50,742 bases of DNA. Origin: Synergistaceae bacterium. GTDB taxonomy: Bacteria > Synergistota > Synergistia > Synergistales > Aminobacteriaceae. The stretch covers positions 1 to 50,742 of the forward strand of contig JAFSKV010000045.1 of assembly GCA_017448795.1 (NCBI GenBank). Direction: 5' to 3'. Made by a program: the position numbers and the translations under genes. The first letter of the stretch is position 1; every line of letters starts with the position of its first letter. The notes under the pieces are model-generated. The model searched no databases. It was given only the letters and a program-made list of their open reading frames with translations, and was not told the DNA's origin. This document shows positions 1 through 50,742 of the stretch, piece after piece.

Positions 1-235
1 GCTGTCAGACAGGGAATATATCTGCCCTGAATGCGGGTCAGTGATGGACAGGGACAAGAACGCAGCAATAAACCTGCGTGAGTGTGTGAAGTACCGTACC
101 GCTGGCTAGGCGGGAAGGGGTTAAAAGGCCTCTGGACTGTCATACAAGCCTTAGTAGCTTACGCGAAAAGGGACAGGATGAACGAGGAATATTCTAGAAG
201 TGTGGATAATACGTTATCGCACTTTTTAGTAGCAG
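1..235 (+). mobile_element. Right end of an IS200/IS605-type TnpB element (partial, copy 1)
   Basis: The stretch holds the last 35 codons of a tnpB gene and about 126 nt of non-coding right end. It is nearly identical in reverse orientation to 20581-20817, where a full copy sits. The match stops sharply at AGTAGCAG (ending at 235), which I take as the element boundary; beyond it the two flanks differ. A hairpin at 198-224 (AAGTG pairing with CACTT, inner GATAA with TTATC, TACG loop) followed by Ts resembles the subterminal hairpin of IS605 right ends. The left part lies outside the window. Confidence 0.85.
2..109 (+). CDS. tnpB: TnpB RNA-guided nuclease, C-terminal fragment (5' end outside window)
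   Basis: The 35 visible residues contain the second half of the zinc finger (CPEC) and the third RuvC acidic residue in MDRDKNAAIN, as in the full copy at 20693-21853. TnpB is an RNA-guided DNA nuclease that cuts the empty donor site and so promotes retention of IS200/IS605 elements. Compared with the full copy the reading frame ends five codons early, because a CAG codon there is TAG here (107-109). The lost tail lies beyond the catalytic residues, so activity need not be lost. Whether the upstream part is intact cannot be seen. Confidence 0.85.
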   Translation: MSDREYICPECGSVMDRDKNAAINLRECVKYRTAG

Positions 236-245
236 AGAATGATTA
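110..245 (+). ncRNA. Putative omegaRNA scaffold and guide region of TnpB copy 1
   Basis: In TnpB systems the guide RNA (omegaRNA/reRNA) is made from the element's right end and its guide is the sequence just past the element boundary. Here the conserved non-coding right end runs to 235. The guide would therefore start at 236 and read AGAATGATTA and then the fliY start codon. The region is conserved in the second copy except for a few bases, including an altered hairpin stem that still pairs. The RNA itself is inferred, not shown. Confidence 0.6.
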
Positions 246-1304
246 ATGCCTGATGATTTGCTGAGTCCCGATGAGATTAACGCCCTTCTTTCAGGCGGGG
301 GAGATTTCGGGGACGTTGACGAGATTTCAGACTCTGACGCTGAACAGCTCGCAAAGGTTGCTGACACGTTCGCGAATGCCGAAAACAGCGTAATCAACAT
401 GCTTGCCGGGAAGAACGTAACAACCAGCGTGGGAAGCCCGGAAGTCATGACACAGCAGGAGTTCTCCGGGAAATTCGCGGAGCTTCCGTTCTTGTTCTCG
501 ACGACATTCGGGGGGCTTGATGACCGTCCTGTTACGCTTGTTGTCGACCAGAAAGGAGCGTTGACTCTCGCGGATCTCATGATGGGCGGGGGCGGGGCTG
601 ATGTCCCGGAGCCGAGCGATCTCTACTGGAACGCCGCGCAGGAAGGACTGAGCCAGGTTGTAGGGTCAGCATTCACGAGCCTTGCGGGGCTTCTTGCCGG
701 AAAACGTCTCATGCCTGAGAACACGACTTCTGCGTTGGGCGAGGATGACTGGCGGGCATTGTCTCTTGAGCCTGCCGACAAAAAGATTTGGTGCAGCCCC
801 GTTAATGTGGTGATTGACGGACTGAAGCCGTTCAACATCTGGACATGCCTGACGCTGGACAACGCGCTTGACATAGCCGGATTCATGCGTGATGCCCTCG
901 AAGGGAAACAGCCCCAGTCCCAGGCATCGAACAATAACCCTATGGGAGGCGGAAATATGGGAGGAGGACGACAGAACGCAGGCCCGGCGGTTGACGTGAG
1001 GCCCGCGGCATTCCAGCCGTTGGGAGGAACTGGAGGAGGAGGCGCACCCAGTCCGATTGACCTGATCGCGGATATTCCCGTCCGTGTTACGGTTGAACTC
1101 GGCAAGGCAAGAAAGAGTGTCTCGGAGATTCTCGCGCTTACGGCGGGGGCTGTGGTCGAACTGGACAAGATGGCAGGCGAACCTGTCGACATCCTCGTGA
1201 ACGGCAAGCTGATTGCTCACGGTGAAGTTGTCGTGATTGATGAGAATTTCGGCGTGAGGATAACGGACATCATACCGGGCGGGACGGCAAGGGCAGCCTC
1301 ATAA
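246..1304 (+). CDS. fliY: Flagellar motor switch protein FliY/FliN
   Basis: This is a component of the cytoplasmic C-ring that receives CheY-P and sets rotation direction. The N-terminus carries the short FliM/FliY-type CheY-binding motif DLLSPDEINALLSG (residues 4-17). A CheC/FliM-middle-like domain follows (about 40-230), then a Gly/Asn-rich linker, and a C-terminal FliN (SpoA) domain from about residue 270. With 352 residues it is a FliY-type protein rather than a short FliN. The ATG lies only 10 nt past the TnpB element boundary, and no good ribosome-binding site is visible in that gap. It heads fliY-cheY-fliO-fliP-fliQ-fliR-flhB. Synteny suggests fliM was upstream, outside the window. 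Confidence 0.93.
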   Translation: MPDDLLSPDEINALLSGGGDFGDVDEISDSDAEQLAKVADTFANAENSVINMLAGKNVTTSVGSPEVMTQQEFSGKFAELPFLFSTTFGGLDDRPVTLVVDQKGALTLADLMMGGGGADVPEPSDLYWNAAQEGLSQVVGSAFTSLAGLLAGKRLMPENTTSALGEDDWRALSLEPADKKIWCSPVNVVIDGLKPFNIWTCLTLDNALDIAGFMRDALEGKQPQSQASNNNPMGGGNMGGGRQNAGPAVDVRPAAFQPLGGTGGGGAPSPIDLIADIPVRVTVELGKARKSVSEILALTAGAVVELDKMAGEPVDILVNGKLIAHGEVVVIDENFGVRITDIIPGGTARAAS

Positions 1305-1319
1305 AATTACCATGATTCA

Positions 1320-1328
1320 TGTTATAAT
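1320..1328 (+). promoter_or_regulatory. Putative extended -10 promoter for cheY
   Basis: TGT-TATAAT, a full consensus -10 with the extended TGn, lies 48 nt before the cheY ATG. The -35 region is poor. It may give cheY-fliO-flhB a promoter independent of fliY. Confidence 0.5.
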
Positions 1329-1376
1329 GCAGTAAATTTCCAGACAACACAATTCATTATTGAGGGAGAGTTTCGG

Positions 1377-1739
1377 ATGGGCAAGAAAGTTTTGATAGTC
1401 GACGACGCGGCATTCATGCGTATGATGCTGAAGGATATTCTCACGAAGAATGACTTTGAGGTCGTCGCAGAAGCTGAGAACGGCAAGGCAGGTGTCGCGG
1501 CCTTCCAGAAATACAAGCCCGACATCATCACAATGGACATAACCATGCCGGAAATGAATGGTATAGACGCGGTGAAGGCAATCAAGGCACTAGACCCAAG
1601 CGTGAAAGTCGTAATGGTCTCGGCAATGGGTCAGCAGCCAATGGTCATAGAGGCAATCCAGGCAGGAGCAAATGATTTCATCGTCAAGCCCTTCCAGCCT
1701 GAGCGCGTAATTGAAGCCATCACAAAGGTGCTGTCATAA
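1377..1739 (+). CDS. cheY: Chemotaxis response regulator CheY
   Basis: A stand-alone receiver domain of 120 residues. The acidic pocket is D9-D10, the phosphoacceptor is D54 in ITMDITMPEMNG, with S82 and K104 at the conserved Thr/Ser and Lys positions. Phospho-CheY binds FliY/FliM at the flagellar switch. A GGGAGAG ribosome-binding site precedes the ATG. It sits between fliY and fliO, a common arrangement in fliY-type flagellar operons. Its stop overlaps the apparent fliO start. Confidence 0.96.
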   Translation: MGKKVLIVDDAAFMRMMLKDILTKNDFEVVAEAENGKAGVAAFQKYKPDIITMDITMPEMNGIDAVKAIKALDPSVKVVMVSAMGQQPMVIEAIQAGANDFIVKPFQPERVIEAITKVLS

Positions 1740-2026
1740 TACAGGAAGCGAGCCTCACAGCCTATCTTACACGGGCTGTCATCGCGTTAATCTTCATGGC
1801 CTTGTGCGCGTTTGTCCTCACACGTTACTTCAGGAAGAACAACCCCAACGCAAAAGGTTCACGGAATGTTGAAGTCATCACGTCCCTGCGCTTAAGTGCC
1901 AGGGATATATTTTTAGTCATACACTGCGGGCCTGACGTTATCGCGTTCACTGCCGGGCCTCAAGGGTCATGCCTTATGGGGAGATGGAGCTATGAGGAAT
2001 GGAAGAAGTCTCAGGAGGACAGCTAG
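1736..2026 (+). CDS. fliO: Flagellar biosynthesis protein FliO, apparent ATA start
   Basis: A small protein of the flagellar type III export gate, needed for FliP assembly. If the first ATG (1796) is used, the single membrane helix is cut in half. In frame upstream the sequence reads IIQEASLTAYLTRAVIALIF, which restores the helix and a normal FliO length of about 96 residues. The open frame upstream has no ATG, GTG or TTG. The best candidate is ATA at 1736, overlapping the cheY stop, with AAAGGTG placed 5 nt before it. After the helix comes a basic cytoplasmic segment (RYFRKNN) and a FliO-like SLRLSARD stretch. The assignment is by position and topology; the start is inferred. Confidence 0.7.
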   Translation: MIQEASLTAYLTRAVIALIFMALCAFVLTRYFRKNNPNAKGSRNVEVITSLRLSARDIFLVIHCGPDVIAFTAGPQGSCLMGRWSYEEWKKSQEDS

Positions 2027-2813
2027 AATCCTCGCGCCTGTGATGATACTGCTTGTGCTTTTGCTTCACGGCGTGTCATCCGGGGCAGTGCTGAATCCTC
2101 CAAGAGCCCCCGAACTTTCCGGGACAATCCCGCTTCCGTCAATCACACTCGGACTCGGCCAGGCAGATTCACCGAGGGACGTTGCGCTGACGCTCCAGAT
2201 TCTTGCGCTGATGACCGTGCTTAGTCTCGCGCCCGCAATTCTCCTCATGGTTACGAGCTTCACACGGATAATCATCGTCGTAGGCTTCGTGCAAAGGGCA
2301 ATAGGCCTCCAGCAGTCCCCGCCCCAGCAAGTCATAGCAGGACTCTCGCTCTTCCTCACAATGTTCACCATGTACCCGACTTGGACTCAGGTCTACGAGA
2401 ACGGACTCAATCCCTACTTGTCCGGGAATATCACGGCGGCTCAGGCGTGGGACAGGTCAATTGAGCCTGTGAGGACGTTCATGTTCCGCTACACGAGGGA
2501 GCAGGAATTATCGCTCATAATCTCGATGGCAGGTGCTGAACGCCCGGCGAATCAGTCAGAAGTCCCAACAAGAATATTGATACCCGCGTTCATGCTGAGT
2601 GAGATGAAGACGGCCTTCCAGATGGGAGTCGTGATATACATTCCTTTCTTGGTCGTGGATATGGTGGTGTCGAGCGTCCTTCTTGCTATGGGTATGATGA
2701 TGCTTCCGCCTATGATGATTTCGCTCCCGTTCAAGCTCCTGCTGTTCGTCATGGCCGACGGGTGGAATCTCGTTGTGATGAGCGTACTAAAGAGCTTCAC
2801 GAATGTACCCTAG
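1992..2813 (+). CDS. fliP: Flagellar type III export gate protein FliP
   Basis: Core membrane protein of the flagellar export gate (FliP5-FliQ4-FliR1). The 273 residues begin with a signal-like helix (about 12-32). The conserved FliP block follows: LTLQILALMTVLSLAPAILL, then MVTSFTRIIIV, QSPPQQVIAGL and the C-terminal RILIPAFMLSEMKTAFQMG. The start overlaps the end of fliO by 35 nt and has GGAG upstream; a later ATG near 2044 would remove part of the signal sequence. fliQ follows 15 nt downstream. Confidence 0.95.
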   Translation: MRNGRSLRRTARILAPVMILLVLLLHGVSSGAVLNPPRAPELSGTIPLPSITLGLGQADSPRDVALTLQILALMTVLSLAPAILLMVTSFTRIIIVVGFVQRAIGLQQSPPQQVIAGLSLFLTMFTMYPTWTQVYENGLNPYLSGNITAAQAWDRSIEPVRTFMFRYTREQELSLIISMAGAERPANQSEVPTRILIPAFMLSEMKTAFQMGVVIYIPFLVVDMVVSSVLLAMGMMMLPPMMISLPFKLLLFVMADGWNLVVMSVLKSFTNVP

Positions 2814-2828
2814 AAGGAGTGAGAGTGA

Positions 2829-3107
2829 ATGAACACAGTAACAACCCTGAGCCTTCCCGACATAATGACGGGCGCAATCTGGACGATGATTAGCGTTACG
2901 CTGCCGATTCTCCTCGTGGCAATGATCATCGGGCTGTTCATAGGAATCTTGCAGACAGCGACATCGATTCAGGAGCAGACGCTGATATTCATACCGAAGA
3001 TTCTGGCGGTGTTCCTGTGCATCGTGCTGCTGTCGCCGTGGATAGGGCAGAGGATGCTCGTCATGACACGGGAAATTTTGGGACAGCTCGAACGCTTCAT
3101 CAACTGA
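2829..3107 (+). CDS. fliQ: Flagellar type III export gate protein FliQ
   Basis: A 92-residue protein with two membrane helices, typical in length and topology for FliQ. The helical hairpin contains the family motif ATSIQEQTLIFIPKI. It assembles with FliP and FliR into the export-gate complex. A strong AGAAGGAG site lies 9-10 nt before the ATG. fliR starts 4 nt after its stop, so translation is probably coupled. Confidence 0.95.
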   Translation: MNTVTTLSLPDIMTGAIWTMISVTLPILLVAMIIGLFIGILQTATSIQEQTLIFIPKILAVFLCIVLLSPWIGQRMLVMTREILGQLERFIN

Positions 3108-3111
3108 CTTA

Positions 3112-3909
3112 ATGCGCGGCCTAGAATTACCCTCACAGCTCCTAGCTGTATACATGTTGTTGCACCTGCGGTATATAGGACTCGTATTCAGTTCCCCCGT
3201 CTTCACGTCAACCATGCCCCCGACACCATACAGGTATCTTTTCGCGGTCATGCTCACAGTCTGCTCAATCGGAATCATCAAGACTGAGGAAATCCCCATG
3301 ATCTACTTTGACGAGGTGATATTCATTGCCGCCGTCTGCGTACGTGAGCTGCTTATCGGAATCGCTCTCGGATTCATCGCCGCCCTGCCGCTGTACGCGC
3401 TCCGAGTCGCAGGCGAACAGACCGGGACGACAATCGGCTTCTCGATGGCTCAGGTGATGGATCCGTCAACACAGAGTGAGACATCAATTCTAGGACAGCT
3501 CAACTTCTTTGTGGCAATGTGGTTCTATTTCCGCTGGAACGGCCATTTGCTCATGGTTCAGGCACTTGTTGAGACCCTGAAACTTGTACCCCCCGGCCAA
3601 ATCTCACTTTTTCCGGCAGGAGACTTACAGCTAGGGACGTGGCTTCAGTCTCTCTTCACGCTGGCCATGAGGATGGTTATACCGTTCTATTGCGCGCTGG
3701 TTTTATCGGATGTCGGACTCGGATTTTTGGCGCGGACTGTACCCCAGATGAATATCTTTGTCGTAGGACTCCCCGTAAAGGTCATGCTGGGATTCATGGT
3801 GCTTGCCGCTGTAGTCCCCCTGATGATGGACTTGATACACGCTAATTTCGAGCACTGGATAGAGTTTGCGTTGAGCGTGCTGCGAATGTGGAGGCCTCTC
3901 AATGGCTGA
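3112..3909 (+). CDS. fliR: Flagellar type III export gate protein FliR
   Basis: A 265-residue polytopic membrane protein and the single FliR subunit of the export gate. It carries FliR landmarks such as LRVAGEQTGTTIGFSMAQVMDP in its middle part, preceded by RELLIGIALGF. The last 8 nt overlap the start of flhB, indicating coupling; in some bacteria FliR and FlhB are fused. The spacing to fliQ leaves little room for a separate ribosome-binding site. Confidence 0.95.
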   Translation: MRGLELPSQLLAVYMLLHLRYIGLVFSSPVFTSTMPPTPYRYLFAVMLTVCSIGIIKTEEIPMIYFDEVIFIAAVCVRELLIGIALGFIAALPLYALRVAGEQTGTTIGFSMAQVMDPSTQSETSILGQLNFFVAMWFYFRWNGHLLMVQALVETLKLVPPGQISLFPAGDLQLGTWLQSLFTLAMRMVIPFYCALVLSDVGLGFLARTVPQMNIFVVGLPVKVMLGFMVLAAVVPLMMDLIHANFEHWIEFALSVLRMWRPLNG

Positions 3910-4963
3910 GGAACGCACAGAGGAAGCTACCCCCCACAAGCGCGAGAAAGTCCGCGAGGAAGGCCGTGTGTGTGTCAGCAAAGACATCAACGCAGCGGCG
4001 GCAATCATAACGGCACTGCTTGCGATTGCGCTGCTTGGTACGTCAATCTGGCGGACTCTTACGGGAATGATTCAGTTCATGTTCCGAGCGATTGGAGACA
4101 GGGCGATACTTCAAGACGGCTGGTTTTCGTGGGTGTCGTGGGAGGCCTTGAAGGATTACTTCGCGGCGTGGCTTCCGCTGGGGGGGCTTGTGGTGCTTTT
4201 CGCGACTTCAGCGGTTATTGCCCAGGTTGGTTTTGCGTTCACGGGTGAACCGTTTGTGCCGAAATTCGACCGCCTGAATCCATTTACGGGCATGAAGAAG
4301 ATTATCTCGATGCGCTCATGTGTGGAACTGCTGAAGGGGCTGCTCAAGTCAGCAATATTCGCCGTCATGATCTACAACGCGATACGCAGCTACCTTCCTG
4401 TGTCGTCAAAAACAATGCAGATGCCGCTTGAGCTTGGGAGCCGGCAATTTTGGGACATGCTTTGGACGCTGGCAATGAGGCTCGCGCTTATGTTAATGGT
4501 GATGGCGTTTGCTGACTATGCCTATCAGAAGTGGGAATTTGAGAACTCAATCAAGATGAGCAAGAAGGAAGTCAAGGATGAGTACAAGCAGATGGAGGGA
4601 GACCCGCAGGTCAAGCAGAAAATCCGTCAGAAGCAAAGGGAGATGGCACGCAATAGAATGATGGCTGATGTCCCAAAAGCCGACGTGGTAATCACGAACC
4701 CTACACACATAGCTGTTGCTGTCCAGTACGAGCGGGGGATAATGGGTGCGCCTCAGATTATCGCGAAGGGTGCGGATTATCTTGCGCAGAGAATCCGTGA
4801 GATTGCCACGAACAACCTTATACCTGTAATCGAGAACAAGCCGCTTGCATGGGCACTGTATGAGAATGTTGAAGTAGGCGAGGAAATCCCGGAGGACTTC
4901 TACAGGGGAGTCGCTGAGGTGCTGGCGTTCGTGTACAGGCTGAAGGGGCAGGCCTCACGCTGA
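3902..4963 (+). CDS. flhB: Flagellar export switch protein FlhB
   Basis: Controls the substrate switch of flagellar export from rod/hook to filament. The N-terminus (EERTEEATPHKREKVREEG) is the classic FlhB start. Four membrane helices follow, then the cytoplasmic domain. The autocleavage motif NPTH is at residues 266-269, within VITNPTHIAVAVQYERG. Total length is 353. It is the last gene of this block. flhA, often next, is absent; the following gene is convergent. Confidence 0.96.
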   Translation: MAEERTEEATPHKREKVREEGRVCVSKDINAAAAIITALLAIALLGTSIWRTLTGMIQFMFRAIGDRAILQDGWFSWVSWEALKDYFAAWLPLGGLVVLFATSAVIAQVGFAFTGEPFVPKFDRLNPFTGMKKIISMRSCVELLKGLLKSAIFAVMIYNAIRSYLPVSSKTMQMPLELGSRQFWDMLWTLAMRLALMLMVMAFADYAYQKWEFENSIKMSKKEVKDEYKQMEGDPQVKQKIRQKQREMARNRMMADVPKADVVITNPTHIAVAVQYERGIMGAPQIIAKGADYLAQRIREIATNNLIPVIENKPLAWALYENVEVGEEIPEDFYRGVAEVLAFVYRLKGQASR

Positions 4964-4977
4964 AATGAAACCTGCCC
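4945..4977. terminator. Hairpin between convergent flhB and glycosyltransferase genes
   Basis: GGGCAGG (4946-4952) pairs perfectly with CCTGCCC (4971-4977) across the flhB stop codon, loop about 18 nt. No T-tract follows on either strand, so a Rho-independent terminator role is uncertain. It is the only palindrome in the 25-nt gap between the two convergent genes. Confidence 0.35.
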
Positions 4978-4988
4978 GCAAGGAAGCC

Positions 4989-6491
4989 CTACCTGCGTTT
5001 CCGCCCGTACATGACGTACCTTCCAGTGCTGTCCGTTCCGCTGTGGAGAAGGTCATAGTTCGCCTCAAGATACCCGGCAATCTCCGCGCTTCTTCCAGTC
5101 TCCGGGAAAATTTCGCCTCTGTCTTTCGGGTACACGGCAACAACCACGTCATTCACCCCGCTCAGGATTGAGGAGATATACGCCTCTGTGGGAGCGGAAA
5201 AATCCCCGAAGCTGCCCAGCACGTAGAAGTATTTTTCCTGCGGGATGACCCCGAATCTCTCGTAGAACTCCGCCCGGTTTCCCGTAACAAGCACCCTCTC
5301 ATTCTCACTGTGATACGGCTCGTTGCGACTCACGAACTCGTCCATGCGCATGAATTTCCGCCCGGCAAGCTCCTTCACCCAGTCAGGAATCTTCACGCCA
5401 GCCAAAACCCCCGCAACCATCACCGCAACAACAGCAAGCCTGAATCTTCCCGGCCTCACCTTCAGCGCGAGCCACAACGCCGCCGGAACGCAGAACGGCG
5501 CGAGGGACTCGTAGTAATGCCCGAAATTCCTCCCTGACAGCGCAACGCCCGCAAACGTCATGGCCAGCATCGCGGAATAGTACGCAGTCAGCCGGGACTT
5601 TCCCCAACGTCTCACGACAACCGCGCAAGAGGCCGCCACAAAAACCACCATCGCATACGCCGGGGCGGAAACCTGAATCTCCCCGCCAGGCATGAACGCC
5701 CCCAGCATCCTCCGCCCGAACGTAGCAGCGAAATTCCCGGTCTCAGGAACATTCAGGTACATGAAGTTGTAGCCGAACATCCCGAACGCGACATCACTCA
5801 CAGCGTCATTCATCACCGCGTAAACCACGGCAGGCATGACCCCCGCGAGCACTCCCAGAATCCCGGCAATGACATTCCCCGCAAGCCTCACGAGATCCCC
5901 GCGCTTCAGAAGCTCATACCCGGCAACAAGCGCAATTCCTCCCCACATCATTGCAATGTTAGCCTGAAAGCACAGCACTATTCCGACAAGAACCCCCTGA
6001 ATGAACATGTGAAGGCACGAGAATTTCCCGCCGTCTTTCACGAGGACATAAACGCCCAATATCTGGAACAATAACGCGTAATTCTCGGTCATGCCTCCCC
6101 TTGCGAAAGTCCCCCTGAACATTGCGAACACCAAGAATATCTGCGTCCCTATGAGCGGGGTTTTACCGCCAGCGAACCGCGACATGAGGGCATAAACCAC
6201 CCTTGCGCACAGGAACATGAACACGCACTCAATCACGAACAGCCCAAGAAGCGACTTGCCGTCAATGAGGACTCCCAGCGCGTTGATGAAATACAGGTAC
6301 AATCCCTTGTGGTCGAATATATCACGGTACATGACTTTTCCCGCTGCCATTGCCCGCCCCATCACACGGAAGACCGCCGGGTCTGTGTTCATTGTGTCAT
6401 ACAGCGGTGATGAGTTGGCGCACAGAATCATCATTGCCACAACATAAGCGAACATTGCGAGGTTTACGTGGAAGTTTGCTGACTTACGCAT
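4989..6491 (-). CDS. Polytopic membrane glycosyltransferase (GT-C fold, PMT/ArnT-like)
   Basis: A 500-residue protein with about ten or more hydrophobic helices and a soluble C-terminal domain (about 385-500). The first periplasmic loop carries an acidic residue in NTDPAVF (D37) and then DIFDHKG (57-63), the pattern of GT-C enzymes that use polyprenyl-phosphate sugars. It probably decorates an exported glycan or protein; the substrate is unknown. Its start overlaps by 8 nt the stop of the upstream glycosyltransferase fragment. The soluble C-terminal part resembles nothing I recognise. Confidence 0.7.
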   Translation of the reverse strand: MRKSANFHVNLAMFAYVVAMMILCANSSPLYDTMNTDPAVFRVMGRAMAAGKVMYRDIFDHKGLYLYFINALGVLIDGKSLLGLFVIECVFMFLCARVVYALMSRFAGGKTPLIGTQIFLVFAMFRGTFARGGMTENYALLFQILGVYVLVKDGGKFSCLHMFIQGVLVGIVLCFQANIAMMWGGIALVAGYELLKRGDLVRLAGNVIAGILGVLAGVMPAVVYAVMNDAVSDVAFGMFGYNFMYLNVPETGNFAATFGRRMLGAFMPGGEIQVSAPAYAMVVFVAASCAVVVRRWGKSRLTAYYSAMLAMTFAGVALSGRNFGHYYESLAPFCVPAALWLALKVRPGRFRLAVVAVMVAGVLAGVKIPDWVKELAGRKFMRMDEFVSRNEPYHSENERVLVTGNRAEFYERFGVIPQEKYFYVLGSFGDFSAPTEAYISSILSGVNDVVVAVYPKDRGEIFPETGRSAEIAGYLEANYDLLHSGTDSTGRYVMYGRKRR

Positions 6492-7065
6492 TCTTCATGT
6501 CCCTCCTGAAACGCAGAAAATCCCTCACTGCCTGAATGCCGATCTTGAATATCTTGCGGAAGTTGATTGAGTTCGTCCCGGCCTGGCGGGGTCTGAACGT
6601 GATTTCGCGGAATGTGATTCTCTCGTGGAAGCGTGCGAAGTATGCGGTGAGCATGACGTTGGGAATGTTGTAGTTTCCGGGGATGCGGGGAAGGTATTTC
6701 GCGAGGAGGGAGGCCTTCATGAGCCTGAAGGGGCAGTTAGCGTCCGGGACTTTCACGCCAAACATCACACGCAGTATCAAGCACAGCACCCATTCGACGA
6801 ATTTCCGCGCCGCCCCGTCCTTCCTGTGTGGCCTCATTCCGAGTATCGCGTCGTAATCATGCCTCATCTCCCAGAACGCGGGGAATTCCTCCGGGTTTGT
6901 CTGGCCGTCCGAGTCTGTCTGGAAAACGTAATCCGCTCCGTGTGTGATTGCGTACCTGTAGCCGTGAAGCAGTGCCGGGCCGTGTCCGCCGTTTGTCTTT
7001 GTGATGGGGATGATTGATGGGTTGTTGTGTGATATTTCCTGAACTATCCGGAAGGTGTCATCAGC
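6484..7065 (-). pseudogene. Family-2 glycosyltransferase lacking its N-terminus
   Basis: The frame encodes about 193 residues of a polyprenol-phosphate glycosyltransferase-like GT2: NGGHGPALLHGYRYA, FQTDSDGQTNPEEF (metal-binding DSD), and PFRLMKASLL. What is missing is the first third: the opening beta strand and most of the NDGS-type nucleotide site. The similarity begins at ADDTF, immediately past the T8 tract of the glyS terminator. No ATG, GTG or TTG exists in frame until ATG at 6865-6867, which would leave 127 residues without the DSD motif. I read it as a 5' deletion remnant. The frame happens to be open back to the glyS stop. Confidence 0.7.
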
Positions 7066-7098
7066 AAAAAAAATTGCTCCCCATATCTCAGAGGAGCA
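7066..7098 (-). terminator. Intrinsic terminator of the ilvA-glyS operon
   Basis: On the minus strand, 9 nt after the glyS stop, TGCTCCTC pairs with GGGGAGCA (8 bp, one G-T wobble, 8-nt loop), followed by ATTTTTTTT. This is a textbook Rho-independent terminator and also marks where the glycosyltransferase remnant begins. Confidence 0.85.
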
Positions 7099-7107
7099 TC
7101 CTTCATC

Positions 7108-9204
7108 CTATGCTACAACGCTCAAATCCCCCGCCGTCATCATCAGCCTGTTGCACGCCCTGAGCAACGCAATCCTGTTGTTCCTCACGGTCTCGTCCTT
7201 GTCCATGACCATAACGTCGTCAAAGAACTTCGCGACAACCGGCGACAGCTCCGCAAGCATCTTCGCCAGCCCTTCCCAGTCGTAAGCCTCAACAGCCCCG
7301 CTCACAGGAACAGCAAGCCTCATCACCTCAGCGTAAAGCTCACGTTCAGCGTCAGCGGTCATCAGCGACTCTTCCGGCACAACGTCAGCGGAATCCTTCG
7401 CGTTCTTGGCGAGAATGTTCTTCACCCTCAGTGCTGAAGCCGCAAGCCCCGTGAACCAGTCCTCAGCCTTAACCCGGCTCAATGTCTCAATCAGCTTCAA
7501 GGCCTGGTACGGTACATTCCCGGCAACACCGATTCCCAAGTTCACCAGCTCGGCATCATAGCCCTTCTCGCGCAATTGTGCTGTCAGTCTCTGGCGCATG
7601 AAGTCGAGGATTCTTGCCTTCGTCGCGTCGTCTACCTCGTTGATCTTGCAGGCTTCACTGACCGCTTCGGCCATGTCGAAATTGTAGCCCCGCGCAAAAA
7701 GTATCTCGTTGATACACCTTGCCGCCCGTCTCAGTCCGTAAGGGTCCTGCGAACTCGTAGCTTCAAGTCCGGCCTTGTGGCACACCGTGATGATGTGTAC
7801 ACGCTCGGCCAGCCCCAGAATTGCCCCGACATCATCCGTGGGGGTCTTGCCTGATGCTGTCAGCGGCAAATACTGCTCGTACAGTGCCAGCGCAACTCTC
7901 GGGTCTTCGCCGGAAGCCTTCGCGTACTCACGCCCCATTACCCCCTGCAGGTCCGTGAACTCGAACACCATCGACGTAACGAGATCTGCCTTCGACAGGT
8001 AGGCGGCACGGTCAACAAGCGACACAATATCATCCATCCCGTAACGCCCGCAGAACCACAAGGCTAGTTTCCGGGTCATCATGACTTTGTCGAACACGCT
8101 TCCTAGTTTCTCCTGATACGTTACTGACTTCAGGCGGTCAACATAGGACGCAAGCGGTATCCTTCTGTCTTCGTCCCAGAAAAACGCCGCGTCCTCAAGC
8201 CTGGCCTTCAGCACACGTTCATTGCCCTCGCGGATTATGGCCATGTCAGGAACAAGATTGTTGCTGACTCCGACAAAGAACGGCGCAAGTTTCCCCCCCT
8301 TGTCGCGGCTTCTGACAGCCAGATACTTCTGGTTCTTCTTCATGGACGTGGTGAGGACTTCTTCGGGAATCTCAAGATAACGCTTGTCGAACGTCCCCAC
8401 GAAAGGCACAGGATATTCCACAAGGTACAAATTCTCCTCAAGTATCGCCGCATCCATCTCAACCTCAAGATTCCCCTCCATGTCCTTCTGCAATGAGGCA
8501 ATTGCGGCCTTCATCTTCTGGAGGCGTTTCTCCTGGTCAAGTATTACGTTGTTGTCATAGAGTATATCCAAGAATCTTGACGCATCAGGAATATCTATCT
8601 CCTTATGGCCCATGAAGCGGTGACCTGTTGTCCTGCGCCCGGATTTCACCCCGCCGAACTCGAACGGGACAACCTCACCGTCAGCCATCGCCACAATCCA
8701 GCGCACAGGCCGGGCGAATCTCACTCCCGACTTGTCCCAGTACATGCTCTTGGGGAACGTAAGACCGGCAACAAGCCCCCTCAGAATTTCCGGGAGAACG
8801 TCAACAGCGGGCTTGCTTTCCTGCCGTATCTCTGCTGCTATGTACTTCACGCCGTTAATCTCCGTGAATTTCAGCTCGTCAACACCTATACCCTTGCTCT
8901 TGGCGAAACCTATTGCCGCTCTCGTGGGCTGGTCGTTGTCGTCATAGGCTGATGAAACGGGAGGGCCTTTCAGCAGGTCTACCTGTTCAAACTGGAGTTT
9001 GCTGACTCCTGAGACCAACAGCACAAGCCTCCTGGGGGTTGCGTAAGTGTCCGCTCCCTTGAATGTCAGCCTGTTCGCGGAAAGTGAAGACTCTGCGTTT
9101 TTCCTGAGCGACGCTATAGCATCAGGGATGAAGCGTGAAGGGATTTCCTCTGTGCCGATTTCAAGCAGTACTTCCAGCGTATCCTTCTCATCTTTCGTTG
9201 TCAT
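7108..9204 (-). CDS. glyS: Glycine--tRNA ligase beta subunit
   Basis: The large subunit of the bacterial alpha2beta2 GlyRS, which recognises and binds tRNA(Gly). At 698 residues it is the normal length. The N-terminus LEVLLEIGTEEIPSRF is characteristic, with PRRLVLLVSG, then KSMYWDKSGVRFARPVRWI and the HD-like/anticodon-binding region after about 550. It follows glyQ by 14 nt in the same operon. The TAG stop is followed at once by a strong terminator. Confidence 0.97.
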   Translation of the reverse strand: MTTKDEKDTLEVLLEIGTEEIPSRFIPDAIASLRKNAESSLSANRLTFKGADTYATPRRLVLLVSGVSKLQFEQVDLLKGPPVSSAYDDNDQPTRAAIGFAKSKGIGVDELKFTEINGVKYIAAEIRQESKPAVDVLPEILRGLVAGLTFPKSMYWDKSGVRFARPVRWIVAMADGEVVPFEFGGVKSGRRTTGHRFMGHKEIDIPDASRFLDILYDNNVILDQEKRLQKMKAAIASLQKDMEGNLEVEMDAAILEENLYLVEYPVPFVGTFDKRYLEIPEEVLTTSMKKNQKYLAVRSRDKGGKLAPFFVGVSNNLVPDMAIIREGNERVLKARLEDAAFFWDEDRRIPLASYVDRLKSVTYQEKLGSVFDKVMMTRKLALWFCGRYGMDDIVSLVDRAAYLSKADLVTSMVFEFTDLQGVMGREYAKASGEDPRVALALYEQYLPLTASGKTPTDDVGAILGLAERVHIITVCHKAGLEATSSQDPYGLRRAARCINEILFARGYNFDMAEAVSEACKINEVDDATKARILDFMRQRLTAQLREKGYDAELVNLGIGVAGNVPYQALKLIETLSRVKAEDWFTGLAASALRVKNILAKNAKDSADVVPEESLMTADAERELYAEVMRLAVPVSGAVEAYDWEGLAKMLAELSPVVAKFFDDVMVMDKDETVRNNRIALLRACNRLMMTAGDLSVVA

Positions 9205-9218
9205 TGGTCATCCCTCCC

Positions 9219-10121
9219 TCAGTCCCCGAAAAATTTCCCGGTCTCGTTCGTGAACTTCTCCATCAGCGGGAAGCCCATACCCTCGCGCTGTTTCCTGTAA
9301 GCTTCAGCACAGCGGCAAGCCAGAGCCCGGACACGCGAAATGTAGCCCGTCCTCTCCGTCACGCTGATTGCGTTTCTCGCGTCAAGAAGGTTGAACGTGT
9401 GGGAGCTTTTCAGGACGTAATCATAAGCAGGCAGGACATATCCCGCGTCAAGAATCCTCCCGGCTTCCTTCTCGTACATAGCAAAGAGCTTGAACAGCAT
9501 ATCAGTGTCGGCAATCTCGAAGTTGTATCGGGACTGCTCAATCTCATTCTGAAGGTGAACATCGCCGTACTTCACTTTCCCAGCCCATTCAAGGTCATAA
9601 ACGCTGTCCTTCTTCTGCACGTACATTGCTATGCGCTCAAGGCCGTAAGTGATTTCCGCCGGGACATTCTCCATGTCTATGCCGCCCAGCTGCTGGAAGT
9701 ACGTGAACTGTGTTATCTCCATGCCGTCAAGCCACACTTCCCAGCCAAGCCCCCAAGCTCCCGTTGAAGGGTTCTCCCAGTCGTCCTCAACGAAGCGTAT
9801 ATCATGCTCATCCGGGTTTATGCCAAGACTTGCGAGGCTCTCAATGTAAAGCTCCTGAATGTTCGCGGGCGCGGGCTTGATGATCACCTGATACTGGTAG
9901 TAGTGCTGAAGGCGGTTAGGGTTCTTCCCGTAACGCCCATCAGACGGCCTTCTTGACGGCTCAACGTAGGCTACCCTCCAAGGCTCAGGGCCTATTACGC
10001 GGAGGGCAGTGGCGGGGTTCATTGTCCCGGCCCCTACCTCGATGTCATAAGGCTGCTGAATCACACAGCCCTGACGAGCCCAGAAATTTTCCAGCCTGAA
10101 ATATACTTCCTGAAAGTTCAA
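9219..10121 (-). CDS. glyQ: Glycine--tRNA ligase alpha subunit
   Basis: The catalytic subunit of bacterial alpha2beta2 GlyRS, a class II synthetase that forms glycyl-adenylate. The 300 residues match family length. It opens with [19 protein letters not shown], with the signature [19 protein letters not shown] and [23 protein letters not shown] precedes the ATG. It lies between the M23 peptidase and glyS in the same direction. Confidence 0.97.
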
Positions 10122-10139
10122 GTTGTGATGACTCCTTTC

Positions 10140-11522
10140 TTATTTGTGCGATGCAAGGCTCGTGCTGCCGGCAAGATACGGCATAGGATCTACCTTGTTG
10201 CTGTTCACTCTGACCTCGAAGTGAAGGTGATTCCCCGTTGAACGCCCGGTGCTTCCTACGTAGGCGATAATTTGCCCCTGCATGACTCTCTGACCCGGAA
10301 CAACAGCGATGCTCAGGCAGTGCGCGTAGAAAGTCTGCAATCCGTCCCCGTGGTCCATAATCACAAAATTTCCGTAGCCCCTGAATCCCATTGTGGAATT
10401 GTTGCCCGTGCGTGAAACGACTCCGTTGCGGGCGGCTCTTATGGGAGTACCTGCCGGCATGGGAATATCTATGCCCTGATGCCTGTGATTACCGCGCCAT
10501 TTCCCGAAAGGCGATGACACTTTTCCTTCGACAGGCCAGAGCATTTTTCCGGCTAAATTGCCCATGTTGAGGATGAAGGGGTCGCGCTTCTTGGGAGTCA
10601 TGTTGTAGTGAGGCAGGTAGCTGGGATTTGTGCCGAACGTGTGATCCAAGTCTGACAGGCTGGGACGCTTAGGCGCGGCACTTTTCGGGAGCTGGACAAC
10701 CTCAACCTTGTCGCCTGAGATTACGAGCCTCATCGGGCCTTTTGACGGGTCTCCGTTGGGTGAAAGTATGATGATGGGATCCATGAGGCCGGGAATTTCA
10801 GGCTTTGATGACTTCTTGGGCTTGCTCGTAAGAATCTTGTCAGGCTTGGCGGTGTTGGCTATGACTTTTGCGGGCGACTCAGGCTTCTTCTTTGATGCCT
10901 TCGCGGGCTTAACCTGAGGGGCGGGGGGAGTCTCTGCTTTCACGGGCTTGACCTCAGCGGCAGGGGCTGGGGCTTCAGGTTTCGCAGCGGGCGGAAGATT
11001 CCTCGCGTCAGTCCTCACGTCTTCCCTGAACTGCGCCAGTATGTCCTCGTTTGACTTCTTGGGCTCTGAGGCTGCTGAAGGCTCGGCTGATATAGGAGCT
11101 GGCACCGGGGTAGGAGAAGCGGGCTCTGTTTTCGGCGCGGACGGTGCGGGAGCCGCGGCAGGTTTTACGGTAGGGCTGTCTTTCACTGCCCGTTTCGCGG
11201 CGGCGGCACTGGTTACCGGCACTAACGCTGTGGGATTCCATGCTCCTTTGTGCTGCCATATCGCTAGCAAGTCGGCGTGATTCTCAGGAAGGTACAGTGA
11301 ACTCCCGGCCTTAATGTCGGCACTTTCTATGCTGTTCGCCCACAAGACATCAGCAACCGTTATATCATGAAGCATACAGTACTGAGTTAGCTCGGCCATG
11401 CCCAGATTCACATCATCGGTGAAAACGAGTTCCTTCCATTTGGCCGCGTGGGAAATTCCGGCAAAACTCACTGTCAGCAGCAATCCTGCAACAACCTTCT
11501 TCATAGTGTTCAACTTTATCAT
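10140..11522 (-). CDS. Exported M23-family peptidoglycan endopeptidase
   Basis: A signal peptide (MKKVVAGLLLTVSFAGISHA) leads to a degenerate LysM-like region (about 30-80) and a long Ala/Pro/Lys-rich linker (about 100-240). The C-terminal M23 (LytM) domain has HQGID near residue 348 and HLHFE near 433, the zinc ligands of active members. It probably cleaves peptide cross-bridges in the periplasm, for example at division or around envelope machines. AAGGAGGA abuts the first ATG, so the true start may be the TTG three codons on, or the MKK methionine. The ribosome-binding site overlaps the ilvA stop, so coupling with ilvA is likely. Confidence 0.88.
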   Translation of the reverse strand: MIKLNTMKKVVAGLLLTVSFAGISHAAKWKELVFTDDVNLGMAELTQYCMLHDITVADVLWANSIESADIKAGSSLYLPENHADLLAIWQHKGAWNPTALVPVTSAAAAKRAVKDSPTVKPAAAPAPSAPKTEPASPTPVPAPISAEPSAASEPKKSNEDILAQFREDVRTDARNLPPAAKPEAPAPAAEVKPVKAETPPAPQVKPAKASKKKPESPAKVIANTAKPDKILTSKPKKSSKPEIPGLMDPIIILSPNGDPSKGPMRLVISGDKVEVVQLPKSAAPKRPSLSDLDHTFGTNPSYLPHYNMTPKKRDPFILNMGNLAGKMLWPVEGKVSSPFGKWRGNHRHQGIDIPMPAGTPIRAARNGVVSRTGNNSTMGFRGYGNFVIMDHGDGLQTFYAHCLSIAVVPGQRVMQGQIIAYVGSTGRSTGNHLHFEVRVNSNKVDPMPYLAGSTSLASHK

Positions 11523-11528
11523 TCCTCC

Positions 11529-12734
11529 TTAGACTCTCTCAGTAACAATCCTGAAACCTGCCCTGCCAAGCTCCTGCCTTATCACGTCAATCTGGCCGCT
11601 GTTCAGGGTCTCAAGCGCAATCTTCAGGAAGCACGAATTGATAGCCATGTTCGTATCTCCGTGATCATATGACACAGCAACGACATTAGCCCCGCATGAC
11701 GCTACAATCTCGCTGACCTGCTGAAGCTGGCCCGGTTTGTCGACAAGCTCAATCGTAAGGTTGATGTTGCGCCCCGTCATTATGAGGCCTCGTGTGATTA
11801 CGCGGGATAATATGTTCACGTCGATATTTCCGCCTGAGACTATGCAGACCGTCTTCTTACCCTCAACCGGGAGCTTCCTGAACATGGCCGCCGCTACAGG
11901 GACTGCCCCCGCTCCCTCGGCAATGAGCTTCTGCTTCTCGATCAGCGCAAGTATAGCTGCTGCTATTTCGTCCTCGCTGACGCACACAATATCATCAACG
12001 TACTGCGAGATTATGCCGTAAGTGTTCTCTCCCGGATTCTTCACGGCGATTCCGTCAGCAAACGTAGACACAGAATCAAGCACCTTCCGTTCGTGTGCCT
12101 GGAATGAGTTGTACATTGACGCTGCTCCTGCCGCCTGGACACCGTAGACCTTCACGCCGGGCCTGAGGGACTTCACCGCAAAAGCGATCCCTGAAATCAG
12201 CCCGCCCCCTCCAACAGGAACGATTATCGCCCCGACATCTTCCAGCTGGTCAAGAATCTCAAGCCCTATTGTTGCCTGGCCCGCTATAACAGAGTCGTCA
12301 TCATAAGGGTGAATGAAAGTCGCTCCTGTTTCCCCGACGAGCTGAACGGCCCTGTCGTGCGCGTCATCGTAAGCTCCTTTGACGAGCTCGACATTCGCGC
12401 CGAGCCTGCGTGTGCTTTCTACCTTCATGACAGGAGCGGAGTCAGGCATACATATTGTTGCGGGAATGCCTTTGCGTGAGGCGGCCATTGCTACACCCTG
12501 CGCGTGATTTCCGGCTGAACATGCCACGATGCCCCGTGATTTCTCGTCTTCTGTGAGCTGTGAAATCTTGTAGTAAGCTCCCCTCAGCTTGAAGCTCCCT
12601 GTTACCTGCAAGTTCTCTGTCTTGAGGTAAAGATTATGTTCCTCACTGAGAAGCGGCGCGGCTATTAGGTCTGTCTTTCTCGCGCATTCCCGGAGGATAT
12701 AAGCCGCATGATAAACCTTGTCTAGTGCAAGCAT
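11529..12734 (-). CDS. ilvA: Threonine ammonia-lyase (threonine deaminase)
   Basis: A PLP enzyme that turns threonine into 2-oxobutanoate, for isoleucine synthesis or catabolism. PLP lysine K49 is in TGSFKLRGA. The phosphate-binding loop is VPVGGGGLISG, and SGGNID lies near residue 300. A C-terminal ACT domain (about 329-401) suggests allosteric control. The 401-residue length with one ACT domain fits the shorter IlvA/TdcB-like forms. It is the first gene of a run with the M23 peptidase and glyQS; the functional link with GlyRS is not obvious. Confidence 0.92.
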   Translation of the reverse strand: MLALDKVYHAAYILRECARKTDLIAAPLLSEEHNLYLKTENLQVTGSFKLRGAYYKISQLTEDEKSRGIVACSAGNHAQGVAMAASRKGIPATICMPDSAPVMKVESTRRLGANVELVKGAYDDAHDRAVQLVGETGATFIHPYDDDSVIAGQATIGLEILDQLEDVGAIIVPVGGGGLISGIAFAVKSLRPGVKVYGVQAAGAASMYNSFQAHERKVLDSVSTFADGIAVKNPGENTYGIISQYVDDIVCVSEDEIAAAILALIEKQKLIAEGAGAVPVAAAMFRKLPVEGKKTVCIVSGGNIDVNILSRVITRGLIMTGRNINLTIELVDKPGQLQQVSEIVASCGANVVAVSYDHGDTNMAINSCFLKIALETLNSGQIDVIRQELGRAGFRIVTERV

Positions 12735-12893
12735 GTTTTACCCTCTGCATTCATGATTAATCACACCCCACGAAAAATTTTGTCATAGTATACCGCAATA
12801 TTGCCTAGATTTTCGCGGCGTTGGCATGAGAAATTTTTACCGGCCATGTAAAATATAAGCATCACAAAATCATCACAGGAGGGCAAATTTCAC

Positions 12894-13514
12894 ATGAAGG
12901 TGTTACTCATTAACGGCTCACCGAACGATAAGGGCTGCACATTCACCGCATTGTCGGAAGTCGCCTCAAGCCTCGCGCAGAACGGAGTAGAGTCCGAGAT
13001 TTATCACATCGGCAAGAAACCTATTCAGGGATGTATAGGCTGCATGAAGTGCTTTGAGCTTGGGCACTGCGTGTTCAATGACGGAGTCAGGGAGCTTGTG
13101 TCACGGCTTGACGAGTTCAGCGGAATCATCATAGGCTCACCAGTGTATTACGCCGGGCCTGCCGGGAGTTTGTGTGCGTTTCTGGACAGGCTGTTCTTCT
13201 CCGGCGGAAGAGACCTCGACGGCAAACCGGGAGCCTGTGTAGTCTCTTGCAGGAGGGGCGGAGCGTCGGCGGCCTTTGACCGTCTCAACAAGTACTTCAC
13301 GATTCGCAACATGCCCATAGTCTCGTCCCAGTACTGGAATCAGGTTCACGGCAACACACCCGATGAGGTCAGGCAGGACTTGGAGGGTATGCAGACCATG
13401 AGGACGCTGGGGCAGAATATGGCGTGGCTTCTGAAGTGCATTGAGGCCGGGAAGAATGCGGGCATCACTTACCCGGTCCACGAGGAAATCACGTTCACCA
13501 ACTTCATCCGTTAG
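12894..13514 (+). CDS. NADPH-dependent FMN reductase / flavodoxin-fold oxidoreductase with Cys motif
   Basis: A flavodoxin-like fold of 206 residues. The FMN phosphate loop is INGSPNDKGCT (6-16). A cysteine cluster GCIGCMKC (C47, C50, C53, plus C59) is typical of the iron-sulfur flavoprotein / multimeric flavodoxin subgroup. GSPVYYAGPAG is the second FMN loop. The likely role is low-potential electron transfer or quinone/metal reduction in an anaerobe; the substrate is unknown. AGGAGGG lies 10-11 nt before the ATG. It is a single-gene unit with its own terminator. Confidence 0.85.
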   Translation: MKVLLINGSPNDKGCTFTALSEVASSLAQNGVESEIYHIGKKPIQGCIGCMKCFELGHCVFNDGVRELVSRLDEFSGIIIGSPVYYAGPAGSLCAFLDRLFFSGGRDLDGKPGACVVSCRRGGASAAFDRLNKYFTIRNMPIVSSQYWNQVHGNTPDEVRQDLEGMQTMRTLGQNMAWLLKCIEAGKNAGITYPVHEEITFTNFIR

Positions 13515-13529
13515 CGGAGATTCTTGCGT

Positions 13530-13562
13530 CCCTCTTGCCCGGCGGCAGGGGGGAACTTTTTT
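13530..13562 (+). terminator. Intrinsic terminator after the FMN reductase gene
   Basis: CCCTCTTGCC (13530-13539) pairs with GGCAGGGGGG over 10 positions with two wobbles and a CGGC loop, followed by AACTTTTTT. It separates the reductase from the pilus-like genes. Confidence 0.8.
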
Positions 13563-13623
13563 GTCCTCATGGCCGGGAAGTGTCTTGTCTCTCAGCAGGC
13601 GAGAAATTTTCTGCCTCATAGTC

Positions 13624-13629
13624 TATAAT
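13624..13629 (+). promoter_or_regulatory. Putative -10 box for the pilO-like operon
   Basis: Consensus TATAAT 34 nt before the pilO-like ATG and downstream of the terminator. No clear -35 was found, so this is weak. Confidence 0.35.
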
Positions 13630-13662
13630 CTTTCACATACTCACACAAAGGGACATCACACT

Positions 13663-14175
13663 ATGAACAAGAACTATTACGCTGTCTTCACAGGGATATT
13701 CTTAGGCATATGCCTTCTGCTCTGCGGGGGAATATGGTACTCTCTCAGGGAGCTTTACGTATGCCGCGAGGAATATGACCAGCTCGACGCGGAACGCCAC
13801 AACAACACAGGAATAATCACCAACCTTGAGGCAAGGAACGCGAGCCTAGCACGAATATCAGGCCTCAGCATAAACAGCGCGGGGACAGTTCCTGACGCAG
13901 TGGCCTTCTTCTCTATGCTCCGGCAGGTGATTGACCTCCACAAGCTGAATCTTCTTTATGTGTCAACTTCGGGTCAGGATGACTCAGGCGCAAAAGACAA
14001 TACCCTTCAGATAAAAATCAACGGAGATTATTACGCGATGGCAAAAATGTTTGCTGACCTCAGAGACCTTCCAGCCGCCTCAAAGATTACGCGCCTCAGC
14101 CTGAAACGAAACCATGACCTGCCGGAAGAGCTTGTTGAGGCAGACCTGACTATAGAAGTCCTTACGGAGGAATAA
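13663..14175 (+). CDS. PilO-like type IV pilus / type II secretion inner-membrane protein
   Basis: 170 residues with a short cytoplasmic end, one membrane helix (about 8-28), a coiled-coil stretch and a C-terminal ferredoxin-like domain, the usual PilO/GspM architecture. Such proteins align the inner-membrane platform with the secretin through the periplasm. I chose the ATG at 13663; a longer open frame upstream runs through the terminator and is not credible. Position before a PilP-like gene and a secretin supports the call. The sequence is too divergent for certainty, and no pilM or pilN lies upstream. Confidence 0.65.
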   Translation: MNKNYYAVFTGIFLGICLLLCGGIWYSLRELYVCREEYDQLDAERHNNTGIITNLEARNASLARISGLSINSAGTVPDAVAFFSMLRQVIDLHKLNLLYVSTSGQDDSGAKDNTLQIKINGDYYAMAKMFADLRDLPAASKITRLSLKRNHDLPEELVEADLTIEVLTEE

Positions 14176-14177
14176 AC

Positions 14178-14834
14178 ATGAACGAGAGGGAAGCCGCTGT
14201 ACATTTCTACGAGATGCTGACGGGAGTCTTCAATGACGACCAGTCTAAGATAATACGCTATGTATGCTTCGCTGTTCTTTTCGCCGGGATGCTTTGGGCA
14301 GGCTTCAACTATTTCCGCGCGAGCGTCCTTGCTGACACCAACACTCCGATTGATGAGGACTTGTTCCAGGATACAATCATGCCGGGCAACGAGGCTGCAA
14401 TCCAGCGTATTGTTGACCTTGCGCAGACAGTCGACACTATGAGGCGCGGGGGTGATACGATTGCTGCGACTCTTGACGGGATACACAACATGCCCTTCAA
14501 CGCTGACCCTGAAGCAAGGGAGCTTGACCCTTTCAGCCTGAACAGTGATGCGCCTCCTGCTGTTCCTGCCCAGGAAGCTCCGAAGGCCGGGCCTGTTACT
14601 GTGAAGATGATAATGACGGCTGACGACGGACAGAAGATAGCTGTTGTTGACGCTGGAGGAGAGAAGGCGGCTGTGCTGAGGCGCGGCGATGAGATTCCGG
14701 GAGGCGGGGGCTTCATCACCGCGATAAGGCCGAACGGTATCACAGTGATCTTCAACAAGCAGGTTCTGAAATATGAGGTTCCTGAAATCCCCAAGTATGA
14801 CAAAATCAACGGCTCAAAGAAAAAAACGAAATGA
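14178..14834 (+). CDS. PilP/GspC-like pilus assembly protein
   Basis: 218 residues with one membrane helix (about 28-46), a Pro/Ala-rich linker near 120-140 and a C-terminal beta-rich domain (about 140-205; VLRRGDEIPGGGGFITAIRP) resembling the PilP/GspC homology region that contacts the secretin. Unlike classical PilP it has a membrane helix rather than a lipobox, closer to GspC. GGAGGAA inside the end of the preceding gene serves as ribosome-binding site. It starts 2 nt after the previous stop. The Lys-rich end (GSKKKTK) is unusual. Confidence 0.6.
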   Translation: MNEREAAVHFYEMLTGVFNDDQSKIIRYVCFAVLFAGMLWAGFNYFRASVLADTNTPIDEDLFQDTIMPGNEAAIQRIVDLAQTVDTMRRGGDTIAATLDGIHNMPFNADPEARELDPFSLNSDAPPAVPAQEAPKAGPVTVKMIMTADDGQKIAVVDAGGEKAAVLRRGDEIPGGGGFITAIRPNGITVIFNKQVLKYEVPEIPKYDKINGSKKKTK

Positions 14835-14861
14835 GGGCAACAGGTTAGTAGATTTACGTAG

Positions 14862-14867
14862 TATAAT
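14862..14867 (+). promoter_or_regulatory. Putative -10 box before the secretin gene
   Basis: TATAAT 43 nt before the likely secretin ATG; the -35 is poor. It might add transcription on top of read-through from the pilO/pilP-like genes. Confidence 0.3.
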
Positions 14868-14909
14868 ACATTTTACTTATTCCAAACTCAGAAAAAGGTG
14901 CAACATGGC

Positions 14910-16601
14910 ATGATTATATTACGAAAATTTATGCTTGCTTTTGCCGCGGCTGCTGTGATTACTGTGTGCGCGTTCTCTGGCGCGGACGCTAAGGCGAAGG
15001 CCGGGAAATACACAGGCCCTCTGCTCAAGGGAGTCAGCATGTACCAGATAGGCGAGAATGAATTTATCCTGAAGCTTTCGGGGCGGAACATGCCTGAGCC
15101 TGACTGCAAGACTGACAGAAAGTCGCTCCTCATTACCTTTTACCGCTCGAAGATATACCATCCTGAAAAAATCATTTCCTCGCTCAAGTCAACAATAGAA
15201 ACTATACCGCTTGTAAACGGTTTCAACGCTGAGAATCTTTCTGACGATGACACGTTTTGGGCGGAAGTTTCTGTTGAAGCTAACGTGCCGCTGAAGGTGC
15301 ATTCAGTTTCGCGCTCTAATGACGGCTATTCAGTGCGCGTGAAACCTGCAGCAAATGAAGGCGGGCTTCTCGGCGGTGCTGCTTATGTCCCTCCCCCGAA
15401 GACGGCAGAGACCCCCCTGTTCTCCGTGCCGTTCAGCGTGGACGCGAAAATCACAATCGAGCTCAGGGACGCGGAGCTCAGGGACGTAATCAGGGGCATA
15501 ATGTCCTACATAGGGCGCAACGTGATCATAGACCCTTCTTTCCCCAAAGACGTGCTTCTCACAATGACTATGAACGACGTGCGGGCGGACGAGCTTCTGA
15601 ACTACATAATGAGGACTTACGATATTGCCTGCTACAAGTCCGGGATGAACACGCTCACATTCGGGTCAGTCAACGGTCTCTACAAGCTGTCAGGCGAGAG
15701 ATCAGTAAAGCAGTTCAGGCTTCATTACGCTGAGGCCGCGCAGGTCAGCTCAATCTTGCGGTCTATCACAGCCATTGAGGAGAACGCCATAACAATAGAC
15801 GAGAGAATGAGGACGCTTTATGTCAGGACTAACCCCGCAAAGATGGAGGAAGTTACGGAGCTGATAGGGCTTCTCGACACGCCCCAGAAGCAGGTCATGA
15901 TACGGGCGAGCATATTCGAGTTCAACGACGATGACAGCTTGGCCGTCCAGAATGCTCTTGAGATTGCCTACGATGACATCCGGCTTGTGCTTGGAGGAGA
16001 CAGTGACGGATACTCAGGTATCGGGGTGCGATACCGGGCTGACAGGACGCTCATAGGCACCCGGGAGGTCTGGACTGACAGGTACATAACAACCGCATTC
16101 AGTGCTCTCGAACAGAAAGCAAAGGGCAAAGTCCTCGCTAACCCCTCAGTCATAGCCGTTGACGGGAAGCAGGCCGAAATCAACCTCACGCAGGATTACC
16201 CGTATGTGTCAGACCGGGACAACTCGAAGGGAACTGTAACGTGGTCAACCGAGGAAGTAGGGCCCAAGCTCAAGTTCACGCCAAGAATAGGGCGCGACGG
16301 CTACGTTACCCTGACGCTGGACCTGAGTACGGGCGATGTCGTAGGCACAATGACAAGCGGCACGGGAGGAGAGATGCCCGTTACTACGACGCGCTCGGTG
16401 AAGACGGATGTCCGCGTGAGGGACGGTATGCCGTTCGTCATCGGCGGGCTGTTCCACGAGAACACAAGCAAGAACGTATCACGCATTCCGATTCTGGGGA
16501 ACATCCCGCTTCTTGGCGAGCTCTTCACGTTCAGGAGCAACTCCAAGACGAAGAATCAGGTCGTGATGGTCATAACGCCGTACATTCTTGACGCGGATTA
16601 G
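14910..16601 (+). CDS. Secretin (PilQ/GspD family outer-membrane channel)
   Basis: Forms the multimeric outer-membrane pore of a type IV pilus or type II secretion system. A signal peptide covers about residues 1-27. An AMIN-like beta region lies near 30-130, and the secretin N0/STN domain near 175-240 (TIELRDAELRDVIRGIMSYI). N1-type repeats follow, with VYVRT-like turns. The C-terminal secretin core starts near 405 (KVLANPSVIAVDGKQAEI) and ends with VSRIPILGNIPLLGELF and VVMVITPYI. The ATG at 14910 has AAGGTG 9 nt upstream; a GTG four codons earlier is the alternative. The gene proves an outer membrane. Confidence 0.88.
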   Translation: MIILRKFMLAFAAAAVITVCAFSGADAKAKAGKYTGPLLKGVSMYQIGENEFILKLSGRNMPEPDCKTDRKSLLITFYRSKIYHPEKIISSLKSTIETIPLVNGFNAENLSDDDTFWAEVSVEANVPLKVHSVSRSNDGYSVRVKPAANEGGLLGGAAYVPPPKTAETPLFSVPFSVDAKITIELRDAELRDVIRGIMSYIGRNVIIDPSFPKDVLLTMTMNDVRADELLNYIMRTYDIACYKSGMNTLTFGSVNGLYKLSGERSVKQFRLHYAEAAQVSSILRSITAIEENAITIDERMRTLYVRTNPAKMEEVTELIGLLDTPQKQVMIRASIFEFNDDDSLAVQNALEIAYDDIRLVLGGDSDGYSGIGVRYRADRTLIGTREVWTDRYITTAFSALEQKAKGKVLANPSVIAVDGKQAEINLTQDYPYVSDRDNSKGTVTWSTEEVGPKLKFTPRIGRDGYVTLTLDLSTGDVVGTMTSGTGGEMPVTTTRSVKTDVRVRDGMPFVIGGLFHENTSKNVSRIPILGNIPLLGELFTFRSNSKTKNQVVMVITPYILDAD

Positions 16602-16612
16602 GGCGGGTATAC

Positions 16613-16618
16613 TATAAT
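16613..16618 (+). promoter_or_regulatory. Putative -10 box for efp
   Basis: TATAAT 39 nt before the efp ATG, in the short gap after the secretin stop. The -35 is not recognisable. Confidence 0.35.
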
Positions 16619-16656
16619 TACTTCATCGCACAAAATTTCAGGAAGGATTGATACCA

Positions 16657-17229
16657 ATGGCACAGGTAGCAGACACCACTACTTTCTACGTGGGGCTGAA
16701 GCTCCGCTGGCAGGGCGGAATCTGGGAGATAGTCGAGTATGACCACCACAAGATGGGACGAGGCGGGGCAGTAGTCCGTACAAAGCTCCGCAACGTCGAG
16801 ACCGGCTCAATCGTGGAAAACTCGTTCAAGCCCGGCGAAAAATTCGAGCGCATAATCTACGAGGACAAGCCCGCTCAGTATTCGTACAGGGATGGGGCGG
16901 ATTATGTGTTCATGGATCTGGCGACGTATGAGGAGATGAGGCTCTCCTCTGAAGTTCTCGGGGACGCGACGAAATATCTCGTCGACGACATGGAGATTCA
17001 GGTTGAGTACTTCGAGGGCAAAGTCATGGGCATCGAGCTTCCCAAGAGCGTAACAATGAAGGTTGTTGACACTCCCCCCGCGTTCAAGGGCGACACAGTA
17101 ACAGGAGGCGGGAAACCTGCCACGCTTGAGACCGGGCTTGTCGTAACCGTGCCTGTGTTCGTTGAGCCGGGTGAATTGGTTGTTGTCGACACAAGGACAG
17201 GCCAGTACTTGGAGCGCGCGAAGAAGTAA
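16657..17229 (+). CDS. efp: Translation elongation factor P
   Basis: Relieves ribosome stalling at polyproline stretches. The 190 residues carry the three OB/KOW domains of EF-P. The tip loop KMGRGGAVVRTKLRN has K32 at the position that is post-translationally modified in many bacteria. The C-terminal signature appears as VDTRTGQYLERAK. I use the ATG at 16657, 9 nt after GGAAGGA. The stop overlaps the next start by one base (TAATG), so asp23 is probably coupled. Confidence 0.96.
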   Translation: MAQVADTTTFYVGLKLRWQGGIWEIVEYDHHKMGRGGAVVRTKLRNVETGSIVENSFKPGEKFERIIYEDKPAQYSYRDGADYVFMDLATYEEMRLSSEVLGDATKYLVDDMEIQVEYFEGKVMGIELPKSVTMKVVDTPPAFKGDTVTGGGKPATLETGLVVTVPVFVEPGELVVVDTRTGQYLERAKK

Positions 17230-17642
17230 TGCCGGCCTCAGAAGACAAGCAGAAAGACTCCCCCAACGGCGGAATGATTCACATATCTGAAGACGTGATA
17301 GCCGAGCTTGCCCGCAAGACCATACAGGGAATCCCCAACATCAAGACAGCCGGATTAGCCTCAAAGTTCAGCATAGGACGCAAGAGCGGAGGAGTCCGGG
17401 TTTCAGTCGAGCACTCACAGGGCAGCGTGTCAGTTGATGCGTATGTTCTCGTGAAGTACGGCCAGAGGATTCCCGACCTTGCTTGGGACGTTCAGGAGAA
17501 GATCAAGGACAACCTTGAACGCTACACGGGCTATGACGTTAAGGCTGTCAACGTGAACGTGCAGGGTATCTACACGGGCGGGGAGAACGTCGGAATGAGC
17601 ATAGAGTCCGACTCACCGTCAGCAGACCAAGAGGCAGACTGA
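17229..17642 (+). CDS. Asp23/Gls24 family envelope stress protein
   Basis: 137 residues with the Asp23 fold: HISEDVIAELARKTIQGIPN at the N-terminus, GVRVSVEHSQGSVSVDAYVL in the middle, and YTGYDVKAVNVNVQGI at the end. Family members coat the inner face of the membrane through partner proteins and are linked to envelope stress. It begins on the last base of efp. The next gene encodes a membrane protein that may be its anchor, and nusB follows; efp-asp23-nusB gene order is common in Firmicutes and related phyla. Confidence 0.9.
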   Translation: MPASEDKQKDSPNGGMIHISEDVIAELARKTIQGIPNIKTAGLASKFSIGRKSGGVRVSVEHSQGSVSVDAYVLVKYGQRIPDLAWDVQEKIKDNLERYTGYDVKAVNVNVQGIYTGGENVGMSIESDSPSADQEAD

Positions 17643-17644
17643 GA

Positions 17645-18103
17645 ATGTATTACACGTGGAAGAACACGCCTTACGGTATAATCAGGGTGTCATGCAAGGG
17701 GCTGTATGATTTCGTGGCTGAGGCTGTCAGGGCGCGGCTGAGACTGTACAGCATAACCCTTGAGCCTTCCGGAAAAAAGGAACACACGAATCTCACGCTG
17801 GTTTTTTCTGACGAGGATATTCCGCCTGAAATGAAGCGCAAAGCCGAGGATCATATATCATCAGTCATGAAGCCTCTTGGGCTGAAAGCGTCAATAGTGT
17901 GGGCGAGTCCTGAGCGGGGGATAATGTCGGCCATCCAGAATCCTTATGTCTGGGCGGGGCTTGCGTCGTGCATTGCTGTTGTGGTTACGGCTGGTTTCGC
18001 GGGCTTTTTCTGGACGTTATTTTGGGGCGGGGCAGCGTGGTTTGTTATACGGGGCGCGAAATTCATCGCCGGGAGATTCAGGAGCGCGGAATATGGCGGA
18101 TAA
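17645..18103 (+). CDS. Membrane protein of unknown function next to Asp23
   Basis: 152 residues: a soluble N-terminal alpha/beta domain (about 1-95) followed by one or two membrane helices (about 100-140) and a basic tail. The order is the reverse of AmaP, which has its helices first and an Asp23-like domain after. A role as membrane anchor or partner of the neighbouring Asp23 protein is inferred from context only. It starts 2 nt after asp23 and its end overlaps nusB by 11 nt. I do not recognise the family. Confidence 0.55.
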   Translation: MYYTWKNTPYGIIRVSCKGLYDFVAEAVRARLRLYSITLEPSGKKEHTNLTLVFSDEDIPPEMKRKAEDHISSVMKPLGLKASIVWASPERGIMSAIQNPYVWAGLASCIAVVVTAGFAGFFWTLFWGGAAWFVIRGAKFIAGRFRSAEYGG

Positions 18104-18572
18104 GAGGAAGTTTATCGGCAGGAAATTCGGAGCTATTCACAGGTCGAGGGAGCTTGCCTTGCAGTTCCTTTGCTCGATGGACATCTGCCCTGAGCAGGAT
18201 TTCTCGCAGTCTCTGGAGCTGTTCATGAGCATGGACGTAACGCAGGATGACCCGCCCGAAGTCAAAGCCAGATGCCGGACTCTCGCGGCTGAAGTGTGGA
18301 GCAGGAGGACGGAGATTGACGGGGTATTGCTCCGGGTTGTTACGGGGTGGCGGCCTGAAAGAATGGTGAGCGTGGATAGGACGATACTGCGGCTGATGAT
18401 ACTTGAGGGGTTCATGACGAAGAGCCTTCCTGTGGGGGCGGCTGTAACTGAGGCTAAGAATCTCGCGGAGGATTACGGCACTAAGGACTCCCCGCGTTTC
18501 GTGAAGGGCGTGATGTACAAGGCCGCGAAATACTTTGAGGCCTCTGACACCGGCCATGAAGGGAGTGAATGA
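18093..18572 (+). CDS. nusB: Transcription antitermination protein NusB
   Basis: Binds boxA RNA with NusE (S10) for antitermination of rRNA operons. The 159 residues show HRSRELALQFLCSMDI at the start and the C-terminal signatures VDRTILRLMILEGF and AAVTEAKNLAEDYGTKDSPRFVKGV. The chosen ATG has AGGAG 8 nt upstream and overlaps the preceding gene by 11 nt; a longer upstream frame only reads through that gene. Confidence 0.94.
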   Translation: MADKRKFIGRKFGAIHRSRELALQFLCSMDICPEQDFSQSLELFMSMDVTQDDPPEVKARCRTLAAEVWSRRTEIDGVLLRVVTGWRPERMVSVDRTILRLMILEGFMTKSLPVGAAVTEAKNLAEDYGTKDSPRFVKGVMYKAAKYFEASDTGHEGSE

Positions 18573-18573
18573 T

Positions 18574-19056
18574 TTGACCGCAAGATTCAGGAAGGCAGAA
18601 CGCGAAGACACCGGGAAAATCCTGCGCTTCATCCGTGAGCTTGCGGAGTATCAGCGCATGGCCGGGCAAGTTACGGCGACTGTAGAGACGCTCGAAGAAT
18701 GGCTGTTCACGAGGAACATGGCGGAAGCGTTCTTCATTCTTGGCGATGACGCAAACGAGGTAGGGTACATGCTGTTCTATCACACATTCTCGACATTTCT
18801 GGGGAAGGCCGGGATACACGTTGAGGATTTGTACGTGAGGCCGGAATTTCGCGGCAAGGGTTACGGGTCAGCGGCCTTCAGGGAAATTGCCAGGATTGCG
18901 GCGGAAAGAGGCTGTGAGCGCGTTGAATGGGCGTGCCTGGACTGGAACAAGCCTATCATAGATTTGAGTGTGTCGCTGGGAGCTGTGCCGCTTGATGAGT
19001 GGACTGACTACAGGCTTTCGGGCGGCGCGCTGAAGAATTTGGCGGAACAGGCATAA
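18574..19056 (+). CDS. GNAT acetyltransferase, diamine/spermidine N-acetyltransferase-like
   Basis: A 160-residue GNAT domain. The acetyl-CoA loop RGKGYG is near residue 93, preceded by VEDLYVRPEFR, and followed by VEWACLDWNKP and the C-terminal DEWTDYRLSG. That pattern matches the SSAT-like subgroup that acetylates polyamines or small amines; the substrate is not proven. The start is most likely TTG at 18574, with AAGGGAG 8 nt upstream inside the end of nusB; GTG at 18565 is the alternative. Confidence 0.78.
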   Translation: MTARFRKAEREDTGKILRFIRELAEYQRMAGQVTATVETLEEWLFTRNMAEAFFILGDDANEVGYMLFYHTFSTFLGKAGIHVEDLYVRPEFRGKGYGSAAFREIARIAAERGCERVEWACLDWNKPIIDLSVSLGAVPLDEWTDYRLSGGALKNLAEQA

Positions 19057-19090
19057 AATTTTCCCCCCTGTCATTCACGGCAAGGGGGAC
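19055..19090 (-). terminator. Terminator between convergent GNAT and gatB genes
   Basis: CCCCCT (19064-19069) pairs with AGGGGG (19083-19088), 13-nt loop. On the minus strand the stem is followed by GAAAATTTT, so it best serves gatB; it may also end the plus-strand transcript. Confidence 0.6.
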
Positions 19091-19110
19091 TCACTCTTCA
19101 TTTCACGGTT

Positions 19111-20571
19111 TCACTTCACTGCTTCGGCGATTGCTTCCGCCACTTCCTGCGGTTTTGCTTGGCCCTTGGACTCCTTCATCACGAGGCCCTGAAGGAACTT
19201 GAGCTTCTTGCCCTTCTTGTCCTTCCCGGATTTTATCTCGTCGAGAACATCAGGATTTGCGGCGATAACTGACGCTATAATCTCAGCAAGAGCATTCCCG
19301 GCGACTCCGCCCTCAGTGATGCCCAGCGCCTTCACAGCCTCATCAATCCCGCAACCCTCAGCGCATACACGGTCGAAAACTTCGCGCCCCTGTGTCGTTG
19401 AGAGCTTGCCACCGTCAACACGCGCCACAATCCCCGCCAGTGTCTCAGGCTTCACGGTGAAATCCGAAATCTTCTGCCCTCTCTCGTTCAGCACACGCAG
19501 GACTTCCGTACGCACCCAGTGAGAAGCCCTCACAGGATTCGCCCCAGCCTTCACACATGCCTCGAAGTAGTCAGCAAGATTCTTGTCGTCAGTCAGAACG
19601 TCAGCAACCTCACGAGGAACTCCCCAATCGTCAACGTACCTGTTTGCGCGAACGTCAGGCATTTCCGGCATCCTCGCGGCCACACGGTCAATCCATTCCT
19701 GCGAGATATACAGCGGGGGCAGATCTGGCTCGACGATGAACTTGCGGTAATTCTCCTTCACGCGTGATGACGATGTTATGCCCTTCGCGTCGTTCCAGTG
19801 CCGTGTTTCCTGTATCACTTCCCCGCCCTGAAGCATGATCTTCTTCTGCCGCTTTATCTCGTACTCAATCGCCCGCTCCAGTGCCTTGAACGAGTTCATG
19901 TTCTTGACTTCCACCTTATGCCCCCAGCGTCCGTCAGAACACTTCATCGACACGTTAGCGTCAAAGCGCATCATTCCCTTTTCGAGTTCGACATCTGACG
20001 CTCCCGAATATATCACGCGCCTGCGCAGGGTCATCACGTACTCTACTGCCTCAGCCGCTGATGACACGTCAGGCTCCGACACGATTTCGGCCAGCGGAGT
20101 CCCCGACCTGTTGTAGTCGACATATGATGTGTCAGCACCCTCAAGACGGCCGTCTGATGCGCTGTGATGAAGGCTGCCTACGTCCTCCTCAAGGTGCATG
20201 TGATGAACGCGGATTTTCTTCAGGCTGCCGTTTGCGTCGTGGACCTCAATGTAGCCCGCTGTAGTGATGGGCAAATCGCACTGGCTGATCTGGTGTCCCT
20301 TGGGAAGGTCAGGGTAGAAGTAGGACTTGCGGAAGAACAATGACTTGGGACGGATTCCGCAGTTCATGGCGAAACCCGCAAGCATTCCCTGTTCTACGAC
20401 GTGATGATTCAGGTGAGGGAGAGTCCCGGGAAGTCCCATGCAGACCGGGCAAATGTTCGTGTTTGCGGGAGCGTCCGTGTTCGTTGAGCATGAGCAGAAC
20501 AGCTTCGAGTCAGATTTCAGGCGTATATGAATCTCAATCCCTATGACGGGCGTAAATGTAAGTTCAGGCAT
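19111..20571 (-). CDS. gatB: Asp/Glu-tRNA(Asn/Gln) amidotransferase subunit B
   Basis: The GatB subunit phosphorylates the carboxyl group of mischarged Glu-tRNA(Gln) or Asp-tRNA(Asn) and accepts ammonia from GatA. The 486 residues have EIHIRLKSDSKLFCSC with zinc cysteines, CPVCMGLPGTLP, and the GatB/YqeY tail domain (about 340-486). The start codon is 9 nt past the boundary of the TnpB element that separates gatB from gatA. Only a weak ribosome-binding match (GAAG) remains in that gap. Expression probably depends on transcription through the insertion. Confidence 0.96.
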   Translation of the reverse strand: MPELTFTPVIGIEIHIRLKSDSKLFCSCSTNTDAPANTNICPVCMGLPGTLPHLNHHVVEQGMLAGFAMNCGIRPKSLFFRKSYFYPDLPKGHQISQCDLPITTAGYIEVHDANGSLKKIRVHHMHLEEDVGSLHHSASDGRLEGADTSYVDYNRSGTPLAEIVSEPDVSSAAEAVEYVMTLRRRVIYSGASDVELEKGMMRFDANVSMKCSDGRWGHKVEVKNMNSFKALERAIEYEIKRQKKIMLQGGEVIQETRHWNDAKGITSSSRVKENYRKFIVEPDLPPLYISQEWIDRVAARMPEMPDVRANRYVDDWGVPREVADVLTDDKNLADYFEACVKAGANPVRASHWVRTEVLRVLNERGQKISDFTVKPETLAGIVARVDGGKLSTTQGREVFDRVCAEGCGIDEAVKALGITEGGVAGNALAEIIASVIAANPDVLDEIKSGKDKKGKKLKFLQGLVMKESKGQAKPQEVAEAIAEAVK

Positions 20572-20695
20572 GTTACTTCACTGCTACTAAAAAAGTGTGA
20601 TAATGTGCCTTCCACACTTCTAGAATATTCCTCGTTCATCCTGTCCCTTTTCGCAAAAGCTACTCAGGTTTGCCCGACAGTCCAGAGGCCTTTTA
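20572..20695 (-). ncRNA. Putative omegaRNA scaffold and guide region of TnpB copy 2
   Basis: Non-coding right end of the full element, read on the minus strand after tnpB. A hairpin with a perfect 7-bp stem (AAGTGTG/CACACTT, 20593-20619) is followed by six Ts and AGTAGCAG ending at 20581. The inferred guide begins at 20580 with TGAAGTAAC and runs into the gatB start codon. Compared with copy 1, the hairpin stem differs by a T-A versus T-G change that keeps pairing, a hint of structural constraint. Confidence 0.6.
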
Positions 20696-21880
20696 ACCCC
20701 TTCCCGCCTGGCCAGCGGTACGGTACTTCACACACTCACGCAGGTTTATTGCTGCGTTCATGTCCCTGTCCATCACTAACCCGCATTCAGGGCAGATATA
20801 TTCCCTGTCTGACAGCTTCAAGTCTTTCTTCACGTGTCCGCATCGGGAACATGTTTTACTGCTGGCGTAAAATCTTTCCGCAATCCTGAGCTGGATACCG
20901 TATACTGCGCATTTCCGCTCTAACAATTCCCGGAAGTACCATAACTCGCACTCAGATATAGCCCGCGACAAATGACGGTTCTTCATCATCCCTGACACGT
21001 CCAAGTCCTCGATTGTGATGAACTCAGGCTGTATGCTTGTGATTTCGTGTACAGCTTTCTTGAGGTAATCGCGGCGTTTGTTGCTCATCCTCATATATGC
21101 CCGCTGTACCTTCAGCCTCTGTTTGTCCAAGTTCGAACGAGTTTTCCTAGCAGCAGTTACCTCCTTTCTGTGTCTTAGTTTGCGCGAGAATTTCCGCTGC
21201 TCACGCTTCAGCCTTTTCTTCAGCCGTCTCATTCGGTCGGTGTGGTTGATGTTGGGATATTTCCTGCCGTCTGAGACAACCGCAAAACTCTTTATCCCTA
21301 AGTCAATTCCGATTCCCTCAGACTTGGCGGGCTGTGCTTGGGTTGCCTTCACGGTCTCAAACACGAACGAGGCAAAATATCTTCCTGCCCGGCGCGTTAC
21401 CGTTACGCTGAGTGCCTGCCCATCACATGGAACATAGCCGTATTCCTTAAAGCGTACCCAGCCTAGTGTTGGGAGCTTGGCACGATGACGTTCGATTTTG
21501 AGATCGCCTGCATTGTTGCGCGGTAGATACATGCTCACTGGCCGTCCGTTCCTCCGCTTGAATTTCGGGAAGCCCGCTCTGCCCTTCATGAATGACTTGT
21601 AGGCTGTATCCTCGTTCATGACTGCTTTCTTGACCGCTTTCGATGACACTTCCCATATCCACGACTTGCCAGGATTGGCATTCCTGTAGTCGTTGTTGAG
21701 CCACTTCGAGAAGTCATAGCCCGACATATAGCTTCGTGTGCCGTCGCGGTAATTATCACGGTTGGCCGCTATGAACAGGTTGTAGACGTAACGGCAAACT
21801 CCCATTGTCCGCTCTATTTGCTTTATCTGTTCGGAAGTCGGCTTGAGTTTCACCTTATAAGTATTATGTCCTAATACCCT
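20581..21880 (-). mobile_element. IS200/IS605-type element carrying tnpB only (copy 2)
   Basis: An element of about 1.3 kb with a tnpB gene and no tnpA Y1 transposase in sight, the IS1341-like organisation. The right boundary (20581) is set by loss of match to the copy at 1-235. The left boundary is not certain and lies between 21854 and the gatA stop at 21884. There is no sign of a target duplication, as expected for this family. It is inserted in the gatCAB operon, in the operon's orientation. Confidence 0.8.
20693..21853 (-). CDS. tnpB: TnpB RNA-guided nuclease (IS200/IS605 accessory protein)
   Basis: 386 residues, close to the usual TnpB size. RuvC residues: D184 in GIDLGIKSFAV, E282 in TIEDLDVSGMM, and D364 in MDRDMNAAIN. 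The zinc finger has C335, C338, C354 and C357 (CSRCG...CPECG). The N-terminus KLKPTSEQIKQIERTMGVCR and the basic middle (about 205-262) are typical. The first usable codon is GTG at 21853, after AAG; the frame is open seven codons further (YKVKLKPT is a better family start) but offers no ATG/GTG/TTG. All catalytic positions look intact. Confidence 0.93.
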   Translation of the reverse strand: MKLKPTSEQIKQIERTMGVCRYVYNLFIAANRDNYRDGTRSYMSGYDFSKWLNNDYRNANPGKSWIWEVSSKAVKKAVMNEDTAYKSFMKGRAGFPKFKRRNGRPVSMYLPRNNAGDLKIERHRAKLPTLGWVRFKEYGYVPCDGQALSVTVTRRAGRYFASFVFETVKATQAQPAKSEGIGIDLGIKSFAVVSDGRKYPNINHTDRMRRLKKRLKREQRKFSRKLRHRKEVTAARKTRSNLDKQRLKVQRAYMRMSNKRRDYLKKAVHEITSIQPEFITIEDLDVSGMMKNRHLSRAISECELWYFRELLERKCAVYGIQLRIAERFYASSKTCSRCGHVKKDLKLSDREYICPECGLVMDRDMNAAINLRECVKYRTAGQAGRG

Positions 21881-21883
21881 AAT

Positions 21884-23317
21884 CTAGACTACATCTCCTC
21901 CGTTCGCGATTCTGGGACTGCCTAAGTGGCGTTCAAGGATGATTCCCGCGTCAAGAAGCTCACTGTCGCTCCATCTCCTGCCGATTAACTGCAAGCCAAC
22001 AGGGAGACTCCCGGCATAGCCCGTGAAGAATGACAGTCCAGGAAGCCCCGCTAGGTTCACAGGGAGCGTGTAAAGGTCAGCCTCATAGCCCTTCATTGCA
22101 TCGTCGTCTTTCTCGCCTACCTTACCCGGCATTGACGGCGTTACTGGCTGTAGTATGTAGTCAGTCTCACCGAATGCTCTTGCGAACTCCTGGGCGATGA
22201 GAGTGCGCACCTTCGTGGCGGCGACGTAATACTCCTCGCACCTTGTCGGCTCAGTCAGGCATGTACCCGCGATGATTCTTGCCTTCACTTCCGCGCCGAA
22301 TCCGTAACTTCTCACACGCTCGAACATTTCCTTGATGCCCCTTGCGTCCTTCACAGTGTAGCCCAGCCTCACTCCGTCGTAACGCTCAAGGTTGGTGTGA
22401 GCCTCAGACATGGCCAGAGCGTAATAGCAGGCCACCGCGTATTTCGACACAACAGGCAGTGATACTTCAGTGATGATTGCGCCCTCGTCAGCAAGAACTT
22501 TCTTCACCCTGTCCATCGCCTCAGCTATAGGAGCGTCAAGCGTGAAGCCCTGAAATTCTTTGACGACAGCAATCTTCTTCCCCTTGATGCTGACGTTCTC
22601 ATTGTGTGTGAAATCGTGGGGCTTGTCCCTGAAACTTGATGAGTCCATCTTGTCATGGCCGGAAATCACTGACATAACGATTTGCAGATCTCTCACAGTC
22701 CTAGCGAACGGGCCGATCTGGTCGAGTGATGAGCCGTAAGAGATGAGACCGTAACGGCTGACCATTCCGTACGTGGGCTTGAGGCCGTAAACACCGCAGT
22801 ATGACGCAGGCTGACGGATTGAGCCTCCTGTGTCAGAGCCGAGCGAGAAGGGTACGTACCCCGCGCTGACTGCCGCCGCAGAGCCCCCAGAGCTTCCGCC
22901 CGGGACTAGTGATGTGTCGTTGGGGTTGCGTGTCGGTCCGAACGCTGAATTTCCGCAGGTGTTGCCCATCGCGAACTCGTCCATGTTGGCTTTGCCCATG
23001 AGTACACACCCGGCATCCCTGAGCCTCGCCCATGCTGTAGCGTCATAGGGAGGCCGCCAGTTTCCGAGAATGCGGCTCGCGGCGGTGGTACGGATTCCCT
23101 TTGTGCAAAGATTATCCTTGATGATTGTGGGAATGCCTGAGAGTGAGCCGTCTTTTGCTGACTGGGGCGTGTCGTCTGTGCGTGTGATTAGGGCGTGGAT
23201 TGATTCCTCGCACTGGTCAATGCGTTTCTTGCAGGACGTGAATATTTCGGACGCTGAGAATTTCCCGGCCTTCAGACCCTCCATCAGCATCCACAAATTA
23301 AGCTCGTAAAGTTCCAT
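21884..23317 (-). CDS. gatA: Asp/Glu-tRNA(Asn/Gln) amidotransferase subunit A
   Basis: The amidase subunit of GatCAB, which releases ammonia from glutamine or asparagine. The amidase-signature triad is visible: K67 (GIPTIIKDNL), S142 (PGGSSGGSAAAV) and nucleophile S166 (SDTGGSIRQPA), with the 24-residue spacing known in GatA. At 477 residues it is normal. It begins 1 nt after gatC and is followed by the TnpB element rather than directly by gatB. Confidence 0.97.
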   Translation of the reverse strand: MELYELNLWMLMEGLKAGKFSASEIFTSCKKRIDQCEESIHALITRTDDTPQSAKDGSLSGIPTIIKDNLCTKGIRTTAASRILGNWRPPYDATAWARLRDAGCVLMGKANMDEFAMGNTCGNSAFGPTRNPNDTSLVPGGSSGGSAAAVSAGYVPFSLGSDTGGSIRQPASYCGVYGLKPTYGMVSRYGLISYGSSLDQIGPFARTVRDLQIVMSVISGHDKMDSSSFRDKPHDFTHNENVSIKGKKIAVVKEFQGFTLDAPIAEAMDRVKKVLADEGAIITEVSLPVVSKYAVACYYALAMSEAHTNLERYDGVRLGYTVKDARGIKEMFERVRSYGFGAEVKARIIAGTCLTEPTRCEEYYVAATKVRTLIAQEFARAFGETDYILQPVTPSMPGKVGEKDDDAMKGYEADLYTLPVNLAGLPGLSFFTGYAGSLPVGLQLIGRRWSDSELLDAGIILERHLGSPRIANGGDVV

Positions 23318-23318
23318 G

Positions 23319-23609
23319 TTACTCCTCCATTATGCGCGGGACTCTGAAATATGAGCCGTCAACATGCTCGCTCTCGTGAATAATCATGTCAGTGTCGTGG
23401 AAGGGGATCACCTTGTCCTCACGGAGGGGGCATTCTATGGCCTCCGCAAAGCTGAACGGCTCTACGTCCTTCAGGTCTAACTCTTTGAAGCACTGTAGAG
23501 CGTCAAGGAAGCTGTTGATGTAGCGCACTGCCCCGGCTAGTTCCTCCTCAGTAAGAAGAAGGCGGGACTCTAATGCGATGTCGTTGACTTCTTCGCTGGT
23601 CAGGTTCAC
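23319..23609 (-). CDS. gatC: Asp/Glu-tRNA(Asn/Gln) amidotransferase subunit C
   Basis: A small subunit that wraps around GatA and GatB. About 96 residues: LTSEEVNDIALESRLLLTEEE, then LDALQCFKELDLKDVEP, LREDKVIP and the C-terminal YFRVPRIMEE are all family features. GTG at 23609 is preferred because GGAG lies 8 nt upstream; the TTG at 23615 would be only 2 nt from it. First gene of gatCA-[IS]-gatB. Confidence 0.93.
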   Translation of the reverse strand: MNLTSEEVNDIALESRLLLTEEELAGAVRYINSFLDALQCFKELDLKDVEPFSFAEAIECPLREDKVIPFHDTDMIIHESEHVDGSYFRVPRIMEE

Positions 23610-23650
23610 GTGCAAGTCTCCTTTGTGTGTTGTGGATTTTTTCAGCGTGT

Positions 23651-23659
23651 ATTATATCA
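23651..23659 (-). promoter_or_regulatory. Putative extended -10 promoter of the gat operon
   Basis: On the minus strand TGA-TATAAT lies about 40 nt before the gatC GTG, just after the stop of the upstream membrane-protein gene. The -35 is weak; the TGn may compensate. Confidence 0.5.
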
Positions 23660-23665
23660 GCCTGA

Positions 23666-24577
23666 TCAGCCGCTATATTTCCTCCTGACGATTTCCGTAA
23701 AGAACCCGTTTCCCGCAACAAAAACAGCCCCTCCCCAGAACGCAAGGAACTCACGCGGATAACCGTGCCACATCTTGGGAGCAAATGTCCACGCGGCAAG
23801 AAAGCACATGCACTCGATGGCCGCGAAATTATACCCGTGATACGCAAAGACGCCGTAGCGTGATATGAAGTCATTGACCTGCGTCGCCCATGCAATTTGC
23901 TCGTAATCTGACGATTCATCGGAAAGGCCAAGCCTTAGACTCCCGGTATTCTTGAGATGAGAGCCAATTATTGAGGCCGCTAAGTAACATATTTCGCAGG
24001 CGGAAAGTATTAACGACTTATCCCCTGAGAATCTAGGCAGCACAAAAAACACTGAAGCGCACACAAAGCAGAAGACGGCGGACTTCATTTTTCTGTGCGC
24101 GAAATACGTTCCCAGAATGCCGAGAACGAGACCCGCTGATGATGACAGTATGATAACTCCTGCTTCCTTGATTCCCCAGAGTATGTACGCTGCGTTCAAT
24201 GCAACGCCTGATATGCCGAAAAGCACCAATTCTTCGGTGAAGTTAGGCCGCCTTTGAATCCCAATATTCATGAGCTGAAAGACAATGATTGAGGCCGAAG
24301 CGTAAATCATTCCGTAAGCATAAAGCGTTGATGACTCAGCCCCTGAGAATCTGGCCAGCACAGAAAGCACTGAAGCGTACAAAAAATAGAAAGCGGCGGA
24401 CTTCATTCTTCTGTAAGCGGAATACATTCCCAGAATGCCGAGAATGAGACTCGCTGATGATGACAGCAGGATAATTCCCGCGCCCGTGATTTCACTGAAG
24501 ATGTATGACACGTTCATTGCCGCGCCTATTATCCCTAATAATATCGGACTCTCTGCTGTAGGGGGGGTATGTGCCAT
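23666..24577 (-). CDS. Polytopic membrane protein with an internal tandem duplication
   Basis: 303 residues, no recognised family. Two copies of a unit with about four membrane helices, near residues 10-112 and 116-218, share ILLSSSAxLxLGILGxYxAxRxMKSA and RFSG. The DNA of the repeats is also very similar (for example 24361-24480 versus 24043-24162), so the duplication is recent or kept alike by gene conversion. A non-repeated tail with one or two more helices ends with RRKYSG. AAGGAG precedes the ATG. It might be a small-molecule transporter or sensor, but nothing shows which. Confidence 0.65.
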   Translation of the reverse strand: MAHTPPTAESPILLGIIGAAMNVSYIFSEITGAGIILLSSSASLILGILGMYSAYRRMKSAAFYFLYASVLSVLARFSGAESSTLYAYGMIYASASIIVFQLMNIGIQRRPNFTEELVLFGISGVALNAAYILWGIKEAGVIILSSSAGLVLGILGTYFAHRKMKSAVFCFVCASVFFVLPRFSGDKSLILSACEICYLAASIIGSHLKNTGSLRLGLSDESSDYEQIAWATQVNDFISRYGVFAYHGYNFAAIECMCFLAAWTFAPKMWHGYPREFLAFWGGAVFVAGNGFFTEIVRRKYSG

Positions 24578-24715
24578 TGCCTGCTCCTTCTTTCATGCGG
24601 ATTTTGTTGAAAACATTATATATTTCACCGCGTTTTTTTTTTTTCGACACGGAGTCAATAAAAATATTGCGCAGCGTCTTAAAATCTTCACCGAAGACGA
24701 AAGGAGCTGTGAACA
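24578..24715. other. Divergent intergenic region with a 12-nt T run
   Basis: This 138-nt gap between divergent genes is AT-rich, with a run of 12 Ts (24633-24644) and, on the minus strand, ATATATAATG that could be a -10 box for the membrane protein gene. No clear promoter for the plus-strand gene and no RNA gene were seen. Confidence 0.4.
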
Positions 24716-25573
24716 TTGGAGCCGCTGTACACAATTCAAGTCGGGCTTGGACTTCAGGAACATTCAATAAAAGTTTATCCTGACAGGGTAGTTATACAGA
24801 AGCCGAAAGATGAAACGTCCAAACTGGGAATAGTCAAGAAGGAGCTTCAGATGCAGGGGGTTCAGTTCTCCGGAAAGCTCGGCGACTTCCTCAACGCAAA
24901 ATATATCGGCATTGATGTAACGTATGACAAGATAGAAAGCGTTGATTTCCGTCCTGCTGACGGCGAGATAATGATGAGCGGGCTTCTTGTGATCAACCTT
25001 AAGGGGCGTGAAAGCGTAAACGTAACGTTCCTGAATTACGCTAAGACAGCGAACGCGATACATTTCAGGTCAGATTGCAACGACACGGCAAGGCAGATAA
25101 AGCAGTATATCGACTCAAAGCTGGGAGGCTTCGGCCATTCAGGACAGCAGAGAGTTCTGAATTTCGACGGCTGCGGATGCCAGAAGATGAGATTCTTCTT
25201 CCAGGGCGACGCTGTGGTCTCGCGCTCTATAGGCGACGCTGTGCGAGGTTCTATAGAGCTTCGTGCGGGCAATGACGGCTCATTCAGCATCAAGTTCACG
25301 GACTCCTCGAAGAACGTAATCGGAGGATGTTGCTTTGACTTTGATCCTGCCGACAGTAACGCCGGGAAAAAGAGAAGCGAATACACAGAGATGATTCACG
25401 CGGGAAGAAAGTTCACGTGCCTCTGCTGCTTTGACCTGGGAGACCACATGATGAGGCAGTATCATTTTCCCGGTGTCAGGGAGCTGGAAGAATGCGCCAG
25501 ATACATGGGAATCTCACAGGTAACGACGAGAGACATAGCCACGTCCGAAATCACAGGGACAAGGCCGCTGTAA
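24716..25573 (+). CDS. Protein of unknown function, possible PH-like N-terminal domain
   Basis: 285 residues without signal peptide or membrane helix. The N-terminal half (about 1-130) is beta-rich with a final helix (TARQIKQYIDSKLGGF), reminiscent of a bacterial PH-like domain; this is an impression from pattern only. The C-terminal half is cysteine-rich (FDGCGCQKM, IGGCCFDFDP, FTCLCCFDLGDHMM). It shows the same order of elements as the next gene product, including a DLGDHMMRQYHFPG / DTLLCYDFSTGKGRGYIFPD counterpart. The TTG start has AAGGAG about 10 nt upstream. Confidence 0.55.
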   Translation: MEPLYTIQVGLGLQEHSIKVYPDRVVIQKPKDETSKLGIVKKELQMQGVQFSGKLGDFLNAKYIGIDVTYDKIESVDFRPADGEIMMSGLLVINLKGRESVNVTFLNYAKTANAIHFRSDCNDTARQIKQYIDSKLGGFGHSGQQRVLNFDGCGCQKMRFFFQGDAVVSRSIGDAVRGSIELRAGNDGSFSIKFTDSSKNVIGGCCFDFDPADSNAGKKRSEYTEMIHAGRKFTCLCCFDLGDHMMRQYHFPGVRELEECARYMGISQVTTRDIATSEITGTRPL

Positions 25574-25594
25574 AATTCAAGGGGGAATTACATC

Positions 25595-26062
25595 ATGGCA
25601 TTTATCATTACGTGCGAGAACTGCATAGGCCAGCCTTTCGAGTTCATCCAGCGCGACGGCGAAATACTCACCAAGCCAGCCGGAAAACAGGTTCAGGGGA
25701 CATTAGGCCTTCAGCAGCCGGAGCAGGGAAGCGACAAGCTCCGCCTGACATTCTGTGACGGGGGAAGCCTTCTGGGCAGCATATGGGGGGCGTTTGTCCC
25801 TTGGGGAGATCCCCTGTGCCACTTCGATTTCAGCGAAAGCGAGCTGAGGAACGGCACAAAGTCAATAAAGTGCGTGCAGTGGCTCACGGTTATTCCGCCG
25901 ATAACGGATACTCTGCTCTGCTACGACTTCAGTACGGGAAAGGGAAGGGGCTACATTTTCCCTGACACGGAGAACTTGAAGATGTTTGCGGTTGAAGCGG
26001 GAATAACTGAGATGGAAGTGCAGGATTATGACGGCAAAGTCCTTCAGCGCGAGCCGATCTGA
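25595..26062 (+). CDS. Small protein of unknown function related to the preceding gene product
   Basis: 155 residues, soluble, beginning with a CENC motif (residues 7-10). The layout of beta strands, FDF-type motif, CYDF and a C-terminal helix (ENLKMFAVEAGITE) parallels the C-terminal half of the 24716-25573 product. I infer a shared domain, not proven without alignment. It follows 21 nt downstream after AAGGGGGAA. Together they look like a two-gene operon of unknown role, convergent with the DUF815 ATPase. Confidence 0.55.
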   Translation: MAFIITCENCIGQPFEFIQRDGEILTKPAGKQVQGTLGLQQPEQGSDKLRLTFCDGGSLLGSIWGAFVPWGDPLCHFDFSESELRNGTKSIKCVQWLTVIPPITDTLLCYDFSTGKGRGYIFPDTENLKMFAVEAGITEMEVQDYDGKVLQREPI

Positions 26063-26089
26063 TCCTCACATGCCGTAACATGAGCGAAG

Positions 26090-26130
26090 CTGCGTAATCT
26101 GTTGAGGCAGGGCTTCTTCAGGTTACGCAG
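26090..26130. repeat. Inverted repeat between convergent genes
   Basis: CTGCGTAATCTG (26090-26101) pairs with CAGGTTACGCAG (26119-26130): a 12-bp stem with one G-T wobble and a 17-nt loop. There is no T-tract. A smaller CTCA/TGAG hairpin lies just upstream (26064-26083). It may stop transcription from both sides in a Rho-assisted way or stabilise 3' ends. Confidence 0.55.
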
Positions 26131-26143
26131 GATCTCCGCGCCG

Positions 26144-27349
26144 CTACTTCTTCCCCAAGAGGTAATCAACGTACTGACGCGCCGCCCTTCCAGTCATCCC
26201 CCCGTGGCTTATCTCCCACCTGTCAGCACCGGCGAAAAGCTCCCCTTCAGGGACATCAAGCCCGGCTTTCCCTGCAAGCGTCCTCACAATCTCATGATAA
26301 GCATCACGTCTGGGACTCGAAAAGTTCACCGCAATCCCAAATCTTGAAGCCAGAGATAATTTTTCCTCCACAGTGTCAGACCTGTGAATGTCCCCGTTAT
26401 GCTCCATGTCATCGCGGTCCTTCCAGATTTCACGGACGATATGACGGCGGTTTGACGTGGCGTAAACCAGAATGTTATCAGGCCTGGCCTCAATGCCTCC
26501 CTCTATCACGGCCTTCAGGTACTTGTACTCGCTCTCGTTCTCCTCGAAGGACAGGTCGTCGATGAACAGTATGAACTTGTAGTTTCGCCTGCGCAGCCTG
26601 CCTATGATGTCCTGTATGTCCCGGAACTGATGCTTATACAGCTCGATCACTCTCAGGCCGTCAGCAAAATACTCATTGAGCAGTGCCTTCACGCTTGTAG
26701 ATTTCCCCGTTCCTCCGTCGCCGTAAAGAAGCACGTTGTTGGCGGGTCTCCCGGAAATGAAAGCCTCAGTGTTTGCGCGGAGCTCGGCCTTCTGCGTCTC
26801 ATAGCCTACAAGGTCAGACAGCCTTACATTGCCGACATCGTCATTGCTGAGAGCGGAAAATTTCCCCCCGTCATACCTGAAAGCCTTTCTTGTCGCGAAA
26901 TAACCCACGCCGTGATTCCTGTACCAGTTCGTTACGATGTCATAGACTTTCCGGGAAGAATGCACATCAGCTATAGCCTTGCTGATTTCGCAGACTGGGG
27001 ATGTTTGGTTCTCGTCTCCTATGAAGCTGTCTATGTAGTGAAGGTGTTCATTGTCCAGATGGAAGAGCCTCATGAAGACCTCGAAATCCCGAAGGGCAAT
27101 ATCCCTGAGCGATCCTTGAGGAGGCTCACGTCTCTCACAGGCGAGGGAGAAGAAATTTTCATTGCTCAGGATAAAGTGAGTCAGGTAGTTCTGCCAGATG
27201 TTTCCTGAGGCGTAATTGTTCCTGTATGCTTCCGTGATAAACTCGTGGAAGAGTATGTGAATCTCTAGAGTGTCATCAGTGCTGAAAGCCGTGCTTAACC
27301 TGACTATCATGCTGTCGGCGGGGGCTTCATAGGCGAGCAAAATGCACAA
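26144..27349 (-). CDS. DUF815-type P-loop ATPase
   Basis: 401 residues. A poorly conserved N-terminal region (about 1-150) leads to an ATPase domain with Walker A GDGGTGKST near residue 205 and Walker B FILFIDDLSFE near 255. TSNRRHIVRE (sensor 1-like) and RFGIAVNFSSP follow. This set is typical of the DUF815 family, AAA-like ATPases of unknown function. The start is TTG with AGGAGG about 9 nt upstream. It is alone between the convergent unknown genes and the sugar kinase. Confidence 0.82.
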   Translation of the reverse strand: MCILLAYEAPADSMIVRLSTAFSTDDTLEIHILFHEFITEAYRNNYASGNIWQNYLTHFILSNENFFSLACERREPPQGSLRDIALRDFEVFMRLFHLDNEHLHYIDSFIGDENQTSPVCEISKAIADVHSSRKVYDIVTNWYRNHGVGYFATRKAFRYDGGKFSALSNDDVGNVRLSDLVGYETQKAELRANTEAFISGRPANNVLLYGDGGTGKSTSVKALLNEYFADGLRVIELYKHQFRDIQDIIGRLRRRNYKFILFIDDLSFEENESEYKYLKAVIEGGIEARPDNILVYATSNRRHIVREIWKDRDDMEHNGDIHRSDTVEEKLSLASRFGIAVNFSSPRRDAYHEIVRTLAGKAGLDVPEGELFAGADRWEISHGGMTGRAARQYVDYLLGKK

Positions 27350-27433
27350 GGCACAATTCCTCCTGTCTATATTATTGTGGATGATTTGGAATTATATATC
27401 ACTCAGCGGAAAACATACCCCGCTATTTTCTCA

Positions 27434-28738
27434 CTATGCCCGCACGGTAGTGTTCAAAGCACAGACTGCACACCCCCTCGCAGCTTCCTCCATGCCGTCC
27501 GGGATTCTCACATCAAGCCCGAAAATTTCCCCCGCAATCCCTCTCATGATTTTGTTCTTCCTGAGTCCGTTTCCTGAGCCGACAACAACGCCCGCCTTCC
27601 TGCCGGTGATACGCGACATTTCCAGGTACATCCCATGAAGCTCGCCGATAATCCCGCGCATTACCCCGACAGTAAACGCACCGGGCGTGAAGTTCCCGGC
27701 GGTTATTCCCCGTATGCTCCCGGTTATGTTGGGATTCGAGCGCGTACCCTGAAATCTGGTGTCAACGTCCCAAGACTCATCCAGCCCGTGAGACTCAAGG
27801 AATTTCCCGGCATGTTCGCTCATCACGTCATAGCATGAACGCCCGGCAATCTCCCTGTAGAATCCCTCAAGCATCGCATAAGCCCTCCCCCCGCAAAGCG
27901 CGGACCCGGCCAGCAGGTAGCCTTCACCGTAAGGACGAAGCTCAATGTCCCCGCTTATGTCAGCGAAATCACGCGTCATGAATGAGACCTGAGAACCCGT
28001 GCCAATGTTCAGGAGAAGCGTGCTGTCCTCATCGTCAACAGACCCCATGAAGCTGGCCTGATTGTCGCCCATCGCGCAGACTACAGGGACTCCCGCGTCA
28101 GTTTCACCTACAGCCTTATAGCCTCTCACAGTCTCCGGGAAATACGAGACGTCAACCCCCGCCGCTTCGAGCCGGTCGAACATGAACCTGCGTTCCCTGA
28201 CATCGAAGCATCCCAGCCCCGCGGCCATTTCAGCGGACAAAACGGGCGAGTCATTCCCGCAAAGTTTCATGGCTATGTAGTCGCTTATCGTGGTGAACTT
28301 GGCGGCGTTGTGCGGGATTTTCCCGGCTCTCTGTAAGTAGAAGTGAGTCCCTGTTCCGTAACCGGGCGAGACTTTGAGGCCGTGGGAGCGCAAAATTTCG
28401 AGGGATGATTTGCCGCTGACGGGGATAATTGCGCTTGGGTCTTCCCATGTGTAGAGGGGGCTGACGGATTCGCCGCGTGAGTCTACATATAATATCCCGT
28501 GCATCTGTCCTGTGAGTCCGATTGCTGAGGGAGTGCCGTATTTCTGTGTGAGGGAGTCCAGCCCGGCCATGACGATTGAGAGTATGCGGGCGGGGTCTTG
28601 TACGCGTGATTCCGGGAAGTCTCCGGGAATGAATGCCTCATGGTTGGCGGTGATGGAGTCTATGACTTTGCGGGATGAATTTATTGCGGCTATGCTGACT
28701 GATGTTGTGCCTGTGTCGATTCCTAGATAGTACTTCAT
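27434..28738 (-). CDS. FGGY-family carbohydrate kinase, sedoheptulokinase/xylulokinase-like
   Basis: Transfers phosphate from ATP to a sugar, probably a ketose. About 434 residues. The N-terminal ATP site is GIDTGTTSVSIAAI, the substrate region GLTGQMHGILYVD with TWEDPSA, and the C-terminal domain has LLLNIGTGSQVSF and VVGSGNGLRKN. The GQMHG motif and short length point to the sedoheptulokinase side of the family; specificity is inferred. The ATG at 28738 has AGGAGG 10 nt upstream; the longer frame adds a non-conserved leader. Divergent from the cupin and ABC importer genes. Confidence 0.82.
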   Translation of the reverse strand: MKYYLGIDTGTTSVSIAAINSSRKVIDSITANHEAFIPGDFPESRVQDPARILSIVMAGLDSLTQKYGTPSAIGLTGQMHGILYVDSRGESVSPLYTWEDPSAIIPVSGKSSLEILRSHGLKVSPGYGTGTHFYLQRAGKIPHNAAKFTTISDYIAMKLCGNDSPVLSAEMAAGLGCFDVRERRFMFDRLEAAGVDVSYFPETVRGYKAVGETDAGVPVVCAMGDNQASFMGSVDDEDSTLLLNIGTGSQVSFMTRDFADISGDIELRPYGEGYLLAGSALCGGRAYAMLEGFYREIAGRSCYDVMSEHAGKFLESHGLDESWDVDTRFQGTRSNPNITGSIRGITAGNFTPGAFTVGVMRGIIGELHGMYLEMSRITGRKAGVVVGSGNGLRKNKIMRGIAGEIFGLDVRIPDGMEEAARGCAVCALNTTVRA

Positions 28739-28776
28739 GGGGTGATTGCCTCCTGTTTGCTGGGTAATGTGCATAG

Positions 28777-28782
28777 TATAAT
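28777..28782 (+). promoter_or_regulatory. Putative -10 box for the cupin gene
   Basis: TATAAT 27 nt before the ATG at 28810 in the 71-nt divergent gap with the kinase gene. The -35 match is poor. Confidence 0.4.
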
Positions 28783-28809
28783 CGCTGAATCACAAAGGAG
28801 GCGTTGCAC

Positions 28810-29286
28810 ATGCGGAAAAATTCACGCGCTGAAATCCTGAAGGAAGCCTACAATCTGGCGGGGCATTCTGAGGGGGGCAGTTTCTCTGAAGTCTACACAG
28901 CTCCTGACGATAAGGACGGGAGGAGTTTTGCCGGGAGCATATACTTTCTTCTTGACGGGGGCGAAATCTCACACTTCCATCAAATCGACTGCGACGAAAT
29001 CTGGTACTATCACGAGGGCTGCGGAATGAAAATCACCGTACTTGACGGCAAGGGCAAGAAGGAATTTCTGCTTGGTGCTGACGTAACGAGGGGTGAGCGT
29101 CATATGATAGTCATCCCGGAAGGAGTCATATTCGCGGCGGAGAATCTCAGGGAGGACGGCTACACGTTTGTATCCTGCGCAACGACTCCGAAATTCAGGT
29201 ATGAGGGCTTCAGGTTAGTCGGCAAAAACGAAATCAGGGAGAAATACCCGGACATAGCGGACGAAATAGAATATCTTGCGTATTAG
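28810..29286 (+). CDS. Cupin-fold protein, DUF985 (Cupin_5) family
   Basis: 158 residues. The cupin motif HFHQIDCDEIWYYHEGCGMK supplies His, His and Glu ligands, followed by GERHMIVIPEGVIFAAE for the second motif. Members are small metal-binding beta-barrels of mostly unknown function; some act on sugar-like ligands. The ATG at 28810 is chosen because AAAGGAGG lies 8 nt upstream. Its place between a sugar kinase and a ribose-type importer suggests a role in sugar metabolism, perhaps as an isomerase or epimerase. This is context only. Confidence 0.8.
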   Translation: MRKNSRAEILKEAYNLAGHSEGGSFSEVYTAPDDKDGRSFAGSIYFLLDGGEISHFHQIDCDEIWYYHEGCGMKITVLDGKGKKEFLLGADVTRGERHMIVIPEGVIFAAENLREDGYTFVSCATTPKFRYEGFRLVGKNEIREKYPDIADEIEYLAY

Positions 29287-29330
29287 GACAGCAACGCTGT
29301 AATCTGTCTGCAAAATTCCTGCCCGCGCTG

Positions 29331-29336
29331 TATAAT
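29331..29336 (+). promoter_or_regulatory. Putative -10 box for the ribose-type importer
   Basis: TATAAT 58 nt before the binding-protein ATG. No clear -35. Confidence 0.4.
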
Positions 29337-29394
29337 TAGACTATCCATTTTTTCACACACAAATTCATATTTCACAGGAGGAGTTCTCTAAACC

Positions 29395-30318
29395 ATGAAG
29401 AAACTTTTTGTGTTGTTTCTCGCAGTATGTCTCATCGTCAGCGCGGCTAGTGTCTCGTTCGCGCAGGGAAAGAAGTTCGGGGCAACCTACATGACCATGA
29501 ACAACCCGTTCTTCGGGGTCATGAACGACGCAATCAAGGCGGCTGTTGAGGCAAACGGCGACACGCTCATCACCCTTGACCCGGCACTCGACGCTGTGAA
29601 GCAGATCTCACAGATCGAGGATCTCGTCGCGCAGGGAGTCGATGCTATCTTCCTGAACCCCGTAGACTGGCAGGCAGTAGCACCCGGACTCATGGCCGCA
29701 CACGAAGCAGGAATCCCAATCATCAACGTTGATGCCCCCGTCTATGATGAGGACTACGTAACCTGCATAGTAGCGTCGGACAACCTCGCCGCCGGACAGG
29801 TCTGCGGTGAAGACATGCTCAAGCGTCTCCCCAAGGGCGGAAAAGCCGTAATTCTCGGCCACCCCACAACCAAGACAGGAATCGACCGCATAGCCAACTT
29901 CAAGAAGATAATCGAGGCTCATCCAGAGTTCACGATTGTTGCTGAGGACAGCTCCGAGGGTCAGCTCGAAATCGCAATGCCCAAGATGGAGAACATCATT
30001 CAGGCTCACCCGGATATGTCGGTCGTTATGTGCGTGAATGACCCGACAGCACGCGGCGTAATTCAGGCTCTCAAGGCAGCGGACATGAAGGGCGTGTTGA
30101 TTTACGGCGTTGACGGCTCGCCCGACGCGAAGAAGGCCATCAAGGAAGGCGACATGACAGGAACAGCGGCCCAGTCCCCCATCAACATCGGCAAAATCGG
30201 CGTTGAGATGGCGTACAAGGTGCTTGCGGGTGAGAAGGTCGAGAAGCACATCCCCGTGCCCGTACAGCTCATCACGATTGAGAACGTTGACGAGTTCGGC
30301 GTTGACGGCTGGCAGTAG
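29395..30318 (+). CDS. Sugar ABC transporter periplasmic binding protein (RbsB-like)
   Basis: 307 residues with a signal peptide (cleavage after VSFA, residue 23). A type-1 periplasmic binding fold follows: TMNNPFFGVMNDAI, QGVDAIFLNPVDW, PIINVDAPVYDED, and GVDGSPDAKKAIKEGDM. This is the ribose/galactose-binding protein pattern, and the next two genes encode matching ATPase and permease. The exact sugar (ribose, another pentose, or a ketose matching the nearby kinase) cannot be read. A GGAGGAG ribosome-binding site precedes the ATG. Confidence 0.9.
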   Translation: MKKLFVLFLAVCLIVSAASVSFAQGKKFGATYMTMNNPFFGVMNDAIKAAVEANGDTLITLDPALDAVKQISQIEDLVAQGVDAIFLNPVDWQAVAPGLMAAHEAGIPIINVDAPVYDEDYVTCIVASDNLAAGQVCGEDMLKRLPKGGKAVILGHPTTKTGIDRIANFKKIIEAHPEFTIVAEDSSEGQLEIAMPKMENIIQAHPDMSVVMCVNDPTARGVIQALKAADMKGVLIYGVDGSPDAKKAIKEGDMTGTAAQSPINIGKIGVEMAYKVLAGEKVEKHIPVPVQLITIENVDEFGVDGWQ

Positions 30319-30332
30319 AATCTGACCTACAG

Positions 30333-30373
30333 AGGCAGGCGCATTCGTCAAGGGTGTACCTGCCTTTGTGTTA
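30333..30373 (+). terminator. Attenuating hairpin between binding protein and ATPase genes
   Basis: AGGCAGG (30333-30339) pairs with CCTGCCT (30359-30365), then TTGTGTT. The T-tract is imperfect, so it is likely a partial terminator or 3'-end stabiliser that lets the binding protein be made in excess. Confidence 0.6.
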
Positions 30374-30393
30374 CATGGAGGTGAACAAGCGTA

Positions 30394-31908
30394 ATGGCAG
30401 AAGAAAAAATTTTGCTCCAGATGAAGAACATCCACAAGAAATTTCCCGGAGTGTACGCGCTGAAGGACGTTAATTTTGACCTCCGGGCCGGGGAAGTCCA
30501 CGCGCTGCTCGGCGAGAACGGAGCAGGAAAGTCAACCCTCATCAAGTGCCTTGCTGGCATCTACATTCCCGAAGAAGGAGAAGTAATCGTAAAGGGCGAG
30601 TCCCACATCATGAGGAGCGTTGCTGACTCACAGGCTCACGGCATCAGCGTCATCCATCAGGAATTGTGCCTTGTCCCGTATCTCTCAATCGCCGAGAACA
30701 TGTACTTGGGGCGCGAGCGCAACGTCGCCGGAATCATCAGGCGCGGGCAGGAGAACGAGGAAGCCCGGAAGATGCTCGCACGTCTGGGACTGGACTTTGA
30801 CCCGAACACCCTCATCAAGGACTTGAGCATAGCCCAGCAGCAGATGGTCGAAATCGCGAAGGCTCTCTCTGTGAAGGCAGATATTCTCGTGATGGATGAG
30901 CCGACAGCCTCGCTTACCGACAAGGAAACGGAAGTACTGTTTGAGACTATGAGGCAGCTTAAGGCCGAGGGAATCGGGATAATCTACATCTCCCACAGGA
31001 TGAGCGAGCTTTTCGCCATAACCGACCGCGTAACAATCATGCGCGACGGCCAGTATGTCGGGACGGTCAACACAAGAGAGACCACGAACGACCAGCTTAT
31101 AGCGATGATGGTCGGGCGCGAGCTTACACAGCTGTACTTCAAGGACGAAGTGAAGCCGGGCAAGGTTGTTGTCGAGGTGAAAGACCTGGTAAGCCCCCCG
31201 TTCGTCAACGGCGTATCATTCGCTGTGCGTGAGGGCGAAATCGTGGGAATGTCGGGGCTTGTCGGTGCTGGAAGGTCTGAGACCGCTCACTGCATATTCG
31301 GGATTGATGACAGGTACACGGGCGAGATTCTGATTGACGGAAAGCCGGTTCACATCCGCTCGGTGCGTCAGGCCATGCAGAACGGAATCGCGATGGTCCC
31401 GGAAAACCGCAAGGAGGAAGGCCTCGTACTCATTAACTCAGTCGGCTACAACCTCACATTGACGGTGCTACACGAAATCTTCAGGGGCCGCCCCCTCGGC
31501 AACCCCGCGAAAGAGACCGAGACAATCGCGCACTACATCAAGGAGTTGGCGATAAAGACCCCGACACCTGACCAGCTCGCGGAGAATCTCTCAGGCGGCA
31601 ACCAGCAGAAGATAGTGATAGCGAAATGGCTTGCCACCGGGCCGAAGCTGTTGATACTGGACGAGCCTACGAGGGGTGTTGACGTTGGGGCGAGGGCGGA
31701 AATTTACGGCCTCATGAACGAGCTGGCCAAGCAGGGGGTCGCTATCCTCATGATTTCGTCAGACCTGCCGGAAGTAATCAACATGTCGGACAGGGTGCTT
31801 GTCATGCACGAGGGAAGAGTAACAGCCAACCTCGGCAAGAACGAACTCAGCCAGGAAATAATCATGCGTTACGCAACAGGAACAGGAGGAACATTAAATG
31901 TCGCTTGA
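30394..31908 (+). CDS. Sugar ABC transporter ATP-binding protein, two-domain (RbsA-like)
   Basis: 504 residues with two ABC domains in tandem. Domain 1 has Walker A GENGAGKST (40-48), signature LSIAQQQMVEIAKAL, and Walker B ILVMDEPTASL. Domain 2 has a degenerate Walker A (GLVGAGRSE) and an intact LSGGNQQKIVIAKWL and LILDEPTRGVD. This asymmetry is normal for RbsA/MglA/XylG. It drives uptake through the permease encoded next, with which it overlaps by 11 nt. GGAGGTGA precedes the ATG. Confidence 0.93.
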   Translation: MAEEKILLQMKNIHKKFPGVYALKDVNFDLRAGEVHALLGENGAGKSTLIKCLAGIYIPEEGEVIVKGESHIMRSVADSQAHGISVIHQELCLVPYLSIAENMYLGRERNVAGIIRRGQENEEARKMLARLGLDFDPNTLIKDLSIAQQQMVEIAKALSVKADILVMDEPTASLTDKETEVLFETMRQLKAEGIGIIYISHRMSELFAITDRVTIMRDGQYVGTVNTRETTNDQLIAMMVGRELTQLYFKDEVKPGKVVVEVKDLVSPPFVNGVSFAVREGEIVGMSGLVGAGRSETAHCIFGIDDRYTGEILIDGKPVHIRSVRQAMQNGIAMVPENRKEEGLVLINSVGYNLTLTVLHEIFRGRPLGNPAKETETIAHYIKELAIKTPTPDQLAENLSGGNQQKIVIAKWLATGPKLLILDEPTRGVDVGARAEIYGLMNELAKQGVAILMISSDLPEVINMSDRVLVMHEGRVTANLGKNELSQEIIMRYATGTGGTLNVA

Positions 31909-32866
31909 TGCACCGAAGGCACAGAATGGATTTGTGCGTTACTTCAAGGAAAACATGGGTACGCTGATAGGGCTGCTCATAATGTGCGCGATACTGTCAT
32001 TCACCACAAACGGAGTATTCTACTCACAGCGCAACTTAGTGAACGTACTGCGTCAGGTGTCATCGAATGCCTGCCTTGCGTTCGGAATGACGTTTGCGAT
32101 AATCACGGGAGGAATTGACCTGTCAGTCGGCTCAATCCTCGCAATTTCCGGGACACTCAGCGCGGGCTTCATAGCCAACAACAACATGCCGGTAGCACAG
32201 GCCGTAATTCTGGCTATCGTAATCGGAACAGCGCTCGGCCTCTTCAACGGAGTAGTAATCGCAAAGACGACAATCCCCCCGTTCATAGTAACGCTCGCGA
32301 TGATGCAGATGGCACGGGGAGCGGCGTACATCTACTCGAACGGCCAGCCTATCCGCGCTATGTTCCCTGAGTACCAGATAATCGGGACGGGCTATCTCGG
32401 GCCTATACCTTACCCGGTGATCTACATGGTCGTGTTCCTGATAGTGTGCGTGATACTGCTGAGCAAGACGCGTTTCGGTCGGCATGTCTACGCTGTGGGA
32501 GGCAACGACAAGGCGGCGATATTCTCCGGCGTTAATGTGGCAAGAACGAAGATGCTTGTGTACACGATGAGCGGATTTCTTGCGGCGTTCACGGGCGTGG
32601 TTCTCTGCGCGAGGATGGCATCAGGTCAGCCGACAGCGGGTCAGAGCTTCGAGATGGACGCGATTGCGGCGACGGTCTTGGGCGGAACGTCGATGTCGGG
32701 CGGAGTCGGCAAGATCGGCTCAACGATGATAGGCGTGCTGATTATCGGTGTGTTGAACAACGGCTTGAACTTGCTGGGGCTAAATTCGTTCTGGCAGCAG
32801 ATAGCGAAGGGTATCGTGATTTTGTTGGCGGTGTATGTGGACATGCTGAAGAAGCGCAGGAAGTAG
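31898..32866 (+). CDS. Sugar ABC transporter permease (RbsC-like)
   Basis: 322 residues, about eight to ten membrane helices. Family landmarks: GMTFAIITGGIDLSVGSILA, GLFNGVVIAKTTIPPFIVTL, RFGRHVYAVGGN, and GTSMSGGVGKIGSTMIGVL. It forms the membrane channel of the ribose-type importer with the two upstream gene products. The start overlaps the ATPase gene by 11 nt, indicating coupled translation. No strong terminator follows. Confidence 0.93.
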   Translation: MSLDAPKAQNGFVRYFKENMGTLIGLLIMCAILSFTTNGVFYSQRNLVNVLRQVSSNACLAFGMTFAIITGGIDLSVGSILAISGTLSAGFIANNNMPVAQAVILAIVIGTALGLFNGVVIAKTTIPPFIVTLAMMQMARGAAYIYSNGQPIRAMFPEYQIIGTGYLGPIPYPVIYMVVFLIVCVILLSKTRFGRHVYAVGGNDKAAIFSGVNVARTKMLVYTMSGFLAAFTGVVLCARMASGQPTAGQSFEMDAIAATVLGGTSMSGGVGKIGSTMIGVLIIGVLNNGLNLLGLNSFWQQIAKGIVILLAVYVDMLKKRRK

Positions 32867-32891
32867 CGGGCGATTTCCGCGTTTGAAGCTG

Positions 32892-32900
32892 TGGTATAAT
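32892..32900 (+). promoter_or_regulatory. Putative extended -10 element
   Basis: TGG-TATAAT 26 nt past the permease stop and upstream of a second, better promoter. It could start a longer leader for the exported protein gene. The -35 is poor. Confidence 0.4.
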
Positions 32901-32945
32901 ACCCGAAATTCCAAGTTAAGCGACAAAATTTCAGCAGAAGGAGTG

Positions 32946-32974
32946 TAGACAGGATGCGATTCGGCGGCTATAAT
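32946..32974 (+). promoter_or_regulatory. Promoter of the leader and exported Ig-like protein gene
   Basis: TAGACA (32946-32951), a 17-nt spacer and TATAAT (32969-32974). This is the best -35/-10 pair seen in the window. A start near 32981 gives a leader of about 134 nt to the ATG at 33115. Confidence 0.7.
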
Positions 32975-32980
32975 CGAGGC

Positions 32981-33093
32981 CACGAAGCCACGAAGCCACG
33001 TCTAGCTATGCCCTGATTCATGCTGAAACAGTGAATATAGAGACCAGCGTCCCCATGCTTGGGAGTAATCCTGAGCGCGGGGGCGATTTTTTG
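32981..33093 (+). ncRNA. Structured leader or small RNA ending in an intrinsic terminator
   Basis: The predicted transcript starts with CACGAAGC in two copies, followed by a hairpin (ATTCA/TGAAT with CTG/CAG above an AAA loop, about 33016-33036) and the terminator at 33048-33092. It contains no credible ORF. Because the ribosome-binding site of the next gene lies past the terminator, this is either a cis-acting attenuator or riboswitch, or an sRNA with read-through. I compared it by eye with known riboswitch cores and found no match. Confidence 0.5.
33048..33092 (+). terminator. Intrinsic terminator inside the leader
   Basis: CGTCCCC (33048-33054) pairs with GGGGGCG (33079-33085), with an inner GCTTGG/CCTGAGC stem, followed by A and six Ts. 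It lies 22 nt before the start codon, so full-length mRNA needs read-through. Confidence 0.75.
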
Positions 33094-33114
33094 TGTCGGA
33101 AGGAGACATGCAGA

Positions 33115-35598
33115 ATGGTCAAAAAGTTGTTGGCGGCGGCAGTGGTGTTGTTGGTGATGGTGTCGGGAGCATGGGCGGATATGCAGATATTCTCTTCTCA
33201 CCGCTCAATCGTGGATTTGGCTGACGGGAAGCCGGACTACTCGACAGCAAGATTCCTCAGCATGTGGGTAGAGGCATTAGGCTATGACGGTCAGGCAACG
33301 CAGGCAGATGTGAATCTCACGGGTACAATGACATTCTCAGATGGCGATTATTCCTTCTGGGACAGCAAGAACGGGATGCGCCACATTTCGGGAGCTTCGC
33401 ATACTTTTGGGCTTGCCGCTGGGAGCTGGGTCAATGTGGGAAGTGCGCCTGAGTATGTACCAATGACAGCGAGCGGTGATAATGTCGTGTTTTGTCTTGA
33501 GGCGGACGGTGGGCTTAACGGCGTTAATGTCAGTTGGAGCTTCCCGGACAAGCCGGACTACAGCGGAACGGGTACAGTCCCGCATTACAGGACAACTCAG
33601 TCCCAGTTGGAGTCGTACGTTCCTTACGTGGAGTACGTGCGCTCAGGCTCTCAGGTTTCGGGGCTTAGGTGGCGGATTGTGAGTCCCGACAACACAGCGG
33701 AGGCCGTAGCGCTGGATTTCGAGTCGTGGTTCGTGATAGACAGTGTTCAGGACGCAGACGGAACTACCCTGTATTCAGGCTCATGGACAGACATTGAGGC
33801 AGGGAATCCTGTTTCAGGCGAGGCAACGTTCGACAGCCCGCTCAATGAGGCCGACATATCAAGGATACGTGTTGCTTTCAACCGCTGGAATGAAGACTCT
33901 GAGAACAGCTATCAGTGGTTCTTCTGCAACCCCTCAGAGCCGGAGCCTTGGCTGTATGAGAATCACTCGTTTACTGCCTCGCTGGTGAACGGGAAATCTG
34001 ACTATAGCAATGTGAAATCCGACCGCATCTTCTTCGATGTACGGGTCAGCAGGGGCATAATAGCTGAGGCCAAGCATTTCACAGCAGACGCAAGCATGAC
34101 AATACCGGGCGGAGGCTACAGTCTCGCAGATAACGACACAGATGAAGACCTCGGCGTAACTGTTCCGGTCGGCACGGATAAGACGTTCAAGCTGAGAATG
34201 GGCAGTAGTGTAGCACCTGGTGATACTAGTCTGCTGGAATTTCAGCCAATCGATGAAAACGGTGCGAATCTCCACTTTGAGGGCGGTGCTGAGGGCGGTG
34301 GGGAAAACCTCGTAGGCAGGACGATAACATGGACATTCCCGGAAGATTTCGGCCTCAGCGGGAGCGCAAAAGTCAGCAGCTTCAAATCTGCGGTGCAATT
34401 CCTCGCTACTGCTGTCCCGTATGTTGAGCTTGTCAGTGCTGACGGGAAACTCACGGCTGTGAACTTCAGGATGGTTGCATCGTCAGACACATCAACGGCT
34501 CTGGAGCTTCCGTACAGGACGAACTTCCGGCTTCGCTTTGACCGCATAGTTCCTGATGAGGTAAAGGGCAAGTATTACTATTCGAGCTGGAGGTACAATG
34601 AATCGTCAGGGACATGGACGCTTGGGCAACCGCAGGACTTGAGCAACATGGAATGCGTTACGGTTCGCCTCTGGAGCTGGGAAGAAGACGCAGACGACTC
34701 ACTAAAGTATCAGTGGCACTTCTACCCGGCCGAAGCCCCCGCGCCCCTCGAAATCACGACGGCCTCCCTTCCTGACGCAACCGTGAACGCCTCCTACACC
34801 GCCACCCTAGCCGCTAACCTCCCCGGAGCCACATGGTCAGTCTCATCCGGGACTCTCCCGGCAGGCCTCACCCTCAACTCATCGACCGGGACAATCTCCG
34901 GCATCTCCACAACAGCAGGCACGGCGACATTCACGGTAACAGCCACGCTCGAAGGCCACGGCAGCGCGGAAAAGACTTTCACCCTCACGGTCAGCCAAAC
35001 GCCGACACCCCAGACTGTAGAAATCACCACGACCACAATCCCGGAAGCGGTCGCAGGGATGAGCTACAACGCCGAGCTTGAGTCGAATCCCGAAGGGGCG
35101 ACATGGACGCTCTCAGGCAACCTTCCGGCGGGGCTTGTCCTCGACTCATCGGGCAGGATTTCCGGGACTCCGACGGTTGCAGGCGAGTTCAGGTTCACTG
35201 TTACGGCAAGATACGGCACGGCAAGTGATGTTCGCACTCTGACGCTCACGGTGAAGCCCCTCGAAATCACGACGGAGACTCTTCCGGGCGGGACTGTCGG
35301 GGATGCGTACAACGAGACTCTGACCTCCAACGGTTCGGGACTCACATGGACGGTTAGCGCAGGGACTCTCCCGGCGGGTCTCACACTGAACGGGAACACC
35401 GGGCTTCTCTCCGGGACACTGACGGAGGCGGGGGAATACACGTTCACGGTCTACGCTCACAACACACACGCCAGCGCGTCCAAGCAGTTCACGGTGAATG
35501 TCAGCAACAGAGGCACAGGCGGACATGGCGGGGGCTGCTCATCATTCACGGCGGTATTCGGCGCAGGTCTCCTCGCAGTCATACTCAAGAGACGTTAG
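33115..35598 (+). CDS. Exported protein with duplicated N-terminal modules, three He_PIG-type Ig-like domains and Synergist-CTERM-like tail
   Basis: 827 residues. The signal peptide is MVKKLLAAAVVLLVMVSGAWA. Two related modules of about 260 residues follow, each ending in a RWNEDSENSYQWFF / WSWEEDADDSLKYQWHF type motif. Three putative-Ig (He_PIG) domains start near 544, 634 and 714, each with LPAGLxL and ISG/LSG. The tail GGHGGGCSS, hydrophobic helix and KRR resembles the Synergist-CTERM sorting signal. It is probably a surface or envelope-anchored protein, perhaps for adhesion. ATG 33115 has AAGGAG upstream; longer frames run through the terminator. Confidence 0.8.
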   Translation: MVKKLLAAAVVLLVMVSGAWADMQIFSSHRSIVDLADGKPDYSTARFLSMWVEALGYDGQATQADVNLTGTMTFSDGDYSFWDSKNGMRHISGASHTFGLAAGSWVNVGSAPEYVPMTASGDNVVFCLEADGGLNGVNVSWSFPDKPDYSGTGTVPHYRTTQSQLESYVPYVEYVRSGSQVSGLRWRIVSPDNTAEAVALDFESWFVIDSVQDADGTTLYSGSWTDIEAGNPVSGEATFDSPLNEADISRIRVAFNRWNEDSENSYQWFFCNPSEPEPWLYENHSFTASLVNGKSDYSNVKSDRIFFDVRVSRGIIAEAKHFTADASMTIPGGGYSLADNDTDEDLGVTVPVGTDKTFKLRMGSSVAPGDTSLLEFQPIDENGANLHFEGGAEGGGENLVGRTITWTFPEDFGLSGSAKVSSFKSAVQFLATAVPYVELVSADGKLTAVNFRMVASSDTSTALELPYRTNFRLRFDRIVPDEVKGKYYYSSWRYNESSGTWTLGQPQDLSNMECVTVRLWSWEEDADDSLKYQWHFYPAEAPAPLEITTASLPDATVNASYTATLAANLPGATWSVSSGTLPAGLTLNSSTGTISGISTTAGTATFTVTATLEGHGSAEKTFTLTVSQTPTPQTVEITTTTIPEAVAGMSYNAELESNPEGATWTLSGNLPAGLVLDSSGRISGTPTVAGEFRFTVTARYGTASDVRTLTLTVKPLEITTETLPGGTVGDAYNETLTSNGSGLTWTVSAGTLPAGLTLNGNTGLLSGTLTEAGEYTFTVYAHNTHASASKQFTVNVSNRGTGGHGGGCSSFTAVFGAGLLAVILKRR

Positions 35599-35603
35599 CG
35601 CAA

Positions 35604-35634
35604 CAAAAATCCCCCGGCCTCATCAACCGGGGGA
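35604..35634 (-). terminator. Intrinsic terminator of hrcA-grpE-dnaK
   Basis: On the minus strand TCCCCCGG pairs with CCGGGGGA (9-nt loop) followed by TTTTTG. It lies past the heptamer array that follows the dnaK stop. The stem may also stop the convergent exported-protein transcript. Confidence 0.85.
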
Positions 35635-35635
35635 C

Positions 35636-35677
35636 TTCACTACTCACTAACCACTACTCACTAACCACTACTCACTA
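35636..35677 (-). repeat. Six heptamers TAGTGRN starting at the dnaK stop codon
   Basis: Read on the minus strand, the dnaK TAG stop is the first three bases of six tandem 7-mers: TAGTGAG, TAGTGGT, TAGTGAG, TAGTGGT, TAGTGAG, TAGTGAA. With period 7, a TAG recurs in each of the three frames in turn. The terminator follows immediately. Confidence 0.85.
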
Positions 35678-37483
35678 GTTCTTGTCGCTGAACTCCGCGT
35701 CAACCGTATCACTGTCATTCCGGGACGCTCCGGGATTTGCTCCTGTTTCCGGCCCGGCGTTCTGGTAGAGCCTCTGCCCGAACTCCTGCATTGTCCTCAT
35801 CAGGTCATCCTTCCCGGACTTCATTCCTGCCTCGTCGCCCGTCTCAATGGCCTTCTTGAGCGCGTCAATCTTGGTGTTCACGCGGCCTTTCTCTTCGGGG
35901 GTCATCTTGTCGCCCAAGTCCCTCATGAGCTTTTCGGCCTGGAAGACTGCTCCGTCCGCCTCGTTCTTTGCCTCAGCACTGGCGCGTTTCTTCTCGTCCT
36001 CGCTGGCGTGGTCTTCTGCGTCCCTCTTCATGCGCTCGATGTCGTCTTTGCTGAGGTTGGACGACTGGATTGTGATTTTCTGCTCCTTGCCCGTGCCTTT
36101 GTCTTTTGCTGACACGTTGAGTATTCCGTTCGTGTCGATGTTGAACGTAACCTCAATCTGCGGAATCCCTCTCGGAGCCGGGGCGATTCCGTCAAGCGTG
36201 AACTGCCCTAGCTGCACATTGTCCCGTGCCATAGGACGCTCGCCCTGGAACACAGCGATTTCTACCTGGGGCTGGTTGTCCGCGGCTGTCGTGAAAACCT
36301 GGCTTGCCTGCGCGGGAATGGCCGTGTTGCGCTCAATCATCTTCGTCATTACGCCGCCGAGTGTCTCAATCCCAAGCGTGAGGGGCGTTACGTCGACAAG
36401 CACTATGTCCTTGTGGTCTCCCTTGAGGATTGCGCCCTGTATCGCCGCTCCTGCCGCGACGCACTCATCGGGGTTGATGCCCTTGGTTGGCTCTTTTCCG
36501 AGAAGGTCGACGATTTTCTTCTGCACCATGGGCATACGAGTTGAGCCGCCTACGAGAAGTATCTTGTCGATTTCTGACGCTGACAGCCCGGAATCCTGCA
36601 AGGCTCTCTGCGTGGGCTTGATTGTGCGGTCAAGTAAATCCGCCGTCATGCTCTCGAACTGCGCGCGTGTGAGCTTCATCTCAAGGTGCTTGGGGCCTGT
36701 CTGGTTGGCCGTGATGAACGGGAGCGATATTGTGGTCTCGGTCATGTTGGACAGCTCGATTTTCGCCTTCTCCGCCGCCTCGCGCAATCTCTGCATGGCC
36801 ATGCTGTCATTCTTGAGGTCGATGCCCTCTGACTTCTTGAACTCAGCCGCCATCCAGTCAACAATCCTGTTGTCCCAGTCATCACCGCCGAGCCTGTTAT
36901 CGCCAGCCGTCGCGAGAACCTCGAACACTCCTTCGCCCACGTCCAGAATTGACACGTCGAACGTCCCGCCTCCCAAGTCGAAAACGAGTATCTTATGTTC
37001 ATCCTTCTTGTTTTCGCCGTAAGCAAGACATGCCGCAGTAGGCTCATTGATGATGCGGAGAACCTCAAGCCCCGCGATTGTTCCCGCGTCCTTTGTAGCC
37101 TGCCTCTGAGCGTCGGTAAAGTAAGCCGGGACTGTGATAACCGCCTGCGTTACCGTCTCGCCTAAATAGTCCTCAGCGTCCCTCTTGAGCTTCTGGAGAA
37201 TCATTGCTGAGATTTCCTGCGGGGTATATTTCTTGCCGTCAATTGTTACGCTGTATTTTGTCCCCATTTCGCGCTTGATTGACATTATCGTTCTGTCTGC
37301 GTTGACGATTGCCTGACGCTTGGCGAGCTGTCCTACGAGTCTTTCGCCGTCCTTCGTGAACGCTACTACTGACGGTGTAGTCCTTGCGCCCTCGTTGTTC
37401 GCTATGATAGTTGTCTGGTCGCCTTCCTGCACTGCTATGCATGAATTTGTTGTGCCTAAGTCTATTCCTACTACTTTTGCCAT
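35675..37483 (-). CDS. dnaK: Chaperone protein DnaK (Hsp70)
   Basis: 602 residues. ATPase domain: [13 protein letters not shown] (5-17), [16 protein letters not shown] and VGGSTRMP. Substrate-binding domain from about 385 ([14 protein letters not shown]; then [16 protein letters not shown]) and an acidic C-terminal tail. It folds and protects proteins with GrpE and DnaJ. dnaJ is not next to it here; the operon ends with a terminator. A long open frame opposite this gene is an artefact of its codon use. Confidence 0.98.
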
Positions 37484-37524
37484 GATATATTTTTCCTCCC
37501 TAAGATTTCTGGTTCGTCCTGCTG

Positions 37525-37552
37525 GCCACTAGCCACTAATCACTAGCCGCTA
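37525..37552 (-). repeat. Four heptamers TAGYGRN starting at the grpE stop codon
   Basis: On the minus strand the grpE TAG is the start of TAGCGGC, TAGTGAT, TAGTGGC, TAGTGGC. Same design as after dnaK. The remaining gap to dnaK holds a GGGAGGA ribosome-binding site. Confidence 0.8.
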
Positions 37553-38059
37553 GATTTTCCCTACTGTTACTTTTGCCGGGCGTAATACCCTGTCTTTTGT
37601 CCTGTAACCCCTGAGCAATTCCGCCGTGATTTTCCCGTCAAGCTCCGGGCTGTCTACTTTCTCCGTTCCTGATGCGTCATGTATTGCCGGGTCAAAACTC
37701 TCGCCTTCAGTCTTGATGACACTCACGCCGAGTCCCTCAAGGACATTCACAAACTGACGCTGTACCATTTCGACACCCTTAATGATTCCGGCCGGGTCAT
37801 CTGTGCTTGCTGACAATGCGCGGTCCAAGTTGTCCAACACCGGGAGCATCGCTGTGATTGCTTCCTCTTTTGCGCGGGCGCGTGTCTCGGTGCGTTCCTT
37901 TATCGTCCGCTGACGGAAGTTGAAGAAATCCGCCCTCACTGTCTTTATTTCCGTCTTGAGGCTCTCTATCTCGCCTTTCAGCTTGTCTGTCTCACTCTGC
38001 GCTTCACCGTCAATTTCTTCTTGGGACTCCTCTGTGTCCTCTAGTTTCTCGTCATCCAT
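37550..38059 (-). CDS. grpE: Nucleotide exchange factor GrpE
   Basis: Promotes ADP release from DnaK. About 169 residues: an acidic N-terminus, a long coiled coil (about 25-75; ADFFNFRQRTIKE), and the C-terminal beta domain with FDPAIHDASG, LLRGYRTKDRVLRPAKVTVGK. The ATG at 38059 has GGAGG 8 nt upstream; a GTG nine bases earlier is less likely. It lies between hrcA and dnaK. Confidence 0.96.
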   Translation of the reverse strand: MDDEKLEDTEESQEEIDGEAQSETDKLKGEIESLKTEIKTVRADFFNFRQRTIKERTETRARAKEEAITAMLPVLDNLDRALSASTDDPAGIIKGVEMVQRQFVNVLEGLGVSVIKTEGESFDPAIHDASGTEKVDSPELDGKITAELLRGYRTKDRVLRPAKVTVGKI

Positions 38060-38064
38060 ATTCC

Positions 38065-39081
38065 TCACCTCCCCGATGAATCCTCGTCAAGAGCGTTCGC
38101 GACCGTCTCAAGCACGCTTATCGATTTCTCGTAGTCCATTCTCAGCGGCCCGATCAACCCTAACACTGCCTTCTGCTGGCGGGGCCGGGCGGGTATGAGT
38201 ATCATTGCGTTATCCTCCATGCCCTCGGTTTCGTTCTCTTCACCCAGCGAGATTCGGAGTGCCTCACTGTTGCGGCATTTCTCGATCATCCGGGCTAGGG
38301 GCTTCTCTTGTTCCAGCAGGTTCAAGACCGCCTGAATCCGTGAGATTGCCTGAAAGTGCGGAAGGTCAAGTATCTGCCTCGCGCCTGAGCTGAAGAATTT
38401 GTAGTTCTGCTCCGTAAGAAACTTGTCAAGCTCCCTTATTGCGTCCCTGCATGATGTCTCAGCCTCAGAAAGCCCCGATGATGCGTACTGATACAGGACT
38501 TCCTTTATCTCACTCCAAGAATGCCCGCTGATGAACGTATTGATGCGCCTGCTGAAATCCTCAAGCGATTTTGCGTCAACCTCGTAAGGCAGCGTAAACT
38601 GTGAATGATGAACGAGGCCTCCCTTAAGCACAATCAGCGCAAGCACATTGTTGCCGCCCATGAGTATAAAGTCTATGTGCTGGATCTCCGCGCTGTCTAG
38701 AGCCGGGACCGCCGCCACAGCAACACAGTTCGTCAGCCTGGCCATGAGGTGAGTAACGTGCATAAGCAGGTCTTCTATTCCTGTCTTGCTGCCGATAATC
38801 TCGCGCCTTATGTCCTCAGAATGGGAATGATTCCTTGCGCGGGCTGTTACCGAGTCAACGTACACCCTGTAGGCTCTCGCTGTCGGAAGCCTGCCTGATG
38901 AGCTGTGAGGCTGGTAGAAGTAGCCCATCTCCTCAAGGTCTGCCATCTCGTTGCGGATTGTTGCAGGACTGAGGCCGCGTATGTATTTGCGCGTTATCGT
39001 CCTTGACCCGGCCGGCTCTCCTGTCTTTATGTACTCATAGACCACCGCGAGAATTATGCTCAGCTGTCTTTCTGTCATCAT
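38065..39081 (-). CDS. hrcA: Heat-inducible transcription repressor HrcA
   Basis: 338 residues. The N-terminal winged helix has MTERQLSIILAVVYEYIKTG, and the recognition part is LSPATIRNEMADLEEMGYFYQPHSSSGRLPT split across about residues 37-67. The GAF-like middle and C-terminal IGPLRMDYEKSI are typical. It binds CIRCE, present 22 nt upstream, and should repress its own operon; GroE usually helps it fold. AGGAGGTGA precedes the ATG pair. Confidence 0.97.
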   Translation of the reverse strand: MMTERQLSIILAVVYEYIKTGEPAGSRTITRKYIRGLSPATIRNEMADLEEMGYFYQPHSSSGRLPTARAYRVYVDSVTARARNHSHSEDIRREIIGSKTGIEDLLMHVTHLMARLTNCVAVAAVPALDSAEIQHIDFILMGGNNVLALIVLKGGLVHHSQFTLPYEVDAKSLEDFSRRINTFISGHSWSEIKEVLYQYASSGLSEAETSCRDAIRELDKFLTEQNYKFFSSGARQILDLPHFQAISRIQAVLNLLEQEKPLARMIEKCRNSEALRISLGEENETEGMEDNAMILIPARPRQQKAVLGLIGPLRMDYEKSISVLETVANALDEDSSGR

Positions 39082-39102
39082 CGCTCACCTCCTGTCATAG
39101 TC

Positions 39103-39129
39103 TTAGCACTCACTATGAACGAGTGCCAT
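39103..39129. promoter_or_regulatory. CIRCE operator
   Basis: TTAGCACTC, 9 nt, GAGTGCCAT: the CIRCE inverted repeat (consensus TTAGCACTC-N9-GAGTGCTAA) with changes only at the end of the second arm. It lies between hrcA and its likely promoter; a GATAAT -10-like box on the minus strand (39127-39132) touches it. Confidence 0.92.
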
Positions 39130-39196
39130 TATCAAACAACGCGGATAAGATTAGCAGAGGGCGCGGAAAAAGTCAACAGGGGCGTGAAAACCTGTG

Positions 39197-39205
39197 TGCT
39201 ATAAT
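39197..39205 (+). promoter_or_regulatory. Putative extended -10 promoter for the tandem glycosyltransferases
   Basis: TGC-TATAAT 21 nt before the ATG at 39227. The short distance implies a very short 5' leader. The -35 is weak. Confidence 0.45.
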
Positions 39206-39226
39206 CGCGCTGATTAATCCCGGAAA

Positions 39227-39985
39227 ATGAAGGTGAAGAAAATTTCTGTACCTGTAACGATTCTGACCGTTGCACTCAACGCGGAGGCGACAATCTCGCG
39301 CGCCATTGAGAGCGTCATTGCCCAGACATACCCGGAGATTGAGTACATAGTGATTGACGGGGCGTCCCAGGACGACACAGCCCAAGTTGCCCGGTCATAT
39401 GTCGAGGCGTTCAACTCCCGGCCAGGAAGGAACATGACGGTGATATCCGAGCCTGACCGTGGGATGTATGACGCTCTGAACAAGGGTGCGAGGCTCGCGC
39501 ATGGTGTGATTGTCGGGCAGATAAATTCTGATGACTGGTACCAGCCTGATGCTGTGAGGATAATGGCGGAACTGTACGAACGCGAGAAGTACAATGTCGG
39601 CTGGGCAACTGTTAGGCTTATGACGGCAAAAGGAAACATCATCAAGCACGCTAAAATTCCCCGCTTCATGTGGACAACATCGCACTGGCATCACACGACA
39701 CAGTTCACGGAAAGAGAGACTCTGCTTGAACATCCTTACGTTGAAGAAAATATGTATGATGATTGGGAGTTCCTGACGTGGGCATATGTGAGCGGGAAGA
39801 AGTTTGCAGTAACAGACGAAATTATCACGAATTTTTCCTTCGGCGGAATGAGTACGCAGAAAAGTTTGCGTGATGTCATGGCTAGGCTTGGCTACCACGA
39901 CATAATTTACAGGCGTTACGGCTTCAGCAGGCTCTATCAGGTACACAGGTTCTTCTATGAGATGGCGAAATACATAATGGCGTGA
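39227..39985 (+). CDS. Family-2 glycosyltransferase (first of a tandem pair)
   Basis: 252 residues, GT-A fold: VTILTVALNAEATISRAIES, IEYIVIDGASQDDT, SEPDRGMYDALNKG and the metal-binding QINSDDWY. Soluble or membrane-associated, transferring a sugar to a glycan or lipid acceptor. The C-terminal part (ITNFSFGGMSTQKS, basic) is shared with the next gene. The donor is unknown. The ribosome-binding site is weak. It is 143 nt downstream of the divergent hrcA operon. Confidence 0.88.
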   Translation: MKVKKISVPVTILTVALNAEATISRAIESVIAQTYPEIEYIVIDGASQDDTAQVARSYVEAFNSRPGRNMTVISEPDRGMYDALNKGARLAHGVIVGQINSDDWYQPDAVRIMAELYEREKYNVGWATVRLMTAKGNIIKHAKIPRFMWTTSHWHHTTQFTERETLLEHPYVEENMYDDWEFLTWAYVSGKKFAVTDEIITNFSFGGMSTQKSLRDVMARLGYHDIIYRRYGFSRLYQVHRFFYEMAKYIMA

Positions 39986-39989
39986 GACG

Positions 39990-40730
39990 ATGAATATTCC
40001 TGTAACAGTCCTGACAGTCTCATTCAACGCTGAGGCGACAATAGCCCGGACAATCGAGAGCGTGATGAACCAGTCATACCCGGAAATAGAGTACATAGTG
40101 ATAGACGGGGTCTCACGGGACAACACGGCCATGATAGCCCGGTCATATGTCGAAAAATTCTGTGAGACTCCCGGAAGAACTATGCGCGTGATTTCTGAGC
40201 CTGATAAAGGCATGTATGATGCTCTCAACAAGGGTACAAGGCTGGCACATGGCGCAATTGTCGGGCAGATTAACGCGGATGACTGGTATGAACCTGACGC
40301 TGTGGAGACGATGGCGGAACTGTACGGTCGGGAGAATTACGACCTGGCCTGGGGAAGCCTCAACGTGATTACCGGGAAGGGACGCTGCATCAAGCATGCC
40401 CGGCGCGGACTGTTCTGGTCAACCTCTCACTGGTGCCACCCGGCGGCCTTCGCGAAACGTGAGACACTCCTTCAGTATCCTTATCCCCTCGTGAACTCGC
40501 ACGATGATTTTGACGTTGCAACACATCTTTATGTTGACGGGAAAAAGCTGCTCCCTGTCGACAAGGTCATAAGCAACTTCACGTTTGGGGGAATGAGTAC
40601 GAGGAAGAGTCTGCGTGAGGCAAAAAGGAGGCTTGATGAGATTTACGGGATACACAGGAAGTACGGGATGAGCAGGCTGTATTACGTGTACAGGCTGATA
40701 TTTGAGGCGGTGAAATACGCAATATCATGA
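39990..40730 (+). CDS. Family-2 glycosyltransferase (second of a tandem pair)
   Basis: 246 residues, clearly a paralogue of the preceding product: VTVLTVSFNAEATIARTIES, IEYIVIDGVSRDNT, SEPDKGMYDALNKG and QINADDWY. The FTFGGMSTRKSLREAKRRLD block is near the end. The pair arose by tandem duplication, starts 4 nt apart, and may add successive sugars of one chain. The acceptor and donor cannot be deduced. Confidence 0.88.
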   Translation: MNIPVTVLTVSFNAEATIARTIESVMNQSYPEIEYIVIDGVSRDNTAMIARSYVEKFCETPGRTMRVISEPDKGMYDALNKGTRLAHGAIVGQINADDWYEPDAVETMAELYGRENYDLAWGSLNVITGKGRCIKHARRGLFWSTSHWCHPAAFAKRETLLQYPYPLVNSHDDFDVATHLYVDGKKLLPVDKVISNFTFGGMSTRKSLREAKRRLDEIYGIHRKYGMSRLYYVYRLIFEAVKYAIS

Positions 40731-40779
40731 AGACGGGAAGCCGTGAATGAAAGGCGGCCTTTGCTCAGAATTTCGGCGC

Positions 40780-40811
40780 AAAAAAATCCCCCCTGCCATC
40801 TACAGAGGGGA
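40780..40811 (-). terminator. Intrinsic terminator of the aspS operon
   Basis: On the minus strand TCCCCTCTG pairs with CAGGGGGGA (one wobble, 7-nt loop), followed by seven Ts. It lies 16 nt past the aspS stop. Confidence 0.85.
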
Positions 40812-40826
40812 CAATCTCATTCCGTT

Positions 40827-42626
40827 TCACTCATCCTTCACGACACTTATAGCCAGTTCATCAAGTCTTTCCTGCTCGACCTGGTCAGGCGCACCAGACA
40901 TGAGGCACTGAGCCTTCTGCGTCTTCGGGAACGCCATAACATCACGTATCGAGTTCCCCCCGCAGAGCAGCATAACCAGCCTGTCCACACCAAGCGCAAG
41001 CCCCCCATGAGGAGGAGTCCCGTAGCTCAGCGCGTCAAGGAAGAACCCAAATCTCCGCTTCGCGTCCTCCGGGGTAATCCCTAGGCACTTGAATAGCCGG
41101 GCCTGAACATCCGGGTCATGTATCCTGATTGAGCCGCCTCCGACCTCGTTGCCGTTCAGAACGCAGTCATACGCGCGGGCTAATGCGTTCGCGGGGTCTT
41201 CGTCGAACGGTGTGCCGTTGTCCAGAGCGGGGGACGTGAAGGGGTGGTGCATGGCCTCCCAGCGTTTCTCGTCGGCGTTCCACTCGAACAGCGGGAAATC
41301 TGTTACCCATAAGAACCGCCAGTTGTCGGGCGAATCGTCGAACAGGTCAGCGCGTTTGCGTCCAAGCTCAAGCCGTAATGTCCCCAGAATCTCGCAGGCC
41401 TTTGCGCGTGAGGCATGTGCTACGATGAACAGCGCGTCGTCAGGCTGCATTGCTCCGAGCTCCTTCACCTTGTCGACATCCTCAGGCTTCAGGAACTTGA
41501 TGAGAGGGCCTTTGAGTCCGCCGTCCTTGTAGAGGAAGTTGGCCAGTCCTGACGTGCCGAGCTTTATTGCGCGCGCCTCAAGGTCAACGATTTCCTTCCG
41601 CGACATTGAAGCACCGCCCGGAAGCCTGAGTCCCCTCACGACTCCCCCCTCAGCAAGTATGCGTTTGAACGGCTCGAACCCTGAGTCCCTGAAAGCGTCG
41701 GCCAGGTCGCAAAGCTCCAGCTTCACGCGCAGGTCCGGCTTGTCGCTCCCGTACTTGTCCATCGCGTCCCAGTATGACATCCTCATGAACGGAGTCGGTA
41801 TGTCAACGCCCCGTATCTCATGGAACAATCCCTTCATGTAGCCCTCGATGAGCGTCATAATATCGTCCTCGACAATGTAGCTCATCTCAATATCCACCTG
41901 CGTGAACTCCGGCTGACGGTCTGCGCGCAAGTCCTCATCCCTGAAGCACCGGGCAATCTGATAATACCTGTCGAACCCGGAAATCATCAGTATCTGCTTG
42001 AAGAGCTGGGGACTCTGGGGCAATGCGTAGAAGCATCCCTGATTGACGCGTGAAGGAACAAGATAATCCCTCGCGCCTTCTGGTGTTGCCTTCGTCAGCA
42101 TCGGTGTCTCAAGCTCCACAAAGCTACGTTCCTCAAGGTAGCGGCGTGTGAACGAGTTGATTTTCGCCCTCGTCCTCATGTTGCGCTGCATCTTCTCCCG
42201 GCGCATGTCAAGATAGCGGTATTTCAGGCGTATGTTCTCGTCAACGCTCTCTGTCTCGTCGCCAACCTCGAACGGGAGGGGCTTTGCTTTCGACAGGACG
42301 AGAAGGTCGCTTGCTACTATCTCGATGTTGCCGGTCTTGAGCTCGGGATTGTCGGTGCCTTCAGGGCGTATGCGCATTCTTCCTTTGACGGCTATGCAGT
42401 ACTCGTTGCGGAGCCTCCCGGCCATGTCGTGGATCTCTCCGGCCTCCGGGTTGAAGACTACCTGAATTGGCCCGGTCCAGTCCCAAACCTCAATGAAGAT
42501 TATTCCGCCCAAGTCGCGCCTAGCACGTACCCAGCCGTTCGCCCGGACTTCATGGCCTGCATCTTCCTCCGTGAATGTCCCGCAAAGTTTCGTCCTCTGC
42601 CATTCATTGTTGAATATTCTTGCCAT
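40827..42626 (-). CDS. aspS: Aspartate--tRNA ligase
   Basis: 599 residues, bacterial-type AspRS with an N-terminal OB anticodon-binding domain (about 1-110), a class II catalytic core ([59 protein letters not shown]), the GAD insertion (about 300-410) and motif 3 [15 protein letters not shown]. Since GatCAB is present the enzyme may be non-discriminating, but residues do not settle this. It is last in a run that begins with the yunG-like gene. Confidence 0.97.
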
Positions 42627-42677
42627 TAACTTTTTTGCACGTTCCCTTCGTCTGATTGTTGGGGTATCAGCCTGATA

Positions 42678-43628
42678 TTATACACGCGACAATATACCCC
42701 ATAATTCTTCGTGAGTGCTGAGTGATAATTTTCCCCCGTCAACAAACTTTCCCGCGACTCCCGACTCTATTCCTGCCTCAGTGAGTCTCGCCTGAGCCTC
42801 GCTGACTCTCTCAGTAGGAATCACAGCTATTAGCATTCCTGACGATATGAGGTTGTACGGGTCAAAGCCGAGTCTCTCTGACGCTCTGAGAGTGAGGGGT
42901 GAGACGGGGATGTTCCCGCGGGAAATTTCGAGGGACAGGCCGCTTCCTTCCTGCATCTCGTACAGTGCTCCGTTTATGCCGCCTTCTGTCGGGTCATGCA
43001 TGTAGCGGGCGAAATCACGGAGGATTCTTGCGGGTTTGACGACCGAGAAGTCATTTCCCCACGAGCGCACCGACTCCGTTTCTTCCGGCGACAGAATCCC
43101 GGCGAGCAAGTCAGGCCTGTCGTTGGCGATAATGCTCATGCCTTCGAGTCCCGCATGTCCGGTAACAAGAATCACATCACCCGGCTGTATCTTCTTCGCG
43201 CTGAGTTCGTGGCGGGTAATGCCCAGCATAGTAGCAGAAAGCACAGGCTGTGTGTAGCGGTCAGTGAGCTCCGTGTGTCCTCCTGCAATCGCAATCCCCA
43301 TTTCCTCGCAGGCCTCGTGAATCTCGCGCATTATCCCGTGAATGTAAGGCACTCCCATTGAGTCCGGGACAATCAGCGTAACTATCAGCCAGGCCGGATC
43401 TGCTCCCTTGCAGGCTACATCGTTGGCGTTGATGTGGACGAGTAATTTTCCGGCGTTCTTGCCCGCTCCTGTTACGGGGTCTGAGGCGGCGACAAGGATT
43501 CCTTCAGGCACCCGGATTAACGCGGCATCCTCACCGATTCCCCCGCCCACGAGCAAATCACTCCTCACTGCCCCCGCGAAATCAAGCACGCTCTCACGCA
43601 GTATGTCAGGCTGTAACTTGCCGGGCAT
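42678..43628 (-). CDS. AIR synthase-related protein, HypE/ThiL-like
   Basis: 316 residues of the PurM/HypE ATP-binding fold: GGIGEDAALIRV near the N-terminus, NANDVACKGADPAWL, GGHTELTDRYTQPVLSATM, GDVILVTGHAGLEGMSII, and MHDPTEGGINGALYEM. It lacks the C-terminal PRIC end that carries the thiocarboxamide Cys of true HypE, so it is probably not hydrogenase maturation HypE. The role is unknown. It starts 4 nt after the binding-protein gene. Confidence 0.78.
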   Translation of the reverse strand: MPGKLQPDILRESVLDFAGAVRSDLLVGGGIGEDAALIRVPEGILVAASDPVTGAGKNAGKLLVHINANDVACKGADPAWLIVTLIVPDSMGVPYIHGIMREIHEACEEMGIAIAGGHTELTDRYTQPVLSATMLGITRHELSAKKIQPGDVILVTGHAGLEGMSIIANDRPDLLAGILSPEETESVRSWGNDFSVVKPARILRDFARYMHDPTEGGINGALYEMQEGSGLSLEISRGNIPVSPLTLRASERLGFDPYNLISSGMLIAVIPTERVSEAQARLTEAGIESGVAGKFVDGGKLSLSTHEELWGILSRV

Positions 43629-43631
43629 GAG

Positions 43632-44465
43632 TCATTCCTCCCCTCTGAATATGCGCGTCAACATTTCCCCGCCCTTTTCGAGTCCCAAGAGAGACGGACG
43701 GCTGATATATCTTTCGGGAATCTCGGCGACTCTCACGTGAGACAGTGCACCCGACCATTCACGCGCACGGAAATCCCGGATTGTTGACGTGTTCATTGCG
43801 CCAGTCTGGATAATGTACACGTCGAGGCTGTCAGCATCTCTCAGCACCCTTTCAGCCCCCCACGAGGCAACCGCGCTACCCTCACGCAGAGGCACGGCAT
43901 CACCCGCGACGTTCACGCCCCCTGCAAGAGCAATGAGCCTTGCCGCCCACGAATCCGGCGAGCATGTGTGAATCTCCCTCGATGTCGCCTCAAGGAACAC
44001 ACGCGGATGATTCACGCTCACGGCTTGGGACTGGATTCTTGTTACGGCGGATTTCAGGCGGGCGAGTCCTTCCTCCGGGTCAAGCCCCACAGTCTCAGCT
44101 AGAGTCCGCAAATAATCCGGGAAACCGTCCCACGAAGGCGGGTCAATGCTCACGACTCTCACGCCCGAACGCCTCAGTGTCTCGTACACATTGGGGCTGG
44201 CTTTCACGGCGAATGAGCGTGTTACGACAACGTCAGGCCGTAACGCAAGCAGCCTCTCAGCCCCGGAACGCGCAGGGACTCTCGGCAAGTCTGGCAGAAG
44301 GTCAGCATCATCATTCGCGGACAAAGCAACGAGCAACTCACCGCCGCCAAGCGCAACAATGTTGTCCGAATGTCCCGGATAAAGCGAAATCACCCGGAGA
44401 GTCCCGCCCCAAGCCGGGCAGATCATCATCACCGTCATCAATATTATTCCGGCAAAACGCGCCAC
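43632..44465 (-). CDS. ABC transporter periplasmic binding protein, BtuF/FecB-like
   Basis: 277 residues with a signal peptide (about 1-20). The class III binding fold appears: RVISLYPGHSDNIVALGGGE, LLALRPDVVVTRSF, VRVVSIDPPSWDGF, and AGGVNVAGDAVP. Such proteins bind cobalamin, haem or ferric siderophores. The start overlaps the end of the ATPase gene by 22 nt. No permease gene lies in the cluster, so the partner must be elsewhere or the function has changed. Confidence 0.82.
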   Translation of the reverse strand: MARFAGIILMTVMMICPAWGGTLRVISLYPGHSDNIVALGGGELLVALSANDDADLLPDLPRVPARSGAERLLALRPDVVVTRSFAVKASPNVYETLRRSGVRVVSIDPPSWDGFPDYLRTLAETVGLDPEEGLARLKSAVTRIQSQAVSVNHPRVFLEATSREIHTCSPDSWAARLIALAGGVNVAGDAVPLREGSAVASWGAERVLRDADSLDVYIIQTGAMNTSTIRDFRAREWSGALSHVRVAEIPERYISRPSLLGLEKGGEMLTRIFRGEE

Positions 44466-45223
44466 ATTACACAGCTCCTTTCTTGGTTGAAACAGGGGAC
44501 GAACTCCGCGCCGTAAAGCTCCCGGAGAATTCCCCCCGAAATTTCGCGGCCATGTGAGATTATACGGCCTCCCTTCAGCGCAATGTACCCGTCCGAGTAA
44601 GGCAACGACGCGTTGATGTCATGAACAGCGGCGATGACGCATTTCCCCCCGTAAGCAAGAGTCCTCATGAGCGCGAAAACTTTTGCTGACTTGTCCGGGT
44701 CTAATGCGCTCGTAGGCTCGTCGAGGAGGATTGTTGACGTGTCTTGTGCCAATGCGCAGGCGAGGAAGGCAAGCTGTCTCTCACCGTCCGACAATGTCAT
44801 GATGTCCCGCCCAAGAAGCCCGGTGATGCCGAGTGTCTCTGCTGACCGCTCAACTATCCCGGTGTCCTCACGCGTCAGCCCGGCGAAAATCCCCCTGTAA
44901 GGCAGCCTTCCCATTGCGACAATCTCACGCACGGTGAAGGGGTAAGACGGCCTGAGATTCTTACCGCTCATGACGAAGCTGACAGCCCGGGAAAATTCGC
45001 GCCGCCCGATTCTGCTGACCTCCCGGCCATGAAGCATGGCATGGCCCGAATACCTCATCAGTCCCGCAAGCACTCGTAACAGCGTGGACTTGCCTGAACC
45101 GTTAGGCCCTATGAGTGAGGTGAAGCCGCCGGGGATTTCGAAGGTGATATTTCGGAGGACGGTGTTATTCCCCCAGCCCGCGCTAAGATTCCTGAGACTG
45201 TACACAGTGCTTCCTGAGTTCAT
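44444..45223 (-). CDS. ABC transporter ATP-binding protein, FecE/BtuD-like
   Basis: About 259 residues. Walker A is GPNGSGKST, Q-loop near MSGKNLRPSYPF (Q replaced by K in SGKN, a possible oddity), signature LSDGERQLAFLACAL, Walker B ILLDEPTSALDP, H-loop AAVHD. It matches the vitamin B12/iron-siderophore ATPase group. The ATG at 45223 has no clear ribosome-binding site; GTG at 45205 with AGGA 6 nt upstream is a good alternative. It overlaps the yunG-like gene by 23-41 nt. Confidence 0.85.
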   Translation of the reverse strand: MNSGSTVYSLRNLSAGWGNNTVLRNITFEIPGGFTSLIGPNGSGKSTLLRVLAGLMRYSGHAMLHGREVSRIGRREFSRAVSFVMSGKNLRPSYPFTVREIVAMGRLPYRGIFAGLTREDTGIVERSAETLGITGLLGRDIMTLSDGERQLAFLACALAQDTSTILLDEPTSALDPDKSAKVFALMRTLAYGGKCVIAAVHDINASLPYSDGYIALKGGRIISHGREISGGILRELYGAEFVPCFNQERSCVMWRVLPE

Positions 45224-45632
45224 CCCGAAGGTACTCGTAGCGTTCACGTTTCTCCGTCCGCATGAAGTGAGCCGCCCGCGACTGCTCAGGATTCCCGAAG
45301 TAAGACAGGGACTCGCCGCCAAATTGCTCACTGGTCAGGTCGAAAGTGTAACCGTCAACAAAGTTGTAGCAGTGAACATTCCCGGCCTCAAGTGGGACTC
45401 CGTAAACATGGCCGCCGAAAATGTCCTGGGCGAGGAAGGCAGTTATCGCGCACTGTCCTAACGTGGGATTGTCGGGAGTCCATTCATGACGGAGTCGGGG
45501 AGTGCATGTGTATTCGCACCAGACGTGAAGGAGGGCGGTGTACATGTCGCAGGGGGTGATGATGCCGGGGAAACCGTGTGAGACTGCGCGGACATGGCCG
45601 GAATTTTCCCAGCCGTAAAAGTTGTAGCTCAA
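45183..45632 (-). CDS. YunG-like protein
   Basis: 149 residues. The block TLGQCAITAFLAQDIFGGHVYG, then NVHCYNFVDGYTFDLTSEQF and a basic helical end (EKRERYEYLRDELRK), is typical of the YunG family, small proteins with a Cys-His arrangement recalling papain/transglutaminase folds but no established function. C-H-D order (QC...HCYN...FDLT) fits a possible catalytic triad; this is inference. Its 3' end overlaps the ABC ATPase gene. Confidence 0.7.
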   Translation of the reverse strand: MSYNFYGWENSGHVRAVSHGFPGIITPCDMYTALLHVWCEYTCTPRLRHEWTPDNPTLGQCAITAFLAQDIFGGHVYGVPLEAGNVHCYNFVDGYTFDLTSEQFGGESLSYFGNPEQSRAAHFMRTEKRERYEYLRDELRKHCVQSQES

Positions 45633-45678
45633 AGGGTAAAGCCTTCTTTCGGGGTAAAATGTACGAGGGTGATTATAC

Positions 45679-46953
45679 GTGAAAAAACTTTTTGTGATGA
45701 CGATGATTTTGTTGCTGACGGTGGGAGTTGCTTACGGGTTGCCGTCGCGCTATGACCTGCGGGATTACGGGCGGATGACCAGCGCAAAAAGTCAGGGAAT
45801 CCCCGGCCCGTGCTGGGCGTTTGCGGCGTTGGGAGCGATGGAGTCGAACTGGCTGACTCAGAAGCTCGGAAAATTGCCTGACCTGTCGGAGATGCAGATA
45901 GCTTTCTACTGTTACCGCGACCCGGTGAAGAGCCGCAACTTCACTTCGCGCATAAAGTCCGGGACTCTGGCTCTCGAAGGAAATGTGTTCATGCCAGTTG
46001 CTATGATGTCGAGATTGTCCGGGCCGACTGATGAGCGTAACCTGCCCTACACGACAACACTCACTGACTCGCAGAAGAAGGCGTTATCCCGGAAAGCCCC
46101 TGAGACATTCCGGCGGTCAATGAGACTGCGTGAGGCATATTTTCTGTCAGGCAGCAGCGCGCTCGATGACACTGGCAAGAAGAAGCTCATCATGAATCAC
46201 GGGGCAATAGTCGTGAGCATCTACAACGACCTTGGGAGTTATCGGCTGAGGGGCGGGAATTGGACGTACTTCAACACTTCGCACGGCAGGACAACGAATC
46301 ATGATGTGCTTCTTGCTGGCTGGGACGACAATTTTCCGCGTGAGAGATTTTCCCCGGAGCCGTCGAGAAATGGGGCGTGGCTGGTGAAGAACTCCTTGGG
46401 GCCTGCGGGGTATTTCTGGATGCCTTATGAGCAGTACATGACGGGTGGAGCGGCGTTCATTGTCGAGCGTAACAATAACAGGCTGAGGCATTACGGGTAT
46501 GATGACTTGGGATTTTGCCGGACGGTCAAATATTCGTGGGGTGCAAACACATTCAGGGTTGCGGGGAAATCTGAGACGTTGCGTGAGGCTGCGTTCTACA
46601 CGCCTGCTAACGGCACGGAGTATGAAGTGCGTGTATATCTTCACGGGAAGGGGCGGCCTTCGAGTCCTGCTGACGGTGAGCTTGCGGCGGGTGTTTCGGG
46701 GACGCAGGAATACGCGGGGTATCACACTGTGAGATTGAATGAGAATGTGAGGCTGAACGAGGGGGAATATTTCAGTGTTGCGGTGAGATTGTCGGGGGGG
46801 AATTTCCCGGCGGAAGTGAAGCACAAGGGGTACTCTGAGAATGCGGAAGTGAAGGCGGGGGAGAGCTGGTTTTCACAAGATGGTGTGAGTTGGGCTGACG
46901 GCGTGAGTGTGGGGGGGAATGCGTGCGTGAAGGGGTTCAGTGTGGCGAGGTGA
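45679..46953 (+). CDS. Exported papain-like (C1A) cysteine protease with C-terminal lectin-like domain
   Basis: 424 residues, signal peptide (about 1-20). Mature enzyme starts with LPSRYDLRDYG. Catalytic residues: Q39 (oxyanion), C45 in GPCWAFAALGAMES, H208 in TTNHDVLLAGWDD and N238 in WLVKNSLG. No long propeptide is present. The C-terminal part (about 275-424) is beta-rich, like the lectin-like domain attached to bacterial C1A proteases. It probably works in the periplasm or outside the cell. The start is GTG, with GAGGGTG upstream. Divergent from the yunG-like gene. Confidence 0.87.
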   Translation: MKKLFVMTMILLLTVGVAYGLPSRYDLRDYGRMTSAKSQGIPGPCWAFAALGAMESNWLTQKLGKLPDLSEMQIAFYCYRDPVKSRNFTSRIKSGTLALEGNVFMPVAMMSRLSGPTDERNLPYTTTLTDSQKKALSRKAPETFRRSMRLREAYFLSGSSALDDTGKKKLIMNHGAIVVSIYNDLGSYRLRGGNWTYFNTSHGRTTNHDVLLAGWDDNFPRERFSPEPSRNGAWLVKNSLGPAGYFWMPYEQYMTGGAAFIVERNNNRLRHYGYDDLGFCRTVKYSWGANTFRVAGKSETLREAAFYTPANGTEYEVRVYLHGKGRPSSPADGELAAGVSGTQEYAGYHTVRLNENVRLNEGEYFSVAVRLSGGNFPAEVKHKGYSENAEVKAGESWFSQDGVSWADGVSVGGNACVKGFSVAR

Positions 46954-46963
46954 GAGGGTGAGT

Positions 46964-46994
46964 CCCCTCTGCTGTTATGGCGAGGGGGAATTTT
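46964..46994 (+). terminator. Terminator after the C1A protease gene
   Basis: CCCCTC (46964-46969) pairs with GAGGGG (46982-46987), followed by GAATTTT. The hairpin spans the stop codon of the convergent AAA+ gene. Confidence 0.65.
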
Positions 46995-48237
46995 CCTGAG
47001 AGTCGATTATGCTTTGAAGCTTGTCGGCTATTTCGAGCTTTTCCTCTGACGTTGTCTCTATTTCCTGCATTGTACTCTGCGTGTAATCTGAAGCCTTCGC
47101 AACTTCATCTGCTTGTCTCTTCACTTCCGCGCAAGCCTTGAGGAAATCTTCCTGACTTATCGGTTTTGATTTTCTCGCCGCGTCAACACAAGCATAAACT
47201 ACAGCATTCTTTATGTCTCTCCCGCAAAAAGCATATTCTGCCGCAAGCTTGGCAGTGTCGACATCATCAGAGAGCGGAATACTTATGCCTTCTCCGTGTA
47301 TATGCTTCTCCCATATTGCTTTTCTTGCCTCCAAGTCAGGCTCTGGAATCTTTATGCTTATGAGTCTTGAGATAAAAGCCCTGTCATAATTCACAACGAG
47401 ATTTGTGGCGAATACAACTACACCGTCGAACTTTTCGAGCGAAATCAAAAGCTGGCTTCTCATTGAGTTTATAGCCTGAGCAGAACCTTCTGTTACATCT
47501 GTGAGTCTCTTCGACAGCAAGGAGTCAGCCTCGTCAAGGAACAGTACAGCGTCTTCGCGTTCTGCGGCCATGAATACGGCTTTGACTCTTTTGGGGCCCT
47601 CGCCGTGATACTTGCTCTCTATCTCAGCATAGGATGCCCGGATTATCGTTTTACCTAACTTGCTTGCAACTGCCTCTGCCGCCATAGTCTTGCCTGTTCC
47701 TGGAGAGCCGTAGAAACTTATTGCCGAGGTTGCGCAGGGGACAATTTTTCTCAGACCCCATTCATCAAAAACTTTTTTCTTGACTTCAGTATCTATTCTT
47801 GCGGTTGCGTCTATGATTTCCTCTAAGGTAGCTTCAGGAAGCACAAGCTGCTCGAAAGTGTAATCAGGTTGTTCGGCTTGGTAGTTCCTAGACAGCTTTT
47901 CGATTTCCTCGCTGTCATCCCCGTTGCCATCATCAATTTTGGGATAAAGAATATGAGCTTCCGGCCAGAAATCAGAGTCCAGTTTCTGGTAGCCAAGCCT
48001 GACCTCAACAGGGTAGCCAAAAATTTCCGTGATGGCCTTGATGATGCTTCTGTTGGAATTGGGTATCTGTGCTTCTTCCATTATGCACACGCTGATTTTT
48101 CCGTCATCACTCTTGAAGAAAGCTATATCCGACAAAGGCAGCCTGCCGTAATATTTCCTCAAAGCCTCTCGAAGCTCCAAGCTTATTTGTGGACACTCAG
48201 AAACATATTTTGCCGGCATCTGAATATATACGCTCAT
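46975..48237 (-). CDS. AAA+ ATPase of unknown function
   Basis: 420 residues. An N-terminal domain of about 130 residues without recognised family precedes a classical AAA module: Walker A GSPGTGKT (177-184), Walker B VLFLDEAD (231-238), sensor-1 N279 (FATNL) and arginine R291 (FISRLI). A charged C-terminal helix follows (about 365-420). The pore-loop-like ESKYHGEG (207-214) suggests a hexameric unfoldase or remodelling enzyme. It is the last gene of a four-gene minus-strand unit with three small unknown proteins, which are plausible partners or substrates. AGGAGG precedes the ATG. Confidence 0.8.
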   Translation of the reverse strand: MSVYIQMPAKYVSECPQISLELREALRKYYGRLPLSDIAFFKSDDGKISVCIMEEAQIPNSNRSIIKAITEIFGYPVEVRLGYQKLDSDFWPEAHILYPKIDDGNGDDSEEIEKLSRNYQAEQPDYTFEQLVLPEATLEEIIDATARIDTEVKKKVFDEWGLRKIVPCATSAISFYGSPGTGKTMAAEAVASKLGKTIIRASYAEIESKYHGEGPKRVKAVFMAAEREDAVLFLDEADSLLSKRLTDVTEGSAQAINSMRSQLLISLEKFDGVVVFATNLVVNYDRAFISRLISIKIPEPDLEARKAIWEKHIHGEGISIPLSDDVDTAKLAAEYAFCGRDIKNAVVYACVDAARKSKPISQEDFLKACAEVKRQADEVAKASDYTQSTMQEIETTSEEKLEIADKLQSIIDSQENSPSP

Positions 48238-48247
48238 AGTCCTCCTC

Positions 48248-48541
48248 CTAATTAGTGCTGGTATCTGGCTGCCCGTTGCGGACCTGGATTATCACTTCAT
48301 TAGCACCCTTAGCACTTAATGATCTGTACAGATCACGTCTTGCTTCAAATCTTTTCATGTTCTCGTGCAAGACTCTGAGTAGCTCATTCGCATTTGCAAA
48401 CAGCTCCTTATTTTTCTCTTCTCGCACGCGTGCTTCCTGTTGTGCTTGTGCATCGTATTTTCTCCTGTTTTCTTCACAGAGAAAAAGGATAGCATATGCA
48501 CGCTCAAACAGCTCCTCATTTCCCAGCGGTGTATTTTCCAT
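48248..48541 (-). CDS. Small charged coiled-coil protein, paralogue of the next gene upstream
   Basis: 97 residues, mostly helical, Glu/Arg/Lys-rich, with likely coiled coil over about 15-75. The C-terminal block RDLYRSLSAKGANEVIIQVRNGQ is split from the paralogue only by a few changes (RDLYRSLSDKGANEALVAVR there). No signal or membrane segment. AGGAGGTGAG precedes the ATG. It ends 11 nt before the AAA+ gene. The family is not recognised; the motif may be a recognition or docking tail for the ATPase. Confidence 0.6.
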   Translation of the reverse strand: MENTPLGNEELFERAYAILFLCEENRRKYDAQAQQEARVREEKNKELFANANELLRVLHENMKRFEARRDLYRSLSAKGANEVIIQVRNGQPDTSTN

Positions 48542-48553
48542 AAGCTCACCTCC

Positions 48554-49114
48554 TTAGTGCTGGTATACTTTGACACCTTCCCTGCCGTGTTCCGCTGCTA
48601 TGCGGCTGTCCCTGCTAGTGGCTGTATTATTCACAAGCTTTGTTTTGCTGGTATCTAGCTGCCCGTTGCGGACTGCGACTAACGCCTCATTAGCACCCTT
48701 GTCGCTTAATGATCTGTACAGATCACGTTCTGCTGTGTACTTTTCCACGTTCCCTTGCAAGTCTCTGACCACGTTCCACGCATTTGCATACAGATTTTCG
48801 TTTTTCTCGCGTGCTTCCTGCGGTGTATTTTTTATGGTTGTCTTTATGTACCCTGCAAGTTGTTGTGACTTGTCAATCTGCTCTTCAGCATATTCTTCTG
48901 CTTTGGGAAGGAAAATGCTTATGACTTTGTAGCCCATCGAGAGAAGCCATTCAATGACACCGAAAAACGCATCAAGTACCCACTCTACAACTTCAACTAC
49001 AGCGTCAATCAGCCACTCAATGCCGTCAACTGCACGGTCAGCCAGCCACCCCAAAACCTTACCCTGTACCGGATTCAAGGAAGTATCACGAAAGAAATCA
49101 CCCAGCCATGACAT
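48554..49114 (-). CDS. Protein with hydrophobic N-terminal repeats and the shared RDLYRSLS motif
   Basis: 186 residues. The N-terminal third repeats an amphipathic or hydrophobic heptad-like unit (GIEWLIDAVVE, VVEWVLDAFFG, VIEWLLSMGYK), which could insert in or lie on a membrane. A charged helical middle follows (about 70-130), then RDLYRSLSDKGANEALVAVR (about 131-150) shared with the 48248-48541 product, and a polar tail. GGGGGAGCTG precedes the ATG. Not recognised as a known family. Confidence 0.6.
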   Translation of the reverse strand: MSWLGDFFRDTSLNPVQGKVLGWLADRAVDGIEWLIDAVVEVVEWVLDAFFGVIEWLLSMGYKVISIFLPKAEEYAEEQIDKSQQLAGYIKTTIKNTPQEAREKNENLYANAWNVVRDLQGNVEKYTAERDLYRSLSDKGANEALVAVRNGQLDTSKTKLVNNTATSRDSRIAAEHGREGVKVYQH

Positions 49115-49138
49115 CGTTATCAGCTCCCCCTTGTAATT

Positions 49139-49636
49139 TCACAGAACGTAATCCCCATCAGCAAGTGCTTCCTCAAGCTGGGCATCGAGCGTCTCATACT
49201 GCACGAGGAAACGGTCTTTTACCGTCCCTCCGTCCATAACGAAAGCGGCAATGTACTTGTCATCCCCCAAGCTGAGGTTAGCTTCTTCGTCTGAGCCGAA
49301 AATCTCTCTCACTTTCTCATCATCCAGCCTGAACACCACTGCGTCGCAGCCTTTCCTCTTGTCCTGAAGCCAGCGCGCAACCTCGAGGAAGGTAAGATTC
49401 TCCACGTATGAGGGCTTGCCGAAAAATTTTTCGAGGTTTTCTTGCGGTGTAAGCTCATGCCTCCCGCCTTGCTCGATACGTTCCCTGAACAGCGCAAAAT
49501 GGTCTTTGATTCTTTTCACCGACGCGTTGAAGCGGCCAGTTATCCGGCTGAGTCCCTCAGAAAATTTCTCACCGAGCCTGTCTCCGTGAGTCTTTCTGCT
49601 GCCTTCAGCTTCGTGCTGTTCATCATCGTAAAGCAT
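49139..49636 (-). CDS. Protein of unknown function, first gene of the AAA+ island
   Basis: 165 residues. A charged N-terminus (about 1-60) leads to a compact C-terminal part with TPQENLEKFFGKPSY, EVARWLQDKRKGCDAV, and an acidic end (DAQLEEALADGDYVL). No signal peptide or membrane helix. I start at ATG 49636; the longer frame would cross the promoter region. It precedes the two RDLYRSLS proteins and the AAA+ ATPase, in what looks like one transcript. Confidence 0.6.
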   Translation of the reverse strand: MLYDDEQHEAEGSRKTHGDRLGEKFSEGLSRITGRFNASVKRIKDHFALFRERIEQGGRHELTPQENLEKFFGKPSYVENLTFLEVARWLQDKRKGCDAVVFRLDDEKVREIFGSDEEANLSLGDDKYIAAFVMDGGTVKDRFLVQYETLDAQLEEALADGDYVL

Positions 49637-49678
49637 TGCTGATTCACATCCTAAATGTTGAGTAATGGATAGTGTAAA

Positions 49679-49705
49679 ATTATAGCGTACATTTTTTTTT
49701 TTCAA
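49679..49705 (-). promoter_or_regulatory. Putative promoter of the AAA+ island
   Basis: On the minus strand TTGAAA, a 15-nt spacer that is mostly a run of As, then TATAAT; about 42 nt before the ATG. The A11 run might bend DNA or act like an UP element. The spacer is short. Confidence 0.55.
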
Positions 49706-49723
49706 GGAAACGTAAAATTGCAC

Positions 49724-49758
49724 AAAAAAATTCCCCCTCACTCACCAGCGAAGGGGAA
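49724..49758 (-). terminator. Intrinsic terminator of valS
   Basis: On the minus strand TTCCCC pairs with GGGGAA around a loop of about 22 nt, followed by TTTTTTT. It lies 18 nt past the valS stop. Confidence 0.8.
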
Positions 49759-49775
49759 CAATTTTCGTCCTGTTG

Positions 49776-50742
49776 TTACCTGCTCAGGCTCTCAAGATTT
49801 GCCCTCAGACGCTCAATCTGCGCCCTGCCCTCAGCGACCTTCCCGCGTTCCTTCTCCACAACCTCAGCGGGAGCGCGCGCGACGAAATCCGCCTTCCCAA
49901 GCCTGGCCTCACTCGACGCAACCGCCTTCATTATCGCCGCAATCTCGCCTTCAAGCCTCGCGATTTCCTTCGGCACGTCAAGAACATCACCCACCGGCAA
50001 TTTCACTTCAGCCTCGCCGCTCACACTCGACAGCGACGGCCCATAACCCCATTCCCCGGAAGGAGCCTCAAGAATCACGTCATCAATCCTGCACAAGCCC
50101 TTCACCTGACCAAGAGACTCGCTCAGGATTTCCGCCGTCCTCGTACCATTGGCAGCCCGGATTACAGCACGGGGCAATTTCTGCTGGGGGGGAACATGAG
50201 CTTCAGCCCGGAGATTACGCAACGCCCTCACGACATCCTGCAATATCCCCATATCACCAACAACGCCGGGAAACTCGTACTCCTTCACTGGTTCAGGCCA
50301 CGACGAACGCATGATATAGTCATCGTTGAAGCCGAACGCCGCCCACAGTTCCTCAGTAACGAACGGCACAAACGGGTGCAGAAGCGGTAACACTGTCCTG
50401 AATACATGCTCAAGGACTCCCTGCGTTGTGTGTTTGCGGGACTCACCCTCGTCGCCCCTCAAGGCTGGCTTGCTCATCTCAACGTACCAGTCGCACAAGT
50501 CGCCCCAGACGAAATCGTACAGCCCTCTTGCCGCCGTCCCTATGTCGTAAGCGTCGATTTCCTCTCGTACGCTCCGGGCCATCTCCTGAGTCCGGGCGAG
50601 AATGTACTTGTCGTGTAACTGCAACTGCGACAGGTCAATGTCTCTCACTTCGTCGTCAAGGTTCATCAGCGCGAAACGTGAGGCGTTCCACAGCTTGTTC
50701 ATGAAGAAGCGGTATGTCTCGATTCTTGTTGACGACAGGAGA
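49776..50742 (-). CDS. valS: Valine--tRNA ligase, C-terminal part (5' end outside window)
   Basis: About 321 residues of ValRS are visible. They begin in the class I anticodon-binding domain (TYRFFMNKLWNASRF, crossing to the window edge), continue with LYDFVWGDLCDWYVEMSK and PFVPFVTEELWAAFG, and end with the C-terminal coiled coil typical of ValRS (EIARLEGEIAAIMKAVASSE; VEKERGKVAEGRAQIERL). The catalytic Rossmann domain lies beyond the right edge. The last residue before the stop is Arg. Confidence 0.95.
   Translation of the reverse strand, partial: LLSSTRIETYRFFMNKLWNASRFALMNLDDEVRDIDLSQLQLHDKYILARTQEMARSVREEIDAYDIGTAARGLYDFVWGDLCDWYVEMSKPALRGDEGESRKHTTQGVLEHVFRTVLPLLHPFVPFVTEELWAAFGFNDDYIMRSSWPEPVKEYEFPGVVGDMGILQDVVRALRNLRAEAHVPPQQKLPRAVIRAANGTRTAEILSESLGQVKGLCRIDDVILEAPSGEWGYGPSLSSVSGEAEVKLPVGDVLDVPKEIARLEGEIAAIMKAVASSEARLGKADFVARAPAEVVEKERGKVAEGRAQIERLRANLESLSR

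Follow-up and report, generated by a model that had tools for sequence, protein, structure and literature searches.

The leader ahead of the gene for an 827-residue exported protein is very probably a phase-variable transcription attenuator, and the regulator is most likely the copy number of a tandem repeat as it is read by a ribosome. The leader lies in the window, which denotes the whole stretch of 50,742 nt that was analysed. The anatomy of the leader, its conservation, the frame statistics and the paralogues in opposite states are seen in the sequences, whereas transcription from P1, translation of the leader, anti-termination by the ribosome and switching within a population are inferred. 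The proposed switch is of a known kind (Pil1), with a layout that recurs here at multiple loci across a genus.

In the proposed mechanism, the leader RNA would initiate at P1, and a ribosome would initiate at the leader ATG (32954) and traverse the tandem array. As the unit length is not divisible by three, the number of units would set the reading frame beyond the array. In the OFF state, a ribosome in either of two frames would hit the double stop and leave the RNA about 31 or 42 nt short of the hairpin, the terminator would fold and the surface gene would be silent; the frame of the leader start places the window copy, as sequenced, in this state. In the ON state, a ribosome in the third frame would translate across the hairpin, termination would fail and the ribosome would reach the downstream start codon or its vicinity. 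Slipped-strand gain or loss of units would toggle the state randomly. The comparison covered one genome per species.

Organization of the leader

The features of the leader and the downstream gene are shown in Table 1. The preliminary description had reported a -35/-10 pair, a repeated CACGAAGC, about 110 nt without ORF and an 827-residue protein. The pair is present as P2, which matches the consensus at 11 of 12 positions, the repeat is the 8-nt tandem array, and the protein is borne out by translation. The stretch said to lack an ORF is in fact crossed by a leader ORF of 20 codons with its own Shine-Dalgarno sequence, which spans both P2 and the repeat.

Table 1. Coordinates of the features of the leader and the downstream gene in the window.
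Feature	Coordinates	Strand	Remarks
P1, extended -10 promoter TGTGGTATAAT	32890..32900	+	likely promoter of the leader mRNA (predicted)
Shine-Dalgarno AGAAGGAG of the leader ORF	32936..32943	+	purine-rich
P2, promoter-like TAGACA-17-TATAAT	32946..32974	+	overlaps the leader start codon
Leader ORF MRFGGYNRGHEATKPRLAMP, present (OFF) frame	32954..33016	+	ATG 32954, TGA 33014-33016
ON frame	32974..33114	+	positions = 1 mod 3; open from the array across the terminator
Tandem array, 8-nt unit CGAAGCCA	32975..33000	+	first unit CGAGGCCA; about 3.2 copies
Double stop	33003..33016	+	TAG 33003 and TGA 33014; closes two of three post-array frames
Intrinsic terminator	33048..33092	+	hairpin 33048-33085, U-run 33087-33092; -27.1 kcal/mol, six U
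Shine-Dalgarno GGAAGGAG of the downstream gene	33098..33105	+	identified from the sequence
Exported protein, 827 aa	33115..35598	+	signal-peptide-like N-terminus, three He_PIG (Ig-like) domains

Distribution of the module

Genus searches of 43 genomes from one Synergistaceae genus identified 44 copies of the module. The pattern is limited to this genus among 180 genomes from 58 genera of the order, and 22 of the 23 pattern matches among 84,980 species belong to Synergistaceae. A 45th copy was found through its protein rather than the pattern; it has a 7-nt unit, the 17-nt spacer, the double stop and a third frame that runs to the terminator. A scan of IMG/VR returned no further copies. Pattern matches that had no array were dropped before counting. 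L042, L082, L089, L090 and L101 were inspected with their flanks, and for L048, L049, L070 (G032:C29), L098 and L105 the decision relied on the matched string only (the string of L098 is that of L101).

A start codon is present in all 44 copies. It is located at module index 8 or 9 in 40 copies (GTG in 19, ATG in 13 and TTG in eight) and at index 12, 12, 14 and 15 in the remaining four. A purine-rich Shine-Dalgarno sequence (AAAGGA, AAGGAG, AAAGGGG, AAAGGTG or similar) directly precedes TAGACA in nearly all copies. The leader peptides vary with the repeat unit (RTTNHEP, QATSHKP, RLSVIGY and others). Which peptide is encoded probably matters little, since the ON frame exhibits no third-codon-position bias in the leader peptide (143, 211 and 185 differences at positions 1, 2 and 3).

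The arrays of the other copies begin at the identical module position and consist of units of 7, 8 or 13 nt, with about 14 different unit sequences present in 1-10 copies. Among 33 arrays at the module in 166.8 kb, 25 have period 7, seven have period 8 and one has period 13, none of which is divisible by three; nine of the 19 arrays away from the module have periods that are. The arrays of the paralogues G004:C23 and G004:C68 differ by exactly 14 nt (two units) in nearly identical leaders, and one copy is OFF and the other ON within the one genome that represents the species. With its short and imperfect array, the window copy may switch slowly and is possibly nearly locked OFF.

Heptad-like arrays also occur elsewhere in the window (35637-35677 and 37525-37553), as would be expected if the leader held a plain upstream terminator of the sugar-transporter operon with a chance ORF, and the repeats were neutral heptad clutter. 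This explanation has next to no probability. In the same 166.8 kb, 25 of 27 period-7 arrays and seven of nine period-8 arrays fall exactly at the module. Absence of the module elsewhere was checked and is not the case, since the module recurs at loci whose downstream genes are unrelated and whose upstream genes differ.

Reading frames after the array

In the window, 42 and 31 nt separate the ends of the two OFF-frame stops from the hairpin downstream. The ON frame is in register with the exported protein and, by sequence arithmetic, can be reached from the leader ATG only after the loss of one unit or the gain of two.

The frames were counted in 29 terminator copies. Exactly one frame is open from the array to the U-run in 27 of them (at least one open frame is expected in 11.4), and in 27 both of the other frames meet a stop no more than 30 nt past the array (3.9 expected in shuffles), where the shuffle expectations overstate independence because the module copies are related. 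The two exceptions for the third frame, G003:C105 and G003:C67, stop within the hairpin. G016:C95, G062:C88 and G030:C6 had been excluded before this count as they have no clear terminator; G062:C88 does have a hairpin call and fails outright, which gives 27/30 if it is included. The nearest OFF stop is located 24-62 nt before the hairpin in all 29 copies, at a distance of at least 27 nt in 24 and of 24-32 nt in 25. The start codon is in the ON (read-through) frame in 7/29 copies. That of the C53 copy was computed to be out of frame. The ON frames often finish on the next start codon.

These distances can be compared with published limits. The consulted part of the E. coli report states that a ribosome at the stop codon ceases to repress beyond about 27-30 nt (PMC4824070), and that of the Streptococcus gallolyticus report gives a loss at 28 nt or more (PMC3894217). 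The Pil1-type arrangement calls for an OFF stop some 28 nt or more ahead of the terminator and an ON stop inside or past it. The window copy conforms to it, with its OFF stops at 31 and 42 nt and an ON frame that is open through the terminator.

In eight copies the array lies within the 5' part of the coding region and there is no terminator; the start codon is in frame in two of them and out of frame in six. The Methyltransf_24 family is found both fused to the module (L079 and L108) and behind a terminator (G009:C7). Both observations would fit a decayed or fused gene start, where the module simply forms the beginning of a coding region subject to phase variation, and gene rearrangement has left the terminator and the later start codon as by-products. 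We consider this very improbable, as the terminator hairpins have been maintained through compensatory changes and a by-product would not need the spacing of 24-32 nt between OFF stop and hairpin.

Terminator and folding of the leader RNA

The strong terminator that the preliminary description had placed 22 nt before the start codon is real and ends at that distance from ATG 33115. A consensus helix of 17 pairs was obtained over 13 copies, with compensatory changes at five pairs. It is the sole conserved helix predicted from the consensus folding of the 13 homologous leaders, and the interval between the array and the hairpin is unpaired. The covariation sought by that description is present in the terminator, and upstream there are only the leader ORF and the non-triplet array. 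The leader had also been called structured, which did not hold up: the fold of the 136-nt leader surpasses shuffles by a small margin only (z -1.67; 7/200 shuffles equally good), and no helix except the terminator is conserved.

The terminator between promoter and gene, and an ORF scan from 60 aa that revealed no leader ORF, would suit a riboswitch or another ligand-binding leader RNA that governs the terminator. A leader that bears repeats and lacks an annotated ORF can pass for a riboswitch. This alternative is highly improbable. Rfam gave no match for the 401-nt region at E up to 10 and none at the leader when the window was searched at gathering thresholds, in agreement with the earlier inspection by eye, and the folding results above also speak against it. 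A conserved aptamer upstream of an expression platform was rejected on the Rfam search and the consensus folding. An attenuator of the amino-acid-operon type (trp, his) was likewise rejected, as the leader peptides differ with the unit and there is no conserved alternative helix. The suggested possible new cis-regulator is retained as a cis-regulator with no sign of a ligand-sensing RNA, and the claim that read-through of the terminator must be controlled is supported.

Promoter-like elements

P1 is the likely promoter of the leader mRNA, as predicted from the sequence. A TG-extended -10 of the P1 type (at least 7/8 matches) is located upstream of 38 of the 44 copies, as a raw count given without shuffle expectation, and in 37 of these 38 it lies 24-69 nt 5' of TAGACA. 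P1 is also kept in the C1 paralogue.

As a scan match, P2 is unremarkable, since 6 kb contained three promoter-like sites compared to 2.9 in shuffles. Its significance comes from its conserved spacing instead. The gap between GTAGACA and GCTATAATC was left free from 10 to 20 nt (spacer 12-22) in the 43 congeneric genomes, and all 29 exact matches have a gap of exactly 15, which is a 17-nt spacer. TTGACA replaces TAGACA in some copies. P2 is retained irrespective of which reading frame crosses it.

The attenuator model does not account for the conservation of P2, and transcripts from P2 would miss the leader start codon. The strict spacer and its retention in two different reading frames could instead indicate promoter tuning similar to hmw1A/hmw2A, where P2 is active, the RNA starts in the array and the repeat number grades the transcript level without translation of the leader. 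The 7-bp promoter repeats of hmw show an inverse stepwise relation to expression in the consulted part of the report (PMC2424069). We regard promoter tuning as unlikely, though the least improbable of the alternatives. It leaves unexplained the start codon and Shine-Dalgarno sequence in the copies, the non-triplet units, the double stop with a single open frame, and the copies with the array inside the coding region.

Genes behind the modules

The exported protein matches PF05345 (E 5.6e-42). Its C-terminal end resembles the Synerg-CTERM sorting signal; NCBIfam gave no match. The modules precede genes for exported Ig-like and LRR proteins, FkbM and other methyltransferases, TupA ATP-grasp, a glycosyltransferase and an acetyltransferase. 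Phase variation commonly acts on surface or exported proteins and glycan enzymes of such kinds. In four homologues that lack the module, poly-G tracts (9-15) are located in the apparent promoter spacer instead.

Comparison with known systems

Control of termination by a ribosome is familiar from the E. coli pyrBI attenuator, where the leader ORF also crosses an intrinsic terminator and a nearby ribosome blocks termination, although pyrBI is controlled by nucleotide-dependent pausing and not by repeat number. Phase variation via transcription termination occurs in Neisseria meningitidis siaD (frameshift and intracistronic termination) and in the Clostridioides difficile cwpV terminator switch. 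The former is Rho-dependent and acts within the gene, the latter uses DNA inversion, and neither is known to have a leader ORF that carries a tandem array.

The closest likeness is to pil1 (and pil3) of S. gallolyticus, which in the sections of the report consulted have a promoter, a leader ORF with RBS and non-triplet array, and a surface structure downstream; the short frame of pil1 stops well before an intrinsic terminator and the longer frames reach or cross it (PMC3894217). The window copy likewise has a leader ORF with RBS and non-triplet array, and an intrinsic terminator between leader and gene. Pil1 differs in its 5-nt GCAGA units, its 22 copies and its two pilus loci, as given there (PMC3894217). 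The Synergistaceae module, as read from sequence, has units of three lengths and many sequences in fewer copies at dozens of loci genus-wide. Its start module is conserved, a promoter-like element overlaps the leader start, a double stop is present, and many of the ON frames terminate on the start codon that follows.

In neuO of the E. coli K1 prophage CUS-3, as far as the cited excerpt describes it, 7-nt repeats in the 5' coding region set ON or OFF by frame (PMC13001214). The eight fused copies are of this ordinary coding-region contingency kind, whereas most Synergistaceae copies would act via a terminator on a separate downstream gene. Haemophilus influenzae hmw1A/hmw2A also have 7-bp repeats upstream of a surface adhesin, but the effect on transcription is graded, and the consulted portion of the report describes no leader-ORF framing (PMC2424069). 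We found no account of such switches in Synergistetes or Synergistaceae in the open-access literature that was searched.

Implications

A broader reading, which we hold only tentatively and rate as rather doubtful, is that the module is a portable switch cassette. Its fixed 5' unit (P1, Shine-Dalgarno sequence, start codon, TAGACA-17-TATAAT and array-growth site) would make the following gene phase-variable, by frame alone if fused and by attenuation if a terminator follows. The internal element would be a sigma-dependent pause that holds RNA polymerase for the ribosome and not a gene promoter. Such a pause is proposed because a terminator that lies in the first 100 bp of a coding region is otherwise efficient, according to the consulted part of PMC4824070. 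Arrays would be reseeded at the fixed site, which, if true, would account for unit sequences that vary by locus with constant position and non-triplet length.

If the attenuator reading is true, a device shown experimentally in one Streptococcus is standard and reused in a gut genus that belongs to another phylum and is mostly uncultured. Its design rules can be read from sequence: the unit is non-triplet, a double stop follows, the hairpin in most copies lies about 24-32 nt beyond the closest stop, and the ON frame often terminates on the start codon that comes next. For individual loci the state would be predictable from a genome or from metagenome reads, and surface variation in rumen Synergistaceae would thus be testable without culture.

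Organization of the leader in the window

The elements of the leader ahead of the 827-residue exported-protein gene, together with other elements of the window, are listed in the table below. The preliminary description had proposed a promoter-like pair, a repeat, and a terminator before this gene, and all three are present. However, it had described the leader as free of ORFs and overlooked a leader ORF that begins within the promoter-like element and is preceded by its own Shine-Dalgarno sequence. The Rfam search of the leader gave zero family matches, which agrees with the earlier impression that no known riboswitch core is present. When 13 leaders of the exported-protein class were folded to a consensus over the stretch between array and U-run, the terminator helix was the only one predicted. 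The helix has 17 pairs, of which five are changed on both sides (covariation term of -2.33 for the 13 leaders). Of the proposed structured leader, the terminator is conserved with covariation, and no other conserved helix was predicted.

Features of the leader and other elements in the window
Feature	Position	Strand	Remarks
P1, putative extended -10 promoter	32890-32900	+	TGTGGTATAAT; 5' of the Shine-Dalgarno
Shine-Dalgarno of leader ORF	32936-32943	+	AGAAGGAG
Promoter-like TAGACA-17-TATAAT	32946-32974	+	from sequence
Leader ORF	ATG 32954, stop at 33016	+	MRFGGYNRGHEATKPRLAMP, then stop; frame crosses promoter-like element and array
Tandem array	32975-33000	+	8-nt unit; from sequence
Intrinsic terminator	hairpin 33048-33085; U-run 33087-33092	+	-27.1 kcal/mol; ends 22 nt before ATG 33115
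Exported protein	ATG 33115	+	827 residues, three He_PIG domains
RAGATH-18 RNA match	129-189	+	58.4 bits
RAGATH-18 RNA match	20628-20688	-	54.8 bits
OrfB_IS605/TnpB-like gene	20693-21853	-	Pfam; RAGATH-18 match directly 3'
Heptad-like array	35637-35677		CACTACTCACTAAC x 2.9, between exported-protein gene and dnaK; no module
Degenerate TAGTGGC-like heptad array	37525-37553		between grpE and dnaK; no module

The flanks of the two RAGATH-18 matches are similar to each other. Given this similarity and the position of one match 3' of the TnpB-like gene, RAGATH-18 appears in this case to correspond to the guide RNA region at the 3' end of an IS605-family element.

Distribution of the module

The window, a single contig, belongs to a genome of 2.54 Mb, and a near-identical second copy (94%) is found on contig C1 of the same genome. 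The search of 61 genomes gave matches in 12, every one of the genus of the window. Pattern searches of 43 genomes of this genus and the first similarity searches identified 44 module copies in total: 29 of terminator type, eight fused to a coding region, four cut by a contig end, and three (G016:C95, G062:C88, and G030:C6, named by genome and contig) set aside since the terminator was not clearly found. A 45th copy, reached via its protein instead of the pattern, has a layout identical to the family. When a looser pattern was run against 180 genomes from 58 genera of the order, matches were confined to this genus. Among 84,980 species scanned, there were 23 matching stretches, of which 22 are from Synergistaceae and one, at about chance level, is from Rhodobacteraceae. 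Several of the Synergistaceae matches are named uncultured Fretibacterium and many are from goat and roe deer foregut; several are the same records as genomes already searched.

At least seven of the 44 copies (G031:C38, G022:C271, G003:C222, G003:C248, G000:C59, G018:C224, and G027:C158) are no more than about 200 nt away from a contig end, which would fit assemblies breaking at the repeated or variable module.

Anatomy of the module

Each copy exhibits the same order of P1 (where visible), Shine-Dalgarno, TAGACA/TTGACA, start codon, TATAAT (or TAAAAT, TACAAT, CATAAT), and array. In 40/44 copies the leader start codon occupies index 8 or 9 (GTG 19, ATG 13, TTG 8); in the other four it is found at index 12, 12, 14, and 15. 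An extended -10 with at least 7/8 matches is found upstream in 38/44 copies, as a raw motif count. The arrays begin directly after the -10-like element. Their units are of 7 nt (CGAACCA, CAAGCCA, CGAGCCA, CAGCTCA, CGGTTAT, CGGGTAT, CAGTTAT, CGCTCAA, CACGCAT, CACTCAT, and CGAACGG/CGAACGA), 8 nt (CGAAGCCA and CGCTCAGA), or 13 nt (CGACAAGGCAACA). Between loci the unit sequence changes, while the array position and the non-triplet character of the unit length are kept. Tandem Repeats Finder identified 33 arrays at the module in 166.8 kb of these loci, with periods of 7 (25), 8 (7), and 13 (1); nine of the 19 arrays elsewhere in the same sequence have a period divisible by three.

The 17-nt spacer of the promoter-like element is exact in 29/29 matches, though 12-22 nt was allowed. 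The element is retained in two different reading frames and also in fused loci, where RNA begun there would be without a start codon. It may be a true second promoter, a sigma-dependent pause that aids ribosome catch-up, or part of array-seeding at the site.

A 29-nt leader match (ACTATGCCCTGA...CATGCTGA) was also seen in locus L023 (1501-1529; G004:C12), in an apparent repeated unit that occurs twice in 250 nt. It may be where the post-array segment came from, or a coincidental match.

Reading frames and the proposed switch

Exactly one frame is open from the array to the U-run in 27/29 terminator-type copies (27/30 if G062:C88, which has a hairpin call yet fails the frame pattern, is included), and in the same 27 both remaining frames are stopped within 30 nt after the array. 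Dinucleotide shuffles of the post-array part gave expectations of 11.4 of 29 copies for at least one open frame and 3.9 for the two early stops, which are not probabilities because the copies are related. Both exceptions, from genome G003, have a stop within the hairpin. For G030:C4 and G064:C298, the terminator position was assigned manually. Different gene classes form the stops from differing post-array sequences, for example TATAACTATGCCCTGA versus TATTAGTCT...CCGTAA. A third-position excess of differences was looked for in the open (ON) frame and none was seen, so the leader peptide itself is probably not under selection; its conserved trait is the stop position.

The open-frame stop is no more than 9 nt from the ATG of the downstream gene in 13/27 copies, in part because one gene class has a conserved MLGG start. 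Stop and start overlap as ATGA in G004:C68 and G009:C7 and as TAATG in G029:C3. The open frame of the window copy continues directly into the exported protein.

The nearest stop to the hairpin in the closed (OFF) frames ends 24-62 nt 5' of it in 29/29 copies and at least 27 nt 5' of it in 24. A study of E. coli reports that a ribosome at a stop codon no longer represses an intrinsic terminator beyond about 27-30 nt (PMC4824070). For Streptococcus gallolyticus pil1, it has been shown by experiment that GCAGA repeats alter leader-peptide length and that longer peptides put the ribosome onto the terminator; isolates in which the leader stop lies 28 nt or more 5' of the terminator had mostly low-expressing cells (PMC3894217).

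The module with a terminator is best read, by analogy, as a phase-variable attenuator. The repeat number would set the leader length, and longer leader translation would bring the ribosome onto the terminator, as in pil1. Those defining features of the pil1 type that can be read from sequence are found in the module family. In contrast to pil1, the Synergistaceae family belongs to another phylum, has many loci, different unit lengths, and a common start module, and includes fused copies alongside attenuated ones. No report of such switches in Synergistetes/Synergistaceae was found in the open-access literature searched.

Predicted states

Judged by the frame of the start codon, 7/29 terminator copies are ON (G001:C5, G022:C271, G009:C5b, G009:C7, G030:C5, G004:C68, and G000:C85) and 22/29 are OFF, the window copy among them. 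Two of the eight fused copies (G031:C3 and G016:C10) are in frame and six are out of frame. G004:C23 and G004:C68 are paralogues, each 5' of a TupA-like ATP-grasp gene, with near-identical leaders and arrays that differ by exactly 14 nt (two units); the former is OFF and the latter ON. The window copy would turn ON with one unit fewer or two more. Its array has two perfect units and one imperfect, and therefore it may switch rarely. The paralogue on contig C1 (G000:C1:65092-66371; loci L009 and L025) has the same leader with one more imperfect unit and an interrupted exported-protein gene.

Genes behind the module

Family assignment covered 20 proteins downstream of the module. The families are exported He_PIG and LRR proteins, FkbM methyltransferases, Methyltransf_23, Methyltransf_24, TupA-like ATP-grasp, GT4 glycosyltransferase, and GNAT acetyltransferases. 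Among the 20, no family was found for those of L064, L075, and L047, and that of L093 gave sub-threshold or short zinc-ribbon matches only. The window protein also has homologues that lack the module, and the module is therefore an optional addition. Four of these homologues carry a poly-G tract of 9-15 in an apparent promoter spacer just 5' of the gene (for example TTGACA-G15-CATG-TATAAT): G012:C207 (L152, 12), G032:C41 (L153, 15), G006:C22 (L156, 9), and G019:C2 (L158, 9). Poly-G tracts in promoter spacers are a classical mark of a different type of phase variation. These tracts suggest promoter-spacing phase variation of the window-protein family in sister species. The products of the genes downstream of the module are surface proteins and enzymes that probably act on glycans, which is what phase variation would lead one to expect.

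Follow-up and report, generated by a model that had tools for sequence, protein, structure and literature searches.

An AAA+ ATPase island in a Synergistaceae genome and its relatives: a candidate membrane-associated module with a shared C-terminal domain

The island and its four genes

The DNA analyzed here, a 50,742-nucleotide stretch from a Synergistaceae bacterium (hereafter the window), carries four intact minus-strand open reading frames (ORFs) within positions 46975–49636, with intergenic gaps of 24, 12 and 10 bp. They encode CH165 (49139–49636; 165 aa), a charged soluble protein; HYD186 (48554–49114; 186 aa), which is rich in tryptophan and has hydrophobic or amphipathic helices; CC97 (48248–48541; 97 aa), which is charged and probably a coiled coil; and an AAA+ ATPase (46975–48237; 420 aa; Pfam AAA, E = 1e-24). 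The original prediction of a charged, a hydrophobic and a short protein in one run with an AAA+ ATPase of unknown N-terminal domain was thereby borne out. The island sits between the 3′ part of valS (49776–50702, minus strand), which forms the near edge of the slot, and a convergent gene for a C1 (papain-type) peptidase with a lectin-like domain (45679–46953, plus strand), which forms the other edge; both flanks lie outside the module. An intrinsic terminator of valS (49730–49759, minus strand) sets valS apart from the island. At 46.7%, the GC content of the island is the minimum of the window (mean 53.5%, s.d. 2.0, for 2.7-kb stretches).

Upstream of CH165, a possible −10 element, TATAAT, can be read from the sequence at 49679–49684 (minus strand), with a −35-like TTGAAA at 49700–49705. 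Strong ribosome-binding sites precede the CC97 and ATPase genes. The idea that a single promoter serves all four genes is plausible: the candidate −10 element speaks for it, whereas the spacer to TTGAAA is 15 nt and a consensus promoter scan called no promoter at this TATAAT.

The ATPase is, by its sequence, securely a classical AAA+ protein, comprising an N-domain (residues 1 to ~80), an AAA core (~122–377) and a helical C-terminal tail. The Walker A (GSPGTGKT), Walker B (LFLDEAD) and sensor-1 (FATN) motifs and the arginine R291 (arginine finger; second region of homology, SRH) are intact, and KYHGEG resembles a pore loop. In an alignment of 20 ATPase sequences, the catalytic motifs are mostly invariant and an aromatic pore loop, K[YF]xG[EQ]G, occurs in all 20. 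The predicted model of the ATPase has a pLDDT of 83 overall; its N-domain, for which no family match was found, is modelled at a pLDDT of about 90 with strand order β-α-β-β-α-β. The best PDB profile match was a VCP-like ATPase (E = 1.6e-52) and the best PADLOC match was IetA (E = 7e-21); the protein also matches PHROG 3757, whose function is unknown. Because the catalytic motifs and the aromatic pore loop are kept, and in view of its nearest named relatives, we infer that the ATPase is an active threading motor. In the tree it is sister to the ATPase of another locus, L041, with an end branch of 0.58 compared with 0.17 for L041, and it appears to evolve fast.

The three small proteins gave no meaningful match in Pfam, NCBIfam, PHROG or PADLOC. 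Membership of a small protein in some known, unrelated family would have spoken against the original prediction; the profile searches returned no such match. CH165 matches the profile of family A, one of the partner families described below (E = 6e-18), and its residues ~75–165 (49142–49414, minus strand) match the profile of a C-terminal (CT) domain (E = 1.6e-12). In the predicted model, this domain is mostly above pLDDT 80, and residues 76–160 are modelled as β-α-β-(α)-β-β-α. Judged by these matches, CH165 is a family A member that has lost the usual N-terminal transmembrane anchor. In HYD186, W-rich helices at about residues 20–75 are followed by a C-terminal region that is weakly similar to family C, with a weak profile score of 8.4 bits that none of 300 shuffles reached. 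These helices resemble partners in Bacteroidota operons, and similar W/F-rich helices are found in partner proteins of four loci (L098, L099, L102 and L104). For CC97, no orthologue was found.

CC97 and HYD186 match each other over 61 residues with 59% identity (BLAST E = 7e-18). The CC97 copy of this block covers residues 35–95 (48257–48439, minus strand) and contains RDLYRSLSAKGANE; the HYD186 copy covers residues 99–156 (48647–48820, minus strand) and contains RDLYRSLSDKGANE. At the DNA level the copies are 78% identical, with 33 identical, 3 synonymous and 22 non-synonymous codons. A further 30 residues follow the block in HYD186, and CC97 ends before these last 30 residues of the C-terminal region; by this comparison, CC97 is a truncated, partial duplicate of the HYD186 C-terminal region. 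The original prediction had described a shared C-terminal RDLYRSLSxKGANE block and interpreted it as a common recognition tail for the ATPase. The block is real, but it is not C-terminal in HYD186, and among the relatives that we read none showed it in a small protein. On this ground the block is not a conserved recognition tail, and we rejected it as a general ATPase recognition signal in favour of a local partial duplication. The notion of a shared recognition element survives in a changed form, as the conserved CT domain found on most partners.

Relatives, the CT domain and the genomic slot

Strong relatives (E ≤ 1e-22) are present in 13 of 188 Synergistota genomes; the best of these loci (L021–L024) are laid out much like the island, with a CH165-like gene, small genes, a transmembrane gene of ~118 aa and then the ATPase. 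A scan of GTDB genomes yielded 80 loci in Bacillota, Cyanobacteriota, Bacteroidota, Planctomycetota, Myxococcota, Actinomycetota and other phyla. The relatives have sets of small proteins upstream of the ATPase, many with an N-terminal transmembrane helix, and these partners sort into at least four sequence families (A–D), family C being the transmembrane partner that adjoins the ATPase. Co-occurrence of the genes in other genomes, on which the original prediction had been staked, is thus found: an AAA+ ATPase and small partners recur in many phyla. Among viral contigs searched for close relatives, two pattern matches appeared and neither was confirmed as a relative; tblastn for phage relatives returned only two records, both distant.

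The genome from which the window derives holds two further relatives (L027 and L028), both decayed or broken, and the operon of one genome (G094) has undergone deletion and fusion. In a second branch (L038, L039, L123, L159 and L028), the ATPase lacks the N-domain, and after it come a transmembrane protein of ~117 aa and other small proteins; copies of this branch are on plasmids, and a remnant lies in the window's own genome. In another genome (G004, L026, 2505–8991), the gene immediately before a related ATPase, in the same orientation, encodes a 1,804-aa protein that has a papain-like region.

The CT domain was delineated with an iterated profile of about 87 positions, and CT proteins were sought from −5.5 to +2.5 kb around the ATPase. 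Of 78 ATPase loci, the window included, 59 carry one to four CT-domain proteins on the strand of the ATPase, about 154 in total. All except one of the 154 (153/154) are encoded upstream of the ATPase, and the nearest CT gene usually overlaps the ATPase gene or sits within tens of bases of it. The domain ends at most one residue from the C-terminus in 104 of 154 proteins and often stands behind a transmembrane or amphipathic N-terminus; 87 of 154 pass the hydrophobicity threshold for a membrane-binding N-terminus. The profile had no matches among 3,530 opposite-strand ORFs, 391 ORFs of 13 FtsH-type loci or shuffled sequences. A docking element would be expected to sit in this way, at the C-terminus of most components. 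Nineteen loci have no CT domain: some are cut by contig ends, and others occupy a separate part of the tree and have different small partners, as the second-branch copies (L038, L039, L123 and L159) do.

No consistent Pfam or PHROG match was found for 61 representative CT-domain members, and the family A profile had no PDB match. Structure comparison gave a best Foldseek E of 0.11 and a best VIA-align Z of 3.3 (RbcS-like), neither of them significant, and hhalign detected no homology between the ATPase N-domain and the CT domain. The domain is also found on larger proteins. It caps an Hsp70-TPR protein of 700 aa encoded on a Planktothrix plasmid, ends two proteins of ~860–905 aa (L059 and L061), and occurs twice over in cyanobacterial proteins of 244–257 aa. 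On the Planktothrix plasmid, the Hsp70-TPR-CT protein (L121, 1915–4014) is followed by five small CT genes, the ATPase and a HerA-type (DUF87) gene. At L059 and L061, an endonuclease/exonuclease/phosphatase-like protein (weak Pfam match) lies upstream and precedes the large CT protein.

Several relatives have defence-type neighbours, which we report as raw counts without a matched control. WYL regulators occur in four loci and TerB in three; further neighbours include Eco29kI restriction–modification (R-M), ThsA, NB-ARC/NACHT proteins and integrases. Tox-GHH nuclease genes and an M48 peptidase occur near some relatives. Five related proteins, two of them confirmed by Pfam, join Tox-GHH to glycine-rich hydrophobic segments upstream; such proteins lie upstream of the ATPase in L045 and L049–L051, and the L054 protein combines a related C-terminal part with an N-terminal part of another kind. 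A small protein beside Tox-GHH was suspected by eye to be SUKH, and no database match confirmed this. On a Streptomyces plasmid (L160, 3898–9885), two small proteins, a more distant ATPase and a CHAT-domain protein form one run, with Shedu nearby. In the window, no nuclease or other obvious effector adjoins the island, and the nearest peptidase gene is convergent.

The valS flank is found in 36 of 41 genomes of the genus. In one relative (G030), the interval from valS to the C1 peptidase holds a HindIII-family endonuclease and a DNA methyltransferase; three others (G028, G002 and G010) have this R-M pair after valS. The pair, located in G030 at L140 (5643–7423), combines the HindIII-family endonuclease with an N6/N4 DNA methyltransferase; with the loci L137, L143 and L144, it is in or at this slot in four genomes of the genus. 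G009 has other genes between valS and the C1 peptidase plus YunG. In the window, a YunG-family gene (45183–45632) adjoins the C1 peptidase and is syntenic in G009. Because the contents on the valS side differ among relatives, the island lies in a variable slot that is used elsewhere by R-M. The C1 peptidase was rejected as a part of the module, as relatives that lack the island at this position (G009 and G030) have the peptidase in synteny as well; it looks like a host gene. The island itself is best explained as accessory DNA, a horizontally acquired and derived copy.

Proposed function and competing explanations

We propose that a widespread AAA+ membrane module, present in the island as a derived copy acquired horizontally, docks its small partners through the CT domain and is used most likely in conflict or defence; taken as a whole, this reading stands at about an even chance. 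The points that speak for a module are the conserved gene content, the CT domain, the catalytic and pore-loop motifs, the accessory distribution and the slot shared with R-M. A PAN/Cdc48-like ATPase, presumably hexameric, would work with several small paralogous proteins, many of which would bind the membrane by an N-terminal transmembrane or amphipathic helix. Nearly all main-clade partners share the CT domain, the proposed docking element, which would assemble the small proteins at the membrane and, in a few cases, a larger one such as Hsp70-TPR. The ATPase would then grip CT-domain proteins and thread or remodel them or their cargo. In conflict or defence, a membrane-associated effector complex could in this way be kept off, or triggered.

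Docking, the threading of partners and the defence role are what we infer from these comparisons. The setting suggests a role against phages or other genetic invaders, and use in conflict seems more likely than housekeeping; a chaperone role would fit the Hsp70-TPR fusion equally well. The original prediction had entertained a membrane-active effector controlled by a remodelling ATPase. Membrane-active partners run by such an ATPase hold up in a changed form; HYD186 as an effector found no support. The copy in the window could be losing function, with CH165 lacking its anchor, HYD186 matching family C weakly and CC97 truncated. A broader version, which we advance only tentatively, is an undescribed machine that crosses phyla and serves as a membrane-based immune or abortive system, with one AAA+ threading motor, a membrane-anchored CT-domain family, interchangeable effectors and an Hsp70 branch.

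The main rival to the conflict reading, possible though rather unlikely in our view, is an envelope quality-control or membrane-remodelling module like Vps4/ESCRT-III, Msp1 or PspA-AAA+, whose ATPase would disassemble or extract membrane-coating or membrane-spanning partners under stress. Membrane-binding N-termini, with 87 of 154 partners above the hydrophobicity threshold, would suit such a role, as would amphipathic W-rich helices of the HYD186 kind, an ATPase that is probably of the threading type, and an Hsp70-TPR protein with a CT domain; moreover, PspA/Snf7-AAA+ associations in bacteria have been published (PMC11237479). However, neither a Snf7/PspA match nor an MIT-like N-domain was found, and the patchy, mobile distribution and the slot shared with R-M fit a housekeeping stress system less well.

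It is improbable that the module handles toxins or confers immunity to them, the ATPase and its partners holding, folding or releasing a linked toxin such as the Tox-GHH proteins of some Bacillota operons. The joining of Tox-GHH to upstream glycine-rich hydrophobic segments in five related proteins (two Pfam-confirmed) and the different N-terminal part of the related L054 protein are in keeping with it. Yet Tox-GHH is confined to a small part of the Bacillota; beside the window module no such gene was found, none was recognised in the cyanobacterial or Bacteroidota operons, and the SUKH-like immunity reading of the adjoining small protein is without database confirmation. Least probable of all is that only the relatives are functional and the copy in the window is decaying, without a function at present: its fast ATPase (end branch 0.58, sister 0.17), missing anchor, truncated CC97, missing partners and the clear decay of the two other copies in this genome point that way, but its four ORFs are intact, its ribosome-binding sites are good and all ATPase catalytic motifs are kept.

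On the preferred reading of a membrane module with CT-domain docking, the design is simple, an AAA+ motor with several membrane-anchored paralogues that carry one uncatalogued domain. The CT domain predicts members of the complex, even large ones such as Hsp70-TPR that are otherwise unlinked. If docking is true, many hypothetical proteins of the Bacillota, Cyanobacteriota and Bacteroidota would receive an annotation from a single profile, and there would be a new class of machine, for membrane remodelling or defence, to study.

Comparison with known systems

The full-text literature covered, which leaves out preprints and most subscription journals and so counts as weak evidence, contained related concepts only and no description of the module. 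The island ATPase has the AAA core and aromatic pore loop in common with PAN and Cdc48/VCP and is, by that likeness, probably a threading motor. It differs from them in its single AAA domain and unrelated N-domain, and it is linked to small membrane proteins and not to a proteasome. It also falls far below the NCBIfam cut-offs, its best score there being 115 bits (PAN subfamily; cut-off, 500).

In the anti-phage system IetAS, an AAA+ protein (IetA) acts with a protease (IetS). IetA is the best PADLOC match of the ATPase, but the island is without the subtilase IetS and has several small CT-domain partners instead. Membership in IetAS was rejected: the score was 70 bits against the NCBIfam IetA (IteA) cut-off of 510, and the sole adjoining peptidase is the convergent, papain-type C1 enzyme. 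FtsH, which is defined by a fused zinc-protease domain and N-terminal transmembrane helices, was likewise rejected, as no M41 match was found and the 420-aa ATPase ends in a short helical tail.

ESCRT-III/Vps4 (CdvBC) and PspA-AAA+ resemble the module in that a single classical AAA+ ATPase stands beside multiple small membrane-binding paralogues. In contrast to Vps4, the N-domain of the ATPase is predicted to be α/β and not a helical MIT domain, and the partners end in an unnamed α/β domain. With no Snf7/PspA-type Pfam match in the window partners or in 61 related proteins, and no helical MIT N-domain in the predicted model, membership in Vps4/ESCRT-III was rejected.

NTP-dependent conflict systems with a MoxR-vWA core, shared adaptor domains and an 'EAD principle' have been described (PMC7159879, PMC8195603). 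Neither MoxR nor vWA protein is present in the island or among the listed Pfam matches of its neighbours, so membership was rejected here as well. Like the module, the MoxR-vWA ternary and EAD systems combine a regulatory ATPase with components united by a single small domain, in some cases together with Hsp70 and TPR parts. In the module, by contrast, the common domain is C-terminal, α/β and fused mostly to membrane anchors.
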